Assembly: GCF_030373245.1 (NCBI RefSeq)
Contig: NZ_JAUCZF010000002.1
Span: 186,001-250,000 of the forward strand
DNA length: 64,000 bases
Source of the DNA: Hydrogenophaga sp.
GTDB taxonomy: Bacteria; Pseudomonadota; Gammaproteobacteria; Burkholderiales; Burkholderiaceae_C
Direction of reading: 5' to 3'
This document shows, in pieces, positions 1 to 64,000 of the stretch (position 1 is the stretch's first letter; every line of letters starts with the position of its first letter). A program made the position numbers and the translations under genes. The notes below the pieces were generated by a model that saw only the letters and a program-made list of their open reading frames with translations, searched no databases and was not told where the DNA came from.

Positions 1-62
1 CTGCGCATCTGGGCGATGGGCAGCCCCAGCGAGGGTGAAGCGACCAGGCTGTGTGAGCTCAT
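1..62 (-). CDS. N-terminal fragment of an unidentified protein
   Basis: An ATG on the minus strand at 62 opens a frame that runs off the left edge after about 20 codons (begins MSSHSLVASP). A good ribosome-binding site (CAGGAG) lies about 6 bases upstream of the ATG, which supports a real start. The fragment is too short to assign to a family. It is the next gene downstream of grxD on the same strand but is separated from it by a terminator hairpin, so it is probably transcribed on its own. Confidence 0.6.
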   Translation of the reverse strand, partial: MSSHSLVASPSLGLPIAQMR

Positions 63-210
63 GCGGTTCTCCTGAAGGGTTCTTCAACGACTTCATTCAA
101 GCATAGGCCATGCCTGATCTCAACGCGAAAAAAGCCCGATCAGAACTCGGCAATTGAAGCGATTGGCTTGCGCGTGAGAAATGCCGCAATCTGGCGCTGT
201 GGAAAGCGCA

Positions 211-234
211 CAAAAAAGCCGCCCGAGGGCGGCT
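211..234 (-). terminator. Rho-independent terminator after grxD
   Basis: Read on the minus strand, a 7-bp perfect GC stem (AGCCGCC/GGCGGCT, tight 4-base loop) is followed directly by six T residues. It lies 20 bases past the grxD stop codon, as expected for the end of the hemA-prfA-prmC-grxD run. Confidence 0.85.
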
Positions 235-253
235 GATCGATTGGGCAGGAAGT

Positions 254-577
254 TCAGGCCTGACCGTTGATGACCTGCTGCAGTTCGCCCGACTCGTACA
301 TCTCCATCATGATGTCGGAGCCGCCGACAAACTCACCCTTGACGTACAGCTGGGGTATGGTGGGCCACTTGCTGTAGTCCTTGATGCCCTGGCGCACGCC
401 GTCGTCTTCCAGCACGTTGACCGTCTTGACGGTCTTGGGGTCCACGCCACAGGCTTTCAGAATCTGGATCGCGCGGCCGGAGAAACCGCACATGGGGAAA
501 CTCGCGTTGCCCTTCATGAAGAGCACGATGTCGTTGGATTTGACCAGCTGGTCGATCTGGGTGTGGGCGTCGCTCAT
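254..577 (-). CDS. grxD: Monothiol glutaredoxin Grx4/GrxD family
   Basis: 107 residues, the usual length for a single-domain monothiol glutaredoxin. The CGFS active site is at residues 30-33, within a typical KGN...FPMCGFSG segment, followed by the conserved WPTIPQLYVKGEFVGG region that binds glutathione. Members of this family bind a [2Fe-2S] cluster with glutathione, often with a BolA partner, and work in iron-sulfur cluster trafficking and iron sensing rather than in disulfide reduction. The gene lies 54 bases after prmC on the same strand and ends at a strong terminator, so it is probably the last gene of the hemA-prfA-prmC-grxD unit. Confidence 0.96.
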   Translation of the reverse strand: MSDAHTQIDQLVKSNDIVLFMKGNASFPMCGFSGRAIQILKACGVDPKTVKTVNVLEDDGVRQGIKDYSKWPTIPQLYVKGEFVGGSDIMMEMYESGELQQVINGQA

Positions 578-631
578 GGTTCAGGCTTCCTCAAGGGCAG
601 TGAAGCGGGAAAGACCCGCAAAATCGGTCAA

Positions 632-1483
632 TTATCGCCGGCCCGGCCAGCGGCCGCCAGTGCAGCGCGCAATGCCCGCAAGGTCATTGCGGCTGGCCAC
701 GGCGTCGAACCCGTGCGCATGCAGCAGGTCGCGCACCAGCTTCGCCTGGTCGTGGCCGTGTTCCAGCAGCAGCCAGCCACCGGGGTGCAGGGCCGAGGGC
801 GCGCCACCGACCACCGACCGGATGTCGTCCAGGCCATCCATGCCTGCCGTGAGTGCGCGCAGGGGCTCGTGGGCCAGCGCGGGCAGGTGGGGATCGCCCT
901 CAGCGATGTACGGCGGGTTGCTGACGATCAGGTGGAAGCGCTGACCGGGCACGGCGTCCAGCCAGCTGCCGTGCGCGAAATGGACGGTGAGACCGAGACG
1001 CGCGGCGTTGGCGCGTGCGACTGTCAGCGCATCTTCGCTGACGTCGGTGGCCCAGACGCTGGCGACCGGACGTTGAGATTTCATGGCCAGTGCAACAGCG
1101 CCGCTGCCCGTGCCGAGATCCAGAACCTGCGTGGGTGCTGGCAGATCATTCATCAGCCTCAGCGCCCACTCGACCAGGATTTCGGTGTCGGGCCGGGGCA
1201 CCAGCACCCGCCGGTCCACCTGCAGCGTGAGACCAAAAAACGCCTGCTCGCCAGTGAGGTAGGCCATCGGCACACCGGCCAGGCGCTCCAGTACGCCTGA
1301 GCGGAAGCGCGACGCGACATCCGGCGACAAAACGTCACCATCGTGTGCCAGCAGCCAGGCGCGGTCGTGCGGGTCGTGGGCCAGCGCCATCAGCAACAGC
1401 ATCTGCGCATCCAGCCGCGCCAGACCCTGGGTCTGGGCGTCGCGCAGGGCGTCGGCCAGCGTGGGGGTGGGCGCGGCCTTCAT
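632..1483 (-). CDS. prmC: Peptide chain release factor N5-glutamine methyltransferase
   Basis: 283 residues. It methylates the glutamine of the GGQ motif of release factors RF1 and RF2 using S-adenosylmethionine. The SAM-binding motif I (LDLGTGSG) is at residues 121-128 and the catalytic NPPY motif, which contacts the substrate glutamine, at 189-192. The N-terminal helical domain that recognises the release factor is present (about residues 1-85). The start codon overlaps the prfA stop by 4 bases, so enzyme and substrate RF1 are translationally coupled, the classical prfA-prmC pairing. Confidence 0.97.
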
Positions 1484-2568
1484 GGCGCGTGACGGTGTTC
1501 GAGTTCGGCCATCAGCTCGGCGCCGCGGGCCACCTGCAGCGCATGGATCACGTCGCCCAGATCGCCCTCCATCACCTGCAGCAGTTTGTACAGGGTGAGG
1601 TTGATGCGGTGGTCGGTGAGGCGGCCCTGCGGGAAGTTGTAGGTGCGGATGCGGTCGCTGCGGTCACCGCTGCCGATCAGACCCTTGCGGGTGGCGGCTT
1701 CTTTGGCGGCGCGCTCGCTGCGGTCTTTTTCCTGCAGGCGTGCGGTGAGCACCTGCAGCGCCTTGGCCTTGTTGCTGTGCTGGCTGCGGCCGTCTTGGCA
1801 TTCGGCGGTGATGCCGGTGGGCAGGTGGGTGACGCGCACCGCCGAGTCGGTCTTGTTGATGTGTTGACCGCCAGCGCCGCTGGCGCGGTAGGTGTCGATG
1901 CGCAGCTCGCTCGGGTTGAGCTGGACGGCCTCGGTCTCGTCCGGCTCTGGCATGACGGCGACGGTGGCAGCGCTGGTGTGGATGCGACCCTGGGTTTCGG
2001 TGGCCGGCACGCGCTGCACTCGGTGCCCGCCCGACTCAAACCGGAGTTTGCCGTAGGCGCCAGCGCCCACGATGCGCAGCACGAGCTCTTTGTAGCCGCC
2101 CAGCTCGCCAGGCGACTCGCTCACCACCTCCACCGTCCAGCGCTGGTTCTCGGCGTAGCGGGTGATCATGCGCGCCAGGTCGCCGGCAAACAGGGCCGAT
2201 TCGTCGCCGCCAGTACCTGCGCGGATCTCCACGAATGCGTTGCGCTCGTCTTCCGGGTCCTTGGGCAGCAGGAGGTGCTGCAGCTCGACGTCCAGCTCGG
2301 TCAGCTCTGCGTCGGCGCTGTCGAGCTCATCCTGCGCCATCTCGGCCATTTCCGGATCTTGCAGCAGCTCCTGGGCCGCGGCGCGATCGGCCTCGCGCTG
2401 CAGAAAGCGGTTGAACACCTCGACCACCGCACCGGCCTCGGCATGTTCGCGGCTCAGGTTGCGAAAACGCTGCAAATCGTCGACCACGTCGGGCGCGGCG
2501 AGCAGGGCGTCAAGCTCGTGCAGGCGGGCGCGCTGGCGCAGCAGGGTGTCTCGAACAAACAGTTTCAT
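1480..2568 (-). CDS. prfA: Peptide chain release factor 1
   Basis: 362 residues, full length for RF1. It recognises UAA and UAG stop codons and triggers peptide release on the ribosome. The PAT stop-codon recognition tripeptide is at residues 188-190, which distinguishes RF1 from RF2 (SPF), and the catalytic GGQ is at 233-235. It lies about 90 bases downstream of hemA on the same strand and overlaps prmC by 4 bases; hemA-prfA-prmC is a conserved order in many proteobacteria. Confidence 0.98.
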
Positions 2569-2655
2569 GCGGTGGGGGAGTGAAATGGATGCGCTCGGCC
2601 AGCCGGCAGACCCACGCGCCAGCGGGGCGCGCGCCTGCTGGTCGGTCGACAGTCG

Positions 2656-3927
2656 CTAGGACTTGTCGCGCAGAAACAGGCGGGAGACGGTGTGTGCTGT
2701 GGCGGCGCGGCTGTCGGCGTCGGTGGAGCGCAACTCGGCCAGCGTGCCGTGCAGCATCTTTTGCGTCAGGCCCTTGGAGAGGGCTTCAAGCACGGCTTCA
2801 ACCGGTTCGCCTTTGGCGAGCAGTTTGCGGGCGCGCGCCAGTTCGGCACTGCGCCACTCGTCGGCCTGGGCGTGGATTTGCTGGATCAGCGGCACCATGC
2901 CGGTGGCGGGGTCGCGCTGCTGCAGCCAGTGCATGAAGCTGAGCACGCCGGCGTCGATGATGACCTCGGCCTGAGCCACGGCGGCTTGCCGGTTGTCTTT
3001 GCCTGTCTGCACCACGCTGGCGAGGTCGTCGACGGTGTAGAGATACACGTCGTCCAGCGCCTTGACCTCGGCTTCAATGTCGCGCGGCACGGCGAGATCG
3101 ACCATGAACATCGGGCGGTGGCGGCGCTTTTTCAGCGCGCGCTCGACCGCACCGAGGCCGATGATGGGCAGGGTGCTGGCGGTGCAGCTGATCACGGCGT
3201 CGAACTCGTGCAGCCGATCCGGAATTTCGGCCAGGCGCATGACTTCGGCGCCAAAACGCCCAGCCAGCTTTTCGCCCCGTTCCAGCGTGCGGTTGGCGAT
3301 CGACATGCTCTTGGGCGTTTTGGCCGCGAAGTGCGTGGCCGCCAGCTCGATCATGTCGCCAGCGCCGACGAACAGCACCCGGATGTCCTTGATGTCTTCA
3401 AACAGCTGCGTGGCCAGGCGCACCGCAGCAGCCGTCATGCTGATGGAGTGCGCGCCGATCTCGGTGGAGCTGCGCACCTGCTTGGCGACCGCAAACGAGC
3501 GCTGGAACAGCTGGTGCAGCGTGGTGCCCAGGGCGCCGGCTTCTTCAGCCGCGCGCACCGCGTCCTTCATCTGTCCCAGGATCTGCGCCTCGCCCAGCAC
3601 CATGCTGTCCAGACCGCTGGCGACGCGGAAGGCGTGGCGCGCGGCGTCGTTCTCGCGCAGGATGTAGGCGTGATCGCGCAGCACATGGGTGCTCACGCCA
3701 CCGGTCTGGGCCAGCCAGTCCAGCGTGGGTTCTACCGCCGCCTGGTCACCGGCGGCGTAGAGCTCGGTGCGGTTGCAGGTGGACAACAGCGTGGCCTCGG
3801 GCTGGCGCGGCAGGCTCTGGCGATAACCGGTCAAAGTCGGTTTGATCTGGTCGAGCGCAAACGCAAAACGGCCCCGCAGATCAAGCGGAGCCGTTTGATG
3901 GTTGATACCGAGTGCCCAGACAGACAT
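2656..3927 (-). CDS. hemA: Glutamyl-tRNA reductase
   Basis: 423 residues from the ATG at 3927. It reduces glutamyl-tRNA(Glu) with NADPH to glutamate-1-semialdehyde, the first committed step of C5-pathway tetrapyrrole synthesis. The catalytic cysteine is C51 in [10 protein letters not shown]; the NADPH-binding domain ([15 protein letters not shown]) and the C-terminal dimerisation helices follow. The frame is open a further 25 codons upstream, but family members begin at [14 protein letters not shown], so the inner ATG is chosen. A perfect TATAAT lies only 6 bases before this ATG and no Shine-Dalgarno sequence is visible. Confidence 0.96.
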
Positions 3928-3933
3928 GGCCAG

Positions 3934-3939
3934 ATTATA
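3934..3939 (-). promoter_or_regulatory. Candidate -10 box for hemA (possible leaderless start)
   Basis: On the minus strand this is a perfect TATAAT followed by CTGGCC and then the hemA ATG. With normal promoter spacing, transcription would begin at or next to the start codon. A matching -35 element at 16-18 bases is not convincing. The same 48-base gap must also serve the divergent gene at 3976. Confidence 0.45.
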
Positions 3940-3975
3940 AAATTGCGCGCTCCCTCCCGTACCTTGCACTGCAAT

Positions 3976-4245
3976 ATGACATTTCTCGACCCGCTGCTTC
4001 ACCTCGCCGGGTTTCTGGCGCCTGCGATGGGGGTGGCGGTGCTGCTCTGGCTGGCCCTGATGCTGCGCCGGGGTCAGCGCAAATCAGGCGGTCGGCCAGG
4101 GCGTGATCTGGCGTGGCTGTTTGGGGCGGGTGCGGCGGTCTTGGTGGCCGGACTGATGTATTTCGGCCGCGACGGCAAGATGGCCACTTACGCTGGTCTG
4201 GTGTTTGTGCAGGGCACGCTTGCGTGGCGCCTGCGGGGCCGCTGA
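3976..4245 (+). CDS. Small membrane protein of unknown function
   Basis: 89 residues starting [10 protein letters not shown]. Two hydrophobic segments at about residues 8-30 and 46-62 are separated by a short basic stretch ([13 protein letters not shown]), suggesting a two-pass inner-membrane protein with the loop in the cytoplasm; the C-terminal part is again fairly hydrophobic and could form a third segment. No catalytic motif is visible and I do not recognise a named family. It is divergent from hemA, sharing a 48-base intergenic region, and converges on ugpQ with only 15 bases between stops. The hydrophobic pattern and in-family codon use favour a real gene. Confidence 0.7.
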
Positions 4246-4260
4246 GATGTTCGTGCAGCG

Positions 4261-5100
4261 TCACTCGCCCGGGGCAAAACTGTCCAAGGCATCGGTGATG
4301 ATGCCATCGACCCCCAGGGCAAGCAGCCGCAGCGCGACAGCTTCATCGTTGACCGTGTAGGACAAGGTGCGCAGGCCCAGGCTCTGGACCGCCGCCACGG
4401 TGGTCGCATCCCACAATCGGTGATGGCAAACGATGGCGCGGCAATCCAGTGACACCGCGGCTTCCAGCCAACCAGCCCACAAGGAATCGAGCAGCAGGCC
4501 GCGCGGCAGGGCGTCAGCTCCTTCGCGGGCGCCGGCCAGCGATTCGGGTCGGAACGAGGTGAGCAGGGGCGCAGCAGCCGCTCCGTTGGCTGGCCACAGG
4601 CGGTGCGCTTCGCGTGCGACAGCGAGACCGGTGGCATGTTCCAGGCCCGGCGTGGGCTTGATCTCGATGTTGAGCAGACAGGCATTGGCCAGACAGAAGC
4701 CGATCACATTCGCCAGAGTGGGCAGCGGCTCGCCGGCCCAGGCGCGTGAGTGCCAGCGACCGGCATCGAGCTGACTCAGCGCGGCCCAGGGCTGTTCGCC
4801 GGCGATGCCTTGTCCATTGCTGGTGCGTTGCAGCGTGTCGTCGTGCAGCAGAAAGGGCACCCCATCGGCGCTCAGCTTGGCGTCGCATTCAAACATGCGG
4901 TACCCGTGTGCAGCGCCCAGGCGGAAAGCGGCCAGGGTGTTTTCTGGTGCGAGCTTGCCAGCGCCGCGATGGGCAATCCAGCGCGGGTACGGCCAAGGCG
5001 CCGGGGCCACCATGCCTTGCCTGGCGTGTGGTTCGCTGTCCCTCGGGGGGGCTTGCTGAGCCTTGCCAGGGCCCGGCGGCGAGGCCATTGGTTGCGTCAT
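4261..5100 (-). CDS. ugpQ: Glycerophosphodiester phosphodiesterase
   Basis: Up to 279 residues. It hydrolyses glycerophosphodiesters to glycerol-3-phosphate and an alcohol in the cytoplasm. The GDPD core starts with [14 protein letters not shown] (catalytic His-Arg and Glu), followed by [27 protein letters not shown] carrying the Glu/Asp metal ligands and second catalytic His, and ends with [21 protein letters not shown]. The ATG at 5100 overlaps the ugpC stop by 4 bases, typical of coupling, but the first 29 residues are low-complexity and the GC-rich DNA resembles the extragenic repeats elsewhere in the window; an ATG at 5013 ([10 protein letters not shown]) is an alternative start. Last gene of ugpBAECQ. 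Confidence 0.93.
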
Positions 5101-6101
5101 TGCCTGCGCCCTGTTTCAGCGTCGAACCAGTGCATTCGGTCTTCTCGGGGCTGGGCGTGGATGGTGCTGCCCACGGCGGGTGCGGGCTGGTCTTCATGGG
5201 TGCGGATGATGAGACTCTCATCGCCGAGGCGGGCATGCACCAGGCGCTCGGCGCCCAGCAATTCCACCGTCTCCACCTGCAGTTCCCAACCGGTGTCGCC
5301 GATGTCCACATGTTCAGGGCGAATGCCGAGGATGCTGCCGGGCTTGCCACCCGGTGTCTGTTTCATGAGGTTCATGGGCGGCGAACCCATGAAGCTGGCA
5401 ACGAACGTGGTGGCCGGGCGTGAGTAGACCTCTTCGGGGGTGCCAAACTGCTCCATCTTGCCGGCGTTCATCACGATCATGCGCTGCGCCAGCGTCATGG
5501 CTTCGACCTGGTCGTGGGTGACGAACAGCGAGGTGATGCCCAGCTCGCGGTGCAGCTTCTGGATTTCCAGACGGGTCTGGGCGCGCAGCTTGGCGTCGAG
5601 GTTGGACAGTGGCTCGTCAAACAGAAACACCTGCGGCTGGCGAACGATGGCACGGCCCATGGCGACGCGCTGTCGTTGACCGCCCGAGAGCTCGCGCGGC
5701 TTGCGCTGCAGCAGGTGGCCCAGTTCCAGGATGGCTGCGGCCTTGTCGACGCGCTGCTGAATTTCGGCCGCCGGCATCTTCTTGATCTTCAGGCCATAGG
5801 CCATGTTGTCGAACACGCTCATGTGCGGATACAGCGCGTAGTTCTGGAACACCATGGCGATGTCGCGTTCGGCGGGCTCCAGCGTGTTGACCACGCGCGG
5901 ACCAATGGCGATCTCGCCCCCGCTGATGTCTTCCAGACCGGCGACCATGCGCAGCAGGGTGGATTTGCCACAGCCCGAGGGTCCGACGATGACGATGAAT
6001 TCACCCTGGGCGATCTCGGCGTTGACGCCGTGGATGACTTGCAGTTCGGTTTTGCCGGTGCGGTAGCGCTTGACGACGTTGCGAAGGGAAATGGAGGACA
6101 T
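5097..6101 (-). CDS. ugpC: sn-Glycerol-3-phosphate ABC transporter ATP-binding protein
   Basis: 334 residues. This is the ATPase that powers uptake of glycerol-3-phosphate and glycerophosphodiesters. Walker A (GPSGCGKST), Q-loop ([10 protein letters not shown]), ABC signature ([14 protein letters not shown]), Walker B ([16 protein letters not shown]) and the switch histidine (FVTHDQVEA) are all intact, followed by a C-terminal TOBE/MalK-type regulatory domain. Sequence alone cannot separate UgpC from other CUT1-type sugar ATPases; the assignment rests on its position between ugpE and ugpQ. Confidence 0.94.
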
Positions 6102-6153
6102 GGTGCTTGTTTGAAACGGGAAATCGGGCAGGTCAGCGCTCAGGGGACAACGC

Positions 6154-7008
6154 TCATTTTTCGGTATCGACCAGGCCTTTGACGAACCACCGCTGCATCA
6201 GCATGACCACCAGAGCTGGCGGCAGCATGGCGAGGATGGCGGTGGCCATGACCACGTTCCACTCGGTGTAGGACTCGCCTGCGATCAGGCGCTTGATGCC
6301 CATGACCACCGGGTACATGGATTCGTCGGTGGTCACCAGCAGCGGCCACAGGTACTGGTTCCAGCCATAGATGAACTGGATCACGAAGAGTGCGGCGATC
6401 GAGGTGCGCGACAGTGGCAGCAGCACGTCCTTGAAGAAGCGCATTGGCCCGGCACCGTCCATGCGCGCAGCCTCCACCAGCTCGTCGGGTACGGTGAGGA
6501 AAAACTGGCGGAACAAGAAGGTGGCGGTGGCGCTGGCAATCAGCGGCACGGTCAGGCCGGCATAGGTGTTGAGCATGCCCAGATTGGCCACCACCTCGTA
6601 AGTGGGTCCGATGCGAACCTCCACCGGCAGCATCAGCGTGACGAAGATCATCCAGAACACGAGGTTGCGCATCGGAAACCTGAAATACACGATGGCAAAC
6701 GCGGACAGCAGCGAAATCGTGATCTTGCCGACGGTGATGATGAGCGCGCTCACCAGGCTGACCCACATCATGGGAGCCGCTGCCGGAATCGTGCTGCCGG
6801 CGCTGGTGAAGCCGCCAAACAGTGCGGTGCTGTAGGTTTCGATAGCGTTGCCGCCAGGCAGCAGCGTCATCGGAAACGACTGCGCAATTTGCTCAGCCGT
6901 CTGGGTGGAGCCCACCAGGGTGATGTAGAGCGGGAAGCCGACGATGAACACACCGAGCAGCAAGACCACATGGGACAGGACCGTGAGGCCCGGGCGCTTT
7001 TCGATCAT
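6154..7008 (-). CDS. ugpE: sn-Glycerol-3-phosphate ABC transporter permease UgpE
   Basis: 284 residues with six predicted membrane segments. The cytoplasmic EAA loop that couples to the ATPase reads [21 protein letters not shown]. It is the second half of the UgpAE permease heterodimer. Its ATG lies two bases after the ugpA stop; ugpC follows after 52 bases. The N-terminus [25 protein letters not shown] is typical of the MalG-like subunit group to which UgpE belongs. Confidence 0.94.
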
Positions 7009-7010
7009 GG

Positions 7011-7892
7011 TCAGTAGTTCACTTTCTTTTCCACGAATCGGAACTGAATGACGGTCAGCGTCACCACCACCACCATGAGCACCACCGACTGCGCAGCCGA
7101 GCCGCCCATGTCCAGCGCCTTGAAGCCGTCGTAGTAGACCTTGTAGACCAGGATGGCCGTGTCTTTGCCAGGGCCGCCCTGCGTGGTTGCGTCCACGATG
7201 CCGAAGGTGTCAAAGAAGGCATAGACGATGTTGATCACCAGCAGGAAAAACGTGGTGGGCGAGAGCAGCGGGAAGACGATGGTCCAGAACCGGTGCCAGG
7301 GGCTGGCGCCATCGATGGCAGCCGCTTCGATCAGCGATTTGGGAATGGATTGCAGGCCAGCGAGGAAAAAGAGGAAGTTGTAGGAAATCTGCTTCCACAC
7401 TGCCGCAGCCACGATCAGCGTCATGGCGTGATCGGAATCCAGCAGGTGGTTCCATTCGATGCCCATGGCCCGCAGGTAGTAGGCGACCACGCCCATGGGT
7501 GAAGCAAACATGAACAGCCACAGCACACCGGCCACGACCGGCGCTACCGCATACGGCCAGATCAGCAGGGTCTTGTAGACAGCTGCACCCTTGAGCACGC
7601 GGTCTGCCATCACCGCCAGCAGCAGGGCAATCGCCAGGCCGATCACAGCGACTAACACCGAGAACACGGCGGTGGTCTTGAACGAGGCCAGGTAGCTGCC
7701 GTCGTTCCATAGGCGCTCAAAGTTCTCCATGCCGACGAACTGGGTCGACAGGCCAAAGGGGTCCTGCGTCAGCAGGCTCTGGTAGATCGCCTGGCCGGCC
7801 GGCCAGAAAAAGAACACCAGCACGATCACCATCTGAGGCGCGATCAGAGCCCAGGGCAGCCAGGCCGATTGGAAGCGGACGCGTTTTTCCAT
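7011..7892 (-). CDS. ugpA: sn-Glycerol-3-phosphate ABC transporter permease UgpA
   Basis: 293 residues, six predicted membrane segments, MalF-like permease subunit. The EAA loop is [21 protein letters not shown]. The N-terminus ([32 protein letters not shown]) is characteristic of UgpA. It follows ugpB by about 90 bases, a gap that holds a hairpin terminator (see 7930-7967), so the permease is probably made at a lower level than the binding protein. Confidence 0.94.
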
Positions 7893-7929
7893 GAAAGCTT
7901 TAAGGACAGGAATGGATCGGCAGCATCAA

Positions 7930-7967
7930 ACAAAAACCCGCCCCAGGCACAAGCGCCGGGGCGGGTG
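7930..7967 (-). terminator. Partial terminator between ugpB and ugpA
   Basis: On the minus strand a 9-bp perfect stem (ACCCGCCCC with GGGGCGGGT, extended by two more G-C pairs past a bulge) is followed by a run of T residues (TTTTTG). It lies between the binding-protein gene and the permease genes of one operon, where such hairpins commonly reduce read-through or protect the 3' end of the binding-protein message. Confidence 0.8.
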
Positions 7968-7983
7968 TTTCGATCAGAGGGTA

Positions 7984-9300
7984 TCAGCGGCTGTTGGCTT
8001 TCTCGAAGCGTTCCAGTTGCTCATTGCCCCGACGCACTGCGGTGTCCAGTGCTTCTTTCGGGCCCTTTTTGCCCGACCAGACGCCCTCGAGTTCCTCGTC
8101 GATGATGGTGCGAATCTGGACGAAGTTGCCCAGGCGGATACCGCGCGACTTGTCGGTGGTCTTGCGGATCATCTGGTTCACGGCTACATCGGTACCCGGG
8201 TTCTTCTTGTAGAAGCCGCTCTCGTCGGTCATTTTGAACGAGGCCAGGGTGACTGGCAGGTAGCCGGTGCGCTGGTGGCTGGTCGCTGCAATCTCGGTCT
8301 TGCCGAGGTAGCTGAAGAACTTGGCCACGCCCTTGTATTCATCGGCCTTCTTGCCCGACATCACCCACAGGCTGGCGCCACCAATCACGGTGTTTTGCGG
8401 TGCACCCTGCACGTCAGGGTAGTAGGGCAAGGTCGAAGTGCCAGCTGCAAACTTGGCGTTGCGCTTGACGTTGCCGTACAAGCCCGACGAGCCGGTGATC
8501 ATCGCGCATTCGCCCGACACGAACGTCGCATCTGCCGCGTTGCCGCGGCCTTTGTAGACGAACAAACCGGTCTTGGCCATGTTGGCCAGGTTCTCGATGT
8601 GCCGCACATGCAGAGGCGAGTTGAAACTCAAGCGGGCGTCCATGCCACGCATGCCGTTGCCTTTGGTGGCGAATTCGGTGTTGTGCCAGGCCGAGAAACT
8701 CTCCAGTTGCGTCCAGCTGATCCAGCTGGTGGTGAACGGGCACTTGTGGCCAGCCGCCTTGAGCTTGCCGGCGGCCAGCGCCACCTCGGGCCAGGTGGTG
8801 GGCGGCTTTTCCGGGTCCATGCCGGCGGCCTTGAAGGCATCTTTGCTGTAGTGGAACACCGGCGTGGAGCTGTTGAAAGGGAAGCTCAGCATCTGGCCAT
8901 TGGGCGCGGTGTAGTAGCCGGCTACCGCAGGCACGTAGGCAGCGGGGTCAAATTTTTCGCCGGCATCGGCCATGACCTTGCCCACCGGCACGATGGCGCC
9001 CTTGCTGGCCATCATGGTGGCGGTGCCGACCTCGAAGACCTGCAGGATGTGAGGAGCGTTGCCCGAGCGGAAGGCCGCGATGGCGGCGGTCATGGACTCG
9101 TCGTAGCTGCCCTTGAAGGTCGGCACGATCTTGTACTGAGTCTGGCTGGCGTTGAATTCCTTGGCCAGGTCATTGACCCATTCGCCCAGGGCGCCACCCA
9201 TGGAGTGCCACCACTGCACTTCGGTCTGTGCGTGAACGGGGCCGCTGGCCAGGGCAGCCAGGGCCAAAGCGGCGGCTGCGGGACGGATGCGCGGGATCAT
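7984..9300 (-). CDS. ugpB: sn-Glycerol-3-phosphate-binding periplasmic protein
   Basis: 438 residues from the ATG at 9300, which has an AAGGAG ribosome-binding site at ideal distance. A clear signal peptide (IRPAAAALALAALASGPVHA) ends near residue 23-24. The mature protein begins TEVQWWHSMGGALGEWVND, the UgpB hallmark, and continues through the extracellular solute-binding protein family 1 fold (LQVFEVGTATMMASKGAIVP; TSSTLPYYPD-like region; TGYLPVT). It captures glycerol-3-phosphate or glycerophosphodiesters in the periplasm and is first in ugpBAECQ. The frame stays open far upstream, but that extension is antisense to the neighbouring gene and not coding. Confidence 0.96.
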   Translation of the reverse strand: MIPRIRPAAAALALAALASGPVHAQTEVQWWHSMGGALGEWVNDLAKEFNASQTQYKIVPTFKGSYDESMTAAIAAFRSGNAPHILQVFEVGTATMMASKGAIVPVGKVMADAGEKFDPAAYVPAVAGYYTAPNGQMLSFPFNSSTPVFHYSKDAFKAAGMDPEKPPTTWPEVALAAGKLKAAGHKCPFTTSWISWTQLESFSAWHNTEFATKGNGMRGMDARLSFNSPLHVRHIENLANMAKTGLFVYKGRGNAADATFVSGECAMITGSSGLYGNVKRNAKFAAGTSTLPYYPDVQGAPQNTVIGGASLWVMSGKKADEYKGVAKFFSYLGKTEIAATSHQRTGYLPVTLASFKMTDESGFYKKNPGTDVAVNQMIRKTTDKSRGIRLGNFVQIRTIIDEELEGVWSGKKGPKEALDTAVRRGNEQLERFEKANSR

Positions 9301-9477
9301 GGATGAAGTCTCCTTGAGTTGTGAACGAATCATGAGCTTAAGTGTGTCGTGTGCCGGTTGCATTGCACGGGCGTTTCGAAAAGATGACAACAGGGGTTTC
9401 CATGAGCAGGGTGTGTGTATGGTGCGCTGCGGTACGATCCCAGGGCTCAGCATCTTCTGATGCCCACGGCTGCCCTC

Positions 9478-12400
9478 ATGAACGCTCCCACGCCGCTTTC
9501 GCTGTTTGACACCGCCACCGCCGACGCGCCGCGCCTGCGCGAGATTCCGTACAACTACACGTCGTTTTCGGATCGTGAAATTGTGCTTCGATTGCTGGGT
9601 GAGCGGGCCTGGTCCCTCCTTGAGGTGTTGCGGGGTGAGCGGCGCACCGGGCGTTCGGCCCGCATGCTTTACGAAGTGCTGGGTGACATCTGGGTGGTGC
9701 AGCGCAACCCCTACCTGCAGGACGACCTGCTCGACAACCCCAAGCGGCGCAGCGCGCTGGTGGATGCCTTGCACCACCGCCTGGGCGAGGTGCAGAAGCG
9801 GCGTACGCCGCAAGACGACGCCGAGCGCGATCTGCTGGTGGCCGAGCTGCTGGCAGCTGCCAGTCAGGCCGTGGATGCGTTCGCCCGCTCGTTTGAGCAC
9901 ATGGCCGCCCTGCGTCAGCGCGCGCAGAAGGCGCTCAAGCGCCTGACCGCCAAAGACAACATCAAGTTCGACGGCCTCTCTCGCGTGTCGCACGTCACCG
10001 ACGCGACCGACTGGCGCGTCGAATACCCCTTTGTGGTGCTCACGCCCGACACTGAAGTCGAGATGGCTGGCCTGGTGCAAGGCTGCGTCGAGCTGGGCCT
10101 GACCATCATTCCTCGCGGCGGTGGCACCGGCTACACCGGTGGAGCCATTCCGCTGACCTGGAAGAGCGCGGTGATCAACACCGAAAAGCTCGAAGCCATG
10201 ACCGAGGTCGAGTGGGTCGCTGTGCCTGGCCACGACCAGCCGCTGCCCACGGTGTGGACCGAGGCCGGTGTGGTGACCCAGCGCGTGGCCGATGCGGCCG
10301 AGCGCGCCGGCCATGTGTTCGCGGTCGATCCGACCAGCGCAGAAGCCTCGTGCATCGGCGGCAACATCGCGATGAACGCCGGTGGCAAGAAGGCTGTGCT
10401 CTGGGGCACGGCGCTGGACAACCTAGTGAGCTGGCGCATGGTGACGCCACAGGCGCAGTGGCTGGAAGTCACGCGGCTGGATCACAACCTGGGCAAGATT
10501 CACGATGCCGAGGTCGCCACCTTCGAACTCAAGACCTTTGAGGCCGACGGCAAGACCGTGGTGCGCACTGAGCAGTTGGTCATCCCCGGCAAGACATTCC
10601 GCAAGGAAGGTCTGGGCAAGGACGTGACCGACAAGTTCCTCAGCGGCCTGCCGGGCATCCAGAAAGAAGGTTGCGACGGCCTGATCACGAGCGCACGCTG
10701 GGTGGTGCACCGCATGCCGGCGCACGTGCGCACCGTCTGCCTGGAATTTTTTGGCAACCCCAAAGACGGCGTGCCCAGCATTGTCGACATCAAAGACTTC
10801 ATGTTTGCCGAGCAGAAGCGCTCGGGCGTGTTGCTCGCCGGCCTGGAGCATCTGGACGACCGCTACCTGAAGGCGGTGGGCTACACCACCAAGAGCAAAA
10901 AAGGCAATGGAGGCCTGCCCAAGATGGTGCTGGTGGGCGACATCGTGGGCGACGACGCCGACGCGGTGGCCCGCGCCACCAGCGAGGTGATCCGCATCGC
11001 CAACTCGCGCAGCGGCGAAGGCTTCACCGCCATCAGCCCCGAAGCGCGCAAGAAGTTCTGGCTCGATCGCAAACGGACCGCCGCGATCAGCAAGCACACC
11101 AACGCCTTCAAGATCAACGAAGACGTGGTCATCCCGTTGCCACGCATGGGCGAGTACACCGAGGGCATCGAGCGCATCAACATCGAGCTCTCGCTTCGCA
11201 ACAAGCTGAAGCTGTGCGACGCGCTGGAAGCGTTTCTCACCCGCGGCAACCTGCCGCTGGGCAAGACCGATGACGCCAGCGACATCCCCAGCGCCGAGCT
11301 GCTGGGCGACCGCGTTCAGCAGGGCCTGGCCCTGGTGCGCGAGGTGCGCGCGATGTGGGCGCTCTGGCTGCGCGATATCGACGCGCTCTTCCCACAGCTC
11401 CAGGACCACACCCTGCGTGCGAGCTGGAAGACGCAGATCCGCGCACCGTTGCAGCAGATTTTCAGCGGTGGTGCATTTGCGCCGCTGCTGGTCGAGTGCC
11501 AGGCGATTCACCAGCGCGTGCTCAAGGGCCGAGTCTGGGCGGCGCTCCACATGCACGCGGGCGATGGCAATGTGCACACCAACTTGCCGGTCAACAGCGA
11601 CGACTACGAGATGCTGCAGACGGCACACGAAGCGGTGGCCCGCATCATGGTGCTGGCACGCAGCCTGGACGGTGTGATCTCGGGCGAACACGGCATTGGC
11701 ATCACCAAGCTGGAGTTCCTGACCGATGCCGAGCTGCAGCCGTTTGCGGACTACAAGGCGAGGGTTGACCCGGAAGGGCGGTTCAACAAAGGCAAGCTGT
11801 TGCGCACTCCGAAATCCGGAGCAGGTGACGGAAACGTGCGCGCCGCCGACCTCTCTCACGCCTACACGCCCAGCTTTGGTCTGATGGGGCACGAGTCGCT
11901 CATCATGCAGCAGAGCGACATCGGCGCCATCGCCGATTCGGTCAAGGACTGCCTGCGCTGCGGCAAGTGCAAGCCCGTATGCGCGACCCACGTGCCGCGC
12001 GCCAACCTGCTGTACAGCCCGCGCAACAAGATCCTCGCCACTTCGCTGCTGGTGGAGGCGTTTCTGTACGAAGAGCAGACGCGCCGCGGCATCAGCATCA
12101 AGCACTGGGAAGAGTTCGAGGATGTGGCCGACCACTGCACGGTGTGCCACAAGTGCCTGAGCCCTTGTCCGGTGAATATCGACTTCGGCGATGTGACCAT
12201 GAACATGCGCAACCTGTTGCGCAAGATGGGGCAGAAGAGCTTCCGACCGGGCAACGCCGCGGCCATGTTCTTTCTGAATGCCACCAACCCCCAGACCATC
12301 AAGCTCATGCGCAGCGGCATGGTCGACATCGGCTTCAAGGCGCAACGGCTGGCCAACAGGCTGCTGGCGCGCATGGCGAAAAAGCAGACCGCTGCCCCGC

Positions 12401-13365
12401 CCGCCACACTCGGCTCCGCACCGATCAAAGAGCAGGTGATTCACTTCATTAACAAGAAGATGCCCGGCGGACTGCCCAAAAAAACCGCGCGCGCCTTGCT
12501 CGATATTGAAGACAAGGACTACGTGCCCATCATCCGCAACCCGGTGGCTACCACGGCCGAGACCGAAGCGGTGTTCTATTTCCCAGGGTGTGGCTCTGAG
12601 CGCCTGTTCAGCCAGGTCGGCCTGGCCACCCAGGCCATGCTGTGGCACGCGGGCGTGCAGACCGTGCTGCCGCCGGGTTACCTGTGCTGCGGCTACCCGC
12701 AGCGCGGCTCGGGACAGTTCGACAAGGCGGAAAAAATCATCACCGATAACCGGGTGTTGTTTCACCGCGTGGCCAACACCCTGAACTACCTCGACATCAA
12801 GACGGTGGTGGTGAGCTGCGGTACCTGCTACGACCAGCTGCAGGGTTACGAATTCGACCAGATTTTCCCCGGCTGCCGCATCATCGACATCCACGAATAC
12901 CTGCTGGAGAAAGGCATCACCCTGCCCGCGGGCCAGCCCGGTTACCTCTACCACGAGCCCTGTCACAACCCCATGAAACTGGGTGACTCGATGAAGACGG
13001 TTAAGGCCCTGGTGGGTGATCAGGTGATGAAGTCGGAGCGTTGCTGTGGCGAGTCCGGCACGCTGGGCGTGACCCGACCCGACATCTCGACTCAGGTGCG
13101 CTTCCGAAAGGAGGAGGAAATCCAGAAGGGCGAGGCCGCGCTGCGCGCCTCGGGCGCTGTGGGCCAGCAGGACAATATCAAGATCCTCACCTCCTGCCCC
13201 AGTTGCCTGCAGGGCCTGACCCGTTACGGCGATGACCTGAAGAACGGCCTGCTCGAAGCCGACTACATCGTGGTGGAAATGGCCAACCAGATCCTGGGCA
13301 AGGATTGGCTGCCTGACTATGTGGCGCGGGCCAATCAGGGCGGGATTGAGCGGGTCCTGGTGTGA
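9478..13365 (+). CDS. DUF3683 FAD-linked oxidase / Fe-S oxidoreductase fusion
   Basis: 1,295 residues from the chosen ATG ([10 protein letters not shown]); two in-frame starts lie slightly upstream and none has a good ribosome-binding site. Order: an N-terminal DUF3683 segment ([17 protein letters not shown]), a PCMH-type FAD-binding domain with [11 protein letters not shown] near residue 212, the FAD-oxidase C-terminal domain ([10 protein letters not shown] near 693; SGEHGIG near 735), two 4Fe-4S motifs ([11 protein letters not shown] near 825, [12 protein letters not shown] near 887), then two CCG domains ([10 protein letters not shown]...[15 protein letters not shown]...CCGESG). This is the D-lactate/glycolate dehydrogenase layout with the GlcD-like and GlcF-like halves in one chain, probably passing electrons to the quinone pool. 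The substrate is not determined by sequence. Confidence 0.9.
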
Positions 13366-13545
13366 CCGCCCTGCGCCGCTGCGAAGCAGCTCACCCTCTC
13401 CCTGGGGAAGGTTGGCCCCATCAGCATCCCGGCCAGGCCGGTTCTGCGGTGTGTGCGGTTGGGGGCGCGCGCTCCGGAGGTGGCTCGGTGAAGCCAGCTG
13501 CGCATCGAGGGATCGGAGTGTTTTTGCAAATGAAAGTGAACTGAC

Positions 13546-13959
13546 ATGGCCGGCTTGAACAAGACCACCCCCACCCCGCAGGACATCACCCTGCACAGCC
13601 AATCGCGCGTGCTGGAGATTGCTTTTTCTGACGGTCAGACCTTTCGCCTGCCGTTTGAATTGATGCGGGTGTATTCGCCTTCGGCCGAGGTGCAGGGCCA
13701 CGGCCCGGGTCAGGAGGTGCTGCAGACCGGCAAGCGCGAGGTCGGCATTGTGGCGCTGGAGCCGGTGGGCAACTACGCAGTGCAGCCGACTTTCAGCGAC
13801 GGCCACAGCAGCGGCATCTTCTCTTGGGACTATCTGTATTTCCTCGGCAGCCAGCAGACCGAGTTGTGGGCTGATTACAACGCCCGCCTGCTCGCAGCGG
13901 GCATGGAGCGCGATGCGTCCATGCCGGAGAAGGCGGGATCGTCCTGCGGCAGTCACTAG
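13546..13959 (+). CDS. DUF971 domain protein
   Basis: 137 residues. DUF971 (the small fold also found at the N-terminus of gamma-butyrobetaine hydroxylase) covers about residues 12-110: [34 protein letters not shown], a [22 protein letters not shown] block and [12 protein letters not shown]. Stand-alone members have no established activity; relatives have been linked to Fe-S proteins. It lies 17 bases before ubiE on the same strand. The 180-base gap before it, after the DUF3683 gene, holds GC-rich sequence in which I could not define a clean terminator or promoter. Confidence 0.9.
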
Positions 13960-13976
13960 CGCCTAACATTGCCGTT

Positions 13977-14708
13977 ATGGGCTCGACACACTTCGGATTC
14001 AAGACGGTAGACGAACGCGAAAAAGCGCAGCGCGTGCGCGGCGTGTTCGATTCGGTGGCGCCCAAATACGATGTCATGAACGACCTGATGTCGGCCGGCC
14101 TGCACCGCGTCTGGAAGCGCTACACCCTCACGGTGGCCAACCCCCAGCCAGGTGACCAGGTGCTCGACATCGCCGGCGGCACTGGCGATCTGGCTCTGGC
14201 CTTTGCCCGAAAAGTTGGTCCGACAGGTCGCGTGGTGCACACCGACATCAACGAGGCCATGCTGCGAGAGGGACGCAACCGGCTGCTCGATCTGGGTGTT
14301 TCCTTGCCTACCAGCGTATGCGACGCCGAAAAACTGCCTTTCGCCAGCGAATCGTTTGACTTCGTCAGCGTCGCCTTCGGCTTGCGCAACATGACCCACA
14401 AAGACCTGGCGCTCGCCGAAATGTGCCGCGTGCTCAAGCCCGGTGGCAAGTTGCTGGTGCTGGAGTTCTCGCACGTGGCGAGGCCGCTGGCCAAGGCCTA
14501 CGACTGGTACTCATTCAACATCTTGCCGCGCCTGGGACAGTGGGTTGCCGGTGATGCCGAGAGCTATCGCTACCTGGCCGAATCGATCCGCATGCACCCC
14601 GACCAGGAGACCTTGCGCCAGATGATGAAGAGCGCCGGGTTCGGGCATGTCGATGTGCACAACCTCAGCGGCGGGGTGGTAGCGCTGCACATGGGCATCA
14701 AGTGCTGA
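13977..14708 (+). CDS. ubiE: Ubiquinone/menaquinone C-methyltransferase
   Basis: 243 residues. It methylates demethylated quinone precursors at the ring carbon using SAM. Family signatures are present: the N-terminal [10 protein letters not shown]-like segment ([22 protein letters not shown]), SAM motif [16 protein letters not shown], and near the C-terminus [17 protein letters not shown] followed by a [12 protein letters not shown] ending. It opens the ubiE...ubiJ-ubiB group found together in many proteobacteria. Confidence 0.97.
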
Positions 14709-14748
14709 GCGGGCCGGGTGTGCAGACAGAGAAAGGCAGGGCGAGGCG

Positions 14749-15708
14749 ATGAATGGCAAGCTGATCGGGTCCCTGGTGCTGGCCTGCGCGCTGACGATGA
14801 GCGCACAGTTCGCCTGGACCCAGCCACTCATCAGCGGCTCGTCCGTCGACCCGACTTCGTCGGCCGGGATCCCGCGCGTGGCGGCTGCGCCAGCGGTGCC
14901 CGTGGTGGCCCAGTCGGTCCAGCGTTCCAGCTCGTCCGCAGGGGCGACTGCCTCGCCGCGAACCGCAGGCGGCCTGCTGGGTGGTCTGGCGGCGGGCCTG
15001 GGGCTGGTCTGGCTGGCGGTGGCGCTGGGCTTCGGCGAGTCTTTTGCCTCGTTGTTGCTGGTGGCCTTGGTTGCGGTGGCGTTGCTGGTTTTAATCGGGC
15101 TGTTCTGGCGCCGCCGCACCGCGGCCGAGCCTTCTGGCCTGGCCTACCGGGCAGCCACCGGTGCGGCAGGCAGTTCGCAGTTCGACCCGGCCACGCCACG
15201 CGGCTACAACGCCAAGAACGTCGGCAACGATGCGTCTGCCCGGCCGTGGGAGCACCAGAGCGGGACTGAAGACGCGATCGCCGGCTTCGATTCCACGGTG
15301 AGCGACGACGCGTCCTGGGGGGTACCTGAGGGGTTTGACACCGCGGCCTTTCTCAAGGCCTCCAAGGCCAATTTCGTGAGCCTTCAGGAGGCCTGGGACC
15401 GGTCCGACATTCCCGCCTTGCGCGCCATGATGACCGACAGCATGCTGGACCAGATCAAGGTGCAGCTGGCTGAGCGCGAACAGGCGCAGGGAGGCTCGGT
15501 GAACCGCACCGATGTGGTCATGCTCGAAGCCCGGCTGCTGGGCATTGAGGAGTTTCCTGAAGGCTACATGGCCAGCGTGGAGTTCTCCGGCCTGATCCGC
15601 GAGGATGTGTCCTCGGGACCCAACCCGTTTCGAGAGGTCTGGAACATCACCCGAACCCGTTCGGGCCCGGGTGGCTGGCTGGTGGCAGGCGTGCAAGCCT
15701 TGCAATAG
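14749..15708 (+). CDS. Tim44-like domain protein, exported or membrane-anchored
   Basis: 319 residues. An N-terminal signal sequence (GKLIGSLVLACALTMSAQFAW), a Ser/Ala/Pro-rich linker, one or two hydrophobic segments around residues 80-122 (GLLGGLAAGLGLVWLAVAL and FASLLLVALVAVALLVLIGLF) followed by a basic RRR, and a C-terminal Tim44-like domain from about residue 195 (FLKASKANFVSLQEAWDRSD ... LRAMMTDSMLDQIK ... EVWNITRTRSGPGGWLVAGVQAL). The Tim44 domain is thought to bind lipid or membrane-associated partners. Its position between ubiE and ubiJ suggests, as inference only, a role near the membrane-bound ubiquinone biosynthesis assembly. Confidence 0.9.
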   Translation: MNGKLIGSLVLACALTMSAQFAWTQPLISGSSVDPTSSAGIPRVAAAPAVPVVAQSVQRSSSSAGATASPRTAGGLLGGLAAGLGLVWLAVALGFGESFASLLLVALVAVALLVLIGLFWRRRTAAEPSGLAYRAATGAAGSSQFDPATPRGYNAKNVGNDASARPWEHQSGTEDAIAGFDSTVSDDASWGVPEGFDTAAFLKASKANFVSLQEAWDRSDIPALRAMMTDSMLDQIKVQLAEREQAQGGSVNRTDVVMLEARLLGIEEFPEGYMASVEFSGLIREDVSSGPNPFREVWNITRTRSGPGGWLVAGVQALQ

Positions 15709-15771
15709 CGTGAATTCGCGGCGGCCCATGCCCTGGGGGCCACGAGGCGGGCGGTTTATCCGTCAAAATCG

Positions 15772-16401
15772 ATGGTCATGAACACCGACCCATCCGAGTC
15801 CCCACCCGGCGCCAACGCCGATCCCCGTTCGCCGCGCGACTTTCTGCAGTCGCTGCTCGCCAAGCTGCAGCCGCCCGACTGGGTGGTTCAAGAGCTGCAA
15901 AACCGCCTCGTCATCCTGCTCAACCACGTACTGATGCAGGAGCCGCAGGCTCAGGAGCGCCTCAGGCGACAGCAGGGCAAGCCAGTGCGCGTGCAATGGG
16001 GTGATTTCCACCTCACGCTGGCCGCCACCGCGGCTGGCCTGCTGGAACGCCCGATGGGCGCGCCCACCCCCGATCTCACCATGACACTGATCCAGACCTC
16101 GCCCCTGGCGCTGGCCCAGACGGCGCTGCTGGGCAACAAGCCCGAGGTGGATGTGAAGGGAGACGTGCAGCTGGCGTCCGAGGTGGCCTGGCTGGTGGAC
16201 AACGTGCGCTGGGATGTGGAGGAAGATCTCTCGCGCGTGGTCGGTGATGCCACGGCACACCGCATCGGTCAGTTTGCGCGCAGCGCTGCTCAGGCGGTGC
16301 GCGGCTTTGTGGACCGGGTGCCCAAGCCGCCATTTGCCAAAAGGGCTGAAGCGCCGGGTCAGTCGCCCGGCCCAGGCGCTGGCGGCGGCAATCCGGCATG
16401 A
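15772..16401 (+). CDS. ubiJ: Ubiquinone biosynthesis accessory factor UbiJ (SCP2 domain)
   Basis: 209 residues, with a second ATG six bases later (MNTDPSE) as an equally possible start. The N-terminal half carries an SCP2-like lipid-binding fold ([30 protein letters not shown]... [11 protein letters not shown]), and the C-terminal part ([29 protein letters not shown]) matches the UbiJ family. UbiJ works with UbiK to organise lipid intermediates for the soluble Ubi complex. It overlaps ubiB by 4 bases, matching the ubiE-ubiJ-ubiB order of Escherichia coli apart from the inserted Tim44 gene. Confidence 0.92.
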
Positions 16402-17963
16402 CGCGTTTTTACCGCGGCGCCTTCATCATCTGGGTGGTGTTGCGTTACGGACTGGACGAGCTGGTGCTCTCCAGTTTCCAGCATCCCTGGCTGCGCCGGC
16501 TCACCCGCATCGTGCGCTTTGGTCGCAAGCTGGACTCTCCGCGCGGGGTGCGCCTGCGCCAGGCGCTGGAGCGGCTGGGCCCGATTTTCGTCAAGTTTGG
16601 CCAGGTGCTCTCGACACGGAGAGACCTGCTGCCGCCCGATATCGCCGACGAGCTGGCGCTGCTGCAAGACCGCGTGCCGCCGTTCCCCAGCGAGGTGGCG
16701 GTGGCCACCATCGAGCGGGCGTTTGGCAAGCCGCTGGATGCGGTGTTCTCCCATTTTGACCAGGTGCCGGTGGCCAGCGCCTCGATCGCGCAGGTCCATT
16801 TCGCCACCCTGAAGACGGGACGCCAGGGTGGGCGTGAGGTGGCGGTGAAGGTGTTGCGGCCCAACATGCTGCCCGCGATCGAGAAAGACCTGGGTCTGAT
16901 GCGCATGATGGCCGGCTGGGTCGAGAAGCTGTCGGCGGACGGTAAGCGCCTGAAACCGCGGGAAGTGGTCGGCGAGTTCGACAAATACCTGCATGAAGAG
17001 CTTGATCTGCTGCGCGAGGCGTCCAATGCCGCCCAGCTGCGGCGCAACATGACGGGGCTGGATCTGGTGCTCATCCCGGAAATGTTCTGGGACTACTGCC
17101 ACACCGAGGTGATGGTGATGCAGCGCATGCAAGGCCTGCCGATCAACAAGGTGGCCGAGTTGCGTCGCCGTGGCGTGGACATTGCGAGGCTGGCGCGCGA
17201 CGGGGTGACGATCTTTTTCACCCAGGTGTTTCGCGATGGCTTTTTCCATGCCGACATGCACCCGGGCAACATCCAGGTCAGCGTGGATCCGGCCACTTTC
17301 GGACGCTACATTTCGCTCGATTTCGGCATCGTGGGCACGCTGACCGAGTTTGACAAGGAATACCTGGCGCAGAACTTCACCGCCTTTTTCCGCCGCGACT
17401 ACAAGCGTGTTGCCGAGCTGCATGTGGAGAGTGGCTGGGTGCCCGCCGAGACCCGCATCGACGAGCTGGAAGGCGCGATCCGAGCCGTCTGCGAGCCTTA
17501 CTTCGACCGCCCGCTCAAAGAGATTTCGCTCGGCATGGTGTTGATGCGCCTGTTCCAGACCTCGCGCCGCTTCCAGGTCGAAATCCAGCCCCAGCTGGTC
17601 CTGCTGCAGAAAACCCTCCTGAACATCGAGGGGCTGGGCCGTGACCTGGACCCCGAGCTTGATCTCTGGAGTACCGCCAAACCGTTTCTGGAGAAATGGA
17701 TGCTGGAGCAGGTCGGGCCCCAGAAGCTGCTGCAGCAGCTCAAGGCCGAAGCGCCGCAGTACGCCAAGCTGCTGCCAGCTTTGCCCCGCCTGCTGCACGA
17801 CTTCCTGCAGCACAAGCCACACGAGCTGCGGCGCGAGCTCGATAGCCTGCTGGCCGAACAAAGGCGAACCAACCGGCTGCTGCAGGCGGTGATCTGGGGC
17901 GGGGTGGGCTTTTTGCTCGGCCTGCTGCTGATGCAGTTGCTCATGCGCGTACGGCTCTGGTAG
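16398..17963 (+). CDS. ubiB: Ubiquinone biosynthesis atypical kinase/ATPase
   Basis: 521 residues. It belongs to the ABC1/ADCK/UbiB protein-kinase-like family. The KxGQ motif ([18 protein letters not shown]) that occludes the active site, the Ala-rich nucleotide loop (ASIAQVHFA), the VKVLRPNM lysine, HADMHPGNI catalytic loop and LDFGIVG metal-binding motif are all present. Two C-terminal hydrophobic segments ([19 protein letters not shown]) anchor it in the membrane. It is needed for aerobic ubiquinone synthesis, probably by extracting lipid precursors from the membrane. Confidence 0.97.
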
Positions 17964-18022
17964 GGCGCCGCCATCGGGTGCAAGATCTGGGCAGTCGACG
18001 CTCACATAAAGCCACCCCAATT

Positions 18023-18028
18023 TATAAT
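18023..18028 (+). promoter_or_regulatory. Candidate -10 box upstream of the FmdB-like gene
   Basis: A perfect TATAAT with a following G-rich start region, 81 bases upstream of the FmdB-like ATG. The bases 16-18 upstream do not form a good -35 hexamer. It lies in the 145-base gap after ubiB and would start the FmdB-DUF502 transcript, possibly continuing into aspS. Confidence 0.4.
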
Positions 18029-18108
18029 GCTCGGTTTCGCTCCTGCCGGGAGCGTTGGGCCCGTCTTCGCTCAGGCGCCTGGGCCTCCATTACTCCACGG
18101 GTTTCACC

Positions 18109-18462
18109 ATGCCGATCTATGCCTACAAGTGCACCTCCTGCGGTCATGCCAAAGACGCTTTGCAGAAAGTGTCTGATGCGCCGCTGACCGTGTGCCCTGC
18201 CTGCGGTGAGGCCCATTTCCAGAAACAGCTCACGGCAGCTGGTTTTCAGCTCAAGGGGTCTGGCTGGTACGTGACCGATTTTCGCAACGGTCAGGCTGCG
18301 GCGTCGGCGCCGGTCGAGAGCAAGAGCAGCGGCGAGGTGGCCGCCAAATCGGGCGATAACCCAGCTCCCGCCGCATCGTCTCCAGCCCCTGCGCCCGCGC
18401 CCGGATCTGCATCCGCGTCCGCGCCCGCGGCAGCCGCGCCCACTCCTCGCAAAGCCGACTGA
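18109..18462 (+). CDS. FmdB family zinc-ribbon protein
   Basis: 117 residues. The N-terminal 45 residues are a small zinc ribbon with two cysteine pairs (YKCTSCGHAKD and VCPACGEAHFQK), followed by the usual FQLKGSGWYVTDF segment. The last 45 residues are a low-complexity Ala/Pro/Ser tail with no predicted structure. FmdB-like proteins were named from a putative regulator of formamidase/amidase genes; their function is not well established. The gene is 12 bases upstream of the DUF502 gene and close to aspS, a common beta-proteobacterial order. Confidence 0.92.
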   Translation: MPIYAYKCTSCGHAKDALQKVSDAPLTVCPACGEAHFQKQLTAAGFQLKGSGWYVTDFRNGQAAASAPVESKSSGEVAAKSGDNPAPAASSPAPAPAPGSASASAPAAAAPTPRKAD

Positions 18463-18474
18463 GCCAGCCGATCC

Positions 18475-19155
18475 ATGTTGTCCGTGCGCAAATGGTTGCT
18501 GTCCGGCCTGCTGGTGCTGGTGCCGCTCATCATCACCCTTTGGGTGCTGGACTGGGTGGTATCCACGCTGGATCAGACCCTGACCATCCTGCCGTTCAGC
18601 TGGCAGCCAGACCAGCTGTTCGGCGTGCACATTCCAGGGCTGGGCGTGGCGTTTGCGTTTCTCGTCGTGCTCTCCATCGGTGCAATGGCATCCAACATCA
18701 TCGGCAACCGGCTGGTGAACTGGTGGCATGCGCTGCTGCACCGCATTCCGGTGGTGCGCTCGATCTACTCGGGCGTCAAACAGGTATCGGACACGCTGTT
18801 TTCTGAGAAGGGCAATGCCTTTCGCAAAGCTTTGCTGGTGCAGTGGCCGCATCCGGGGATGTGGACCATCGGTTTCCTCACTGGTTCGCCGGCGGGTGAT
18901 GTGCTGCGCCAGCTGCGCACGCAGGTGCCCCCCGGCGGTGAGACCGAGGAGTTTCACAGCGTGTTTGTACCGACCACGCCCAACCCCACCGGGGGCTACT
19001 TCGTGATGGTGCGCAGGACCGACTGCGTGGAACTGGCCATGAGCGTCGACGAAGCGCTGACCTACATCGTTTCCATGGGCGTGATCGTGCCCGGCGGACC
19101 CAAGAACGGTGGCCTGAAACTGGCCACCCCACCCCAACCACCGGCGCCCGTCTGA
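18475..19155 (+). CDS. DUF502 membrane protein
   Basis: 226 residues. Two membrane segments (about residues 8-28, LLSGLLVLVPLIITLWVLDWV, and 58-75, GLGVAFAFLVVLSIGAMA) are followed by a soluble domain with family signatures RIPVVRSIYSGVKQVSDTLF and VPTTPNPTGGYFVMV. DUF502 proteins are conserved in proteobacteria and plant plastids without an agreed bacterial function. The gene lies 59 bases before aspS. Confidence 0.93.
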   Translation: MLSVRKWLLSGLLVLVPLIITLWVLDWVVSTLDQTLTILPFSWQPDQLFGVHIPGLGVAFAFLVVLSIGAMASNIIGNRLVNWWHALLHRIPVVRSIYSGVKQVSDTLFSEKGNAFRKALLVQWPHPGMWTIGFLTGSPAGDVLRQLRTQVPPGGETEEFHSVFVPTTPNPTGGYFVMVRRTDCVELAMSVDEALTYIVSMGVIVPGGPKNGGLKLATPPQPPAPV

Positions 19156-19214
19156 GGCGCCGTCTTCCGATTCCCTGCCGCTGCGAGCGGCTGTTCTGCT
19201 GAAAGTACCCCGAG

Positions 19215-21017
19215 ATGTCCATGCGCTCCCACTACTGCGGTCTGGTGACCGAAGCCCAACTGGGTCAGACCGTTTCCCTGTGTGGCTGGGTGAACCGTCG
19301 CCGCGACCACGGCGGTGTGATTTTTGTCGACCTGCGCGACCGCGAAGGCTATGTGCAGGTGGTCTGTGACCCCGACCGCGCCGAGATGTTCGCCACCGCC
19401 GAAGACGTGCGCAACGAGTTCTGCGTTCAGGTCACTGGCTTGGTGCGCGCACGTCCAACAGGTACCACCAACGACAAACTCAAGAGCGGCCAGATCGAGG
19501 TTCTGTGTCACGAGCTCAAGGTGCTGAACGCGTCGGTCACACCGCCGTTTCAGCTTGATGACGACAACCTCTCCGAGACCACGCGTCTGACCCATCGCGT
19601 GCTCGACCTGCGTCGCCCGTACATGCAGAACAACCTGATGCTGCGCTACCGCGTGGCCATGGAAGTGCGCAAGTTCCTCGACGCCAACGGGTTCATCGAC
19701 ATCGAGACTCCCATGCTCACCAAGAGCACGCCCGAAGGCGCGCGCGACTACTTGGTGCCCAGCCGCGTGCACGATGGCCATTTCTTTGCCTTGCCGCAGT
19801 CGCCCCAGCTGTTCAAACAGCTGCTGATGGTGGCAGGCTTTGATCGTTACTACCAGATCACCAAATGCTTCCGCGACGAAGACCTGCGCGCCGATCGCCA
19901 GCCCGAGTTCACCCAGATTGATATCGAGACCTCCTTCCTGGGTGAAGAGGAAATTCGCGACATGTTCCAGGGCATGATCAAGACGGTATTCCAGAACACC
20001 CTGGGCGTTGATCTGGGCGAGTTCCCGGTGATGCCGTTCGCCGAAGCCATGCACCGCTTCGGTTCCGACAAGCCGGACCTGCGCGTGAAGCTGGAGCTGA
20101 CCGAGCTCACCGACATCATGGGCGATGTGGACTTCAAGGTGTTCAGCGCACCGGCGCAGATGAAGGGTGGCCGCGTGGTGGCGCTGTGCGTGCGCGGCGG
20201 CGCCGAGATGCCGCGCAGCGAAATTGACGCCTACACCGAGTTCGTCAAGATCTACGGCGCCAAGGGCCTGGCCTGGATCAAGGTCAACGAACTCGCCAAG
20301 GGCCGCGACGGCTTGCAGAGCCCGATCGTGAAGAACATCCACGACACGGCCTTGACTGAGATCTTGAAGCGCACCGGCGCGCAGGACGGCGACATCCTCT
20401 TCTTCGGCGCCGACAAGGTCAAGATCGTCAACGACGCCATCGGCGCGCTGCGTCTGAAGATCGGCCACAGCGCGCTGGGTAAGAAGAACGGCCTGTTCGA
20501 AGACCGCTGGGCGCCGATGTGGGTGGTGGACTTCCCGATGTTCGAACACGACGAAGAAGCCGACCGCTGGACCGCCGTGCACCACCCCTTCACCGCCCCG
20601 AAGGACGGCCACGAAGACTGGATGGTCACCGCGCCCGAGAAGTGCATCGCCAAGGGTTACGACATGGTGCTCAACGGCTGGGAAATCGGTGGCGGCTCGG
20701 TCCGTATCCACACCGCGGCCGTGCAGCAGAAGGTGTTTGACGCCCTGAAAATCACGCCCGAGGAAGCTCAGCTCAAGTTCGGCTTCCTGCTGGACGCGCT
20801 GCAGTACGGCGCGCCCCCGCACGGCGGCCTGGCTTTCGGCCTGGACCGCATCGTCACGCTCATGACCGGTGCCGAGTCCATCCGCGACGTGATCGCCTTC
20901 CCCAAGACCCAGCGCGCGCAGTGTCTCCTGACGCAAGCGCCGAGTCTGGTGGACGAAAAGCAACTGCGCGAGCTGCACATCCGGCTGCGCAATGCTGATC
21001 TGGTAAAGCCGACCTGA
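19215..21017 (+). CDS. aspS: Aspartyl-tRNA synthetase
   Basis: 600 residues, full length for the bacterial type with the GAD insertion. It charges tRNA(Asp) and, in this lineage, probably also tRNA(Asn). The N-terminal OB-fold anticodon domain ([26 protein letters not shown]), class II motif 2 ([18 protein letters not shown]) and motif 3 ([10 protein letters not shown]) are intact. A second ATG three codons in (MRSHYCGLV) is an equally plausible start. Confidence 0.97.
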
Positions 21018-21144
21018 GTGCGGCCTGGCGTTGAGAAGTGCGCGGCCCATGCGCATTCGGGTCTGGGAACTATTGCCGCGACGACAGGGTCTGCTGAAGT
21101 ATCTTTGTGAGACGCTTTGACAACCCAATACCAGGAGAAATGCC

Positions 21145-21465
21145 ATGAACGATGTCGCCAGCGATACCCAGGTCAACAAGGAAAAACTGGTGCGCGACCT
21201 GCAGCGCGTGATCTCGGACGCCGAGGAACTGCTGCACGCCACCGCTGGCCAGACCGAAGGCAAGTTGGTGGAAATGCGTGAGCGCATCCGCAGCAACCTC
21301 ATGGACGCGCGGCACAAGCTGGGCGACCTGGAAGACAAGGTCAAGGACAAGACCAAGGAAGTAGCGCGCGCCACCGACGATTACGTGCACGAGCACCCCT
21401 GGCCCGCAATCGGCGCCGCGGTGGGAGTGGGTCTGGTGATCGGGCTGCTGATCGGTCGACGCTGA
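21145..21465 (+). CDS. DUF883 family protein (ElaB/YqjD-like)
   Basis: 106 residues. A long heptad-rich helix (about residues 12-80) is followed by a C-terminal membrane anchor with a Gly-rich end (HPWPAIGAAVGVGLVIGLLIGRR). Relatives ElaB and YqjD are inner-membrane proteins that bind stationary-phase ribosomes through the soluble helix. A good AGGAG ribosome-binding site precedes the start. First of a three-gene set equivalent to E. coli yqjD-yqjE-yqjK. Confidence 0.93.
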   Translation: MNDVASDTQVNKEKLVRDLQRVISDAEELLHATAGQTEGKLVEMRERIRSNLMDARHKLGDLEDKVKDKTKEVARATDDYVHEHPWPAIGAAVGVGLVIGLLIGRR

Positions 21466-21470
21466 CCGGC

Positions 21471-21848
21471 ATGGACAAGCCGCCGCCCACCCGCCTGAGC
21501 GCTTCGCTCAAGGGCCTCGCCGGCACGGTACTGACGTTGCTGCAGGTGCGCCTGGAGTTGCTCGGTGTCGAAACGCAGGAAGAGGTGGTGCGCGTGGTCG
21601 GTCTGTTGCTTTGGGGTGTGGCGGCAGCGCTCCTGCTCTCGTTGGGCTTGGGCTTTTTGGCTGTCTTCATCACCGTGGCACTCTGGGAGACGCAGCGCCT
21701 GCTGGCGCTGGGGGTATTTGCCACGCTCTTTCTCACCCTGGGGGGCATCGCCACCTGGATTGCCTACCAGCGAGTGCGCCGCGAATCCACCCTGTTTGCC
21801 AGCAGCCTGGCCGAGTTGCGGCAGGACCGCGAGCAGCTGAGATCCTGA
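21471..21848 (+). CDS. Phage holin family / YqjE-like membrane protein
   Basis: 125 residues with two strong membrane segments (about 40-65, GLLLWGVAAALLLSLGLGFLAV, and 75-98) between short amphipathic ends. It fits the Phage_holin_3_6/YqjE family. There is no lysis gene nearby, so the family name should not be read as phage origin. It starts 6 bases after the DUF883 stop. Confidence 0.9.
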   Translation: MDKPPPTRLSASLKGLAGTVLTLLQVRLELLGVETQEEVVRVVGLLLWGVAAALLLSLGLGFLAVFITVALWETQRLLALGVFATLFLTLGGIATWIAYQRVRRESTLFASSLAELRQDREQLRS

Positions 21849-21852
21849 GTCC

Positions 21853-22149
21853 ATGGCGCTATCCCGGCAAGCGCTCGCGCAGCGACGGCAATCCCTGGTG
21901 CTGCGCTCCCAGTTGCTTCGCGGCCAGCTGGGTACCGAGCTTCATGCGTTCGGGCCGGCGTTCACCTTGGCCGACCGTGCGCAGGACGCGTGGATCTGGG
22001 TGCGATCGCGTCCGCCTGCGGTGCTCTTGCCGGTATTGACGGTGAGCGTGGTCTGGGTGATTCGAAAACCGACGCGGCTGTTTCGCCTGACTTGGGGCGC
22101 CTGGTCGGCCTGGCGCCTTTGGCAGCGCGCGGCGCGGCGCTGGCTGTGA
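21853..22149 (+). CDS. YqjK-like protein
   Basis: 98 residues, strongly basic. The start SRQALAQRRQSLVLRSQLLRGQL resembles the YqjK family; a hydrophobic stretch (PAVLLPVLTVSVVWVI) lies near the middle and the C-terminus is Trp/Arg-rich. It follows the YqjE-like gene by 4 bases. No function is known. Confidence 0.85.
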   Translation: MALSRQALAQRRQSLVLRSQLLRGQLGTELHAFGPAFTLADRAQDAWIWVRSRPPAVLLPVLTVSVVWVIRKPTRLFRLTWGAWSAWRLWQRAARRWL

Positions 22150-22159
22150 GGCGCATTCC

Positions 22160-22648
22160 TTGACCGCGGGTCGCCCGTTCAAAATTCCCCAGTCTGTGCT
22201 GGTGGTGATCCACACCCCAGCGCTGGAGGTCTTGCTGATCGAGCGTGCCGATGCCCCGGGTTTCTGGCAGTCGGTGACCGGGTCCAAGGACACCCTGGAC
22301 GAGTCCTTTGAGGACGCGGCGGTGCGCGAGGTGCGGGAGGAAACCGGGCTGGACGTGCGCGCCGGCGGCCATGTGCTGACCGACTGGGGGTTGGAAAACG
22401 TGTACGAGATCTACCCGCAGTGGCGCCACCGCTATGCGCCAGGCGTCACCCACAACACCGAGCACCTGTTCGGCTTGTGTGTCCCGGTGGCCGCGCCGGT
22501 GTTGCTGAGTGCGCGCGAGCACCGGAACCAGGTCTGGCTGCCCTGGGCGCAGGCGGCAGATCGTTGCTTCTCACCGTCCAACGCCGAGGCGATCGTCTGG
22601 CTTCCCAGGCTGGGCGTCCCCGGCTGCCAGTCCCCAAGATCCTGCTGA
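22160..22648 (+). CDS. nudB: Dihydroneopterin triphosphate diphosphatase
   Basis: 162 residues from a TTG start ten bases after the YqjK-like stop. The Nudix box is present as GSKDTLDESFEDAAVREV followed by REETGLDV; the first Gly is one position early relative to the strict consensus, which I recall as common in this subfamily. The N-terminal KIPQSVLVVIHTP and WQSVTGS segments favour NudB, which removes pyrophosphate from dihydroneopterin triphosphate in folate synthesis. folE, the step before it, lies 2.2 kb downstream. Confidence 0.9.
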   Translation: MTAGRPFKIPQSVLVVIHTPALEVLLIERADAPGFWQSVTGSKDTLDESFEDAAVREVREETGLDVRAGGHVLTDWGLENVYEIYPQWRHRYAPGVTHNTEHLFGLCVPVAAPVLLSAREHRNQVWLPWAQAADRCFSPSNAEAIVWLPRLGVPGCQSPRSC

Positions 22649-22693
22649 AAAACAAGCCCGCGAAGGCGAACCCGTTGATGGCATGATTTGGCC

Positions 22694-23422
22694 ATGAGCA
22701 TCCTGCGCGTCGCGACTTACAACATCCACAAAGGCGTGCAAGGCATGGGTCCGTCGCGGCGGCTGGAGATCCACAACCTGGTGCACGCGGTGGAGCAGTT
22801 TGACGCCGACATCATCTGCCTGCAAGAGGTGCGACGCCACCACCGCAAGCTGGAAAAGCAGTTCACCCGCTGGCCCGATCTGGACCAGGCCAACTACCTC
22901 TCGCCCGACGGCTACGAGGCGGTGTATCGCACCAACGCCATCACCCGCCACGGCGAACACGGCAACGCCTTGCTCTCGCGCTGGCCAGTGCTCGACAGCA
23001 AACACTCCGATGTATCGGACCACCGCTTCGAGCAGCGTGGCCTGCTGCACGCGCAGCTGCTGGTCGAGGGCCTTGATGTGCACGTGGTGGTGGTTCATTT
23101 TGGTCTTATCCACGCCAGCCGCGAGCGCCAGGTTCAGCGACTGGGTGAGTACATCCGCCGCGAACTGCCCGAGACGGCGCCGCTCATCGTCGCTGGTGAT
23201 TTCAACGACTGGGGTGCCAAGCTGCTCAAGCCCATGGCCGACCTCGATCTGCGCACCTTCGACAGCCTGCGCCTGCCTACCTATCCGTCGCGCTTACCGC
23301 TGCTGCACCTCGATCGCATCTATGTGCGCGGCTTGAGACCAGTCACGGCCCATGTGCCGCACGGCAAGGCCTGGTCGCGCATGTCGGACCACCTGCCCCT
23401 GATCGCGGAGCTGGAGCTGTAG
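22694..23422 (+). CDS. Endonuclease/exonuclease/phosphatase family protein
   Basis: 242 residues from the ATG at 22694. The EEP fold is complete: RVATYNIHKG, the metal-binding Glu in CLQEVR, VVHFGLIHASR, GDFNDWG and the terminal SDHLPL. Substrate cannot be read from the sequence; relatives include DNA repair nucleases and phospholipid or sugar phosphatases. Its stop codon overlaps the GTG start of clsB by one base, so a role connected with membrane phospholipids is a reasonable inference. Confidence 0.93.
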   Translation: MSILRVATYNIHKGVQGMGPSRRLEIHNLVHAVEQFDADIICLQEVRRHHRKLEKQFTRWPDLDQANYLSPDGYEAVYRTNAITRHGEHGNALLSRWPVLDSKHSDVSDHRFEQRGLLHAQLLVEGLDVHVVVVHFGLIHASRERQVQRLGEYIRRELPETAPLIVAGDFNDWGAKLLKPMADLDLRTFDSLRLPTYPSRLPLLHLDRIYVRGLRPVTAHVPHGKAWSRMSDHLPLIAELEL

Positions 23423-24744
23423 TGTCCACCCGACCCCTGCCCGAGGACCTGCCTCGTATCCGGCGGGGCCAGCTGCGCAGCGGCCACCAGCTGCTGCTGC
23501 TTGAGAATGGTGCGGCATTTTTTCCGGCGCTGGTCGATGCGATGGACGCGGCGCGCTCGGTGGTTCATCTGGAGACCTACATTTTTGAGTTCGCTGGCTC
23601 GGCACTGAGCGTGGCGCAGGCGCTGGAGCGAGCGGCGCAGCGTGGCGTGCGCGTGCGGCTGGTGGTGGATGGCGTGGGCACGCCCCATATACCGGTGGAG
23701 TGGCAGCGGCGATTTGCCGCCGCCGGGGTGCGCTGGCGGGTCTATGCACCGCTCGGGCGTCTCGGTCTGCTGATCCCCAGCCGCTGGCGCCGGCTGCACC
23801 GCAAGCTGTGTGTGATCGACGGCACGGTGGGCTTTTGCGGCGGTATCAACATCATCGATGACCAGGACGATGTGGCACTGGGCCGGCTCAGTGCGCCGCG
23901 GCTTGATTTTTCGCTGCGCGTGGCCGGGCCGCTGGTGGCCGACATGACTGAGACCATGGAGCAGCTCTGGTGGCGCCTGCAGGCGGTGCGAAAGGCACGT
24001 CAGCGTGAATTTCGTGCGGCCTGGGAGGCCTTGCGCGAGACCAGTCCGGTGGGGGACTTTTCGCGCCTGCTTGGCAAGCTAGAAGCGCGCACCGGCCTGG
24101 GCCGGGTCAATGCGGATGCCGAAGGTGGCGCCGAGGACGCCTTCACCGATGGCCTGCTGGGTGTGGACGATGCGCGGGCCGCGCTGCAGTTGCGCGACAA
24201 CGTCAGCCACCGTCACGACATTGAGCGTGCATACCTGAAGGCCATCGGCGCGGCGCGCCAGGACATCGTGATCGCCAACGCCTATTTCGTCCCCGGGCGC
24301 AAACTGCGCCGCGCGCTGACGCTGGCGGCACAGCGTGGCGTGCGCGTGCGACTGCTGTTGCAGGGCAAGTACGAACACTTCATGCAGTACCGGGCCGCGC
24401 GGCCGGTGTACCAGACACTGCTGGACGCCGGCATCGAGATACACGAATACGGGCCGAGCGCCCTGCATGCCAAGGTGGCGGTGGTGGACCGGCGCTGGGC
24501 CACGGTCGGGTCGACCAACCTCGATCCGCTGTCGCTGCTATTGGCGCGCGAGGCCAACGTGAGCACGACCGATCGGCGCTTTGCTTCGCTGCTGCACGAT
24601 TGCCTGGATGCTATCTTGCAGCATGGATCGAACCAGATCGAGATCGAGCAGTTGCGCCGCCGCCCCTGGCAGCAGCGCGCGCTGGATCGCCTGGCTTTTG
24701 CGGTGATGCGCGCCACGCTGTTCCTGACCGGATACCGGTACTAG
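23422..24744 (+). CDS. clsB: Cardiolipin synthase B
   Basis: 440 residues from a GTG start. Two HKD phospholipase-D motifs are intact: HRKLCVIDGTVGFCGG and HAKVAVVDRRWATVGSTN. It lacks the N-terminal membrane segments of ClsA, which identifies the ClsB type. The enzyme condenses phosphatidylglycerol with a second phospholipid to make cardiolipin at the inner membrane. A linker of about 60 residues between the two halves (around residues 190-260) is less conserved. Confidence 0.94.
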   Translation: MSTRPLPEDLPRIRRGQLRSGHQLLLLENGAAFFPALVDAMDAARSVVHLETYIFEFAGSALSVAQALERAAQRGVRVRLVVDGVGTPHIPVEWQRRFAAAGVRWRVYAPLGRLGLLIPSRWRRLHRKLCVIDGTVGFCGGINIIDDQDDVALGRLSAPRLDFSLRVAGPLVADMTETMEQLWWRLQAVRKARQREFRAAWEALRETSPVGDFSRLLGKLEARTGLGRVNADAEGGAEDAFTDGLLGVDDARAALQLRDNVSHRHDIERAYLKAIGAARQDIVIANAYFVPGRKLRRALTLAAQRGVRVRLLLQGKYEHFMQYRAARPVYQTLLDAGIEIHEYGPSALHAKVAVVDRRWATVGSTNLDPLSLLLAREANVSTTDRRFASLLHDCLDAILQHGSNQIEIEQLRRRPWQQRALDRLAFAVMRATLFLTGYRY

Positions 24745-24813
24745 GGACGAAGTTCAAGACCCCTGTGCGCGGCCCGGTATTCAGGGCCTTTCGGGCCGGT
24801 GTTAGCATGCGCC

Positions 24814-25548
24814 ATGCTCATGAAGAACGAACCCGCCATGACACCTGCTACCCCTCCGGACGACGACGTGGGCGTGCCGGTTTCGGTCAAGATCCGCGAG
24901 CGCATCAAGGCCGCTCGACAGCGTTTCCATTCCAATGACAACATCGCGGAATTCATCCGCCCCGGTGAGCTTGATCTGCTCCTGGACGAGGTCACGGGCA
25001 AGATGCAGGGTGTGCTCGACAGCCTGGTGATCGACCTGGAAAATGACCACAATACCGGTGACACCGCGCGCCGAGTGGCCAAGATGTACATCCGAGAGGT
25101 GTTCAACGGCCGTTACGTCAAGGGCCCGGCGGTCACCGAGTTCCCCAATGCAGAACATCTCAACGAGTTGCTCATCGTGGGTCCGATCACGGTGCGCAGC
25201 GCTTGCAGCCACCACTTCTGCCCGGTCATCGGCAAGATCTGGATCGGCGTCATGCCCAATGAGCACACCAACGTCATCGGACTCTCGAAGTACGCGCGGC
25301 TGGCCGAATGGATCATGGGCCGGCCCCAGATTCAGGAGGAGGCTGTGGTGCAACTGGCCGACCTGATTCAAGAAAAGACCCAGCCCGACGGCCTGGCCAT
25401 TGTGATGGAGGCCAGTCACTACTGCATGGCGTGGCGCGGCGTGAAGGACATGGACAGCAAGATGATCAATTCGGTCATGCGCGGCGTGTTCCTCAAAGAT
25501 CCCAACCTGCGGCGCGAATTCCTCTCGCTGATTCCGCGCAAGAACTGA
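24814..25548 (+). CDS. folE: GTP cyclohydrolase I
   Basis: About 244 residues; in-frame ATGs at 24814, 24820 and 24838 all lack a strong ribosome-binding site, so the start is uncertain by up to eight codons. It converts GTP to 7,8-dihydroneopterin triphosphate. The zinc site (SACSHHFCPVIGK) and active-site segments (VGPITVRS; GLSKYARL; MEASHYCMAWRGVKD) are present. The BLUF gene follows after 25 bases and a terminator closes the pair. Confidence 0.95.
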   Translation: MLMKNEPAMTPATPPDDDVGVPVSVKIRERIKAARQRFHSNDNIAEFIRPGELDLLLDEVTGKMQGVLDSLVIDLENDHNTGDTARRVAKMYIREVFNGRYVKGPAVTEFPNAEHLNELLIVGPITVRSACSHHFCPVIGKIWIGVMPNEHTNVIGLSKYARLAEWIMGRPQIQEEAVVQLADLIQEKTQPDGLAIVMEASHYCMAWRGVKDMDSKMINSVMRGVFLKDPNLRREFLSLIPRKN

Positions 25549-25573
25549 ATCCGATCACCAACCCGAGTCGCCC

Positions 25574-25999
25574 ATGCTTGTCCGTCTGCTCTACGTCAGC
25601 CGCGCCGTCAGCAAAGACAGCGCCCAAGTCATTGAATCCATCCTGGAGTCGTCCCGATCGCACAATCTGGGCAACGGCATCACTGGGGTGCTCTGCTACG
25701 GCGGCGGCGTGTTCCTGCAGGCCATCGAAGGCGGCCGCACTGCGGTCAACGGGTTGTACAACCACATCGTGGCCGATGAGCGACACACCGACGTGGTGTT
25801 GCTGCATTACGAGGAGATCGCTGAGCGGCGGTTTGGTGGGTGGACTATGGGCCAGGTCAACCTGTCCAAGCTCAATACGTCGATCGTGCTGAAGTACTCA
25901 GAGAAGCCAGAGTTCGATCCGTACAGCGTGTCTGGCCGCGTTTCGCTCGCCCTCCTCGAAGAGCTGATGGCTACCGCCAGCATCATCGGGCGAGCCTGA
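25574..25999 (+). CDS. BLUF domain blue-light photoreceptor
   Basis: 141 residues, a stand-alone short BLUF protein of the PixD/BlrB type with no attached output domain. BLUF proteins bind FAD and change hydrogen bonding on blue-light absorption. Key residues are at the spacing known from AppA: Tyr7, Asn31, Gln49 (in FLQAIEG) and Trp90/Met92 (GGWTMG), so the site looks photoactive. The C-terminal 40 residues would form the two short helices that carry the signal to a partner. It is 25 bases after folE and 29 bases before a terminator, so it is probably read with folE. The partner is unknown. Confidence 0.95.
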   Translation: MLVRLLYVSRAVSKDSAQVIESILESSRSHNLGNGITGVLCYGGGVFLQAIEGGRTAVNGLYNHIVADERHTDVVLLHYEEIAERRFGGWTMGQVNLSKLNTSIVLKYSEKPEFDPYSVSGRVSLALLEELMATASIIGRA

Positions 26000-26028
26000 T
26001 CGGCGTCAGATTCGCGCTGCTCTGCGGA

Positions 26029-26062
26029 CCGCAGCCACTCCGATGAGGGCTGCGGTTTTTTG
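26029..26062 (+). terminator. Rho-independent terminator after the BLUF gene
   Basis: An 8-bp perfect stem (CCGCAGCC/GGCTGCGG) with an 11-base loop is followed by TTTTTTGTTT. It separates the folE-BLUF pair from the EamA transporter gene that starts 12 bases later. Confidence 0.9.
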
Positions 26063-26073
26063 TTTCCGCTTTC

Positions 26074-26955
26074 ATGTCCCCCACCGCCTTTTCCCTGATC
26101 GTGCTTGCTGGCCTGATTCACGCTGGCTGGAACATCGTGGCCAAACAGGCGGGTGGCGATGCGCGCGTTGCGTTTTTCATCTCGGTACTCGTGATGCTGA
26201 TCTGGGCGCCATTGGGCTGGTGGCTGGGACGAGTCGAAGTGCCTCGCTGGGGCCCCACCGAGTGGGGGTTTGTGCTGGGCAGTGGTCTGCTGCACGTGGC
26301 CTATTTTGTGGTGCTGCTGCGCGGCTACCGCAAGTCCGATCTGACCGTGGTGTATCCGCTGGCGAGCGGTTCCGGTCCTTTGCTGTCATCGATGGTGGCG
26401 ATCGTGTTTCTGGGCGAGCAGGTGTCGGCCCTGGCGGCGGCCGGTATTGCTGGCGTGGTCAGCGGCGTCTTCCTGATCGCGGGCGGTCCACGTCTTTGGC
26501 GGGCAGCGCGCGATCCGGTGGCGCGGCAGCGCGTACACATCGGGGTGGTTTATGGTCTGCTGACCGGCGCGTTCATCGCGGCCTACACTCTGGTGGACGG
26601 CTACGCGGTGAAGTGGCTGCTGATGTCACCCATCTTGGTTGACTACATGGGCAACTTCGTTCGCGTTGCCTTGCTCGCCCCCAATGCCATGCGCGACCGC
26701 CCGGCCGCCTGGGCGCTCTGGCGCCAGCAATGGCGGCCTGCACTGGTGGTGGCGCTGTTCAGTCCCGTGGCCTATGTGCTGGTGCTCTATGCGATGCAGA
26801 CCGCACCGCTGTCGCATGTGGCGCCGGCTCGCGAAGTCTCCATGTTGTTCGCCGCGCTCATCGGTGGCCACTTGCTGGGCGAAGGTGAGCGCGGTTTGCG
26901 GATGCTGGGCGCCGTGTGCATTGCTGGCGGCGTCGTGGCGTTGGGACTGGGATGA
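26074..26955 (+). CDS. EamA/DMT family transporter
   Basis: 293 residues with ten predicted membrane segments in two five-helix repeats, the drug/metabolite transporter layout. Family features include IHAGWNIVAKQ in helix 1, VYPLASGSGPLLSSM, and the second-repeat VAPAREVSMLFAALIGG. The substrate is not predictable. Its stop overlaps the start of the DUF429 gene by 4 bases. Confidence 0.92.
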   Translation: MSPTAFSLIVLAGLIHAGWNIVAKQAGGDARVAFFISVLVMLIWAPLGWWLGRVEVPRWGPTEWGFVLGSGLLHVAYFVVLLRGYRKSDLTVVYPLASGSGPLLSSMVAIVFLGEQVSALAAAGIAGVVSGVFLIAGGPRLWRAARDPVARQRVHIGVVYGLLTGAFIAAYTLVDGYAVKWLLMSPILVDYMGNFVRVALLAPNAMRDRPAAWALWRQQWRPALVVALFSPVAYVLVLYAMQTAPLSHVAPAREVSMLFAALIGGHLLGEGERGLRMLGAVCIAGGVVALGLG

Positions 26956-27806
26956 GCGGCACTTCTGAGCATTTCATGCTGCTGGGCTGCGACTTCACCA
27001 GCGCGCCCTCGCGCCGCAAGCCCATCACGCTGGCGGTCGGGCGAATGGACCGTGGCCGAGTGCTGCTGGAAACGCTGTTGCTTTTTGATAGCCTGGACGC
27101 CTGGTCCGCCCACCTGGCGCGATCCGATGTCGCACCCTGGGTGGGAGGCTTCGATCTGCCGTTTGGTTTGCCACGCGAGCTGGTGACAGCTCTGGGATGG
27201 CCGACCGAATGGCTGCCGTGTCTGCGTCACTACGCCAGCCTGAGCCGAGAGCAGATCCGAGCCGAGTTTTCCGCTTTTTGCGACGCCCGGCCAGCGGGTG
27301 GCAAGTTTGCGCACCGTGCCACCGATGGCCCGGCCGGCTCCAGCCCGAGCATGAAGTGGGTCAATCCGCCCGTGGCCTACATGCTCCATGCGGGTGTTCC
27401 CCGGCTGGTGGATGCGGGCGTGAGCTTGCCGGGGCTGCACCCAGGTGATTCGCAACGCGTGGCGCTGGAGGCCTACCCTGGCTTGCTGGCGCGCAGCGTG
27501 CTCGGCACCACCTCTTACAAGAGCGACGACAAGGCCAAGCAGACGGCGGACCGCCTGATCGCCCGCAAGACGCTGGTTCACGCGCTGGAAAACGGTCTGG
27601 CGCCGCTGCTGCAGGCCGCAGGACTTCGTCTGAAACTCAGCCATGCCCAACGCGACGCCTTGGCCGACGACCCCCGTGGCGATACGCTGGACGCGGTGCT
27701 GTGTCTGCTGCAGGCCGCCTGGGCTGTGCGCCAGCGCGCGGGAGGCCATCCACAGTGGGGGCTGCCGGCCTTCGATCCACTGGAAGGCTGGATCGTCACT
27801 GCCTGA
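26952..27806 (+). CDS. DUF429 domain protein (RNase H-like fold)
   Basis: 284 residues from the ATG that overlaps the EamA stop (ATGA). DUF429 features are visible: GCDFTSAPSRRKPITLAVG at the start, VGGFDLPFGLPREL in the middle, LEAYPGLLAR and a C-terminal GDTLDAVLCLLQA with a conserved Asp. The fold is predicted to be RNase H/resolvase-like with acidic residues that could bind metal, but no activity has been shown that I know of. Confidence 0.88.
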   Translation: MSGTSEHFMLLGCDFTSAPSRRKPITLAVGRMDRGRVLLETLLLFDSLDAWSAHLARSDVAPWVGGFDLPFGLPRELVTALGWPTEWLPCLRHYASLSREQIRAEFSAFCDARPAGGKFAHRATDGPAGSSPSMKWVNPPVAYMLHAGVPRLVDAGVSLPGLHPGDSQRVALEAYPGLLARSVLGTTSYKSDDKAKQTADRLIARKTLVHALENGLAPLLQAAGLRLKLSHAQRDALADDPRGDTLDAVLCLLQAAWAVRQRAGGHPQWGLPAFDPLEGWIVTA

Positions 27807-27882
27807 TGGCCGGGTGACAAGCCGCGGCTGGCACCGCTGCCACAATCCCCCACAACGTTAACGCCCGAGCGCTGGAACCCTC

Positions 27883-28365
27883 ATGAGCCCGACCCCCAAC
27901 CCCATCGTCCCTACGCTGCCCACCGATCTGCGATTTGCGTTTGTCGAGGCCTCCTGGCATGCGGACATCGTGCATCAGGCGCGCGACGCTTTCTTTGAAG
28001 CCATGGCAGAGGCTGGGGTGGCCGCGGATCGCATCGACGTGTTTGACGTGGCTGGCGCATTTGAGATCCCGCTGCACGCCCAGCGGCTGGCACGATCGGG
28101 TCGCTACGCCGCCATCGTCGGCAGCGCGCTGGTGGCCGACGACGGCATCTATCGTCACGACATCATCTCCACCACTGTGGTGCGTGCCTTGATGGATGTG
28201 CAGCTCGACACCGGTGTGCCGGTGATTTCTGCGGTGCTCACGCCGCACCATTTTCACGAGCATGTGGAACACCGCAAGTATTTTCTGCGCCACTTTGCGG
28301 TCAAGGGATCGGAGGCGGCTGAGGCTTGTCTCAAGACGGTGGCGGGTCTCAGGGTGTTGCCGTGA
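27883..28365 (+). CDS. ribH: 6,7-dimethyl-8-ribityllumazine synthase, type II (RibH2-like)
   Basis: 160 residues. It condenses 5-amino-6-ribitylamino-uracil with dihydroxybutanone phosphate to form lumazine, the penultimate step of riboflavin synthesis. The GAFEIPL, SALVADDGIYRHDIIS, TPHHFHEH and HFAVKGSEAAEAC blocks match the RibH2 class (decameric enzymes of Brucella and Mesorhizobium) rather than the RibH1 class, which has GxVIRGxTxHFD at this place. The catalytic His (YRHD) and the phosphate-binding Lys are kept. No other rib genes are nearby. The 76-base upstream region shows no FMN riboswitch. Confidence 0.92.
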   Translation: MSPTPNPIVPTLPTDLRFAFVEASWHADIVHQARDAFFEAMAEAGVAADRIDVFDVAGAFEIPLHAQRLARSGRYAAIVGSALVADDGIYRHDIISTTVVRALMDVQLDTGVPVISAVLTPHHFHEHVEHRKYFLRHFAVKGSEAAEACLKTVAGLRVLP

Positions 28366-28536
28366 AGTGGGCGAACATTTCGTCTGCTGCAAACCACGCT
28401 GACCGGCGCCGGGTGGTGTTCAGGCTACCGTCCGGCCGGTCAATCAGGTCAAAATAACGGACATGATGGTTTGGTATTCATGCGCAAAGGACCGAGCGGC
28501 TGCCTGCCGCGGGCGTTGCTGGGGGGATTTGGCAAA

Positions 28537-29094
28537 GTGACGCTGACGAAAACCGCTTTTTTCCTTCGCAGTGAAATCGCTACCGATGCCACGATGGTGG
28601 ATGCGCTCACCCTCTCGGCCTTCGAAAACCAGCCCCACAGCCGCCAGACCGAAGGTGCCATCATCCGCCGACTTCGGGAGGCAGGGGCCCTCAGTCTTTC
28701 GCTGGTGGCTCAGGCTGGCACGCCGCCTTCACCCGGTCCGCTCGTGGGCCAGGTCACGTTCTCTCCTATCAGCATCCTCGGCGATGCGCCCAACTGGTAC
28801 GGCCTGGGGCCGCTGTCGGTGGTGCCTGACTGGCAGGGCAGGGGCGTGGGCGCCGAGCTTGTGTTGCAGGGTTTGCGCACCCTGCGACAGCGTGGTGCGG
28901 CAGGGTGCGTGGTGCTGGGAGAGCCTGCCTATTACGGGCGCTTCGGGTTTCATTCCACCCCGGCGCTGACCCTGCCCGACGCGCCGCCGGGCTGCTTTCT
29001 GGTGCGGCCTTTTGCGCGCATCGTGCCCATGGGTGTGGTCAGTCTTCACCCAGCTTTTGATCTCGCCAATCCGGCGGACTGGTCTTTCCCTTGA
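28537..29094 (+). CDS. GNAT family N-acetyltransferase (YhbS-like)
   Basis: 185 residues if translation begins at the GTG at 28537, which has a GGGGGA ribosome-binding site 9-10 bases upstream; an ATG at 28480 would add 19 residues. The acetyl-CoA-binding motif A is VVPDWQGRGVGAELV, and the YYGRFGFHST block after it is typical of YhbS-type GNAT enzymes. The substrate is unknown. The 171 bases before this start show no other gene. Confidence 0.88.
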   Translation: MTLTKTAFFLRSEIATDATMVDALTLSAFENQPHSRQTEGAIIRRLREAGALSLSLVAQAGTPPSPGPLVGQVTFSPISILGDAPNWYGLGPLSVVPDWQGRGVGAELVLQGLRTLRQRGAAGCVVLGEPAYYGRFGFHSTPALTLPDAPPGCFLVRPFARIVPMGVVSLHPAFDLANPADWSFP

Positions 29095-29603
29095 TCCGCG
29101 TTGGGTCAGTCTGGGCGGTATTCTGCTCCCTGACTTTTGCCGTCTGGGTGCCGTCTTCTCTGGCCGAGCCTGCACGCGTCTACGAGGCACGCGTCACGCG
29201 GGTGTTTGACGGCGATACGGTCTGGGTCCAGCCGCTGGAGGGCGGCCGCGCTCGCAAACTGCGGCTCGACGGGCTGGACGCGCCGGAGATTTGCCAGGCG
29301 GGTGGTGAGGCGTCGCGCGACGCGCTGGCGACGCGTTTGCTCGGACAGGCGGTGACGGTGAGTGAACGCCGGCGCGACGACTATGGGCGCGGACTGGCGC
29401 GCCTGACACACCGGGACGAAGATGTGGGTGGCTGGCTGGTGTCGATAGGCCACGCCTGGTCTTACCGCTGGCGCAACAGCGCCGGGCCCTACCAGCCGCA
29501 GGAAGCCCAGGCACAGGCAGCGAGCCGGGGGTTGTTTGCCGATCGACGAGGCGAGTTGCCGCGCGCTTTCCGGCAACGCCACGGCCCTTGTGTGTTGCCC
29601 TAG
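29091..29603 (+). CDS. Secreted thermonuclease (SNase) family protein
   Basis: 170 residues from a TTG that overlaps the acetyltransferase stop by 4 bases. A signal peptide (SVWAVFCSLTFAVWVPSSLAEP) is followed by the SNase fold: RVFDGDTVWV, LRLDGLDAPEICQ, and DDYGRGLARL containing the catalytic Arg. Expected to be a calcium-dependent nuclease of the periplasm or medium. Cysteines at about residues 69 and 167 could form a disulfide. Its stop codon TAG overlaps the moeB stop on the opposite strand. Confidence 0.9.
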   Translation: MIRVGSVWAVFCSLTFAVWVPSSLAEPARVYEARVTRVFDGDTVWVQPLEGGRARKLRLDGLDAPEICQAGGEASRDALATRLLGQAVTVSERRRDDYGRGLARLTHRDEDVGGWLVSIGHAWSYRWRNSAGPYQPQEAQAQAASRGLFADRRGELPRAFRQRHGPCVLP

Positions 29604-30370
29604 GCCGCGACGCTGCCGCGATGCAGGTGCCCGCAAACAGGGCATTGCGGATTCGCAGGCAGGGTGATGGCGTTGAACGCCATGTCGCGGCCGTCGATCA
29701 TCAGCAGCTGGCCGGTGAGCCGAGAGCCTATGCCGCTGAGCAGCTTGAGCGCCTCGGCGGCCTGCATGGTACCCACGATGCCCACCAGCGGTGCGAACAC
29801 GCCCAGGGTGGCGCAGCGCGTTTCTTCCACGCCCGAGTCCTCCGGGAACACGCAGGCATAGCAAGGTTTACCGGGTTGGCGGGGATCGAATACGCTGAGC
29901 TGACCGTCCAGACGGATGGCTGCGCCGGAGACCAGCGGCTTGCCGTGGGTCACACAAGCGCGGTTGATGGCGTGGCGGGTGGTGAAGTTGTCGGTGCAGT
30001 CGAGCACCACGTCGGCTTGTGCCACCAGGGTGTCGAGCAGGACATCGTCGGCCCGCCGGACCAGCGGTTTGACCACCACATCTGGGTTGATGGCCGCAAT
30101 CGCCTGGAGCACCGATTCTGCTTTGGGTGTGCCCACGCGGTCCAGCGTGTGGGCGATCTGGCGTTGCAGGTTGGTCTCGTCGACCGCATCGTGATCGACC
30201 ACCGTGATGACCCCGACACCGGCGCTGCCGAGGTAGAGGCAGACGGGTGAACCCAGGCCCCCTGCGCCGATAACGAGCGCATGCGAGGCGAGCAGAGCCT
30301 CCTGGCCTTCGATGCCGAGTTCGTTGAGCAGGATGTGGCGCGAGTAGCGCAGCAGCTGAGCGTCGTTCAA
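29600..30370 (-). CDS. moeB: HesA/MoeB/ThiF family adenylyltransferase
   Basis: 256 residues. It adenylates the C-terminal glycine of a small ubiquitin-like sulfur carrier (MoaD, possibly also ThiS). The nucleotide-binding GAGGLGSPV motif, the VDHDAVDETNLQRQ segment with its Arg, DCTDNF, and zinc-binding CxxC pairs (CYAC; CPVC) are present. There is no C-terminal rhodanese domain, so MoeB rather than the MoeBR type; ThiF cannot be excluded without a thi or moa neighbour. Confidence 0.93.
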   Translation of the reverse strand: MNDAQLLRYSRHILLNELGIEGQEALLASHALVIGAGGLGSPVCLYLGSAGVGVITVVDHDAVDETNLQRQIAHTLDRVGTPKAESVLQAIAAINPDVVVKPLVRRADDVLLDTLVAQADVVLDCTDNFTTRHAINRACVTHGKPLVSGAAIRLDGQLSVFDPRQPGKPCYACVFPEDSGVEETRCATLGVFAPLVGIVGTMQAAEALKLLSGIGSRLTGQLLMIDGRDMAFNAITLPANPQCPVCGHLHRGSVAA

Positions 30371-30401
30371 GACTGAGCCCCGGCGCGATGCCGGGTCGGC
30401 A

Positions 30402-31895
30402 TCATTGCTCTTTTTTCTCTTCGCTGCGTGCGGTCAGCGTCTTGCTGACCAGCACCGGCTTGCCCTTGAGGTGATTCAGCGCCTGCTGAAGCTGAAAATC
30501 CTTTTCGCTGCCGAATTCGGGGACCAGGCGTTGGCCCGGATTCTTGCGCGCTTCGTCTTCCAATCGCTTGCGGGCCTCCTCACGGTCCAGGTCGCGCTGC
30601 CGCTCGGCGGCGCGCTCAGCGTCGGTCATGGGCTGGCCATTGCGCTTGGCCTCGTCGGTGCCTTCCAGATGTTTTTGCAGGTCGGCTTCCCGGGTGCGCA
30701 GGGCGGCAAACACGTTGCCCTCCAGGGTTTCGTCGACCATCAGCTCAGGCACGATGCCCTTGGCCTGAATGGAGTTGCCCGAAGGTGTGTAGTAGCGAGC
30801 GGTGGTCAGCTTCAGACCGGTGTCCGGGCCGAGCGGCCGCACGGTCTGCACCGAGCCTTTGCCAAAGGTCTGGCTGCCCATGATGGTGGCGCGCTTGTGG
30901 TCCTGCAGCGCGCCGGCCACGATCTCGCTGGCCGAAGCCGAGCCTTCGTTGACCAGCACCACCAGAGGCACCTTGCGCAGCGCACCATTGGTGGCGTCGG
31001 TCAGGCGCTTGATCGGGTCGCTGCCACCGCGGCGCAAGTAGTGCTGCGGAATCGCTTTGTAGACAAATTTGCTGTCTTCAAGCTGGCCATTGGTAGACAC
31101 CACGGTCACACCCTCTGGCAAGAAGGCAGCCGAGAGCGCCACTGCGGCGTCGAGTAGGCCGCCCGGGTCATTGCGCAGGTCCAGCACCATGCCCTTGATG
31201 TTGGGGTTGGCTTTGTAGATGTCTTCGACCTTGCGCGAAAAATCCTCGATGGTGCGCTCCTGGAACTGCGACACGCGCACCCAGGCGTAGCCCGGCTCAA
31301 CCACCCGCGACTTCACGCTCTGGGTCTTGATTTCCTCTCGCGTGATGGTCACGGGGAAGCTGCGGTTTTCGTCCTTGCGGAAGATGGTGAGCAGCACCTT
31401 GGTGCGCGGCTCGCCGCGCATGAGTTTGACCGCTTCGTTGATGGTCAGTCCCTTGACCATGGTGTCGTCGATTTTGGTGATCAGGTCGCCCGATTTCAGG
31501 CCAGCGCGAAATGCCGGGGAGTCTTCAATCGGCGACACCACTTTCACCAGGCCGTCTTCCATGCTGATTTCGATGCCCACACCGACAAAGCGGCCGCTGG
31601 TCCCTTCGCGAAAGGCCTTGAAATCTTTCTTGTCGAAGTACTGGGAATGCGGGTCGAGGCTGGCGACCATGCCCGAAATGGCTTCGGAGATGAGCTTTTT
31701 CTCGTCCACCGGCTCCACATAATCGGTCTTGACCATGCCGAAGACCGCTGCGAGCTGTTGCAGCTCTTCCAGCGGCAGCGGGGCCAGCGTGCTGCGGGCC
31801 ACGGCCTGGAACTGCACCGTGGTCAAGGCGCCGGCCACGGCACCCACGGCCAACCAGCCGGCAATCTTCAGTTTGTGACCCACTTCTTTACCCAT
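30402..31895 (-). CDS. ctpA: Carboxyl-terminal processing protease (S41)
   Basis: 497 residues. An N-terminal hydrophobic segment (KIAGWLAVGAVAGALTTVQF) acts as signal or anchor, followed by a PDZ domain (GVGIEISMEDGLVKVVSPIEDSPAFRAG) and the S41 catalytic domain with Ser in NEGSASASEIVAGALQDH and Lys in SQTFGKGSVQTV, the Ser-Lys dyad. A basic and acidic low-complexity region (about residues 410-460) precedes the C-terminus. It works in the periplasm on envelope proteins or peptidoglycan hydrolases. It lies 31 bases upstream of moeB. Confidence 0.95.
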   Translation of the reverse strand: MGKEVGHKLKIAGWLAVGAVAGALTTVQFQAVARSTLAPLPLEELQQLAAVFGMVKTDYVEPVDEKKLISEAISGMVASLDPHSQYFDKKDFKAFREGTSGRFVGVGIEISMEDGLVKVVSPIEDSPAFRAGLKSGDLITKIDDTMVKGLTINEAVKLMRGEPRTKVLLTIFRKDENRSFPVTITREEIKTQSVKSRVVEPGYAWVRVSQFQERTIEDFSRKVEDIYKANPNIKGMVLDLRNDPGGLLDAAVALSAAFLPEGVTVVSTNGQLEDSKFVYKAIPQHYLRRGGSDPIKRLTDATNGALRKVPLVVLVNEGSASASEIVAGALQDHKRATIMGSQTFGKGSVQTVRPLGPDTGLKLTTARYYTPSGNSIQAKGIVPELMVDETLEGNVFAALRTREADLQKHLEGTDEAKRNGQPMTDAERAAERQRDLDREEARKRLEDEARKNPGQRLVPEFGSEKDFQLQQALNHLKGKPVLVSKTLTARSEEKKEQ

Positions 31896-32037
31896 TGCGA
31901 CACCCCAACAAAAAACCCGGCGGGACTCAAATGAGCCACGGGCAAATCAATATACACCTTGGAGCATCGAGCCGGCATTCGGTTCCGCAAGTACCCAAGC
32001 GGCTTGCGCAGCCGACGCACGGACCACCCGCCAGCGA

Positions 32038-32781
32038 TCAGCCCTTGCCTTGCGCGGCGACCGCTGCCGCTGCCCGTGCGGCTGCCTCGGCATCCCCGAG
32101 GTAGTAGCGTTTGAGCGGTTTCAGTTCGGCATCGAGTTCGTACACCAGGGGAATGCCGTTGGGGATGTTCAGGCCCACGATGTCCTGCTCGGAGATGTTG
32201 TCCAGGTACTTGACCATGGCCCGGATCGAATTGCCGTGGGCCGAAACCAGCACGCGCTGGCCACTCTGGATGGCCGGCGCCAGGGTCTCGTTCCAGAACG
32301 GCATGACGCGTGCCACCGTGTCTTTGAGGCACTCGGTGAGCGGCACGGCACCGGCTGGCAGGCCCGCGTATCGCCGGTCGCTGCGCTCGCAGCGCGGGTC
32401 GTCGGCTTCGAGTGCCGGCGGTGGCGTGTCGTAACTGCGGCGCCAGACCAGCACCTGCTCATCGCCGTACTGCTTGGCCATGTCGCCCTTGTTCAGGCCC
32501 TGCAAGGCGCCGTAGTGGCGTTCGTTCAGCCGCCAGCTTTTGACCACCGGCAGCCAGGTGCGGTCCATCTGGTCCAGTGTGTGCCACAGCGTGTGGATGG
32601 CGCGCTTGAGCACGCTGGTGTAGGCGATGTCGAAGTCCCAGCCCTCGTCGCGCAGCAGCTTGCCGGCCGAGATGGCCTGAGAGACGCCGGTCGGGGTGAG
32701 GTCGACATCGGTCCAGCCGGTGAAGCGGTTTTCCAGGTTCCAGGTGGATTCACCGTGGCGGATCAGGACAAGTTTGTGCAT
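32038..32781 (-). CDS. gpmA: 2,3-bisphosphoglycerate-dependent phosphoglycerate mutase
   Basis: 247 residues. It interconverts 3- and 2-phosphoglycerate in glycolysis. The phosphohistidine loop [10 protein letters not shown] (His9), [15 protein letters not shown], the [10 protein letters not shown] block and [10 protein letters not shown] with the second His are intact. The last 20 residues are Ala-rich. It is divergent from the rhodanese-grxC-secB-gpsA run, the usual order in this group, and 142 bases upstream of ctpA; I see no convincing terminator in that gap. Confidence 0.97.
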
Positions 32782-32903
32782 GGGGAGATCAGGTGGGGCT
32801 GGGGTGGGAGAAAGCGGCTCGGACCGTCTAGACGCGACCGATATTCAGCGCGGGTCAGCCATACATTCTAAAATCACAGGCTTGACTCAAAAAAGGTGTC
32901 CTT

Positions 32904-33314
32904 GTGAGCTTTGTGATTGAAAACTGGGTGCTGCTGGCTGTGGCGCTGACCTCAGGCGGCATGTTGTTGTGGCCCGCGTTGTCTTCCGGTGGTGGTGCGG
33001 ACAGCCTCAACCCCAATGAGGTGGTGCAGCTGATGAACCGCGAGAAGGCGGTTGTGGTGGATGTCTGTGGCGCCGACGAATTCGCTGCCGGCCATGTGGT
33101 GGGTGCGAAAAACGTGCCACTGGACCAGCTCGAAGCCAAGCTGACCGGTGTGGTGAAGAACAAGGCGACCCCGTTGGTGCTGGTGTGCGCCTCGGGCATG
33201 CGCTCCAAACGGGCGCTGGCCGTGGCCAAGAAGCTGGGGTACGAAAACGTGCGATCGCTTTCGGGCGGCATGGGCGCCTGGCGTTCGGCCAGCCTGCCGG
33301 TCGACAAAGCCTGA
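32904..33314 (+). CDS. Membrane-anchored rhodanese-like protein
   Basis: 136 residues from a GTG with an AAAAGG ribosome-binding site. One N-terminal membrane helix (WVLLAVALTSGGMLLWPAL) is followed by a single rhodanese domain with the active-site loop LVCASGMRSKRA, Cys at about residue 95. Such proteins carry sulfane sulfur as a persulfide. Relatives (YibN type) stand upstream of grxC-secB-gpsA in many proteobacteria, as here. Confidence 0.93.
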   Translation: MSFVIENWVLLAVALTSGGMLLWPALSSGGGADSLNPNEVVQLMNREKAVVVDVCGADEFAAGHVVGAKNVPLDQLEAKLTGVVKNKATPLVLVCASGMRSKRALAVAKKLGYENVRSLSGGMGAWRSASLPVDKA

Positions 33315-33335
33315 AACGAATTGGAGATAGCAACC

Positions 33336-33593
33336 ATGGCCGCCGTGAAGATGTACACCAGCAACTACTGCCCCTTCTGCAGCCGCGCCAAGGCACTTCT
33401 GCTGCAGCGAGGCGTCACCAACCTGGAAGAGATCGTGGTGGACGGCGAGCCCGAGCTGAGGGCCAAAATGACCCAGATCACCGGTCGCACGAGCGTGCCG
33501 CAGATTTTCATTGACGATGCCCACATTGGCGGGTGCGACGATTTGCACGCGTTGGACGGCCGCGGCGGCCTCCTGCCATTGCTGCAGTCCTGA
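33336..33593 (+). CDS. grxC: Glutaredoxin 3
   Basis: 85 residues from the ATG at 33336, with GGAG 9 bases upstream. The dithiol active site CPFC follows YTSNY, and TSVPQIFIDDAHIGGCDDL is the glutathione-binding half. It reduces mixed disulfides using glutathione. Confidence 0.95.
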   Translation: MAAVKMYTSNYCPFCSRAKALLLQRGVTNLEEIVVDGEPELRAKMTQITGRTSVPQIFIDDAHIGGCDDLHALDGRGGLLPLLQS

Positions 33594-33729
33594 ACCCATT
33601 CGGTGGCAACCGGCTGGCGCTGCCGCCAGCAGGCCCTTCAGTGGCTGCCTGAGATAATTTGACCCATCCCTCGCCCCGCGGCCTCTGCGCCCGCAAGCGT
33701 TTCTTTTCACGATTCAACGAAAGCACCCC

Positions 33730-34185
33730 ATGGCCGACCAAGACCCCACCTTCCAGATCCAGCGCATCTACCTCAAAGAAGCGTCTCTGGAGCAGCCCAA
33801 TTCGCCCGCCATCCTGCTGGAGCAGGAGCAACCATCGGTGGACATCCAGCTGGGCGTGGAAGCCAATCCGGTGGCCGATGGCGTGTACGAGATCTGCGTG
33901 ACCGCCACGGTGCAGACCAAGATCAAGGACAAAACCGTGTTCCTGGTGGAAGCCAAGCAGGCCGGCATTTTCGAGATCCGCAACCTGCCTGAAGAACAGA
34001 TGGGCCCGATCATGGGCATCGCCTGCCCGCAGATCGTCTACCCCTACCTGCGTGGCAACGTGGCTGACATCATCCAGCGCGGCGGCTTCCCGCCGGTGCA
34101 TCTGGCCGAAATCAATTTCCAGGCCATGTACGAGCAGCAGCAGGCGCAAGCCGAAGACGACAAGCCCCGCATCGTCACCCAGTAA
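33730..34185 (+). CDS. secB: Protein-export chaperone SecB
   Basis: 151 residues. SecB keeps precursor proteins unfolded and hands them to SecA. It starts [24 protein letters not shown] and contains the [20 protein letters not shown] region that forms the tetramer and SecA-binding surface; the C-terminus is acidic but lacks the zinc-binding-type Lys-rich end. The 136 bases before it contain a small GC hairpin near 33612-33629 and a GATAAT near 33653 that may be a -10 box. Confidence 0.97.
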
Positions 34186-34212
34186 TTGCGCAGTTTGCCC
34201 GCGACAGGTGTC

Positions 34213-35223
34213 ATGAACATCGCCATGCTGGGCGCTGGCGCCTGGGGTACCGCGTTGGCGGTCAGCGCTGCCAGCTGCGGGCATCGGGTCAGTTTGTGGG
34301 CCCGTGACCATCAACAGGTCGCCCAGATGCGGGTCGACCGCAAAAACGCCCGCTATTTGCCTGGCGTGACACTGCCGCCGACCTTGCAGCTGGCCCATGG
34401 GCCGCTGGACGCAGGCGCTGCCTGGCTGAGCGGCGCCGATCTGGTGGTCATTGCCACGCCAATGGCCGCCTTGCGCGGTCTGCTGAGCGCTTTGAGCGGC
34501 CTGCAGATGCCGGTTGCCTGGCTGTGCAAAGGTTTCGAAGCCCCGCTCCATGCGCAGGCAACGGGCCTGCTGGGTCATGAAATTCGCGCACAGGTGGCGC
34601 CAGACTTGCGCTGCGGGGTGCTCAGTGGCCCGAGTTTTGCGCAAGAGGTGGCGCTCGCCCAGCCCACCGCGCTGGTCGCTGCCAGCGAACACGCCAACGT
34701 CCGCGAGGTGCTGGTGGCGGCTTTTCACAGCCCTTCGCTTCGCGTGTATGCCAACGACGACATCGTGGGCGTGGAGGTGGGTGGCGCTGTGAAAAACGTG
34801 CTGGCCATCGCCACCGGCCTGTGCGATGGCCTGAACCTGGGGCTCAACGCCCGTGCCGCCCTGATCACCCGAGGCCTGGCCGAAATGACGCGGCTGGGTA
34901 TGGCGCTGGGCGCCAAAGCCGAGACCTTCATGGGCCTCTCGGGACTCGGAGATCTGGTGCTCACCGCCACTGGCGACCTGTCGCGCAACCGCAAGGTGGG
35001 GCAGCTGCTGGCCAGCGGCATGACGCTGCAGGAGGCGGTGGATTCGCTCGGCCATGTCGCCGAGGGCGTCTACAGTGCCCGCACCGTCGTGCAACGCGCC
35101 CGTGCGCTCGGCGTGGACATGCCGATCAGCGAAGGCGTGGTGGCCTTGCTCGAAGGCCGTGTAATGCCAGCGCACATGGTGGCGGCTCTGATGGGGCGCG
35201 ACCCCAAAGACGAAACCAGCTGA
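34213..35223 (+). CDS. gpsA: Glycerol-3-phosphate dehydrogenase [NAD(P)+]
   Basis: 336 residues from the ATG at 34213 (AGGTG upstream). It reduces dihydroxyacetone phosphate to glycerol-3-phosphate for phospholipid synthesis. The dinucleotide fold ([15 protein letters not shown]), [22 protein letters not shown] with the catalytic Lys, and [14 protein letters not shown] are present. It starts 27 bases after secB, and the next gene on the right is convergent across a repeat-containing gap. Confidence 0.96.
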
Positions 35224-35273
35224 TCTCGGCGTTTGCCTGGCCAGACTCCGGCGCGGAGTGCCTCAGGCCAGAA

Positions 35274-35308
35274 ATGCCGTGGAACTGGCTTTGCCAGGCC
35301 ACAGGCAT
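35274..35308 (+). repeat. 35-bp hairpin repeat, copy 1 (gpsA/panC junction)
   Basis: This 35-bp element is identical in every base to the one at 39295-39329. It is an imperfect inverted repeat (ATGCC...CTGGC-TTT-GCCAG...GGCAT) and is followed at 35312-35325 by a second hairpin, CCCCCTTGAGGGGG, and a G-rich tail. It sits between the convergent genes gpsA and panC, so it may act as a bidirectional terminator or as a REP-like extragenic element. Confidence 0.85.
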
Positions 35309-35352
35309 TTGCCCCCTTGAGGGGGTCGCGCGCAGCGCGGCGGGGGTGTTTT

Positions 35353-36219
35353 CTAGACCTCGAAGTTGTCGATCAGCCGCGTGCTGCCCAGCCGCGCCGC
35401 GCCCAGTACCACCAGCGACTCAGGTGTGGTCGCGTCGCGCGTGCGGGGTGGCATGAGGTCAGTCCGCCGGCGCACCGTCAGGTAGTCGGGCTGCCAGCCA
35501 CGCGCAGCCAGCGCGTGCATGGCGCGAGACTCCAGCGCGGGCAGTTGCTTGGGCATGGCCTCTGCCATGGCGAGAGCCTCGCGCGCCAGGGTGCGCAGCG
35601 CCAGAGAGAGCTGGATGGCTTCGGCACGCTCGCGCTCGTTCAGGTAGCTGTTGCGCGAACTCAGCGCCAGTCCATCGGCATCGCGCTGGGTCTCGCCAGC
35701 AATCACGGTGATGGGCATGGCGTATTGCTGCACCATGCGCTTGATCACCATCTGCTGCTGGTAGTCCTTCTTGCCAAACAGCGCGTAGCGCGGACCTTTG
35801 GCTTCGGAGAACACGCACTGGAACAGCTTCATCACCACCGTGCTCACGCCGATGAAGAAGCCGGGCCGAAAGTGCCCCTCCAGGATGTCGGCCAGCTCGC
35901 CCGGCGGGTGTACTTTGAACTGCTGCGGCACCGGATACAGCTCCTTTTCCAGCGGGGCAAACACCACGTCACACCCGGCCTGCTCCAGCCGCTCGCAGTC
36001 GGCCTGAAGGGTGCGCGGGTACGACTCGAAGTCTTCATTGGGCGCGAACTGCAGGCGGTTGACGAAGATGCTGGAAACCACTACATCGCCCAGCGGCTTG
36101 GCGCTGCGCACCAGATTCAGGTGACCGTCGTGCAGGTTGCCCATGGTCGGCACAAAGGCCGGTGAATTGAATGGTCGCAGCGCGCTGCGCAGGTCTTCGA
36201 TGGTGTGGACGAGTTGCAT
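35353..36219 (-). CDS. panC: Pantothenate synthetase
   Basis: 288 residues. It joins pantoate and beta-alanine using ATP. The HIGH-like motif is in [14 protein letters not shown], and GKKDYQQ and [10 protein letters not shown] carry the KMSKS-like loop and substrate-binding residues. It lies 81 bases downstream of panB, giving the panB-panC pair on the minus strand. Confidence 0.97.
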
Positions 36220-36300
36220 AGACGCAGAAGGGATGTTGTCAAATGGCGCAGCAGAACTGGCTTAGCCATGCTGCAGGCGCCGCACGGGGGCGGGTCTGGT

Positions 36301-37188
36301 TCACCAGGCGTGCAGCTTGTCGTCCGGAAAGCTGCCGTTCTTGACGGCCGCCACATAGGCCGCCATGGCGTCGCGCACGCTGGCGGCGCCTTCCATGAAG
36401 TTGCGCACGAACTTGGGATTTTTGCCGAGGTTGATGCCCAGCATGTCGTGCATCACCAGCACCTGGCCGGCCGTGCCCTGGCCAGCGCCGATGCCGATGG
36501 TGTGACAGGTCTTGAGCTCGGTTGTGATCTCGGCCGAGAGCACGGACGGCACCATCTCCAGCACCAGCATGGATGCACCGGCGTCCTGCAGCTCGATGGC
36601 GTGGCGGCGCAGCTGCAGGGCCGCGGCATCGCCACGTCCCTGCACGCGGTAGCCACCCAGCGCGTGCACGGTTTGCGGGGTGAGTCCCAGGTGCGCGCAA
36701 ACGGGGATACCGCGTTCGACCAGAAAGCGCACCGTCTCGGTGGTCCAGCCGCCGCCTTCCAGCTTGACCATGTGGGCGCCCGCGCGCATCAGCACGGCCG
36801 CGCTCTGCAGCGCCTGCTCTTTGCTTTCGTGATAACTGCCAAAGGGCAGGTCGCCGATCACCCAGACGGTGGCTTGCACACGCCGTAGGCCGCGCACCAC
36901 GCTTTCGGTGTGGTAGCGCATGGTGTCCAGCGTCACACCCACCGTGCTGGTCAGGCCCTGGCAAACCATGCCCAGGGAGTCTCCGACCAGGATGCACTCC
37001 ACGCCCGCGGCGTCGGCCACCGCAGCAAAGGTGGCGTCGTAGGCGGTGAGCATGGTGATTTTCTCGCCGCGCTCACGCATCTCCTGCAAGCGCGGCAGGC
37101 TCACCGGTTTTCGCTGCGGCAGCGGCGAGGCGGCCGGCAGCGTGCCGTAGGGTGTACCGGTGGGCACGGCGGCGTCGGTTGGGTTCAT
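36301..37188 (-). CDS. panB: 3-methyl-2-oxobutanoate hydroxymethyltransferase
   Basis: 295 residues from the ATG at 37188, preceded by GGAG. It makes ketopantoate from 2-oxoisovalerate and methylene-tetrahydrofolate. Features: [27 protein letters not shown] with the metal-binding Asp, [12 protein letters not shown], and GHLGLTPQ-type motif ([16 protein letters not shown]). The first 30 residues are a variable Pro-rich extension. It is divergent from nadC across 68 bases. Confidence 0.96.
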
Positions 37189-37256
37189 GTCGCGTCTCCT
37201 CGGGCATGGACTTCGGATGCAGGGCACTATATTCGATCGCGCTATGCTTGCGCTCC

Positions 37257-38120
37257 ATGAAACACCTCTCGGAATTCACCGCGGCCGATTTGGCTGAACT
37301 GGCACGCAGCGATGTCGCGCGCGCACTGGCCGAAGACGTCGGCAGCGGCGACCTCACCGCCTCTCTGGTTGACCCGGCGCGCACCGCCCGGGCCCGCATC
37401 GTGGCGCGCGAGTCGGCGGTGATCTGCGGCGTGCCCTGGGTGGAGGCGGCTGTCATGGCCTGTGACCCTGCGGCCCGCCTGACCTGGCATGTGGCCGAGG
37501 GCCAGCGCTGCGCCCCCGATCAGGTGGTGCTGGAGATCGAAGGCAACGCGCAGGCGCTGCTCACCGCCGAGCGCACCGCGCTCAACTTCCTGCAGCTCTT
37601 GTCTGCGGTGGCCACCAGAACGGCGGTCTTCGTGCAGGCGGTGGCGGGCACGCGAGCGCAGATCGTGGACACGCGCAAGACGCTGCCAGGCCTGCGGCTG
37701 GCGCAGAAGCACGCGGTCAAGGTCGGTGGTGGCGTGAACCACCGCATCGGTCTGTACGACGCGGTTCTGATCAAGGAAAACCACATCGCAGCTGCCGGCG
37801 GTGTGCCTGCGGTGTTGCGCCGCGTGGCTGAAGCCGCGCCTCAAGCACGCTTCGTCGAAATCGAGGTCGAGACCCTGGCGCAGCTCGACGAGGCGCTGGC
37901 CAGTGGCGCAACCATGGTCCTGCTGGACAACATGGACATCCCCACGCTTAACGAAGCGGTGCGCCGCAACGCAGGCCGCGCGGTGCTTGAGATCTCGGGC
38001 GGTGTGAGCCTGGAAACGGTGCGGGCTCTTGCAGAAACCGGGGTTGACCGCATTTCCATCGGAGCCCTTACCAAAGATGTGAAGGCCACGGACTTTTCAC
38101 TTCGATTCGACGCGTTCTAA
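37257..38120 (+). CDS. nadC: Nicotinate-nucleotide pyrophosphorylase (carboxylating)
   Basis: 287 residues from the ATG at 37257. It converts quinolinate and PRPP to nicotinate mononucleotide. The signature blocks [42 protein letters not shown] and KENHI are intact. A TATGCT sits 8 bases before the ATG and a TATATT 23 bases before it; either could be a -10 box. nadA follows after 25 bases. Confidence 0.97.
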
Positions 38121-38145
38121 CAGAGCGCTGAAAGGCAGACTGAGC

Positions 38146-39258
38146 ATGAGCACCACCACAAGCAGCGCCGTCATCGACGTCGAATACGAGCAACCCGCCT
38201 GCCCCACCAAACACGCCTGGGCGCGGGTACCGGTGGAGCCGGGCCCCAAGCAGCGGGCCGAGCTGAAGGAGCGCATTCGCCGCCTGCTGAAAGAGCGCAA
38301 CGCGGTGATGGTGTCGCATTACTACGTGCACCCCGATCTGCAAGACCTGGCGATTGAGACCGGTGGCATCGTGAGCGATTCCCTGGAAATGGCGCGCTTT
38401 GGCCGCGACCACGCGGCGCAGACACTGGTGGTCTCGGGCGTGCGCTTCATGGGGGAGACGGCCAAGATTCTTTCGCCAGAGAAAACGGTGCTCATGCCCG
38501 ACCTGGATGCCAACTGCTCGCTCGATCTCGGTTGCCCCATCGACGCCTTCAGCGCATTTTGCGATGCGAACCCAGACCGCACCGTGGTCGTCTACGCGAA
38601 TACCAGCGCCGCGGTGAAGGCCCGCTCCGACTGGCTCGTGACCAGCAGCTGCGCGCTCGACATCGTGCGCGCGCTCAAGGACAAAGGGCACAAGATTCTG
38701 TGGGCGCCCGACAAGCACCTGGGTGGCTACATCCAGCGCGAAACCGGGGCCGACATGCTGATGTGGACCGGCTCCTGCATCGTGCACGACGAGTTCAAGG
38801 CGTTTGAACTCGAGGCGCTGAGAAAGGAGCACCCGAAGGCCAAGGTGCTGGTGCATCCGGAGAGCCCGGCCGACGTGATCGCGCTGGCCGATGCGGTGGG
38901 CTCCACCTCGGCCATTTTGAAAGCCGCGCGCGAGATGGACGCGCCCGAGTTCATCGTCGCCACCGACAACGGCATGATGCACATGCTGCGCCAGCAAAAC
39001 CCCGGCAAGGTCTTCATCGAAGCGCCGACCGCTGGCAACAGCGCCACGTGCAAGAGCTGCGCGCATTGCCCCTGGATGGCCATGAACGGACTGGCCGGCG
39101 TGGCCCAGGTACTGGAAAAAGGCCTCAACCGCATCGAAGTGGATGCCGCGCTGATCGAACGAGCCCGCCTGCCGATTGACCGCATGCTGGCGTTCACGGC
39201 CGCGCAGCGCGGCGGACAGGATGCTGGTGCGCTGGTGCCGAATATTGGAGCCGCCTGA
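38146..39258 (+). CDS. nadA: Quinolinate synthase A
   Basis: 370 residues. It condenses iminoaspartate with dihydroxyacetone phosphate to form quinolinate and carries an oxygen-sensitive [4Fe-4S] cluster. Cysteines in [22 protein letters not shown] and [13 protein letters not shown] include the three cluster ligands. [14 protein letters not shown] and HPESPADV are further family marks. It lies downstream of nadC on the same strand; nadB, its partner, is convergent on the other side of a hairpin repeat. Confidence 0.97.
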
Positions 39259-39294
39259 GCACGACGCCTTCGGAGCGCTGTGCCTGGTTCAGGG

Positions 39295-39329
39295 ATGCCG
39301 TGGAACTGGCTTTGCCAGGCCACAGGCAT
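39295..39329 (+). repeat. 35-bp hairpin repeat, copy 2 (nadA/nadB junction)
   Basis: Identical over 35 bases to the element at 35274-35308, here between the convergent genes nadA and nadB. As at copy 1, a short C5/G5 hairpin follows at once (near 39332-39342), though the sequences beyond differ. Both copies occupy a convergent junction and both have the same orientation relative to the flanking plus-strand gene. Confidence 0.85.
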
Positions 39330-39372
39330 CGCCCCCTGGGGGGTGACGGCGAAGCCGGCGCGGGAGGATTCT

Positions 39373-40977
39373 TCAACGCGCCGGCGGCACCAGAATCGTC
39401 GGCTTGGCTTCTGGCAGCAGATCCGGGTGGTCGCGGCTGAAGTGCAGGCCTCGGCTTTCGCGCCGCATCATGGCGCTCATCACGATCAAGTCGGCCACCT
39501 GCACCAGGTTGCGCAACTCCAGCAGGTCGCGCGTGACGTGGAACTGGGCGTAAAACTCGTGGATTTCGCGCTGCAGCAGGGTGATGCGGTGGGCCGCTCG
39601 CTCCAGGCGCTTGTCGGTGCGCACGATGCCGACGTAGTCCCACATGAAGCGGCGCAGCTCGTCCCAGTTGTGCGAGATCACCACCATTTCGTCTGCGTCG
39701 GTCACGCGGCTGTCGTCCCACAGCGGCAAAGCCGGCGTCTTGACCCCCGGCGCTTCGGCAATCGCCTTCACGGCGGCTTGGGCGAACACCATGCATTCCA
39801 CCAGCGAGTTGCTGGCCAGCCGGTTGGCGCCGTGCAGACCGGTGCAGGTGGTTTCGCCCACCGCGTACAGGCCGGCGATGTCGGTGCGGCCAGCCAGGTC
39901 GGTCACCACGCCGCCGCAGGTGTAATGAGCGGCGGGCACGACCGGAATCGGCCCTTGCGTGATGTCGATGCCCAGTTCGGCGCAGCGCGCCAGGATGTTG
40001 GGGAAGTGCTCCTGGATGAACTCGGCAGGCTGGTGCGAGATGTCGAGGTACACGCAGTCCAGGCCGTGCTTCTTCATTTCGAAGTCGATGGCGCGGGCCA
40101 CCACGTCGCGCGGTGCCAGTTCGGCGCGCGCATCGTGGTCGGGCATGAAGCGGTGGCTGCCCAGTCGCGCGGGCAGCTTCAATTGCCCGCCTTCACCACG
40201 CACCGCTTCGGTGATGAGAAAACTCTTGGCGTGCGGGTGGTAGAGGCAGGTGGGATGGAACTGGATGAATTCCATGTTGCCCACGCGGCAGCCCGCGCGC
40301 CAGGCGGCGGCGATGCCGTCGCCGGTGGCGGTGTCGGGGTTGGTGGTGTAGAGGTAGACCTTGCCCGCGCCGCCGGTGGCCAAGATGGTCTGTGGCGCCT
40401 GAAAGGTCTCGATCACGTCCTGGTCCACATCGAGCACATACGCGCCGTGGCAGCGACCCGGCGCCCGGGCATCGCCCGCCTGACCGAGCTTGGCGTCGGT
40501 GATCAGGTCCACCAGCATGTGGTTTTCGAAGAAATGGATACCCGGCGTGGTGCGGGCGAGCTCGCTCAACGTTTTTTGCACCGCCGCACCGGTGGCGTCG
40601 GTGGCGTGCACGATGCGTCGGTGGCTGTGGCCACCCTCCCGGGTGAGATGCAGCGCACCGTTTTCCTTCGAAAACGGCACGCCCAGCTCTTGCAGCCAGG
40701 CGATGGCGGCGGGCGCGTTTTCCACCGTGAACTGCGTCGCTTCCAGATCGCACAGGCCGGCGCCGGCCACCAGGGTGTCGTCCACGTGCGAGGCATAACT
40801 GTCACCTTCAGCCAGCACTGCTGCAATGCCACCCTGCGCCCAGTTGCTCGATCCGTCGGAAATGCCGCGCTTGGTTACCACCGCCACGCGGTGCGTGGGT
40901 GCGAGTTTGAGGGCAGCGGTGAGACCCGCCAGACCGCTGCCGATGATGAGGACGTCAAACGAGTGGGTGGCGGTCAT
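39373..40977 (-). CDS. nadB: L-aspartate oxidase
   Basis: 534 residues. It oxidises L-aspartate to iminoaspartate with FAD, feeding NadA. The FAD-binding motif [18 protein letters not shown] starts near residue 9; [19 protein letters not shown], the [24 protein letters not shown] block with catalytic residues, and [16 protein letters not shown] are conserved. The C-terminal helical domain is complete. Confidence 0.97.
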
Positions 40978-41009
40978 GGACGGTCAATCGCGTTGAAAGG
41001 GCGTGAAAG

Positions 41010-41170
41010 CGTGTTTGGCCGCTGGGCCGCCCCAAGGCGAAACGAGCCCCCTCGGGGGGCAGCGACCCGCGCAGCGGTGGAGCGTGGGGGCGTGTTTGGC
41101 CGCCGGGCCGTCCCAAGGCGAAACGAACCCCCTGGGGGGCAGCGACCCGCGCAGCGGCGGAGCGTGGGGG
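41010..41170 (+). repeat. Two tandem copies of an 80-81 bp extragenic repeat
   Basis: Unit 1 (41010-41090) and unit 2 (41091-41170) differ at only about six positions. Each contains GGCGAAACGA, a C5/G5 hairpin (CCCCCTCGGGGGG in unit 1) and a GCGCAGCGG...GCGTGGGGG tail. The tail resembles the sequence after the 35-bp repeat at 35326-35347, so the elements look related. They fill the space between the nadB start and the scpA stop, both on the minus strand. I recall similar elements from other Comamonadaceae genomes. Confidence 0.85.
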
Positions 41171-41176
41171 CGGTCA

Positions 41177-42028
41177 TCAAGTCGGGGTGTAGGCCAAGCG
41201 CACGTAAATCGGCGCAAACGCCTCGGCTTGCGTGAGCTCGATCAGCGTTTCCTTGGCCAGCTCCAGCATGGCGATGAAGGTGACCACCAGCACCTGCTGG
41301 CCACGCGACACATCGAACAGTTCACCAAACTCGACAAAGCGCCTGCCCTGAAGTTTGCGCAGCACGATGCTCATGTGTTCGCGCACCGACAGCTGTTCGC
41401 GGCTGATCTTGTGGTGCTGCACCAGCTTGGCGCGTTTGAGAATGTCGCGCCAGGCACTCTGCAGGTCCACCGCGTGGACGTCTGGAAAGCGAGGTGCCAG
41501 CGCTTGCTCCACATAGACCTGGGCGCGCAGAAAATCCCGACCGTATTGGGGCAGCTCGCCCAGGCGGTGGGCTGCCAGCTTCATCTGCTCGTATTCCAGC
41601 AGGCGGCGCACCAGCTCGGCGCGCGGGTCTTCCGCCTCTTCGCCCTCGGCCGTCTTCTTGGGCGGCAACAGCATGCGTGACTTGATCTCGATCAGCATGG
41701 CCGCCATGAGCAGGTACTCGGCCGCCAGCTCCAGATTGCTGGCGCGGATCTCGTCGACATAGCTCAGGTACTGGCGCGTCACCGCTGCCATCGGGATGTC
41801 GAGGATGTTGAAGTTCTGCTTGCGGATCAGGTAGAGCAGCAGATCCAGCGGGCCTTCAAAAGCCTCCAGAAACACCTGAAGCGCATCGGGCGGGATGTAC
41901 AGATCCCGCGGCATCGCAAACAGGGGCTCCCCATAGAGCCGCGCAAGAGCCACCTGATCGACGACCCCGGGCAGCATGGCATCGAGTCCGTCGTGCGACT
42001 GCTCCAGCGTGGTGGCCTCGTTGCTCAT
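41177..42028 (-). CDS. scpA: Segregation and condensation protein A
   Basis: 283 residues. ScpA is the kleisin that bridges the SMC heads with ScpB in chromosome condensation. The N-terminal SMC-binding region reads LEAFEGPLDLLLYLIRKQNFNILDIPM, and AAEYLLMAAMLIEIKSRMLLP follows. The first 50 residues are an extension common in beta-proteobacteria. scpB is not in the window. It starts 33 bases after the DUF3460 stop. Confidence 0.95.
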   Translation of the reverse strand: MSNEATTLEQSHDGLDAMLPGVVDQVALARLYGEPLFAMPRDLYIPPDALQVFLEAFEGPLDLLLYLIRKQNFNILDIPMAAVTRQYLSYVDEIRASNLELAAEYLLMAAMLIEIKSRMLLPPKKTAEGEEAEDPRAELVRRLLEYEQMKLAAHRLGELPQYGRDFLRAQVYVEQALAPRFPDVHAVDLQSAWRDILKRAKLVQHHKISREQLSVREHMSIVLRKLQGRRFVEFGELFDVSRGQQVLVVTFIAMLELAKETLIELTQAEAFAPIYVRLAYTPT

Positions 42029-42061
42029 GGATCAGATCGCCTGCACACCCGTGGAGGGTGA

Positions 42062-42274
42062 TCAGCTCGGCTGGGTGCCGGTCTGGTACACGTAGGCCTT
42101 TTGCGCCACTTTTGCCGCCTGCGCGTCGGCCTGGAATTTGCGGTCGATCTGCTTGTCCCACAGCAGGGCTCGGCCCTGCCGCTGCTCCTGCTCCAGCGTG
42201 GGCTTGTCAGCCTTGAGCTTCGCAATGAAGTCGGTCGCGTCGGAGGTGTAGTGGGGGCGGGCGAAGATGGACAT
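42062..42274 (-). CDS. DUF3460 family protein
   Basis: 70 residues. It begins SIFARPHYTSDATDFIAKLK, the DUF3460 signature, followed by a charged helical region with LEQEQRQGRALLWDK. This is a short, mostly beta-proteobacterial family of unknown function. It lies just upstream of scpA on the same strand, an association I recall from other Burkholderiales. Confidence 0.9.
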   Translation of the reverse strand: MSIFARPHYTSDATDFIAKLKADKPTLEQEQRQGRALLWDKQIDRKFQADAQAAKVAQKAYVYQTGTQPS

Positions 42275-42383
42275 GGTGCAGTCGGCGTAGGAAAGACACT
42301 GATTTTAGCGAGGCGGGTCGGTGAGGCATCTGCCAAGGACTTCAAGCGCCTGTTCCTACCTCCGGGGTTCGCCGGGATGGGAC

Positions 42384-43460
42384 TCAGGGCGGAGGGTCCA
42401 GTGACTCCACGGTGCGGGTGTGCCAGTTCAGCACGGACTTGCGCACCTGCATCAGCGGTGCCAGGTCGGCGAACTCTCGCTGCAGCACTTCGGCGGTGAA
42501 ATCGGCCAGGAAGTTGGACTTCAGCGTGGCTCGGGCCCGATCCACGCCAATGTCTTCGTAAGGCACCGATGACAGCACCAGGAAGCCGTCGCCAGGAATG
42601 CGCCCGGCCTCCATGTTGGAGCGGATGATGCGCGCGGCCTGGCGGATCGGATCGGCCAGGTCGGGGCTGTAGGGACCGATGATCAGCGCCAGGTTGGGCA
42701 GGTGCAGCCAGTCGAAGCCGCGGCCCACGCACAGCATCCATTCGCGGTGCTCGATGTTCAGCGTGCGCTCAGTCTGGCGCAGCGCTGCGATATGGCGCAG
42801 GTTGCCCAGCAGCAGCGGCAGCAGGTCGGCTCGGATCTGGGTCGGCATGTCGGGCAGCAGCTCCAGAAGCCGCGCTGGCAAGCCCGGAACGTCGGCCTCG
42901 CTCAGGTCGGCCATGTGCAGACTGTGGCCCTGCTGGCCGTGCACCACCAGGGCCTCTTCGTCGGTTTCAAAGCCGCACACCAATGGGTACACCGTGCCGT
43001 GTCCAGCGCCGAACAGGGTGGCAATCTCGCGCTGGATTTCAAAGGTGTGGGCCCGCGCGTCGTTGGTGCGGTAGTGAAAACCGGCGCAGCCGCGCCGCTC
43101 GTCGCCGCGCGAGAAGTGGTAGGTGGTGATGAACAGGGCCTGGCGGCCGCTGCGCACGACTTTTTCGACGGCGGCGGTCAGGGTTTCGCCCAGGTGCGGC
43201 CAGCCAAGGTTGAAGATGCCACCCAGGTTGCGAAATGGCAGGATCAGCCCCTTGGGCGTCTGCGTCGCGACGGGGATGTTGATGCGCCCGTCCATGCACT
43301 TCATCACCAGGATGGCGGTGGGGTGGCGTGCCAGGTGGTGCTGGCGCGCCAGCCAGGCTTCTGGGCTGGCGTACTCCAGGGCGTGCCGGCGCGCCAGGTC
43401 AAAGAGCCAGTCGATGCGTTCGGCGATTGGGCTGTTCAGGGGTGCTGGGCTGTGGGGCAT
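42384..43460 (-). CDS. Carbonic anhydrase-like protein, CsoSCA-related
   Basis: 358 residues from the ATG at 43460. C55-x-D57-x-R59 (MKCMDGRINIP) is the beta-carbonic-anhydrase zinc/dyad motif. His115 (TYHFSRG) and Cys125 (RRGCAGFHY) would complete the zinc site; the His-to-Cys gap of 10 is close to the 11 of carboxysomal CsoSCA and much longer than the 3 of ordinary beta-type enzymes. The C-terminal 200 residues have no domain I recognise. It follows a SulP transporter by 13 bases on the same strand, which supports a role in bicarbonate/CO2 handling. No carboxysome shell or RuBisCO genes are in the window. Activity is inference. Confidence 0.72.
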   Translation of the reverse strand: MPHSPAPLNSPIAERIDWLFDLARRHALEYASPEAWLARQHHLARHPTAILVMKCMDGRINIPVATQTPKGLILPFRNLGGIFNLGWPHLGETLTAAVEKVVRSGRQALFITTYHFSRGDERRGCAGFHYRTNDARAHTFEIQREIATLFGAGHGTVYPLVCGFETDEEALVVHGQQGHSLHMADLSEADVPGLPARLLELLPDMPTQIRADLLPLLLGNLRHIAALRQTERTLNIEHREWMLCVGRGFDWLHLPNLALIIGPYSPDLADPIRQAARIIRSNMEAGRIPGDGFLVLSSVPYEDIGVDRARATLKSNFLADFTAEVLQREFADLAPLMQVRKSVLNWHTRTVESLDPPP

Positions 43461-43473
43461 GGTGCACTTTCGA

Positions 43474-45114
43474 TCAGGCGGACTCGCGCAGGCGATCGGC
43501 AAAACCAGAGCGCTCCATGAGCGAGCGCGGTTGCTCGTTCAAACCCAGAAATTCGAGGCGACCGCCGCGTTTCGCGATTTCTTTGTGCAGACTCTCCAGC
43601 GCGTCGAGCCCACTGGTATCCAGCGAAATCAGGCGGGTCGCATCGAGCACCACGTTCAGCGGCCCGCCGGCCTGTTCGACCCGCGCCACGATGGCGTCGA
43701 TCTTGGCCACTGCGCCGAAGAACAGCGAGCCATAAAGCTGGAAGGTGATCTGCTGATCGGTCTCTGCGACAGGCTCGGCACGGAAAATTTCACTCTGCCG
43801 CCGCACAAACAGAACCACTGCCAGCACGAGCCCGAGTTCCACCGCCACGGTGAGATCGAACACGATGGTGACCAGAAAGGTCGAAACCATCATCAGACGG
43901 TAGTGGTTGCTGAACCGTTTCATGCGGTTGAACTCGCGCCACTCTCCCATGTTCCAGGCGACGAACATCAGCACTCCGGCGAGCACCGCCAGCGGGATGT
44001 GCTGCGCCAGCGGCGCGGCCAGCAGCACCACCGCCGCGAGCGACAGGGCGTGCACCATGCCGGCCACCGGCGAGGTGGCGCCGGCGCGTATGTTGGTCAC
44101 GGTGCGGGCGATGGTGCCGGTGGCGGGCATGCCGCCAAAAAAGGGCACCACCGCATTGGCAATGCCCTGGGCCATCAATTCCTGGTTGGGGTCGTGCTTG
44201 GGTGTGTCGCTGAGTTGGTCAGCCACCCGCGCGCAAAGCAGCGACTCGATGGCGCCCAGCAGGGCGATGGTCAGCGTGGGTGTGACCAGCAGCTTGACCG
44301 TTTCCCAGGAAAAGTCGGGCAGCGCAAACGCAGGAAGGTCTTGTGGAATGCCGCCGAATCGGGTTCCGATGGTTTCGACCGGCATGTGCAATGCCCAGGC
44401 CAGCAGCGAAAGCGTGATCAGGGCCACCACCGGGGCGGGCAGGCGCGAAGTGGCCCTGAGCGCACTGACGGTCTGAATCTGGTCCAGCTGCCGACGAAAC
44501 TGCGAGTCCACCGCCCAAAGGCGGGGCCAGGCAAACAGACCCAGAATGCACACCACCCCGAGCCCAAAGGCATAGGGATTGAAGCTCTGGATGTGACCGG
44601 CGAGGGTGCCGATCTGCGCAAAAAAATCAGCCGGCATCTTGGTGATCTCCAGCCCCAGCAGGTCGCGCACCTGCGACAGCGCGATCAGCACCGCAATGCC
44701 GTTGGTGAAGCCGATCACCACACTCACTGGCACATAACGCACCAGCGTGCCCAGGCGGAACAGGCCGAGCAAGAACAGCAACACGCCTGCGCTGGCGGTG
44801 GAGATCAGCAGATTGGCCACGCCGTAGCGCTCGACGATGCCGTAGACGATGACGATGAAGGCGCCGGCCGGACCGCCGATCTGCACCGAGGTGCCGCCCA
44901 GCGCCGAGATGATGAAGCCGGCGATGATGGCGGTCCACAGCCCGGCTTCGGGCTTGAGTCCGCTGGCGATCGCAAACGCCATGGCCAGCGGCAGCGCCAC
45001 GATACCCACGGTGGCACCGGCCCCCACATCCTTGAACAGCCGATCCCGGTCGTAGCCTTTCAGGTCGCGCATCAGGCGTGGGCGGAAGGAGGCCAGGGCA
45101 GGTAGCTGGGGCAT
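43474..45114 (-). CDS. SulP family anion transporter with STAS domain
   Basis: 546 residues. About 12 membrane segments form the SLC26/SulP core (ATVGIVALPLAMAFAIASGL; GTSVQIGGPAGAFIVIVY; FFGGMPATGTIARTVTNIRAG), followed by a cytoplasmic STAS domain from about residue 440 (QITFQLYGSLFFGAV ... ISLDTSGLDALESL). SulP members carry sulfate, bicarbonate or dicarboxylates. Being the first gene of a pair with a carbonic-anhydrase-like gene points to bicarbonate, but sequence alone does not decide. A 14-bp dyad lies 23-36 bases before the start. Confidence 0.93.
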   Translation of the reverse strand: MPQLPALASFRPRLMRDLKGYDRDRLFKDVGAGATVGIVALPLAMAFAIASGLKPEAGLWTAIIAGFIISALGGTSVQIGGPAGAFIVIVYGIVERYGVANLLISTASAGVLLFLLGLFRLGTLVRYVPVSVVIGFTNGIAVLIALSQVRDLLGLEITKMPADFFAQIGTLAGHIQSFNPYAFGLGVVCILGLFAWPRLWAVDSQFRRQLDQIQTVSALRATSRLPAPVVALITLSLLAWALHMPVETIGTRFGGIPQDLPAFALPDFSWETVKLLVTPTLTIALLGAIESLLCARVADQLSDTPKHDPNQELMAQGIANAVVPFFGGMPATGTIARTVTNIRAGATSPVAGMVHALSLAAVVLLAAPLAQHIPLAVLAGVLMFVAWNMGEWREFNRMKRFSNHYRLMMVSTFLVTIVFDLTVAVELGLVLAVVLFVRRQSEIFRAEPVAETDQQITFQLYGSLFFGAVAKIDAIVARVEQAGGPLNVVLDATRLISLDTSGLDALESLHKEIAKRGGRLEFLGLNEQPRSLMERSGFADRLRESA

Positions 45115-45136
45115 GGTGCTGCGATGTTACCGATGG

Positions 45137-45150
45137 CAACGCTTGCGTTG
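45137..45150. promoter_or_regulatory. Candidate operator: CAACGC-TT-GCGTTG dyad
   Basis: A perfect 6-2-6 inverted repeat in the 102-base gap between the divergent SulP gene (start 45114) and lipoprotein gene (start 45217). It is 23 bases before the SulP ATG, where a bound regulator or a 5' hairpin could affect expression of the SulP/carbonic anhydrase pair. No protein is known to bind it. Confidence 0.35.
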
Positions 45151-45216
45151 GCTGACGCGTGGGCGCTCGTGGAGTCGGGGTTTACACTGAGTTTCCCGGG
45201 TTCATCATCCTTTGCC

Positions 45217-45738
45217 ATGACCGCTCTTACCTCCCTGCGCCCACCCTCCCTTCTTCGATGGGGTATGGCCTTGCTGGCCGGCCTCACGCTGGCGGCCTGT
45301 GACCCGCAGGCCATCAGCGAGCTGGAGGAGGGCGTGTCCACCGAAGCGGATGTGCGCGAGCGTTTTGGTGCGCCCGAAGCGGTGTGGGAAGGTCCGGATG
45401 GCGCGCAGATCTACGAGTACAACCGCCAGCCCGCGGGGCATCGCAACTACATGATCACCATCGGCGCCGACGGCAAGATGAGTGCGCTGCGCCAGGTGCT
45501 CACGCCCGAGAACTTCGCGCTTGTCGAAGTCGGTATGCCCATGGAGACGGTGCGTCGGATGCTGGGCAAGCCGATGAAGATCACGCCGTACGAGCTCAAG
45601 CGCGAAACGCACTACGACTGGCGCTACCTCGATGGCCCGAACACCAGCGACTCCAAAATCTTCACGGTGGTGTTCGACAGCGACCTCAAGGTGCTCTCGA
45701 CCAGGTCGGTGATCGACCCTGCCTTGCACCCCAACTGA
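45217..45738 (+). CDS. SmpA/OmlA (BamE-like) domain lipoprotein
   Basis: 173 residues from the ATG at 45217. A lipoprotein signal peptide ends in LTLAAC, so Cys28 would be lipidated. The mature part has repeated SmpA/OmlA-like motifs: LEEGVSTEADVRERFGAPEAVW and VEVGMPMETVRRMLGKP. BamE has one such unit, and this protein is about 50 residues longer than typical BamE, so it is called BamE-like rather than BamE itself. Expected location is the outer membrane, periplasmic side. Confidence 0.88.
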   Translation: MTALTSLRPPSLLRWGMALLAGLTLAACDPQAISELEEGVSTEADVRERFGAPEAVWEGPDGAQIYEYNRQPAGHRNYMITIGADGKMSALRQVLTPENFALVEVGMPMETVRRMLGKPMKITPYELKRETHYDWRYLDGPNTSDSKIFTVVFDSDLKVLSTRSVIDPALHPN

Positions 45739-45743
45739 TTGCT

Positions 45744-46484
45744 TCAGACAAGCCGCAGGCGCTGCCAGTCGTCCAGCAGAGGGCGCAGCACCAGAAGCAG
45801 CAGCAGCGCCGCCAGCGGCACGGTGCTCAGGTAGCCGAGGTGGTTGAAGCCCAGCGCACCCATCACGCCGCCAGCCAGAAAGCAGCCAATGAGCTGCAGG
45901 TGCACCCTCAGGCGTTGCCGGTCAGCACGCACCGGCGGCATGTCGGCGCGGCGGTTCACGTACAGCAGTTTTCCGAGTTCGATCCCCAGATCGGTGACCA
46001 GGCCCGTGACGTGCGTGGTGCGGATGCGGGCTTGCGATATCTTGGTGATCACGGCGTTTTGCAGGCCCATGATGAAGCACAACAGCAGCACCGTCAGCGG
46101 CAGGAACACCGCGTGCATCAGACCGATCGCGGCACCGAACAGGCCAAACACCAGCAGCAGCGCGGCTTCCACTGCGAGTGGCAGGCCGTAGGCGCTGAGC
46201 AGCTTCAGTCGCATGCCCCAGTTCACCAGCCAGGTGGTGCACATGGCGCCCAGCAAAAAAGCCAGCAGCGCCGCCAGACCGGAAAGCGCCAGCACAAACT
46301 GACCGAGCACCAGGTGGTCTGCCACGGTCGACACGATGCCTGTCATGTGCGAGGTGTACTGCCCCACGGCCAGGAACCCCCCTGCGTTGATCGCGCCGGC
46401 CACAAAGGCGAGCACCGAGCCGAGCTTCAGGTCGGTCTGTGGCGTGCGCCGCAGGCCAGTGAAGCCGCGGATGGGGGCGAACAT
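45744..46484 (-). CDS. DUF1275 (YoaK-like) membrane protein
   Basis: 246 residues with about six hydrophobic segments. The DUF1275 signature FVAGAINAGGFLAVGQYTSHMTGIVS is near the N-terminus and ITKISQARIRTTHVTGLVTDLGIELG near the middle. A conserved transporter-like family without a demonstrated substrate. It is convergent with the lipoprotein gene (5 bases apart) and starts 14 bases after metG on the same strand. Confidence 0.92.
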   Translation of the reverse strand: MFAPIRGFTGLRRTPQTDLKLGSVLAFVAGAINAGGFLAVGQYTSHMTGIVSTVADHLVLGQFVLALSGLAALLAFLLGAMCTTWLVNWGMRLKLLSAYGLPLAVEAALLLVFGLFGAAIGLMHAVFLPLTVLLLCFIMGLQNAVITKISQARIRTTHVTGLVTDLGIELGKLLYVNRRADMPPVRADRQRLRVHLQLIGCFLAGGVMGALGFNHLGYLSTVPLAALLLLLVLRPLLDDWQRLRLV

Positions 46485-46498
46485 CGGGTGCGGACTTC

Positions 46499-48580
46499 TC
46501 AGCGTACCCGCATGCCCGGCTGGGCGCCTGGCCAGGGGTTGAGGATGTAGATGCCTGGCTCAGCCTTTTCGTCGCCATGGCTGGCGGCGAGCACCATGCC
46601 TTCGGACATGCCGAACTTCATCTTGCGCGGCGCAAGGTTGGCCACCATCACCGTGAGCTTGCCGACCAGGTCCTGTGGCTGGTAGGCGCTGGCAATGCCG
46701 CTGAACACATTGCGCGTTTTGCCTTCGCCCACGTCCAGCGTGAGGCGCAGCAACTTGGTCGATCCCTCGACCGCTTCGCAGTTGACGATCAAGGCGATGC
46801 GCAGGTCGATCTTGGCAAAGTCGTCGATGGTGATGGTTTCCGCGATGGCTTCGCCACCGGGCAATGCCTTGGGCTCGTCGGCTGCCGGTGGAGGCTCGAA
46901 CAGCGCGTCGAGCTGCTTCACGTCCACACGCTGCAGCAGGTGCTGGTAGGCACCTATGGTGTGACCAGCGCCGAGCAGGTGGCCCGCATCTGCAAAGCTC
47001 AGCGGCTCGATCTTCAGAAAGGCTTCGACCTGCGCCGCCAGCGCTGGCAGCACCGGCTTGAGGTAGAGCGAGAGCAGGCGGAAGGCCTCAATGCAGGCGC
47101 TGCACACGTCTTGCAGTCGGCCATCCATGCCGTTCTGTTTGGCCAGCTCCCAGGGTTTGTTCTGGTCCACGTAGGCGTTCACCCGGTCGGCCAGCGCCAT
47201 CACCTCGCGCAGGGCCTTGGCGTACTCGCGCTCGGCATACAGTTCGGCGATCTGGGGCGCGGCGCTCTGCAGGTGGTCGAGCAGCGCATCGCCATCGGCG
47301 GAGACCGCACCCAGCTGGCCGCCGAAGCGCTTGGCAATGAAGCCTGCCGCTCGCGACGCGATGTTGACGTACTTGCCCACCAGGTCGCTGTTGACGCGCA
47401 GCATGAAGTCTTCGGCGTTGAAGTCCACGTCTTCGTTTTTCGCCGTGAGCTTGGCCGCGAGGTAGTAGCGCAGCCACTCGGGGTTCATGCCGAGCTCCAG
47501 GTATTTCAGCGGGTTCAGGCCGGTACCGCGACTCTTGCTCATCTTCTCGCCGTTGTTGATGGTGAGAAAGCCATGCACAAAAACCGCGTTGGGCACCTTG
47601 CGGCCGCTGAAGTGCAGCATCGTCGGCCAGAAGAGGGTGTGGAAGGTGATGATGTCCTTGCCGATGAAATGAAACTGCTCGGTGGCCGGATCGCTCATGA
47701 ATTGATCGAACGAGCGGGTCTCTCCGTGGGCAGCCTTGGCGCCGCCTTTGTCGAACCAGTTTTTCAGTGAGGCCAGGTAGCCCACCGGCGCGTCCAGCCA
47801 GACATAGAAGTATTTGCCCGGTGCATCGGGGATCTCGATGCCGAAGTAGGGCGCGTCGCGGCTGATGTCCCAGTCGCCCATCTTGGGTTTGCCATCTGGA
47901 CCTGGTTCGATCCACTCGCTGATCTTGTTGAGCACCTCGGGCTGTACCGCGCCACTCTGTGTCCACTGGTCGAGAAAGGCCAGACAGCGCGGGTCGGACA
48001 GCTTGAAGAAAAAATGATCGGAGGATCTGAGCACCGGCTTGGCACCCGTGAGAGCCGAATACGGGTTGATCAGCTCGGTGGGGCTGTAAACCTTGCCGCA
48101 AACCTCACAGTTGTCGCCGTACTGATCCTTGGCGTGGCAGTTGGGGCACTCGCCCTTGATGAAACGGTCCGGCAGGAACATGTTTTTCTCGGGGTCGAAA
48201 AACTGTTCGATGCTGCGGGTCTCGATCAGGTCGTTGGCCTTGAGCGCGCGGTAGATGTCTTGAGCCAGCGCGTGGTTTTCGGGTGCGTCGGTGCTGTGCC
48301 AGTTGTCAAATCCGATGTGAAAGCCGTCGAGATAGGGCTTTCGGCCGGCCGCGATGTCGGCCACGAACTGCTGTGGCGTCTTGCCTGCCTTGTCGGCTGC
48401 AATCATGATGGGCGCACCGTGCGCATCATCGGCGCACACGAAGTGCACCTGGTGCCCCTGCATGCGCTGGAACCGCACCCAGATGTCGGCCTGGATGTAC
48501 TCCATGATGTGGCCAATGTGGAAATGGCCGTTGGCGTAGGGCAGGGCGGTGGTGACGAACAGGCGTCGCGGCTGGCTCAT
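46499..48580 (-). CDS. metG: Methionyl-tRNA synthetase
   Basis: 693 residues, the long form. The HIGH motif lies in [20 protein letters not shown], a zinc knuckle in [19 protein letters not shown], and KMSKSRG near residue 345. The C-terminal EMAPII-like tRNA-binding and dimerisation domain ([18 protein letters not shown] ... [20 protein letters not shown]) is present. It is divergent from mrp across 212 bases that contain a TAAAAT likely to be its -10 box. Confidence 0.97.
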
Positions 48581-48610
48581 GGGGATGGCTCTCGTGCGGG
48601 GGAACCGGTC

Positions 48611-48616
48611 ATTTTA
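48611..48616 (-). promoter_or_regulatory. Candidate -10 box for metG
   Basis: TAAAAT on the minus strand, 30 bases before the metG ATG, which would give a leader of about 24 bases. The -35 region is GC-rich and unclear. The rest of this 212-base divergent region (48581-48792) shows only GC-rich sequence and the AGGAG ribosome-binding site of mrp at 48778-48782. Confidence 0.3.
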
Positions 48617-48792
48617 GGGCGCGGGCCACCGCACCGCCGCCTGACCGGAGCGCGGACGGCCCCATGGCGGCCGCCATGCCCACATGCCGGCCGGGTTTAT
48701 GCGAGGCGGCGGGCGGGCGGGTAGACTTCTTGGTTGCCCTACCGCGGCACCCCACCACCGATCCCGATTTTCCGCACAGGAGACAAGCCCCC

Positions 48793-49884
48793 ATGGCCGT
48801 AGACCAACAAGCGCTGCTGAATGCCCTGCAGGCCGTGACCGATCCCAATACCGGCCGCGACTTTGTGAGCACCAAGGCGGTCAAGAACCTGCAGATCACC
48901 GACGGCGATGTGGCCTTCGATGTCGAGCTGGGCTACCCGGCCAAAAGCCAGATTCCGGCGCTGCGCCGCGCGCTGATCGCTGCGGCCAAGGCGGTGCCGG
49001 GCGTGGACAACGTGTCGACCAACCTGGTGGTGAAGATCGCAGCGCACGCGGTACAGCGTGGCGTGCAGCTGCTGCCGCAGGTGAAGAACATCGTGGCTGT
49101 GGCCTCTGGCAAGGGTGGCGTGGGCAAAAGCACGACCGCCGTCAACCTGGCGCTGGCGCTGGCCGCTGAAGGCGCCAAGGTCGGGATTCTGGATGCCGAC
49201 ATCTACGGCCCCAGCCAGCCCATGATGATGGGCGTGGAAGGCCGGCCCGAGAGCGCCGATGGCCAGACCATGGAGCCGCTGGAGAACTACGGCGTGCAGG
49301 TGATCTCGATCGGCTTCCTGATCGACCGCGACGAAGCCATGATCTGGCGCGGCCCCATGGCCACCCAGGCGCTGGAGCAGCTGCTGCGCCAGACGAACTG
49401 GAAAGACCTGGACTACCTGATCGTCGATATGCCGCCCGGCACCGGTGATATCCAGCTCACGCTGTCGCAGCGCGTGCCGCTCACGGGTGCCGTGATCGTC
49501 ACCACGCCGCAGGACATTGCCTTGCTGGACGCGCGCAAGGGCATCAAGATGTTCGAGAAGGTGGGTGTACCCATTCTGGGCATCGTCGAGAACATGGCGG
49601 TGCACGTGTGCGAGAAGTGCGGCCACACCGAGCACATCTTCGGCGCCGACGGCGGCAAGAACATGGCAGCCGAATACGGCATGGACTACCTCGGCGCCCT
49701 GCCGCTGAACATGAGCATCCGCGTGCAGGCCGACAGCGGCATGCCCAGCGTGGTGGCCGACCCCGACGGCGAGATCGCTGGCATCTACAAGACCGTGGCG
49801 CGCCAGCTGGCGATCAAGATCGCAGCCAAGTCCAAGGACTTCTCCAGCAAGTTCCCGAGCATCAAGGTGTCCAAGGACACCTGA
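48793..49884 (+). CDS. apbC: Fe-S cluster carrier ATPase Mrp/ApbC
   Basis: 363 residues from the ATG at 48793, with AGGAG 10 bases upstream. An N-terminal MIP18/DUF59 domain (about residues 1-90) precedes the ParA/MinD-type ATPase with the deviant Walker A GKGGVGKST near residue 106, DADIYGPSQPMMMG, and the CxxC cluster-binding site HVCEKCGHTEHIFG. It binds and transfers 4Fe-4S clusters. The gene is followed by a strong terminator. Confidence 0.95.
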   Translation: MAVDQQALLNALQAVTDPNTGRDFVSTKAVKNLQITDGDVAFDVELGYPAKSQIPALRRALIAAAKAVPGVDNVSTNLVVKIAAHAVQRGVQLLPQVKNIVAVASGKGGVGKSTTAVNLALALAAEGAKVGILDADIYGPSQPMMMGVEGRPESADGQTMEPLENYGVQVISIGFLIDRDEAMIWRGPMATQALEQLLRQTNWKDLDYLIVDMPPGTGDIQLTLSQRVPLTGAVIVTTPQDIALLDARKGIKMFEKVGVPILGIVENMAVHVCEKCGHTEHIFGADGGKNMAAEYGMDYLGALPLNMSIRVQADSGMPSVVADPDGEIAGIYKTVARQLAIKIAAKSKDFSSKFPSIKVSKDT

Positions 49885-49905
49885 TTCGAGCGACGCGCCC
49901 CGATC

Positions 49906-49931
49906 AAGCCGGCGTTTGCCGGCTTTTTTTG
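49906..49931 (+). terminator. Rho-independent terminator after apbC
   Basis: An 8-bp perfect stem (AAGCCGGC/GCCGGCTT) with a GTTT loop and a run of T residues lies 21 bases past the apbC stop. It isolates apbC from the receptor/phosphorelay operon. Confidence 0.92.
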
Positions 49932-49993
49932 CGTCTGCGCTTTGCACGGCGTCGGCAAGATACCTGCATGGCGGCGCGGTGCCCATGAGCCGT

Positions 49994-50021
49994 GTGAATC
50001 TGTTCACGTGTGAGCGTTCAC
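49994..50021. promoter_or_regulatory. Paired GTGA/TCAC dyads upstream of the receptor-phosphorelay operon
   Basis: Two adjacent inverted repeats: GTGAA-TCTG-TTCAC at 49994-50007 and GTGA-GCGT-TCAC at 50010-50021, with centres 15 bp apart. They lie about 95-120 bases before the TonB receptor ATG, in the only sizeable non-coding gap of this region (49885-50112). The layout suits a dimeric regulator with two sites. Binding protein unknown. Confidence 0.4.
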
Positions 50022-50112
50022 TGACTTCAAGAGCCGACCGTTGCTGCCGATAGCCCCTGACAGGCTCGATTCTCGTGTGCCTGTGATCGCCCCTTCAATT
50101 CGGAGAGCTCCC

Positions 50113-52182
50113 ATGTTTCAACACCACCGACCCGGCCCAAGCGCGTCCCAGCCTCGCAGCCGGGCTGAAAGCTCGCTGCGGGCGCGCCAGCGGGCGTGGC
50201 GACTTCGCCCTCTCGTGATGGCCATGGCCTGTCTGCTGAGCGAAGCGGCGCTCGCCGCTCAGCCTCCGGATACGACCTGGCTATCGCTGGAAGAGCTCAT
50301 GAGCATCGAGGTCAGCTCGGCGGCCAAGCGCCCGCAGCGCCTGGCGGAAGCGTCCACCGCCATTTACGCCATTGGTCGGGAAGAGATTCGGCGCTCGGGG
50401 GCCACCAATATTCCGGATCTGCTGCGCACCGTTCCCGGTGTCCACGTGGCGCAAATCGACGCCAGCCGTTACGCGATCAGCATTCGCGGGTTCAGCAACC
50501 GCTACAGCGGCAAGTTGCTGGTGCTGCAGGACGGGCGTTCGCTCTACAACCCGCTGTTCAGTGGCACCTATTGGGAAGCGCAAGACGTCGTGCTGGAGGA
50601 CGTGGAACGCATCGAAGTGATCCGCGGATCGGGCGGCACCCTGTGGGGCGCCAACGCCGTCAACGGCGTGATCAACATCATCACGCGCAACGCCAGGGAC
50701 TCGCAAGGCACGTTCGTCGAGGCCAAGGGGGGCAGCCTGGAAAGCGGCGTGGTGTTGCGCCACGGCGGGGAACTGGGTGAGGACGGCCACTTCCGCGCCT
50801 ATGCCAAGCTGGACAAGCACGATCCGCTGGAAACGCCTACCGGACAGGACGCCCACGACGCCTGGGATCAGAAGCGGGCAGGCTTCCGGGTCGATCTGAC
50901 GCCACGGCCAGCCGATACCGTCACGATTCAGGGTGACGCATACGAAACGGATGCCCAGCAGCGCTCGCTCTTCATGTCGCCAACCACGTTGACGTCGAGC
51001 TTTGTGCCGGACACGGCCCGGCTCTCGGGTGCCAATCTGCTGGCTCGCTGGCAGCACCAGGACAACGACCAGGCCAATTGGCAGCTGCAGGCCTTTGTCG
51101 ATCACACCCAGGTTGACGACGCGACGCAAAAGCAGCATGTCGACACATTCGACATCGAATGGCAGCACCGGTTGAAGCTGTCCACTTCACAGGATCTGAC
51201 CTGGGGTCTGGGCTACCGCAACGTTCGCGTGGCGCTCGATGGCAGCTTTACCGTCAACATCGCCCCTCCCCAACAAAGCCTTTCGATCTACACAGGCTTC
51301 GTCCAGGACGAGATCCGTCTGCGAGACGATCTGCTCCTCACGCTGGGCACCAAGCTGGAGCACAACGACGACACCGGCTACGAAGTGCAGCCCAGTGCCC
51401 GCCTGCAGTGGCGTGCTACCCCCACCGACAATTTCTGGGCCGCCGTGTCTCGTTCGGTGCAGACGCCTTCTGTGGCAGCCACTTCAACCTTTGCCCATGT
51501 CGGCGCCCAGCCAGTGCCGATGCTGGGCAGCGCGGTGGTGGGTGTGCGAGGCAACCCCGATGTCCGGTCGGAGGTGATGCTTTCGCGAGAGATCGGCTAC
51601 CGGGGCCAGTTTGGTCCAGACGTCAGCCTGGACCTTGCAGCCTTCTACAACACCTACGACCGACTGGTCTCCAGAGAGATGAGCGGCCTGAGTTTCGCCC
51701 CGTATCCCCTCATCACCATGGGATTTGACAACCTCATGGAAGGCAAGACCTACGGCATCGAGCTGGCAGGCAACTGGCAGCTTTCACCCGCTTGGCGCAT
51801 GCACGGCAGCTACAGCTGGCTCAAGATGGACTTGCGCGCCAAGCCCGGCGGGCAAGGAGTTCTGGGGTTCGGCGCAGCCGGCAGCTCGCCGGAACACATG
51901 CTGCAGCTGCACAGCTTGCACAAAGTGTCCCACAACCTGGAACTCGATGCGGCCCTGTACTTCAGCAGTCAGCTGTCTTTCACGTCCCAGGCAGGGACAG
52001 TCCCCGTCGAGAAGTCCACCCGGTTCGATCTGCGCCTGGGCTGGCAGCCTTCGCGCAATGTCGAAGTGAACCTGATTGGTCGCAATCTGCTGGACAAGAG
52101 GCGCGCGGAGTTCATCGGTGAGGACGTGACTTCGAGCGAAGTGCCTCGCAGCCTGCTGTTGCAGGCGAAGTGGAAATTCTGA
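50113..52182 (+). CDS. TonB-dependent outer-membrane receptor
   Basis: 689 residues from the ATG at 50113 (GGAGAG ribosome-binding site). A long basic N-terminus leads into a signal peptide (RPLVMAMACLLSEAALAAQ). Near residue 60 is LEELMSIEVSSAAKRPQRLAEA, then a plug domain (IPDLLRTVPGVHV ... GGTLWGANAVNGVINIITRNA) and a 22-strand-type barrel ending in a C-terminal aromatic, WKF. The ligand is unknown; the plug type is one I recall next to YfiR-family and kinase genes, rather than a siderophore receptor with iron-uptake neighbours. First of six tightly packed genes. Confidence 0.93.
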   Translation: MFQHHRPGPSASQPRSRAESSLRARQRAWRLRPLVMAMACLLSEAALAAQPPDTTWLSLEELMSIEVSSAAKRPQRLAEASTAIYAIGREEIRRSGATNIPDLLRTVPGVHVAQIDASRYAISIRGFSNRYSGKLLVLQDGRSLYNPLFSGTYWEAQDVVLEDVERIEVIRGSGGTLWGANAVNGVINIITRNARDSQGTFVEAKGGSLESGVVLRHGGELGEDGHFRAYAKLDKHDPLETPTGQDAHDAWDQKRAGFRVDLTPRPADTVTIQGDAYETDAQQRSLFMSPTTLTSSFVPDTARLSGANLLARWQHQDNDQANWQLQAFVDHTQVDDATQKQHVDTFDIEWQHRLKLSTSQDLTWGLGYRNVRVALDGSFTVNIAPPQQSLSIYTGFVQDEIRLRDDLLLTLGTKLEHNDDTGYEVQPSARLQWRATPTDNFWAAVSRSVQTPSVAATSTFAHVGAQPVPMLGSAVVGVRGNPDVRSEVMLSREIGYRGQFGPDVSLDLAAFYNTYDRLVSREMSGLSFAPYPLITMGFDNLMEGKTYGIELAGNWQLSPAWRMHGSYSWLKMDLRAKPGGQGVLGFGAAGSSPEHMLQLHSLHKVSHNLELDAALYFSSQLSFTSQAGTVPVEKSTRFDLRLGWQPSRNVEVNLIGRNLLDKRRAEFIGEDVTSSEVPRSLLLQAKWKF

Positions 52183-52184
52183 TC

Positions 52185-52730
52185 GTGCGTCGATTCGGTT
52201 CGAATCGCTGGCTCGCAGGAGGGCTGCTGGCCCTGATCTGCTGGGCTGGTGGCGAACCTGCATCGGCACAGTCTGTGAGTGAACAGTCCGTCAAGGCCGG
52301 CTTCATCTACAACTTCGTGAAATTCACGCAGTGGCCCGGCGCGCGAGAGGGCGACCGTTCGCCGCTGCAGGTCTGCACGCCTGGATCACAGCCTCTGGAC
52401 GGGCAATTTGCTCTGCTGCAAGGCCGTGCCATCGGCAGCCGCGGCATTGACATCCGCACCAATGTGCCCGCCAGCGAATGGCGCAACTGCCAGGTTTTGT
52501 TTCTGGCCGAAGGCGACGCACACCGCCTGGAAAGTGTATTGCGCAGCCTCGGCGGCGCACCAGTGCTGACCCTCGGTGACATACCCGAATTTGCCCAGTC
52601 GGGCGGCATGATCGGCTTGAAGATCGAAGACAGCCGAGTGCGTTTCGACGTGAATCTGGGTGCTGCGCAGCGCGCGGGTCTCACACTCAACAGCCAGATG
52701 CTCAAGCTGGCCGGGCAGGTGGTGAGATGA
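52185..52730 (+). CDS. YfiR family periplasmic protein (DUF4154)
   Basis: 181 residues from a GTG two bases after the receptor stop; an earlier GTG at 52170 is possible. A signal peptide ends near ASA-QS (residue 29). The mature start VSEQSVKAGFIYNFVKFTQWP is the YfiR signature, and GGMIGLKIEDSRVRFDVNL with LNSQMLKLAGQVV forms the conserved C-terminus. In Pseudomonas, YfiR is a redox-sensitive periplasmic inhibitor of the diguanylate cyclase YfiN. Here Cys64 and Cys102 are spaced much like one of its disulfide pairs. The gene overlaps the next kinase gene by 4 bases, so that kinase is the likely partner. Confidence 0.9.
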   Translation: MRRFGSNRWLAGGLLALICWAGGEPASAQSVSEQSVKAGFIYNFVKFTQWPGAREGDRSPLQVCTPGSQPLDGQFALLQGRAIGSRGIDIRTNVPASEWRNCQVLFLAEGDAHRLESVLRSLGGAPVLTLGDIPEFAQSGGMIGLKIEDSRVRFDVNLGAAQRAGLTLNSQMLKLAGQVVR

Positions 52731-54232
52731 AGCTGCGCGACCTCTCCATCGTTCGCAAGCTGGGCCTTTTGCTGGCTTTCAACACGGCAATCGCCGTGAT
52801 CGCCATCGCATTGGTGTTCAGTGTGGGTACGGCGGTGAACCGCTACCAGGCTGCGCAGGAACAGCTGATGGCCATGGCCAACGTCATCGGTGAAAACAGC
52901 CGCGCCGCGCTGGCATTCAGCGATCCGGAAAGCGCGCGAAAGATACTGCTGTCCTTGCGCAACAAGCTGGAAATCGAGAGTGCCCGGCTGACCGATTCAT
53001 CGGGCAATGAGTTTGCAACCGCCATTTTCTCGACGGCAGAAGGCGCCACGAAACCGCTGCTCGAAGAACTCACAACCCTGCTGTTTCCCGACCGGTTGAC
53101 GGTGGCTAACCGCATCCAGGACGGAAACAACACCGTGGGCGGCATAGAGCTGACGGCCCACCTGTCGAACATCTGGCTCGATTTGATGGAAAGCCTGGCG
53201 CTGATGGTGCTCATCGCCATCGCACTGTCCGCGCTCGCCGTGTTCTTCGGCCTTCGCATGCGCCGCATCGTGACCGACCCCATTCTGAGCCTGGCCGATG
53301 TGTCGCACCGCGTTTCGCGTGAGCGCGACTATTCCTTGAGAGCGACGAAAGTCGGCAACGACGAAATCGGCGCGCTGGTCGACGACTTCAACCGCATGCT
53401 GTCCGAAATCGAAATCCGAGACGAGGCCCTGCGGCGGGAGCGCGAGTCGCTGGAGGAGCGGGTGGAGCAGCGCACCGCCGATCTGAAACTGGCCATGGAG
53501 ACGGCCGAACGCGCCAACAAGGTGAAGTCGGAATTCCTCGCGACAGTGAGCCACGAGCTGCGTACGCCACTGACCGCGATCGCAGGCTCCATCGGCCTGG
53601 TGTCTGGAGGGGCTCTGGGTGAGCTGCCTGCGCAGATTCATCAGATGCTGCTGATCGCGCAGAAGAACAGCCAGCGCCTGACCTTCTTGATCAACGACTT
53701 GCTCGATGTGGAAAAGCTCATGGCCGGCAAGCTGCAGTTCGACATGGTGTGCCAGGAAGTGATGCCGCTGGTGGAGCAGGCGCTGGTGGCCAACCAGTCG
53801 TACGCCGAGCAATTCGGCGTGACCTACACACTGACTCACCGCTCTGATGGGGTGTTGGTGGAAGTGGATGCGCAGCGCCTGCACCAGGTTTTGGCGAACC
53901 TGCTGTCCAATGCCGCCAAGTTTTCAGACGCTGTTGCGCAGGTCGAGGTATCGGTGCACCAGTACGAAAGCCGGGTCCGGATCGAGGTGCGCGATCACGG
54001 CGCGGGCATACCGATCGAATTCCACTCGCGCATCTTTCAGAAGTTTTCCCAGGCCGATGCATCGGACACGCGCCAGCGGGGCGGGACCGGCCTGGGGCTG
54101 GCGATCTCGCGAGAGCTGGTTGAGCGCATGGGTGGCACGATCGGCTTTCACTCAGAGCCTGGCCAGGGTGCGATCTTTTACTTCGAGCTGCCGATGAAAC
54201 CAGCCCAGGTTGAAACAGAGAGGGCCGCATGA
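52727..54232 (+). CDS. Sensor histidine kinase with CHASE8-type periplasmic domain
   Basis: 501 residues. Membrane helix (about 13-35), CHASE8-like periplasmic domain ([20 protein letters not shown] onward, to about 150), second helix (153-176), HAMP (177-232), coiled coil, then HisKA with phospho-acceptor His276 ([12 protein letters not shown]) and HATPase_c (N394 box [27 protein letters not shown]). CHASE8 is also the sensor of YfiN, the known YfiR target, so the YfiR protein encoded just upstream probably acts on this domain. There is no receiver domain in this protein; phosphate may pass to receivers in the next three genes. Confidence 0.93.
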
Positions 54233-56442
54233 CCACGCGCTGGACGCTGAGCCGTCGATTTCTCGCGCTGTCGCTGGTGCTGACCCTGCTCACCGGTCTG
54301 GGCTTGGCCTTGCTGGCCCGTCAGACGGTTCAGACCCAGCTCAACCAGATGGCCGGCAGCCTGAACGAGGACGCCGCGCGAGTGCTGAAGAACTCGCTCT
54401 GGAACGACATTTCCAGTCTGCTGGACATTCCCGGCGTGCCTTCCCGGGAGATGCTTCTGGCGGAAACGAACCACGGCGTTCTGCGCTCCCGGCTGGCCGT
54501 GCTCATGCAGGGTTCCGAGATGGCCAAGGTCAAGGTATACAACCGCCAGGGGGTGTGCGTGTTTTCTACCGATCCGGCCCAGATCGGCGAGCGGTCTCCC
54601 GATCATCAAGCCCTGCGCCTGGCGCTGGCAGGCCAGGTGTCGAGCGGGCAGACCCACCGAGGCCGGTTCGACGCCCTGCACGGACAGATCTCCAACGTGG
54701 ATCTGTTCCAGAGCTATGTGCCGATCCGCGATGGTGAGCAGGTACTGGGCGTCTTTGAGGTGTACCAAAACGTCACGCGCATCAAGGCACAGGCGGACCA
54801 GTCTCTGCAGGGCATTCTGGCGGTGCTTTTGGGTGTGCTGTCCCTGATGTTGCTCTTGCAGTACGTGGTCGTGCGCTACCTGGACCAGCGACTGAAACTC
54901 AAAGAGACGGCGCTGGCCAATCGCAACGCCGAACTCACCGTGGCACTGGAAGAGTCCCGCCAGGCCAACCGGGTGAAGTCCGAGTTCATCTCCACCGTGA
55001 GCCACGAGCTGCGCACGCCACTCACCGCGATCAACGGTGCGCTCGGCCTGATGGCGGGCGGCGCCTTGGGCGAGCTGCCGTCAGCGGTTCGCGAGATGGT
55101 CTGCATGGCCAACAACAACGGTGCTCGCCTGGGTCACCTGATCGACGACCTCCTGGACATGGAAAAGCTCATGGTGGGCAAGCTGCGACTCGTCATGACG
55201 GCCCAGCCTCTGATGCCCCTGGTGGAGCAGGCGCTCGCCGACAACCAGCCTTACGCAGAGCGCCATGGTGTGACTTTCCTACTTGAACAACGGGTCGACT
55301 GGGTTCAGGTGGCGGTGGATGCTCAGCGCCTGCAGCAGGTGCTCTCCAACCTCCTGTCCAACGCGGTGAAGTACTCCCCTGCCGGAGCGGTGGTGGAGTT
55401 GACAGTGAGTGAAGGCGAGGGGACGGTCCGCGTGTCGGTGCGCGACGACGGTCCCGGTATTCCGGATGCGTTTCGTCAACACGTGTTCGATAAGTTCTCG
55501 CAGGCCGATGCTTCCGATACCAAACTGAAAGGCGGCACCGGTCTGGGGCTGGCGATCTCTCGCGAGCTGATCGAGCGCATGGGCGGTCGAATCGGTTTTT
55601 ACTCGGTACCGGGCCAGGGCGCCTGCTTCCACTTTGATCTGCCCTGCAACCGGCCCGAGACAGCGCAAGTTCCGGCGCCCGACAACGGGCAGCTCCCCCG
55701 TATCCTGACGGTGGAAGACGACGCCGACATGGCTCGCATGCTGGGTCTGATGCTGAACCGGGCAGGCTACGCGGTGGATTGTGTCGCCAGTGGCGCCGAA
55801 GCACTCGAACGACTGGCCCAGCGCAGCTATGCCGCGATGACGCTGGACCTGCTGCTGCCCGACATGCGAGGGCAAGACCTGATTCGCCATCTGCGCCAGG
55901 AGCCCACCACCGCCACCCTTCCTGTTGTGGTCATTTCCGTCATCGCCGATGAGGCGGAAACGGGGCTGGGCCAACTGGGGAAGGTCGGTATCGAATGGCT
56001 GGCCAAGCCGATTGACCAGAATCACCTGCAGGCCGCCCTCAACCGCCTGATCGCACCGGGCGAGCACGGCCATCCGCGGGTGCTGCATGTGGAGGATGAC
56101 CGGGAGCTCCACGACGTGGTGCGTGCCATGGCCGGTGGTCGTTTCGACTTTGAGCTTGCAACCAATCTGCGCGAGGCACGCGCCCGGGTGGCGCTGGAGC
56201 GTTTCGACGTGGTGATCCTCGATCTGGGTCTGCCCAACGAATCCGGTTGGGATCTGCTGCCCGAGATCCGGGCCCAGCAGCCGGGCACCCGCGTGGTGGT
56301 GCTGACCGGAGGCGAGGAACTCGGTGAAAACGAGGGCCGCGTTGACGCGGTGTTGAAAAAATCCCAGGTCTCGCCGCAGCGCTTGCTGGACGCCATCGAC
56401 GTCCGCTTGGCCCGAGATACCGACCAGAAAGGTGAGACATGA
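54229..56442 (+). CDS. Hybrid sensor histidine kinase with two receiver domains
   Basis: 737 residues. Membrane helix 11-31, a periplasmic sensor of about 160 residues resembling a double-Cache-like domain (MAKVKVYNRQGVCVFSTDPA; SYVPIRDGEQVLGVFEVYQ), helix 194-216, HisKA with His259, HATPase_c (to about 472), then REC1 (Asp540, Lys593) and REC2 (Asp665). Its kinase core is strikingly like that of the preceding gene (shared [19 protein letters not shown] and FSQADASDT blocks), so the two look like a tandem duplication with different sensors. It overlaps the previous gene by 4 bases. Confidence 0.93.
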   Translation: MTTRWTLSRRFLALSLVLTLLTGLGLALLARQTVQTQLNQMAGSLNEDAARVLKNSLWNDISSLLDIPGVPSREMLLAETNHGVLRSRLAVLMQGSEMAKVKVYNRQGVCVFSTDPAQIGERSPDHQALRLALAGQVSSGQTHRGRFDALHGQISNVDLFQSYVPIRDGEQVLGVFEVYQNVTRIKAQADQSLQGILAVLLGVLSLMLLLQYVVVRYLDQRLKLKETALANRNAELTVALEESRQANRVKSEFISTVSHELRTPLTAINGALGLMAGGALGELPSAVREMVCMANNNGARLGHLIDDLLDMEKLMVGKLRLVMTAQPLMPLVEQALADNQPYAERHGVTFLLEQRVDWVQVAVDAQRLQQVLSNLLSNAVKYSPAGAVVELTVSEGEGTVRVSVRDDGPGIPDAFRQHVFDKFSQADASDTKLKGGTGLGLAISRELIERMGGRIGFYSVPGQGACFHFDLPCNRPETAQVPAPDNGQLPRILTVEDDADMARMLGLMLNRAGYAVDCVASGAEALERLAQRSYAAMTLDLLLPDMRGQDLIRHLRQEPTTATLPVVVISVIADEAETGLGQLGKVGIEWLAKPIDQNHLQAALNRLIAPGEHGHPRVLHVEDDRELHDVVRAMAGGRFDFELATNLREARARVALERFDVVILDLGLPNESGWDLLPEIRAQQPGTRVVVLTGGEELGENEGRVDAVLKKSQVSPQRLLDAIDVRLARDTDQKGET

Positions 56443-56825
56443 ACAGTCTGCAACGTGTGCTTTATGTGGAAGACGAGCCCGACATTCAGGCGGTGGCCCG
56501 CCTGGCGCTGGAGGTGGTGGGAGGGCTGATGGTCAAGACCTGTTCTTCGGGAGAAGAGGCGTTGCGGGAAGCGACCGCCTTCGAGCCCCAGCTGATCCTG
56601 CTCGACGTGATGATGCCGGGCATGGACGGACCCGGTACCCTGCGCGCGCTGCGCCAGCGGCCGTCGCTGGTCGATGTGCCGGTGGTCTTCATGACCGCGA
56701 AAGTGCAACCGCAGGAGGTGTCCTCCTACACCGCCATGGGTGCGCTGGGTGTGATTGCCAAACCCTTTGATCCCATGACGCTGGCCACCCAGGTGCGCGG
56801 ATTGTGGGGCGAACACCATGCCTGA
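56439..56825 (+). CDS. Single-domain response regulator
   Basis: 128 residues, one receiver domain with no output part. Acidic pair Glu11/Asp12, phospho-acceptor Asp56 (LILLDVMMPGMDG), Thr86 and Lys108 (IAKPFDPM) are all in place. It overlaps the preceding gene by 4 bases and the following one by 8. Single receivers in phosphorelays usually shuttle phosphate between a kinase and an Hpt domain, and the next gene starts with an Hpt domain. Confidence 0.95.
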   Translation: MNSLQRVLYVEDEPDIQAVARLALEVVGGLMVKTCSSGEEALREATAFEPQLILLDVMMPGMDGPGTLRALRQRPSLVDVPVVFMTAKVQPQEVSSYTAMGALGVIAKPFDPMTLATQVRGLWGEHHA

Positions 56826-59800
56826 TATGCCGCCTGTGGGCTCGCCGGACCAAATCCGTTCGCATCTAGAGCAACTGCAACGCGAGTTTGCCGGGCGCCT
56901 GCCCGCGCGGTTCGACGACATGCGTCGCTGCCATGCCCAACTGGGCGCCAGTGGCTGGACCACCCAAGAGGCCGAAACCCTGCACCGCCTGGTGCACAGC
57001 CTGACAGGCTCTGCCGGTACCTTCGGCATGCGAAACCTGTCGGACACGGCCCGCCAGGTGGAGGTCCATCTCGCTCGCATGTTGCGCCAGGGCGACGTGC
57101 CCGATAGGGACGAATGGAACGCCATCGGCGAGGGCATTGAGCGCATGGCAGAGATGGCCTTGTCCAGACCCGACATGGAAGCTCAAAGTGCCCACATGCC
57201 GTTGCTGCCTGCCGTGGCGGCTTCGGGTTCGGTGGTGCATCTGGTGATGGACGACCGTGTGCAGGCGGGCGCTTTGCGCGCTGCCTTGCAGGAAGGCGGT
57301 CACCGGGTCTGCCTGTACGAAGGTCTCAAGGCCTTCCGGCGCGATTTTGTGCACCGTTCAGACGCGGCCACCGAGGTCGTGGTGCTGGACGTGGCGTTCG
57401 CGCCCGGCGACCCGGGTGGCGCCGGTCTCTTGCGAGACCTGCGGCTCGGGCAGCAGTGGCGCACACCGGTGGTGGTGGCCCTGGACGATGGCGCCCTGGC
57501 TGCGCGCCTGGCCTTTTCGCGCGCAGGCGCCAGCCGCACCCTGGTGCGGCCTTTGGATCCGGATCGGCTGGGGGATGCGCTGAACATGCTGACCGGTCGG
57601 CAGCCCCGGCAGGCCTACCGGGTCCTGCTGGTCGATGACGACCCGGTGATGCTGGAAGTGCAGGCCGGGGCGTTGCGCGCGGTCGGTATGCAGGTGCGCG
57701 CGATCTCCCAGCCCCTGCACACACTGGAGGAACTGGACAGGTTCCAGCCCGATGTGCTGCTGCTCGATGTGTACATGCCAGACGCCAGTGGGCCGGAGCT
57801 GGCGGCGGTGCTGCGTGAAAACGAGGCCCACCTGCACCTGCCTATCGTGTTTCTCTCGGCCGAGACCGACATGACGCAGCAGTTGCTGGCGCTGAATCTG
57901 GGAGGGGACGACTTTCTGGTCAAGCCGGTGCAACCGGCCCACCTGGTGGCCGCTGTGACCGCGCGCGCGCGCCGGGCGCGCCAGGGTGAAAGCCTGAGAC
58001 AGCGCCTGCAGACCACAGTCTACGAACGCGACCGCGAGCACCTTGCTCTGGATCAGCACGCCATTGTCAGTATCGCCAATGGCGAGGGCAACATCACCTA
58101 CGCCAACGACCTGTTCTGCCAGGTCAGTGGCTACCGCCGGCGCGAGCTTCTGGGCATGAACCACCGCCTGCTGAGCTCACCCCAGAACGGCAAAGGTTTC
58201 ATCCGCTCGATTTGGCACTCCATTTCCGAGGGTCGTGTCTGGCACGGCGAGATACGCTGTGTGCGCAAGGACGGCAGCAGTTATTGGGTCGAGTCCACCA
58301 TCACCCCTTTTCTGAACTCGGCCGGGCGGGTGTACCAGTACGTCGCGATCCAGACCGATATCAGCCACATCAAAGCCGCGGAGGCCACGCTGCGCGCGCA
58401 ACGCGACATGCAGCGCGTCATCAGCGAAGCCGCTGCCCGGCTGATGGCGGCGCCCTCGGCCGACACGCAGGACGTGATCTACGAGGCGATGCGCCATAGC
58501 GGCGAGCAACTCGGTGCCGACCGGTCGTACCTCTTCCGATTCTCTGGAACAGGAGCCCTGGACAACACCCAGGTGTGGAGCGCTCCAGGCATGGATCCCA
58601 TGGACGACAGCCTGAAGACCACACCGGTTGAAGGCACGCCCTGGCTGCGGCAGCAATTTGAGCGCCATGGCATTCTCAATGTGCCCGATGTTCAAGCTTT
58701 GCCGCCCGAGGCGGCGCTGGACCGGGCGCGCATGGAAGAGCGCCAGATTCGGGCCTTTCTGGCCTTTCCACTGCAGCGCAATGGGCAGATTTTCGGGTTC
58801 ATCGGATACAGCGCGATGCGCCAGCGGCGCGATTGGACTTCCGACGAGATCGAACTGCTGAAGGTGCTGGCCGATGTGGTGGCCAGCGCGGTGGCGCGCA
58901 AGCTGGCGGAGGCCGCATTGCGCGAAAGCGAATCCCGGCTGAACTTCCTGGTGTCGTCCAGCCCTGTGGTGATCTACACCCGTTCGGTAGAGGCTCCTCA
59001 CGCGGCGGCGTATGTCAGCCCCAATGTGAGGCAGCTGATGGGCTTTGAGCCCGAAGCCTTGACCAACGATCCGGAGCAGGGCCTGGGCTTGGTGCATCCG
59101 GACGACCGTGGACGCATGTCGAGGGAACTCCCGCTGATCCTGTCGCAAGGGGTGGACCTCAGCGAATACCGCCTGCGGCGCGCGGATGGCAGCTACCGCT
59201 GGGTGCAGGACCAGCGTCGCCTGGCGCGCGACGCTCAGGACCGACCAGTCGAGATCATTGGGTACTGGCTGGACATCACCGAACGCAAACGCATCGAACA
59301 CGAGTTGCTGATGTTCAACCGTGACCTGGAGCAGCGCGTGGCCGAGCAGACGCGCTCAGTGATCGAGAGCGAGCGTTTCGCCCGCGCCACGCTGGATGCC
59401 CTGAGCGCGCGGGTGGTGATTCTGGACAGCGAAGGCAGGGTGCTGGCGGCCAACCGGGCCTGGGAGGCCTTCGGCGCCCTGGAGATGGTGCAGACAGGCT
59501 CCAGCTACCTGGACATCTGTGACAGCACCTGTGCCGCTGACAATGCCGTCGGTCAGCCTTTGGCCAACGGCATCCGCGCAGTCATCCAGGGTGATGCGTC
59601 GGAATTCCTGCACGAGTATCTCTGTCGCCGCGAGGCCGAACCTCGCTGGTTCCTGTGCCGCGTCGAGCGCTTCCCTGGCGATGGCGCGGTCCGCGCCGTG
59701 GTCTCGCACGAGAACATCACACAGATGAAGCTCATCGAGCGCCAGCAACTGCGCTCGCAGCGCCTGGAAAGCCTCGGCACGCTGGCTGGTGGCGTGGCGC

Positions 59801-60918
59801 ACGATCTCAACAATGCCCTTGCGCCTGTGCTCATGGGCATGGCGATGCTCAAGGAGCAATACCCCGAAGAACCCCGCATGTTCGACATGATCCGCGCCAG
59901 CGCACAACGCGGGGCGGACATGGTTCGGCAGCTGCTCACCTTCGCCAAAGGCGTCGAGGGGGAGCGGGTGCCGGTGTCGCCCGAGCGCCTGGTGCATGAG
60001 CTGCACAGCCTGATGCGCGGTAGCTTTCCGAAGAACATCCAGCTGCAGGTGGACAGTGGCGTCGGGGTGCCCATGGTCATCGGTGACGCCACACAGTTGC
60101 ACCAGATACTGCTCAACCTGTGCGTCAATGCCCGAGACGCCATGCTCGACGGTGGCGTACTTTCGCTGGGCGCACAGTCGATCGAGATAGATGCCGGGTA
60201 TGCCCGATCGGTGCCAGATGCCCGGCCGGGTCTCTACGTGTGCTGGCGGGTGAGCGACACGGGCAGCGGCATTCCCCCAGAGGTGCTGGACCGCATCTTT
60301 GACCCTTTCTTCACCACCAAGAGCCCTGACCGCGGGACCGGCCTGGGTCTGTCCACGGTGCTGGGCATCGTGAAAAGCCATGGCGGGTTTGTGCAGGTGT
60401 ATTCGCCGCCCGGCTGTGGAGCAACTTTCTCTGTGTACCTTCCCGCCGATGTCTCGGGCAACGTTGCCGCTGCGCCCGAAGCAGCCAGCGTGTTCCGGGG
60501 CCAGGGAGAAACTGTGCTGTTCGTGGACGATGAGGCCGCTGTGCGTGAAGTGGGTCGCAGCGTGCTGCGGCGACTCAACTTTGAGCCTTTGGTCGCTGTC
60601 GACGGCGCCGATGGCCTGGTGCAGGTGGCTCAGCACCGGCATGTCTTGCGCGCTGTCATCACCGACCTGCACATGCCACACATGGACGGCGTGGCCTTTG
60701 TGCGCGCTCTGAGGCAAGCCCATCCTGATCTGCCTGTGGTGATAGCCAGTGGCCGGGTGGATGATTCGGTGGCCCAGTCTCTTGATGACCTGGGCGTCAC
60801 GTCCCGGCTTGACAAGCCGTTCTCCGAAAACCAGATGGCGAAGGTGCTCAGCGAGCTGCTGGTCGCCAGGGAACCAAGCCGGCAGACCTTCGATACCCGC
60901 AACATCAGCGTGAGTTAG
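56818..60918 (+). CDS. Large soluble hybrid kinase: Hpt-REC-REC-PAS-GAF-PAS-PAS-HisKA-HATPase-REC
   Basis: 1,366 residues without membrane segments. Hpt domain with His60 ([13 protein letters not shown]); a degenerate receiver (about 138-258, VVVLDVAF with Asp191 but Arg in place of the Lys before Pro); a complete receiver with Asp317 ([12 protein letters not shown]) and Lys369; PAS (about 405-520); GAF (about 530-695); PAS_3-type PAS (about 705-825, VHPDDRGRM and WVQDQRR); a further PAS (about 855-970); HisKA with His995 ([16 protein letters not shown]); HATPase_c (to about 1210); C-terminal receiver with Asp1283 and Lys1333. The HisKA type differs from that of the two upstream kinases. No DNA-binding, GGDEF or EAL domain is present. 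Confidence 0.92.
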
Positions 60919-60942
60919 GGCTGATCCGGACAGGGGGCGGCG

Positions 60943-61611
60943 GTGCCTTCGCGTACAGTGCCGGGTGTGGACAACAACAATGCACCCGATCAAAAAACAC
61001 CCGCTGGCAGGCCTGTTCTGGATGTGGATGTGGTCATGCGGCGCGAGCCCGTGGTCGGCCCCATGGCGCGCTGGCAACCCTGGCGCTGGGTGCTGAGCGA
61101 TGTGCTGCTGACGGGCGAGCCCTCTTGGTCGAGTGACGATGTCGAAGCACCGCCTGCTGAGCCGCGCGAAGTGGCGCCGCTGGAAGGCGCAGAGGCGGTG
61201 GCTGGCGCGTCCTACTGGCTGTACCCGGGGCGGCGCGTCACGCTGTTTCGCGACGATGCCGAAGGCTATTTCCTCAACCTCTCCAGCCCGAATCCTTGTT
61301 TCTGGGTTTTCTGGCGCCTTGACGAAGCCCGCCTGATCGAGGGTGAGTCAGTCGCCGTGCCCCAGGTCGTCACGCTGAGTTACCACGATGCGGGCCGTTG
61401 GCTCGATGCCCAGGAGCGAGTCGACCAGGTGCCCGCGCCGGCTCCCGTGGTGGACTGGCTTCGCGGTTTTGTGGCCGAGCACTACCAGGCTGAGCCCAAG
61501 CGGCGCAAGCGGCCCGACAGTTTCAAGCCGCTGACCGATCGCTTCGGCCAGCCGGTGCGCATTTCCACCGACAAGGTGCATGGACCTCGCTCGCCCGGGA
61601 GTGGCGCATGA
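60943..61611 (+). CDS. DUF3305 domain protein
   Basis: 222 residues from a GTG with an AGGGGG ribosome-binding site about 6 bases upstream; a GTG at 60967 is an alternative. DUF3305 covers about residues 28-170: VDVVMRREPVVGPMARWQPWRW, GASYWLYPGRRVTLFRDDAEGYFLNLSS-type core, and PQVVTLSYHDAGRWLDAQE. The family is found with formate dehydrogenase accessory genes (DUF3306, ferredoxin, TorD-like chaperone). Function not established. Confidence 0.88.
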   Translation: MPSRTVPGVDNNNAPDQKTPAGRPVLDVDVVMRREPVVGPMARWQPWRWVLSDVLLTGEPSWSSDDVEAPPAEPREVAPLEGAEAVAGASYWLYPGRRVTLFRDDAEGYFLNLSSPNPCFWVFWRLDEARLIEGESVAVPQVVTLSYHDAGRWLDAQERVDQVPAPAPVVDWLRGFVAEHYQAEPKRRKRPDSFKPLTDRFGQPVRISTDKVHGPRSPGSGA

Positions 61612-62432
61612 CGCTGCGCATCGGCATCAGCGCCCGACTGCTGCACGACCCGCCGCCAGGCCTGGGCTTGCCGCAAAAGCGGCTGCAGTTCCTGGAGAGC
61701 TCGATGGCGCACTGGATCATGGCGCATGGGGCGATCGCGCTGATGGTGCCCTTCATCGACGAGGAAAGTCCGCTGTCGGTGAACCGGGCGCCCGTCTCCG
61801 ACATCGTGGATCTGCTCGATGGCCTGGTGCTGCAGGGCGGGATCGACATCTGCCCCGAAAGCTACGGCGGCACGCTGGCCGATCCGGCCTGGGCCGGCGA
61901 CGCCATTCGCGACCGCTACGAACTGGCCTTGCTGCGCGCGTTCATCGAGGCGGGCAAGCCCGTGCTCGGTATCTGCCGCGGCGCGCAACTCATCAATGTG
62001 TGCTTTGGTGGCACGCTGGTGCAGGACATTCCCAGCATGCGCGCCGGCGCCCTCGTGCACCAGGACACCCACCGGTACGACCGTCTGATGCACGAGGTGC
62101 AGTTTGTCGTCGGTTCGTCGCTGGCGCAGCTGTACGGAGACGATCGCCCGCACCAGGTGACCAGCATCCACCACCAGTGTGTGGACCGGCTGGGCGACGG
62201 CCTGGAAGTGGAGGCGCTCTCGCCGGTAGACGGTATCGTGGAGGCCATCCGCCACCGCGGCCCGTCCTTTGTGCTCGGCGTGCAATGGCACCCGGAGTTC
62301 CACCTCACCCCAGGAGAAGAGACGCAGGGCCTGCTGGACAGCGGCCCGATGATGAGTGCTTTTCTGAAAGCGGCCCGCGGTCGTGCTGATCGCCACCGCG
62401 CCAAGACCGCGCACCCTCAGACGGCCCACTGA
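61608..62432 (+). CDS. Class I glutamine amidotransferase-like hydrolase (PuuD-like)
   Basis: 274 residues. It starts with IGISARLLHDPP and has the nucleophile elbow GICRGAQLINVCFGG (Cys near residue 123) and the catalytic His and Glu in GVQWHPEF. This is the gamma-glutamyl-gamma-aminobutyrate hydrolase (peptidase C26) family. The start overlaps the DUF3305 stop by 4 bases, and DUF3306 starts one base after its stop, so it is translated with formate-dehydrogenase accessory genes, not with polyamine genes. The physiological substrate is therefore open. Confidence 0.9.
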   Translation: MTLRIGISARLLHDPPPGLGLPQKRLQFLESSMAHWIMAHGAIALMVPFIDEESPLSVNRAPVSDIVDLLDGLVLQGGIDICPESYGGTLADPAWAGDAIRDRYELALLRAFIEAGKPVLGICRGAQLINVCFGGTLVQDIPSMRAGALVHQDTHRYDRLMHEVQFVVGSSLAQLYGDDRPHQVTSIHHQCVDRLGDGLEVEALSPVDGIVEAIRHRGPSFVLGVQWHPEFHLTPGEETQGLLDSGPMMSAFLKAARGRADRHRAKTAHPQTAH

Positions 62433-62433
62433 C

Positions 62434-63102
62434 ATGGCGATCGAAGACGACGACAACTTTTTCAGCCGCTGGTCGCGTCGCAAGGCGCAGGTGCGCAGCG
62501 GCGCTCCGCTGCCAGCCGAGCCGGCGCCGCCGGTGGCGCGCGTGGCGCCGCCCGCTGCTGCTTCAGACGGCAAAGCCGCTGTATCCACCGAGACGTCTGC
62601 ACAGGCTGAGCAGCCAGCTCCTCCGCCACCCACGCTGGAAGATGTGGCCGAACTCACGCCGCAGTCCGACTTCAAGCGCTTCGTTGGCCGTGGTGTGTCG
62701 CCCGAGGTGCGCAACGCCGCGGTGAAGAAGCTGTTCACCGATCCTCACTACAACGTGATGGACGGACTGGACATCTACATCGACGACTATTCCCAGCCCA
62801 GCCCGCTGTCGGCCGCCATGATGGCCAAGATGGTGGGTGCGCAGTTCCTCAAGCTGGTCGACGATCCGAACGAAGTGAAAGCAACCCCTGCCATCGCTTC
62901 GCCAGTGTCGGATGCGGTGCAAGAAGCCGCGGTGCCCGACACACCTGAACGCCCTACTGCCGCCAAATCGGCGGAGCCACCAGCGGACACCGCCACCGCT
63001 GCGAACGAATCACCACAGACGCCACCCCATGACCACGTTGATCTGCAACTGCAACCAGACCATGCCCCTGAACGCGAAGGCGCTGGGCGAAGCACTGGAT
63101 GA
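62434..63102 (+). CDS. DUF3306 domain protein
   Basis: 222 residues from the ATG at 62434. The DUF3306 signature DNFFSRWSRRKAQVRSG is at the start, and DFKRFVGRGVSPEVRNAAVKKLFTDPHYNVMDGLDIYIDDYSQP in pieces follows after a Pro/Ala-rich linker. Homologues pair with DUF3305 next to formate dehydrogenase. The last 24 codons overlap the next gene in another frame and show no conservation-like pattern. Confidence 0.9.
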   Translation: MAIEDDDNFFSRWSRRKAQVRSGAPLPAEPAPPVARVAPPAAASDGKAAVSTETSAQAEQPAPPPPTLEDVAELTPQSDFKRFVGRGVSPEVRNAAVKKLFTDPHYNVMDGLDIYIDDYSQPSPLSAAMMAKMVGAQFLKLVDDPNEVKATPAIASPVSDAVQEAAVPDTPERPTAAKSAEPPADTATAANESPQTPPHDHVDLQLQPDHAPEREGAGRSTG

Positions 63103-64000
63103 AGACCTGACGCTGCACACCACGCTGTGCCGGCGCGACGCGCCCGCCTTTCAGAAGGCGGCCCGCAACCCGGACGAACTGGTGGTCGCCTGCACCCAGG
63201 AAAGCCGGCTGTTCACCGAGCTGGCGGGCGAGACCGAAGGTGCGGTGTCGCTGGACGTGCGCCCGATCCGATTTGTCAACATCCGCGAGACCGGGGGCTG
63301 GGGTCGCGAAGCGGCCAAGGCCACACCCAAAATGGCCGCGCTGCTGGCGCTGGCGCGCCTGCCCGACGCCGAACCGGTGGGCACGGTGGGATACCAGAGC
63401 GCCGGGCGTCTGCTCATCATCGGCCCACTGGAGAGCGCCGAGCGTGCAGCTGCCCAGGTGAGCGACGTGCTGGATGTGACGCTGCTGGCCTCCGGCGGCT
63501 CAGGCTCGCAGGCGCGGCGCTACCCGGTGCTGGCGGGTGAGGTCAAACAGCTCACGGGCTGGCTCGGCGCGTTCACCCTGTTGCGCAGCACCAGCAACCC
63601 GATCGACCTCGACCTGTGCACCCGCTGCAACGCGTGTGTGGCCGCCTGCCCCGAGGGCGCGATTGGCCTGGACTACCAGATCGACATGGGCCGCTGCAAG
63701 TCGCACCGCGCCTGTGTCTCGGCCTGCGAGGCGGTGGGCGCGATCCAGTTCGGACGCGATCCCCAGTCCCACGAAGACAGTTTTGATCTCGTGCTCGACC
63801 TGCGCGAAAGCCCGGCTTTCAGCCAGCATGCGCTGCCCCAGGGTTATGTGCACCTGCCCGCCGGGCTTGACAGTGCGCCGGCGCTTGGCGCGTTGATCAA
63901 GCTGCGCGACCTGGTGGGCGAATTCGAGAAGCCGCGTTTCTTCAACTACAAACAAAAAATCTGCGCTCATGGTCGCAACGAGCAGGTGGGCTGCAACGCC
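63029..64000 (+). CDS. 4Fe-4S binding protein, partial (cut by window edge)
   Basis: 324 codons are visible and the frame runs off the right edge. It starts MTTLICNCNQTMPLNAK, a typical N-terminus for the ferredoxin-like protein of formate dehydrogenase loci. A first cluster motif CTRCNACVAACPEGAI lies near residue 200, a second, less regular one (CKSHRACVSACEAVGAI) about 25 residues later, and a further CAHGRNEQVGC near the edge may begin another. The start lies 74 bases inside the DUF3306 gene. It may pass electrons to or from the dehydrogenase. Confidence 0.9.
   Translation, partial: MTTLICNCNQTMPLNAKALGEALDEDLTLHTTLCRRDAPAFQKAARNPDELVVACTQESRLFTELAGETEGAVSLDVRPIRFVNIRETGGWGREAAKATPKMAALLALARLPDAEPVGTVGYQSAGRLLIIGPLESAERAAAQVSDVLDVTLLASGGSGSQARRYPVLAGEVKQLTGWLGAFTLLRSTSNPIDLDLCTRCNACVAACPEGAIGLDYQIDMGRCKSHRACVSACEAVGAIQFGRDPQSHEDSFDLVLDLRESPAFSQHALPQGYVHLPAGLDSAPALGALIKLRDLVGEFEKPRFFNYKQKICAHGRNEQVGCNA

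Follow-up and report, generated by a model that had tools for sequence, protein, structure and literature searches.

A Hydrogenophaga operon that joins a TonB receptor-YfiR-CHASE8 input to a Burkholderiales phosphorelay core: a candidate transenvelope signalling system

Can a receptor in the outer membrane feed a phosphorelay through a periplasmic protein of the YfiR family? The question is raised by a locus in the window (the whole stretch of 64,000 nucleotides of a Hydrogenophaga sp. genome that was analysed), where the + strand carries six intact open reading frames at 50113..60918 (Table 1). An earlier note had read them as a single six-gene operon. That description was borne out, together with its domain assignments (Pfam search of the six proteins), its overlaps of 4, 4, 4 and 8 bases between successive genes, and the exact positions of nine named residues (His276, His259, His995, His60, Asp540, Asp665, Asp56, Asp317 and Asp1283). 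Two details needed amendment. The 2-base gap placed between the receptor and YfiR genes holds with the GTG start at 52185 and becomes a 13-base overlap with the GTG start at 52170, and the five well-formed receivers are accompanied by a sixth, degenerate receiver in the large protein that had been missed. The same gene order, with a single membrane kinase in place of two, recurs in seven other genomes of the genus, so the arrangement is not due to chance. The operon is two joined modules: a TonB receptor-YfiR-CHASE8 input and a Burkholderiales relay core. Ahead of it, a terminator scan found a hairpin of 8 pairs (6 of them G-C) with a T tail, the top-ranked of 11 such sites in 11.3 kb, against 6.7 expected.

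Table 1. Features of the operon and its borders (window positions)
Feature	Position	Strand	Basis or remark
apbC; outside the system, flanks one side of the insertion site	48664..49884	+	NF008669, 424.2 bits
Terminator-like hairpin with T run, between apbC and receptor gene	49906..49925	+	Consensus match only
TonB-dependent receptor, TOL_0244 family (Plug + TonB_dep_Rec barrel)	50113..52182	+	Pfam; NF053590
Periplasmic YfiR-like protein (DUF4154, YfiR/HmsC)	52185..52730 (alternative start 52170)	+	PF13689, 138 bits
HK1, CHASE8-HAMP-HisKA-HATPase kinase; His276	52727..54232	+	Pfam; residue check
HK2, unnamed periplasmic sensor-HisKA-HATPase-REC-REC; His259, Asp540, Asp665	54229..56442	+	Pfam; residue check
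Lone receiver; Asp56	56439..56825	+	Pfam
Soluble large protein, Hpt-REC(degenerate)-REC-PAS-GAF-PAS-HisKA-HATPase-REC	56818..60918	+	Pfam; residue check
Hpt domain of large protein; His60	56914..57126	+	Pfam
Degenerate sixth receiver of large protein	57235..57582	+	23.4 bits, below Pfam cut-off
Asp317 receiver of large protein	57622..57957	+	Pfam; counterpart precedes GGDEF in relatives
PAS-GAF-PAS, CckA-like kinase core (His995), terminal receiver (Asp1283)	58051..60846	+	GGDEF here in relatives
DUF3305 gene; outside the system	60943..61611	+	PF11749

The receptor, YfiR and CHASE8 genes

The receptor scores 655.6 bits against the NCBIfam model NF053590 (TOL_0244; curated cut-off, 645) and is the only one of the first three products to exceed its cut-off: the YfiR-like protein reaches 118.8 bits against NF053591 (TOL_0243-type YfiR; cut-off, 125) and HK1 reaches 145.2 bits against NF053592 (HK_near_YfiR_like; cut-off, 194). 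The earlier note mentioned such neighbourhoods but knew of no described function. These three models exist, however, and a 2012 report (PMC3375315, in the passages available) noted YfiR-YfiN modules whose output is an HPT, a sensor kinase or a hybrid kinase, so that the neighbourhood is in part described already.

Conserved synteny, which the earlier note had proposed looking for, was found among 40 YfiR-family loci mapped by domain search on all frames. A receptor gene adjoins the YfiR gene on the same strand at 37 of them, and a CHASE8 partner is likewise present at 37 (27 of the kinase type, 7 of the GGDEF type and 3 without a recognised output). Reciprocally, 22 of the 24 TOL_0244-like receptors found adjoin a YfiR place, 21 of them on the same strand. 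One further candidate feature, an N-terminal motif of the receptor, was set aside: our own pattern matched just 10 of 37, with the reading frame uncertain.

The residues of the YfiR-YfiN contact, Phe positions included, have been assigned (PMC3375315, same passages). The window YfiR, which is matched by PDB entry 4zhu (YfiR; E 4e-10) and whose residues are numbered here from the alternative start 52170, has F159 at the position aligned with F162 of Pseudomonas aeruginosa YfiR, and this contact Phe is kept in 44 of 58 family sequences. On the partner side, the CHASE8 domain of HK1 (PF17152, 54.5 bits) carries the contact-type motif AALAF at residues 60-64; the CHASE8 contact Phe is kept in all 55 domains compared, 44 of them of the kinase type. 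HK2 showed no match to the AAxxF-type pattern. Gene order and these conserved residues are what support the path from outer membrane through periplasm and inner membrane into a relay that the earlier note had suggested, and the contact between receptor and YfiR within it is predicted from gene order alone.

One potential alternative is that the receptor is a transporter only, and that YfiR senses envelope redox or stress and gates HK1 without it. An N-terminal STN signalling domain marks the FecA-type TonB receptor transducers, which work with an anti-sigma factor; the window receptor differs from these in having no STN domain by Pfam (Plug and barrel families only), and three of the 40 loci have no same-strand receptor. 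For HmsC, a redox reading has reportedly been argued in one paper. YfiR itself is tied to DsbA and to its own cysteines in the available passages of PMC3375315. The window YfiR, however, keeps one of the two cysteine pairs of P. aeruginosa YfiR: Cys69 and Cys107 align with the first pair, and the second is absent from the alignment. The adjacency of receptor and YfiR, seen from both sides, would also be unneeded by a mere transporter. We regard this alternative as unlikely.

Does the genomic setting point to a ligand? Six of the eight close copies with readable flanks adjoin the aerobic benzoyl-CoA (box) cluster (L127, L140, L141, L142, L145 and L146), and those of the window and L144 do not. 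Families of four box genes were assigned by profile search, and the gene preceding the L145 copy was read as boxA from its first residues. Among 19 bclA neighbourhoods without the cassette between apbC and bclA, 13 have apbC on that same flank of the box genes; 11 of these leave no room for the cassette, and 2 have a type I secretion set between (by reading). In the other six (L177, L182, L187, L188, L189 and L191), apbC is absent from the examined stretch. Since these empty sites show apbC beside box, insertion at a fixed site can account for most of the association, and a firm claim of benzoate as the ligand was rejected. BclA itself was found in 61 of 67 genus genomes at E 1e-100. In several genomes that lack the cassette, the DUF3305 gene, which follows the operon in the window, is located on the far side of the box cluster.

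The membrane kinases and the relay core

The earlier note had described two membrane kinases with different sensors. Both are present in the window, but in all seven complete sister operons their place is taken by a single CHASE8 hybrid kinase, with two receivers in six operons and one in L127. The split was seen in the window only, where the CHASE8-kinase part lies on HK1 and the receivers on HK2, which has another sensor. The pair of membrane kinases is thus unlikely to be an ancestral design with two inputs. In a tree built from 13 kinase cores, with low supports, HK1 and HK2 are neither firmly joined as sisters nor firmly separated (p-AU 0.284), and no tandem duplication is claimed. The HK2 sensor (about residues 30-190) matched no Pfam family at E 0.01, and AlphaFold2 without an alignment modelled it at a mean pLDDT of 54.2, too low for a fold search. 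It is present in 32 of 399 genomes of the order, the source genome included; the 14 non-self loci that were mapped (L155-L168) comprise eight GGDEF-EAL proteins, five kinases and one sensor frame beside a kinase frame (L162).

The remaining genes belong to a core that recurs in Burkholderiales loci in the order kinase-REC-REC, lone receiver, Hpt-REC-REC-X. Its phospho-sites are conserved: His60 and Asp317 in 32 of 32 homologues, Asp540 and Asp665 each in 25 of 26, and Asp56, Thr86 and Lys108 of the lone receiver in 50 of 50; His276 of HK1 is kept in 40 of 40. The degenerate receiver retains Asp191 (Asp in 28 of 32 homologues), and by reading of its sequence the usual Thr/Ser and Lys are replaced by Leu and Arg. 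Used as a query, the Hpt part gave matches in 225 of 399 genomes, almost all of them weak hits to receivers, and six of the top places were examined further. That the parts of this core recur together, and in part fused, would support their working as a relay.

Could the lone receiver instead be the output, binding a motor or another kinase in the manner of CheY or DivK, with the large kinase tuning it? It is the most conserved relay part: its identity to the lone receivers of three cassettes ending in GGDEF is 64-71% (the next best receiver reaches 39%), versus 39-54% for the kinase parts across genera. It is also kept while sensors and ends vary, and its best matches in solved structures include single receivers and CheY. 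In three genomes, however, it forms a single protein with Hpt-REC-REC-GGDEF. This fusion argues for a partner in the relay over a free effector, and we consider an output role rather unlikely.

At 43 mapped relay loci outside the genus, no TonB-dependent receptor, YfiR or CHASE8 lies within 7 kb, so the input and relay modules live apart elsewhere. This separation would suit two unrelated modules that happen to share an operon and exchange no phosphate, but in seven of seven complete sister operons CHASE8 sits on the relay kinase itself, on the same polypeptide as the receiver or receivers of that kinase, and the idea appears highly improbable.

The end of the relay and cyclic di-GMP

In the genus Hydrogenophaga the input and relay modules share one operon, with a PAS/GAF kinase-receiver as X, in the window PAS-GAF-PAS-HisKA-HATPase-REC rather than GGDEF. 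The earlier note was right that no output domain is encoded (none by Pfam in the six proteins), yet this looks like a derived state, because the homologous relay ends in GGDEF at 26 of the 43 mapped loci. At 10 of the others an Hpt frame alone was seen, one of them truncated where its contig stops, and at 6 there is no Hpt protein; Hpt-REC-REC-GGDEF was confirmed by Pfam in three reference cassettes.

These GGDEF ends would suit an output that is still cyclic di-GMP, as would the same-strand GGDEF gene seen no more than 8 kb away at 22 of the 40 YfiR loci. The relay would then act in trans on a GGDEF-EAL protein that is the single GGDEF match of the source genome, in an assembly that is 90.85% complete and from which GGDEF genes may be absent. 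The portion of the protein that was read has PAS-like stretches followed by GGDEF-EAL and lacks a receiver (our own reading, without a family search), and its gene sits on another contig (C1), so we judge this route very unlikely. GGDEF matches number 1-3 in the eight genomes with a close YfiR copy, the source genome included, and 22-77 in 14 genomes chosen from other genera. Of 60 genomes sampled within the genus, 57 have 0-5 matches whether or not the operon is present, so scarcity of GGDEF is characteristic of the genus itself. Outside the genus, kinase-type ends are found at L212 and L128, and at L212 the next gene has an EAL domain; the exchange of output is thus not tied to loss of cyclic di-GMP.

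Proposed path and known systems

From the gene order, domains, conserved phospho-sites, contact residues and module recurrence observed here, we infer a path that runs from a ligand and the direction of its effect, through receptor-YfiR contact, HK1-HK2 pairing and each phosphotransfer step, to a final effector. Ligand at the receptor would change the amount of YfiR held at the outer membrane. YfiR would dock on the conserved Phe patch of the HK1 CHASE8 domain and repress or gate the kinase, like YfiR on YfiN. Once freed, HK1 would autophosphorylate at His276 and load the REC-REC part of HK2, either by itself or as a pair with HK2, which resembles it; the sensor of HK2 may provide a second input. 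Phosphate would then reach the lone receiver (Asp56) and, in the large protein, both the Hpt (His60) and the Asp317 receiver. The Asp317 receiver would feed the PAS/GAF-fitted CckA-type kinase, the counterpart of GGDEF in relatives, and that kinase with its terminal receiver may act on a regulator encoded elsewhere. We put the probability that the operon is a transenvelope signalling system, with this input and this relay working as proposed, at about 0.6.

How might it have arisen? We see an even chance that, in one lineage, an existing phosphorelay acquired the receptor-YfiR-CHASE8 input and had its diguanylate cyclase swapped for a second-tier kinase, the window species then splitting the hybrid kinase, with another sensor on the half that kept the receivers, into what would be a two-input pair. 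If so, a pathway that yields cyclic di-GMP in relatives has turned into a network of phosphate transfer alone, in bacteria that have all but abandoned cyclic di-GMP. The relay core would be a preserved middle with exchanged input and exchanged output, and matched operons (GGDEF end, kinase end, split kinase) allow tests of which part decides the output. The operon also offers the YfiR-CHASE8 module an outer-membrane input other than YfiB, a ligand-binding TonB receptor, and what YfiR-type repressors respond to becomes testable with a defined receptor. If the receptor family answers to hydrocarbons or aromatics, the system would link contact with the substrate at the cell surface directly to gene control.

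YfiBNR/TpbB of P. aeruginosa and DgcN-YfiR of Escherichia coli share with the window a periplasmic YfiR-family protein and a CHASE8/PAS partner with the contact Phe. Compared with YfiBNR, the operon has a TonB receptor in place of the YfiB lipoprotein (no gene for an OmpA-like lipoprotein of this kind is among the six), its membrane partner ends in HisKA-HATPase instead of GGDEF, and its YfiR has one cysteine pair instead of two. The modules of the 2012 report have the YfiR-CHASE8 core, kinase output and conserved contact residues in common with it; that report (PMC3375315) contains no mention of TonB and, in the available passages, no relay of the window kind. HmrABCX of Caulobacter is not a relative, going by the portion of its description available.

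The NCBIfam trio TOL_0244, TOL_0243 and HK_near_YfiR_like covers the families of the first three genes, YfiR and HK1 falling below the cut-offs, and the relay genes are extra. In Thalassolituus oleivorans, TOL_0244 was up sevenfold on n-C28 versus Tween 80 (PMC6304351, as far as available). OmpS of Alcanivorax dieselolei, 40.3% similar to TOL_0244, is a TonB-type receptor said to trigger an alkane signalling cascade (PMC6304351 and PMC5174103, in the parts available); the window receptor is likened to OmpS through this similarity and these descriptions alone.

On the relay side, the end kinase scores best against the model of Caulobacter CckA, at 315.8 bits, far under the cut-off of 1000, and the three reference Hpt-REC-REC-GGDEF proteins score best against Caulobacter PleD, at 204-211 bits, under the cut-off of 474. 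A further counterpart is the Burkholderiales kinase-REC-REC/lone receiver/Hpt-REC-REC-GGDEF cassette, with homologous kinase, lone receiver and Hpt-REC-REC parts in the same order; it has a PAS/GAF-type input and a diguanylate cyclase output, whereas the window operon has a TonB receptor-YfiR-CHASE8 input and a kinase output.

Domain content of the operon and the YfiR contact residues

Reading of the open frames showed that all six genes of the operon are intact, with the domains listed in the table. The nine phospho-site residues named in the earlier note were all found to be correct when checked against the sequence (9/9), and Pfam detected no output domain among the six genes, in agreement with the same note. 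A degenerate sixth receiver comes after the Hpt of the large protein, and a terminator-like hairpin stands upstream of the operon. Neither tRNA genes nor Rfam families at the gathering threshold were found within the window. The source genome (3.86 Mb in 10 contigs, 549 kb for the contig of the window) is 90.85% complete.

Features of the operon and of its site in the window
Feature	Coordinates	Strand	Content	Source
Operon	50113-60918	+	six genes	ORF reading
Gene 1		+	TonB receptor	Pfam
Gene 2		+	YfiR (DUF4154)	Pfam
Gene 3, HK1		+	CHASE8-HAMP-HisKA-HATPase	Pfam
Gene 4, HK2		+	unnamed sensor-HisKA-HATPase-REC-REC	Pfam
HK2 sensor	54316-54798		no Pfam family	
Gene 5		+	lone REC	Pfam
Gene 6		+	large soluble Hpt-REC-PAS-GAF-PAS-HisKA-HATPase-REC protein	Pfam
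Cassette site	49884-60943		cassette between apbC and DUF3305	
Usual place of box cluster	60918-60943		box cluster missing	

The YfiR model NF053591 matched in 49 of 150 family genomes, the source genome included. We mapped the best-scoring 40 of the 75 places outside that genome, so the locus counts lean toward close relatives. A same-strand TonB-dependent receptor (TBDR) adjoins YfiR in 37 of these 40 loci (exceptions L041, L053 and L072). The partner of YfiR is a CHASE8-kinase in 27 loci, a CHASE8-GGDEF protein in 7 (6 assigned by script, plus L075, where this gene precedes the receptor) and a CHASE8 protein without recognised output in 3; the remaining 3 have no partner. Ten of the 27 CHASE8-kinase loci also have a GGDEF gene with a REC domain, on the same strand and within 8 kb. 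Gene order is reversed at L064 and L070 (CHASE8-GGDEF, YfiR, TonB receptor). The reverse test started from NF053590-like receptors (E 1e-120) in 150 genomes, the source genome included, with only the 8 best candidates per genome scored and the receptor and YfiR places compared by eye. A same-strand YfiR place adjoined 21 of 24 receptor places and an opposite-strand one was seen in one (G056), while two of the 24 (G096:C21 and G143:C12) had no adjoining YfiR place.

The YfiR-YfiN contact surface has been worked out for P. aeruginosa (PMC3375315), and residue alignment indicates that it is kept here. All 55 CHASE8 domains compared, including that of the window and 44 of the kinase type, carry the 'AAVVF'-motif Phe. 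F159 of the window YfiR aligns with F162 of P. aeruginosa YfiR; of the 58 YfiR proteins compared, only 44 retain this contact Phe. Because the CHASE8 domain of HK1 carries the contact Phe and a pattern search found no 'AAVVF'-type motif in HK2, HK1 rather than HK2 is the likely target of YfiR. HPT, sensor-kinase and hybrid-kinase outputs have already been reported for YfiN-like proteins (PMC3375315); a text search of that paper did not return the word 'TonB'. Titles and abstracts among the matches listed in the open PMC literature gave no description of YfiR paired with a TonB receptor, and as far as we found, the receptor-YfiR-CHASE8 neighbourhood has no described function.

The joined form in the genus and the relay module in the order

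Matches to the window YfiR occurred at 17 places in 12 of 67 genus genomes, the source genome included; 15 places besides the window were mapped, with G413:C124 left out. Nine of the 15 are close copies (55-65% identity), and seven of these nine (L032, L127, L140, L141, L142, L144 and L146) have the complete joined form of TBDR, YfiR, CHASE8 hybrid kinase, lone REC and Hpt protein with a kinase end. Six of the seven sister operons encode a hybrid kinase with two receivers and the seventh, L127, a hybrid kinase with one. In L141, a single receiver precedes the PAS part of the Hpt protein. L143 ends at a contig end, its CHASE8 and kinase parts being read in two frames, and L145 holds only the first three genes (TBDR-YfiR-kinase). 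L145 (1-4404; G402:C1 near 1254850) is a second copy on the same strand, behind a boxA-like gene. The more distant L147-L151 read TBDR, YfiR, CHASE8-PAS-kinase; at L152, also more distant, the domain map contained no receptor.

Compared with L032, the window is 69% identical in the receptor, 64% in YfiR, 76% in the lone REC and 60% in the large protein. HK1 is 64% identical to the first part of the L032 kinase, and HK2 residues 226-724 are 59% identical to its second part. Among the mapped genus loci, only in the window is the hybrid kinase divided over two proteins, the second of which has a different sensor, and a tree singled out no origin for this arrangement. The HK2 sensor, an unnamed periplasmic domain often carried by GGDEF-EAL proteins, is present in 32 of 399 order genomes.

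To search for the relay, we used residues 1-261 of the large protein as the query and mapped the best matches. Three loci in three other family genera (L129, L130 and L132) have kinase-REC-REC, a lone receiver and Hpt-REC-REC-GGDEF, with Hpt, two receivers and GGDEF recognised by Pfam in 3/3. The window lone receiver is 64-71% identical to theirs, the next best unrelated receiver reaching 39%. Its close homologues (E 1e-28; 10 best candidates scored per genome) occur in 53 of 399 order genomes, the source genome included, and at 55 places outside it. We mapped 40 regions of the best places together with L129, L130 and L132, counting by eye within 7 kb and rechecking L217 and L209. Hpt-REC-REC-GGDEF was present in 26 of the 43 loci, an Hpt frame alone in 10 (among them L209, which ends at a contig end) and a kinase end in one (L212); no Hpt protein was found within 7 kb in six (L192, L193, L204 on a short contig, L215, L221 and L231, where Hpt is on the opposite strand). 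Fusion of the lone receiver to Hpt-REC-REC-GGDEF in a single reading frame was seen in three order genomes (L220, L227 and L228). TBDR, YfiR and CHASE8 were found within 7 kb in none of the 43. Among homologues above set cut-offs, Asp56 (50/50), His60 (32/32), Asp317 (32/32), His276 (40/40), Asp540 (25/26) and Asp665 (25/26) are conserved. The relay part of the operon recurs across the order.

The source genome, at 90.85% completeness, has one GGDEF match. Counts were 0-5 in 57 of 60 sampled genus genomes and 25-50 in three (G455, G457 and G458), which may be misplaced in the genus or form a separate lineage. The eight sampled genomes with a close YfiR copy (G000, G208, G402, G412, G413, G420, G426 and G430; G427 lay outside the sample) have 1-3 matches, and 14 genomes of other genera, chosen for holding relay or YfiR loci, have 22-77. 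A kinase end on the relay would fit a GGDEF-poor genus, but kinase-type ends elsewhere speak against a strict link with GGDEF poverty: the Hpt protein is likewise kinase-type at L128, in a different genus, and at L212, in another family, where a kinase-receiver-receiver-EAL frame follows.

Insertion site, ligand clues and comparison with known systems

Cassette-free genomes usually have the order metG, apbC, substrate-binding protein, benzoate-CoA ligase, boxD, boxR and boxC, with DUF3305 beyond boxC where the stretch extends that far; family assignments were made for the ligase, boxD, the boxR-type regulator, boxC and the window apbC. At L127, L140, L142 and L146, the signalling operon lies as a cassette between apbC and the aerobic benzoyl-CoA (box) cluster. 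The window genome carries a divergent box cluster (66-75% identity) at C9:150092 (L188). The copy in G425 is divergent in like degree. The apbC-box gap leaves no room for a cassette in 11 mapped genomes (L172, L173, L176, L178-L181 and L183-L186), and at L174 and L175 it is filled by genes that resemble a type I secretion set. Thus, the apbC-box stretch is an insertion site that accepts other inserts too.

TOL_0244 is reported to be up sevenfold on n-C28 versus Tween 80 and to be 40.3% similar to OmpS (PMC6304351), which is said to set off alkane signalling (PMC5174103, PMC9788540), and for one lignin-derived aromatic a TonB receptor has been reported (PMC6874591). Together with the box neighbourhood, these reports weakly suggest a hydrophobic or aromatic carbon source as the ligand; our confidence in any named ligand or effector is low. 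We give a probability of roughly 0.6 to the general signalling path, from ligand binding at the outer membrane through a periplasmic adaptor into the relay. NCBIfam models already exist for the neighbourhood formed by the first three genes. New relative to known systems are the joining of the modules, the exchanged relay end and the split kinase.
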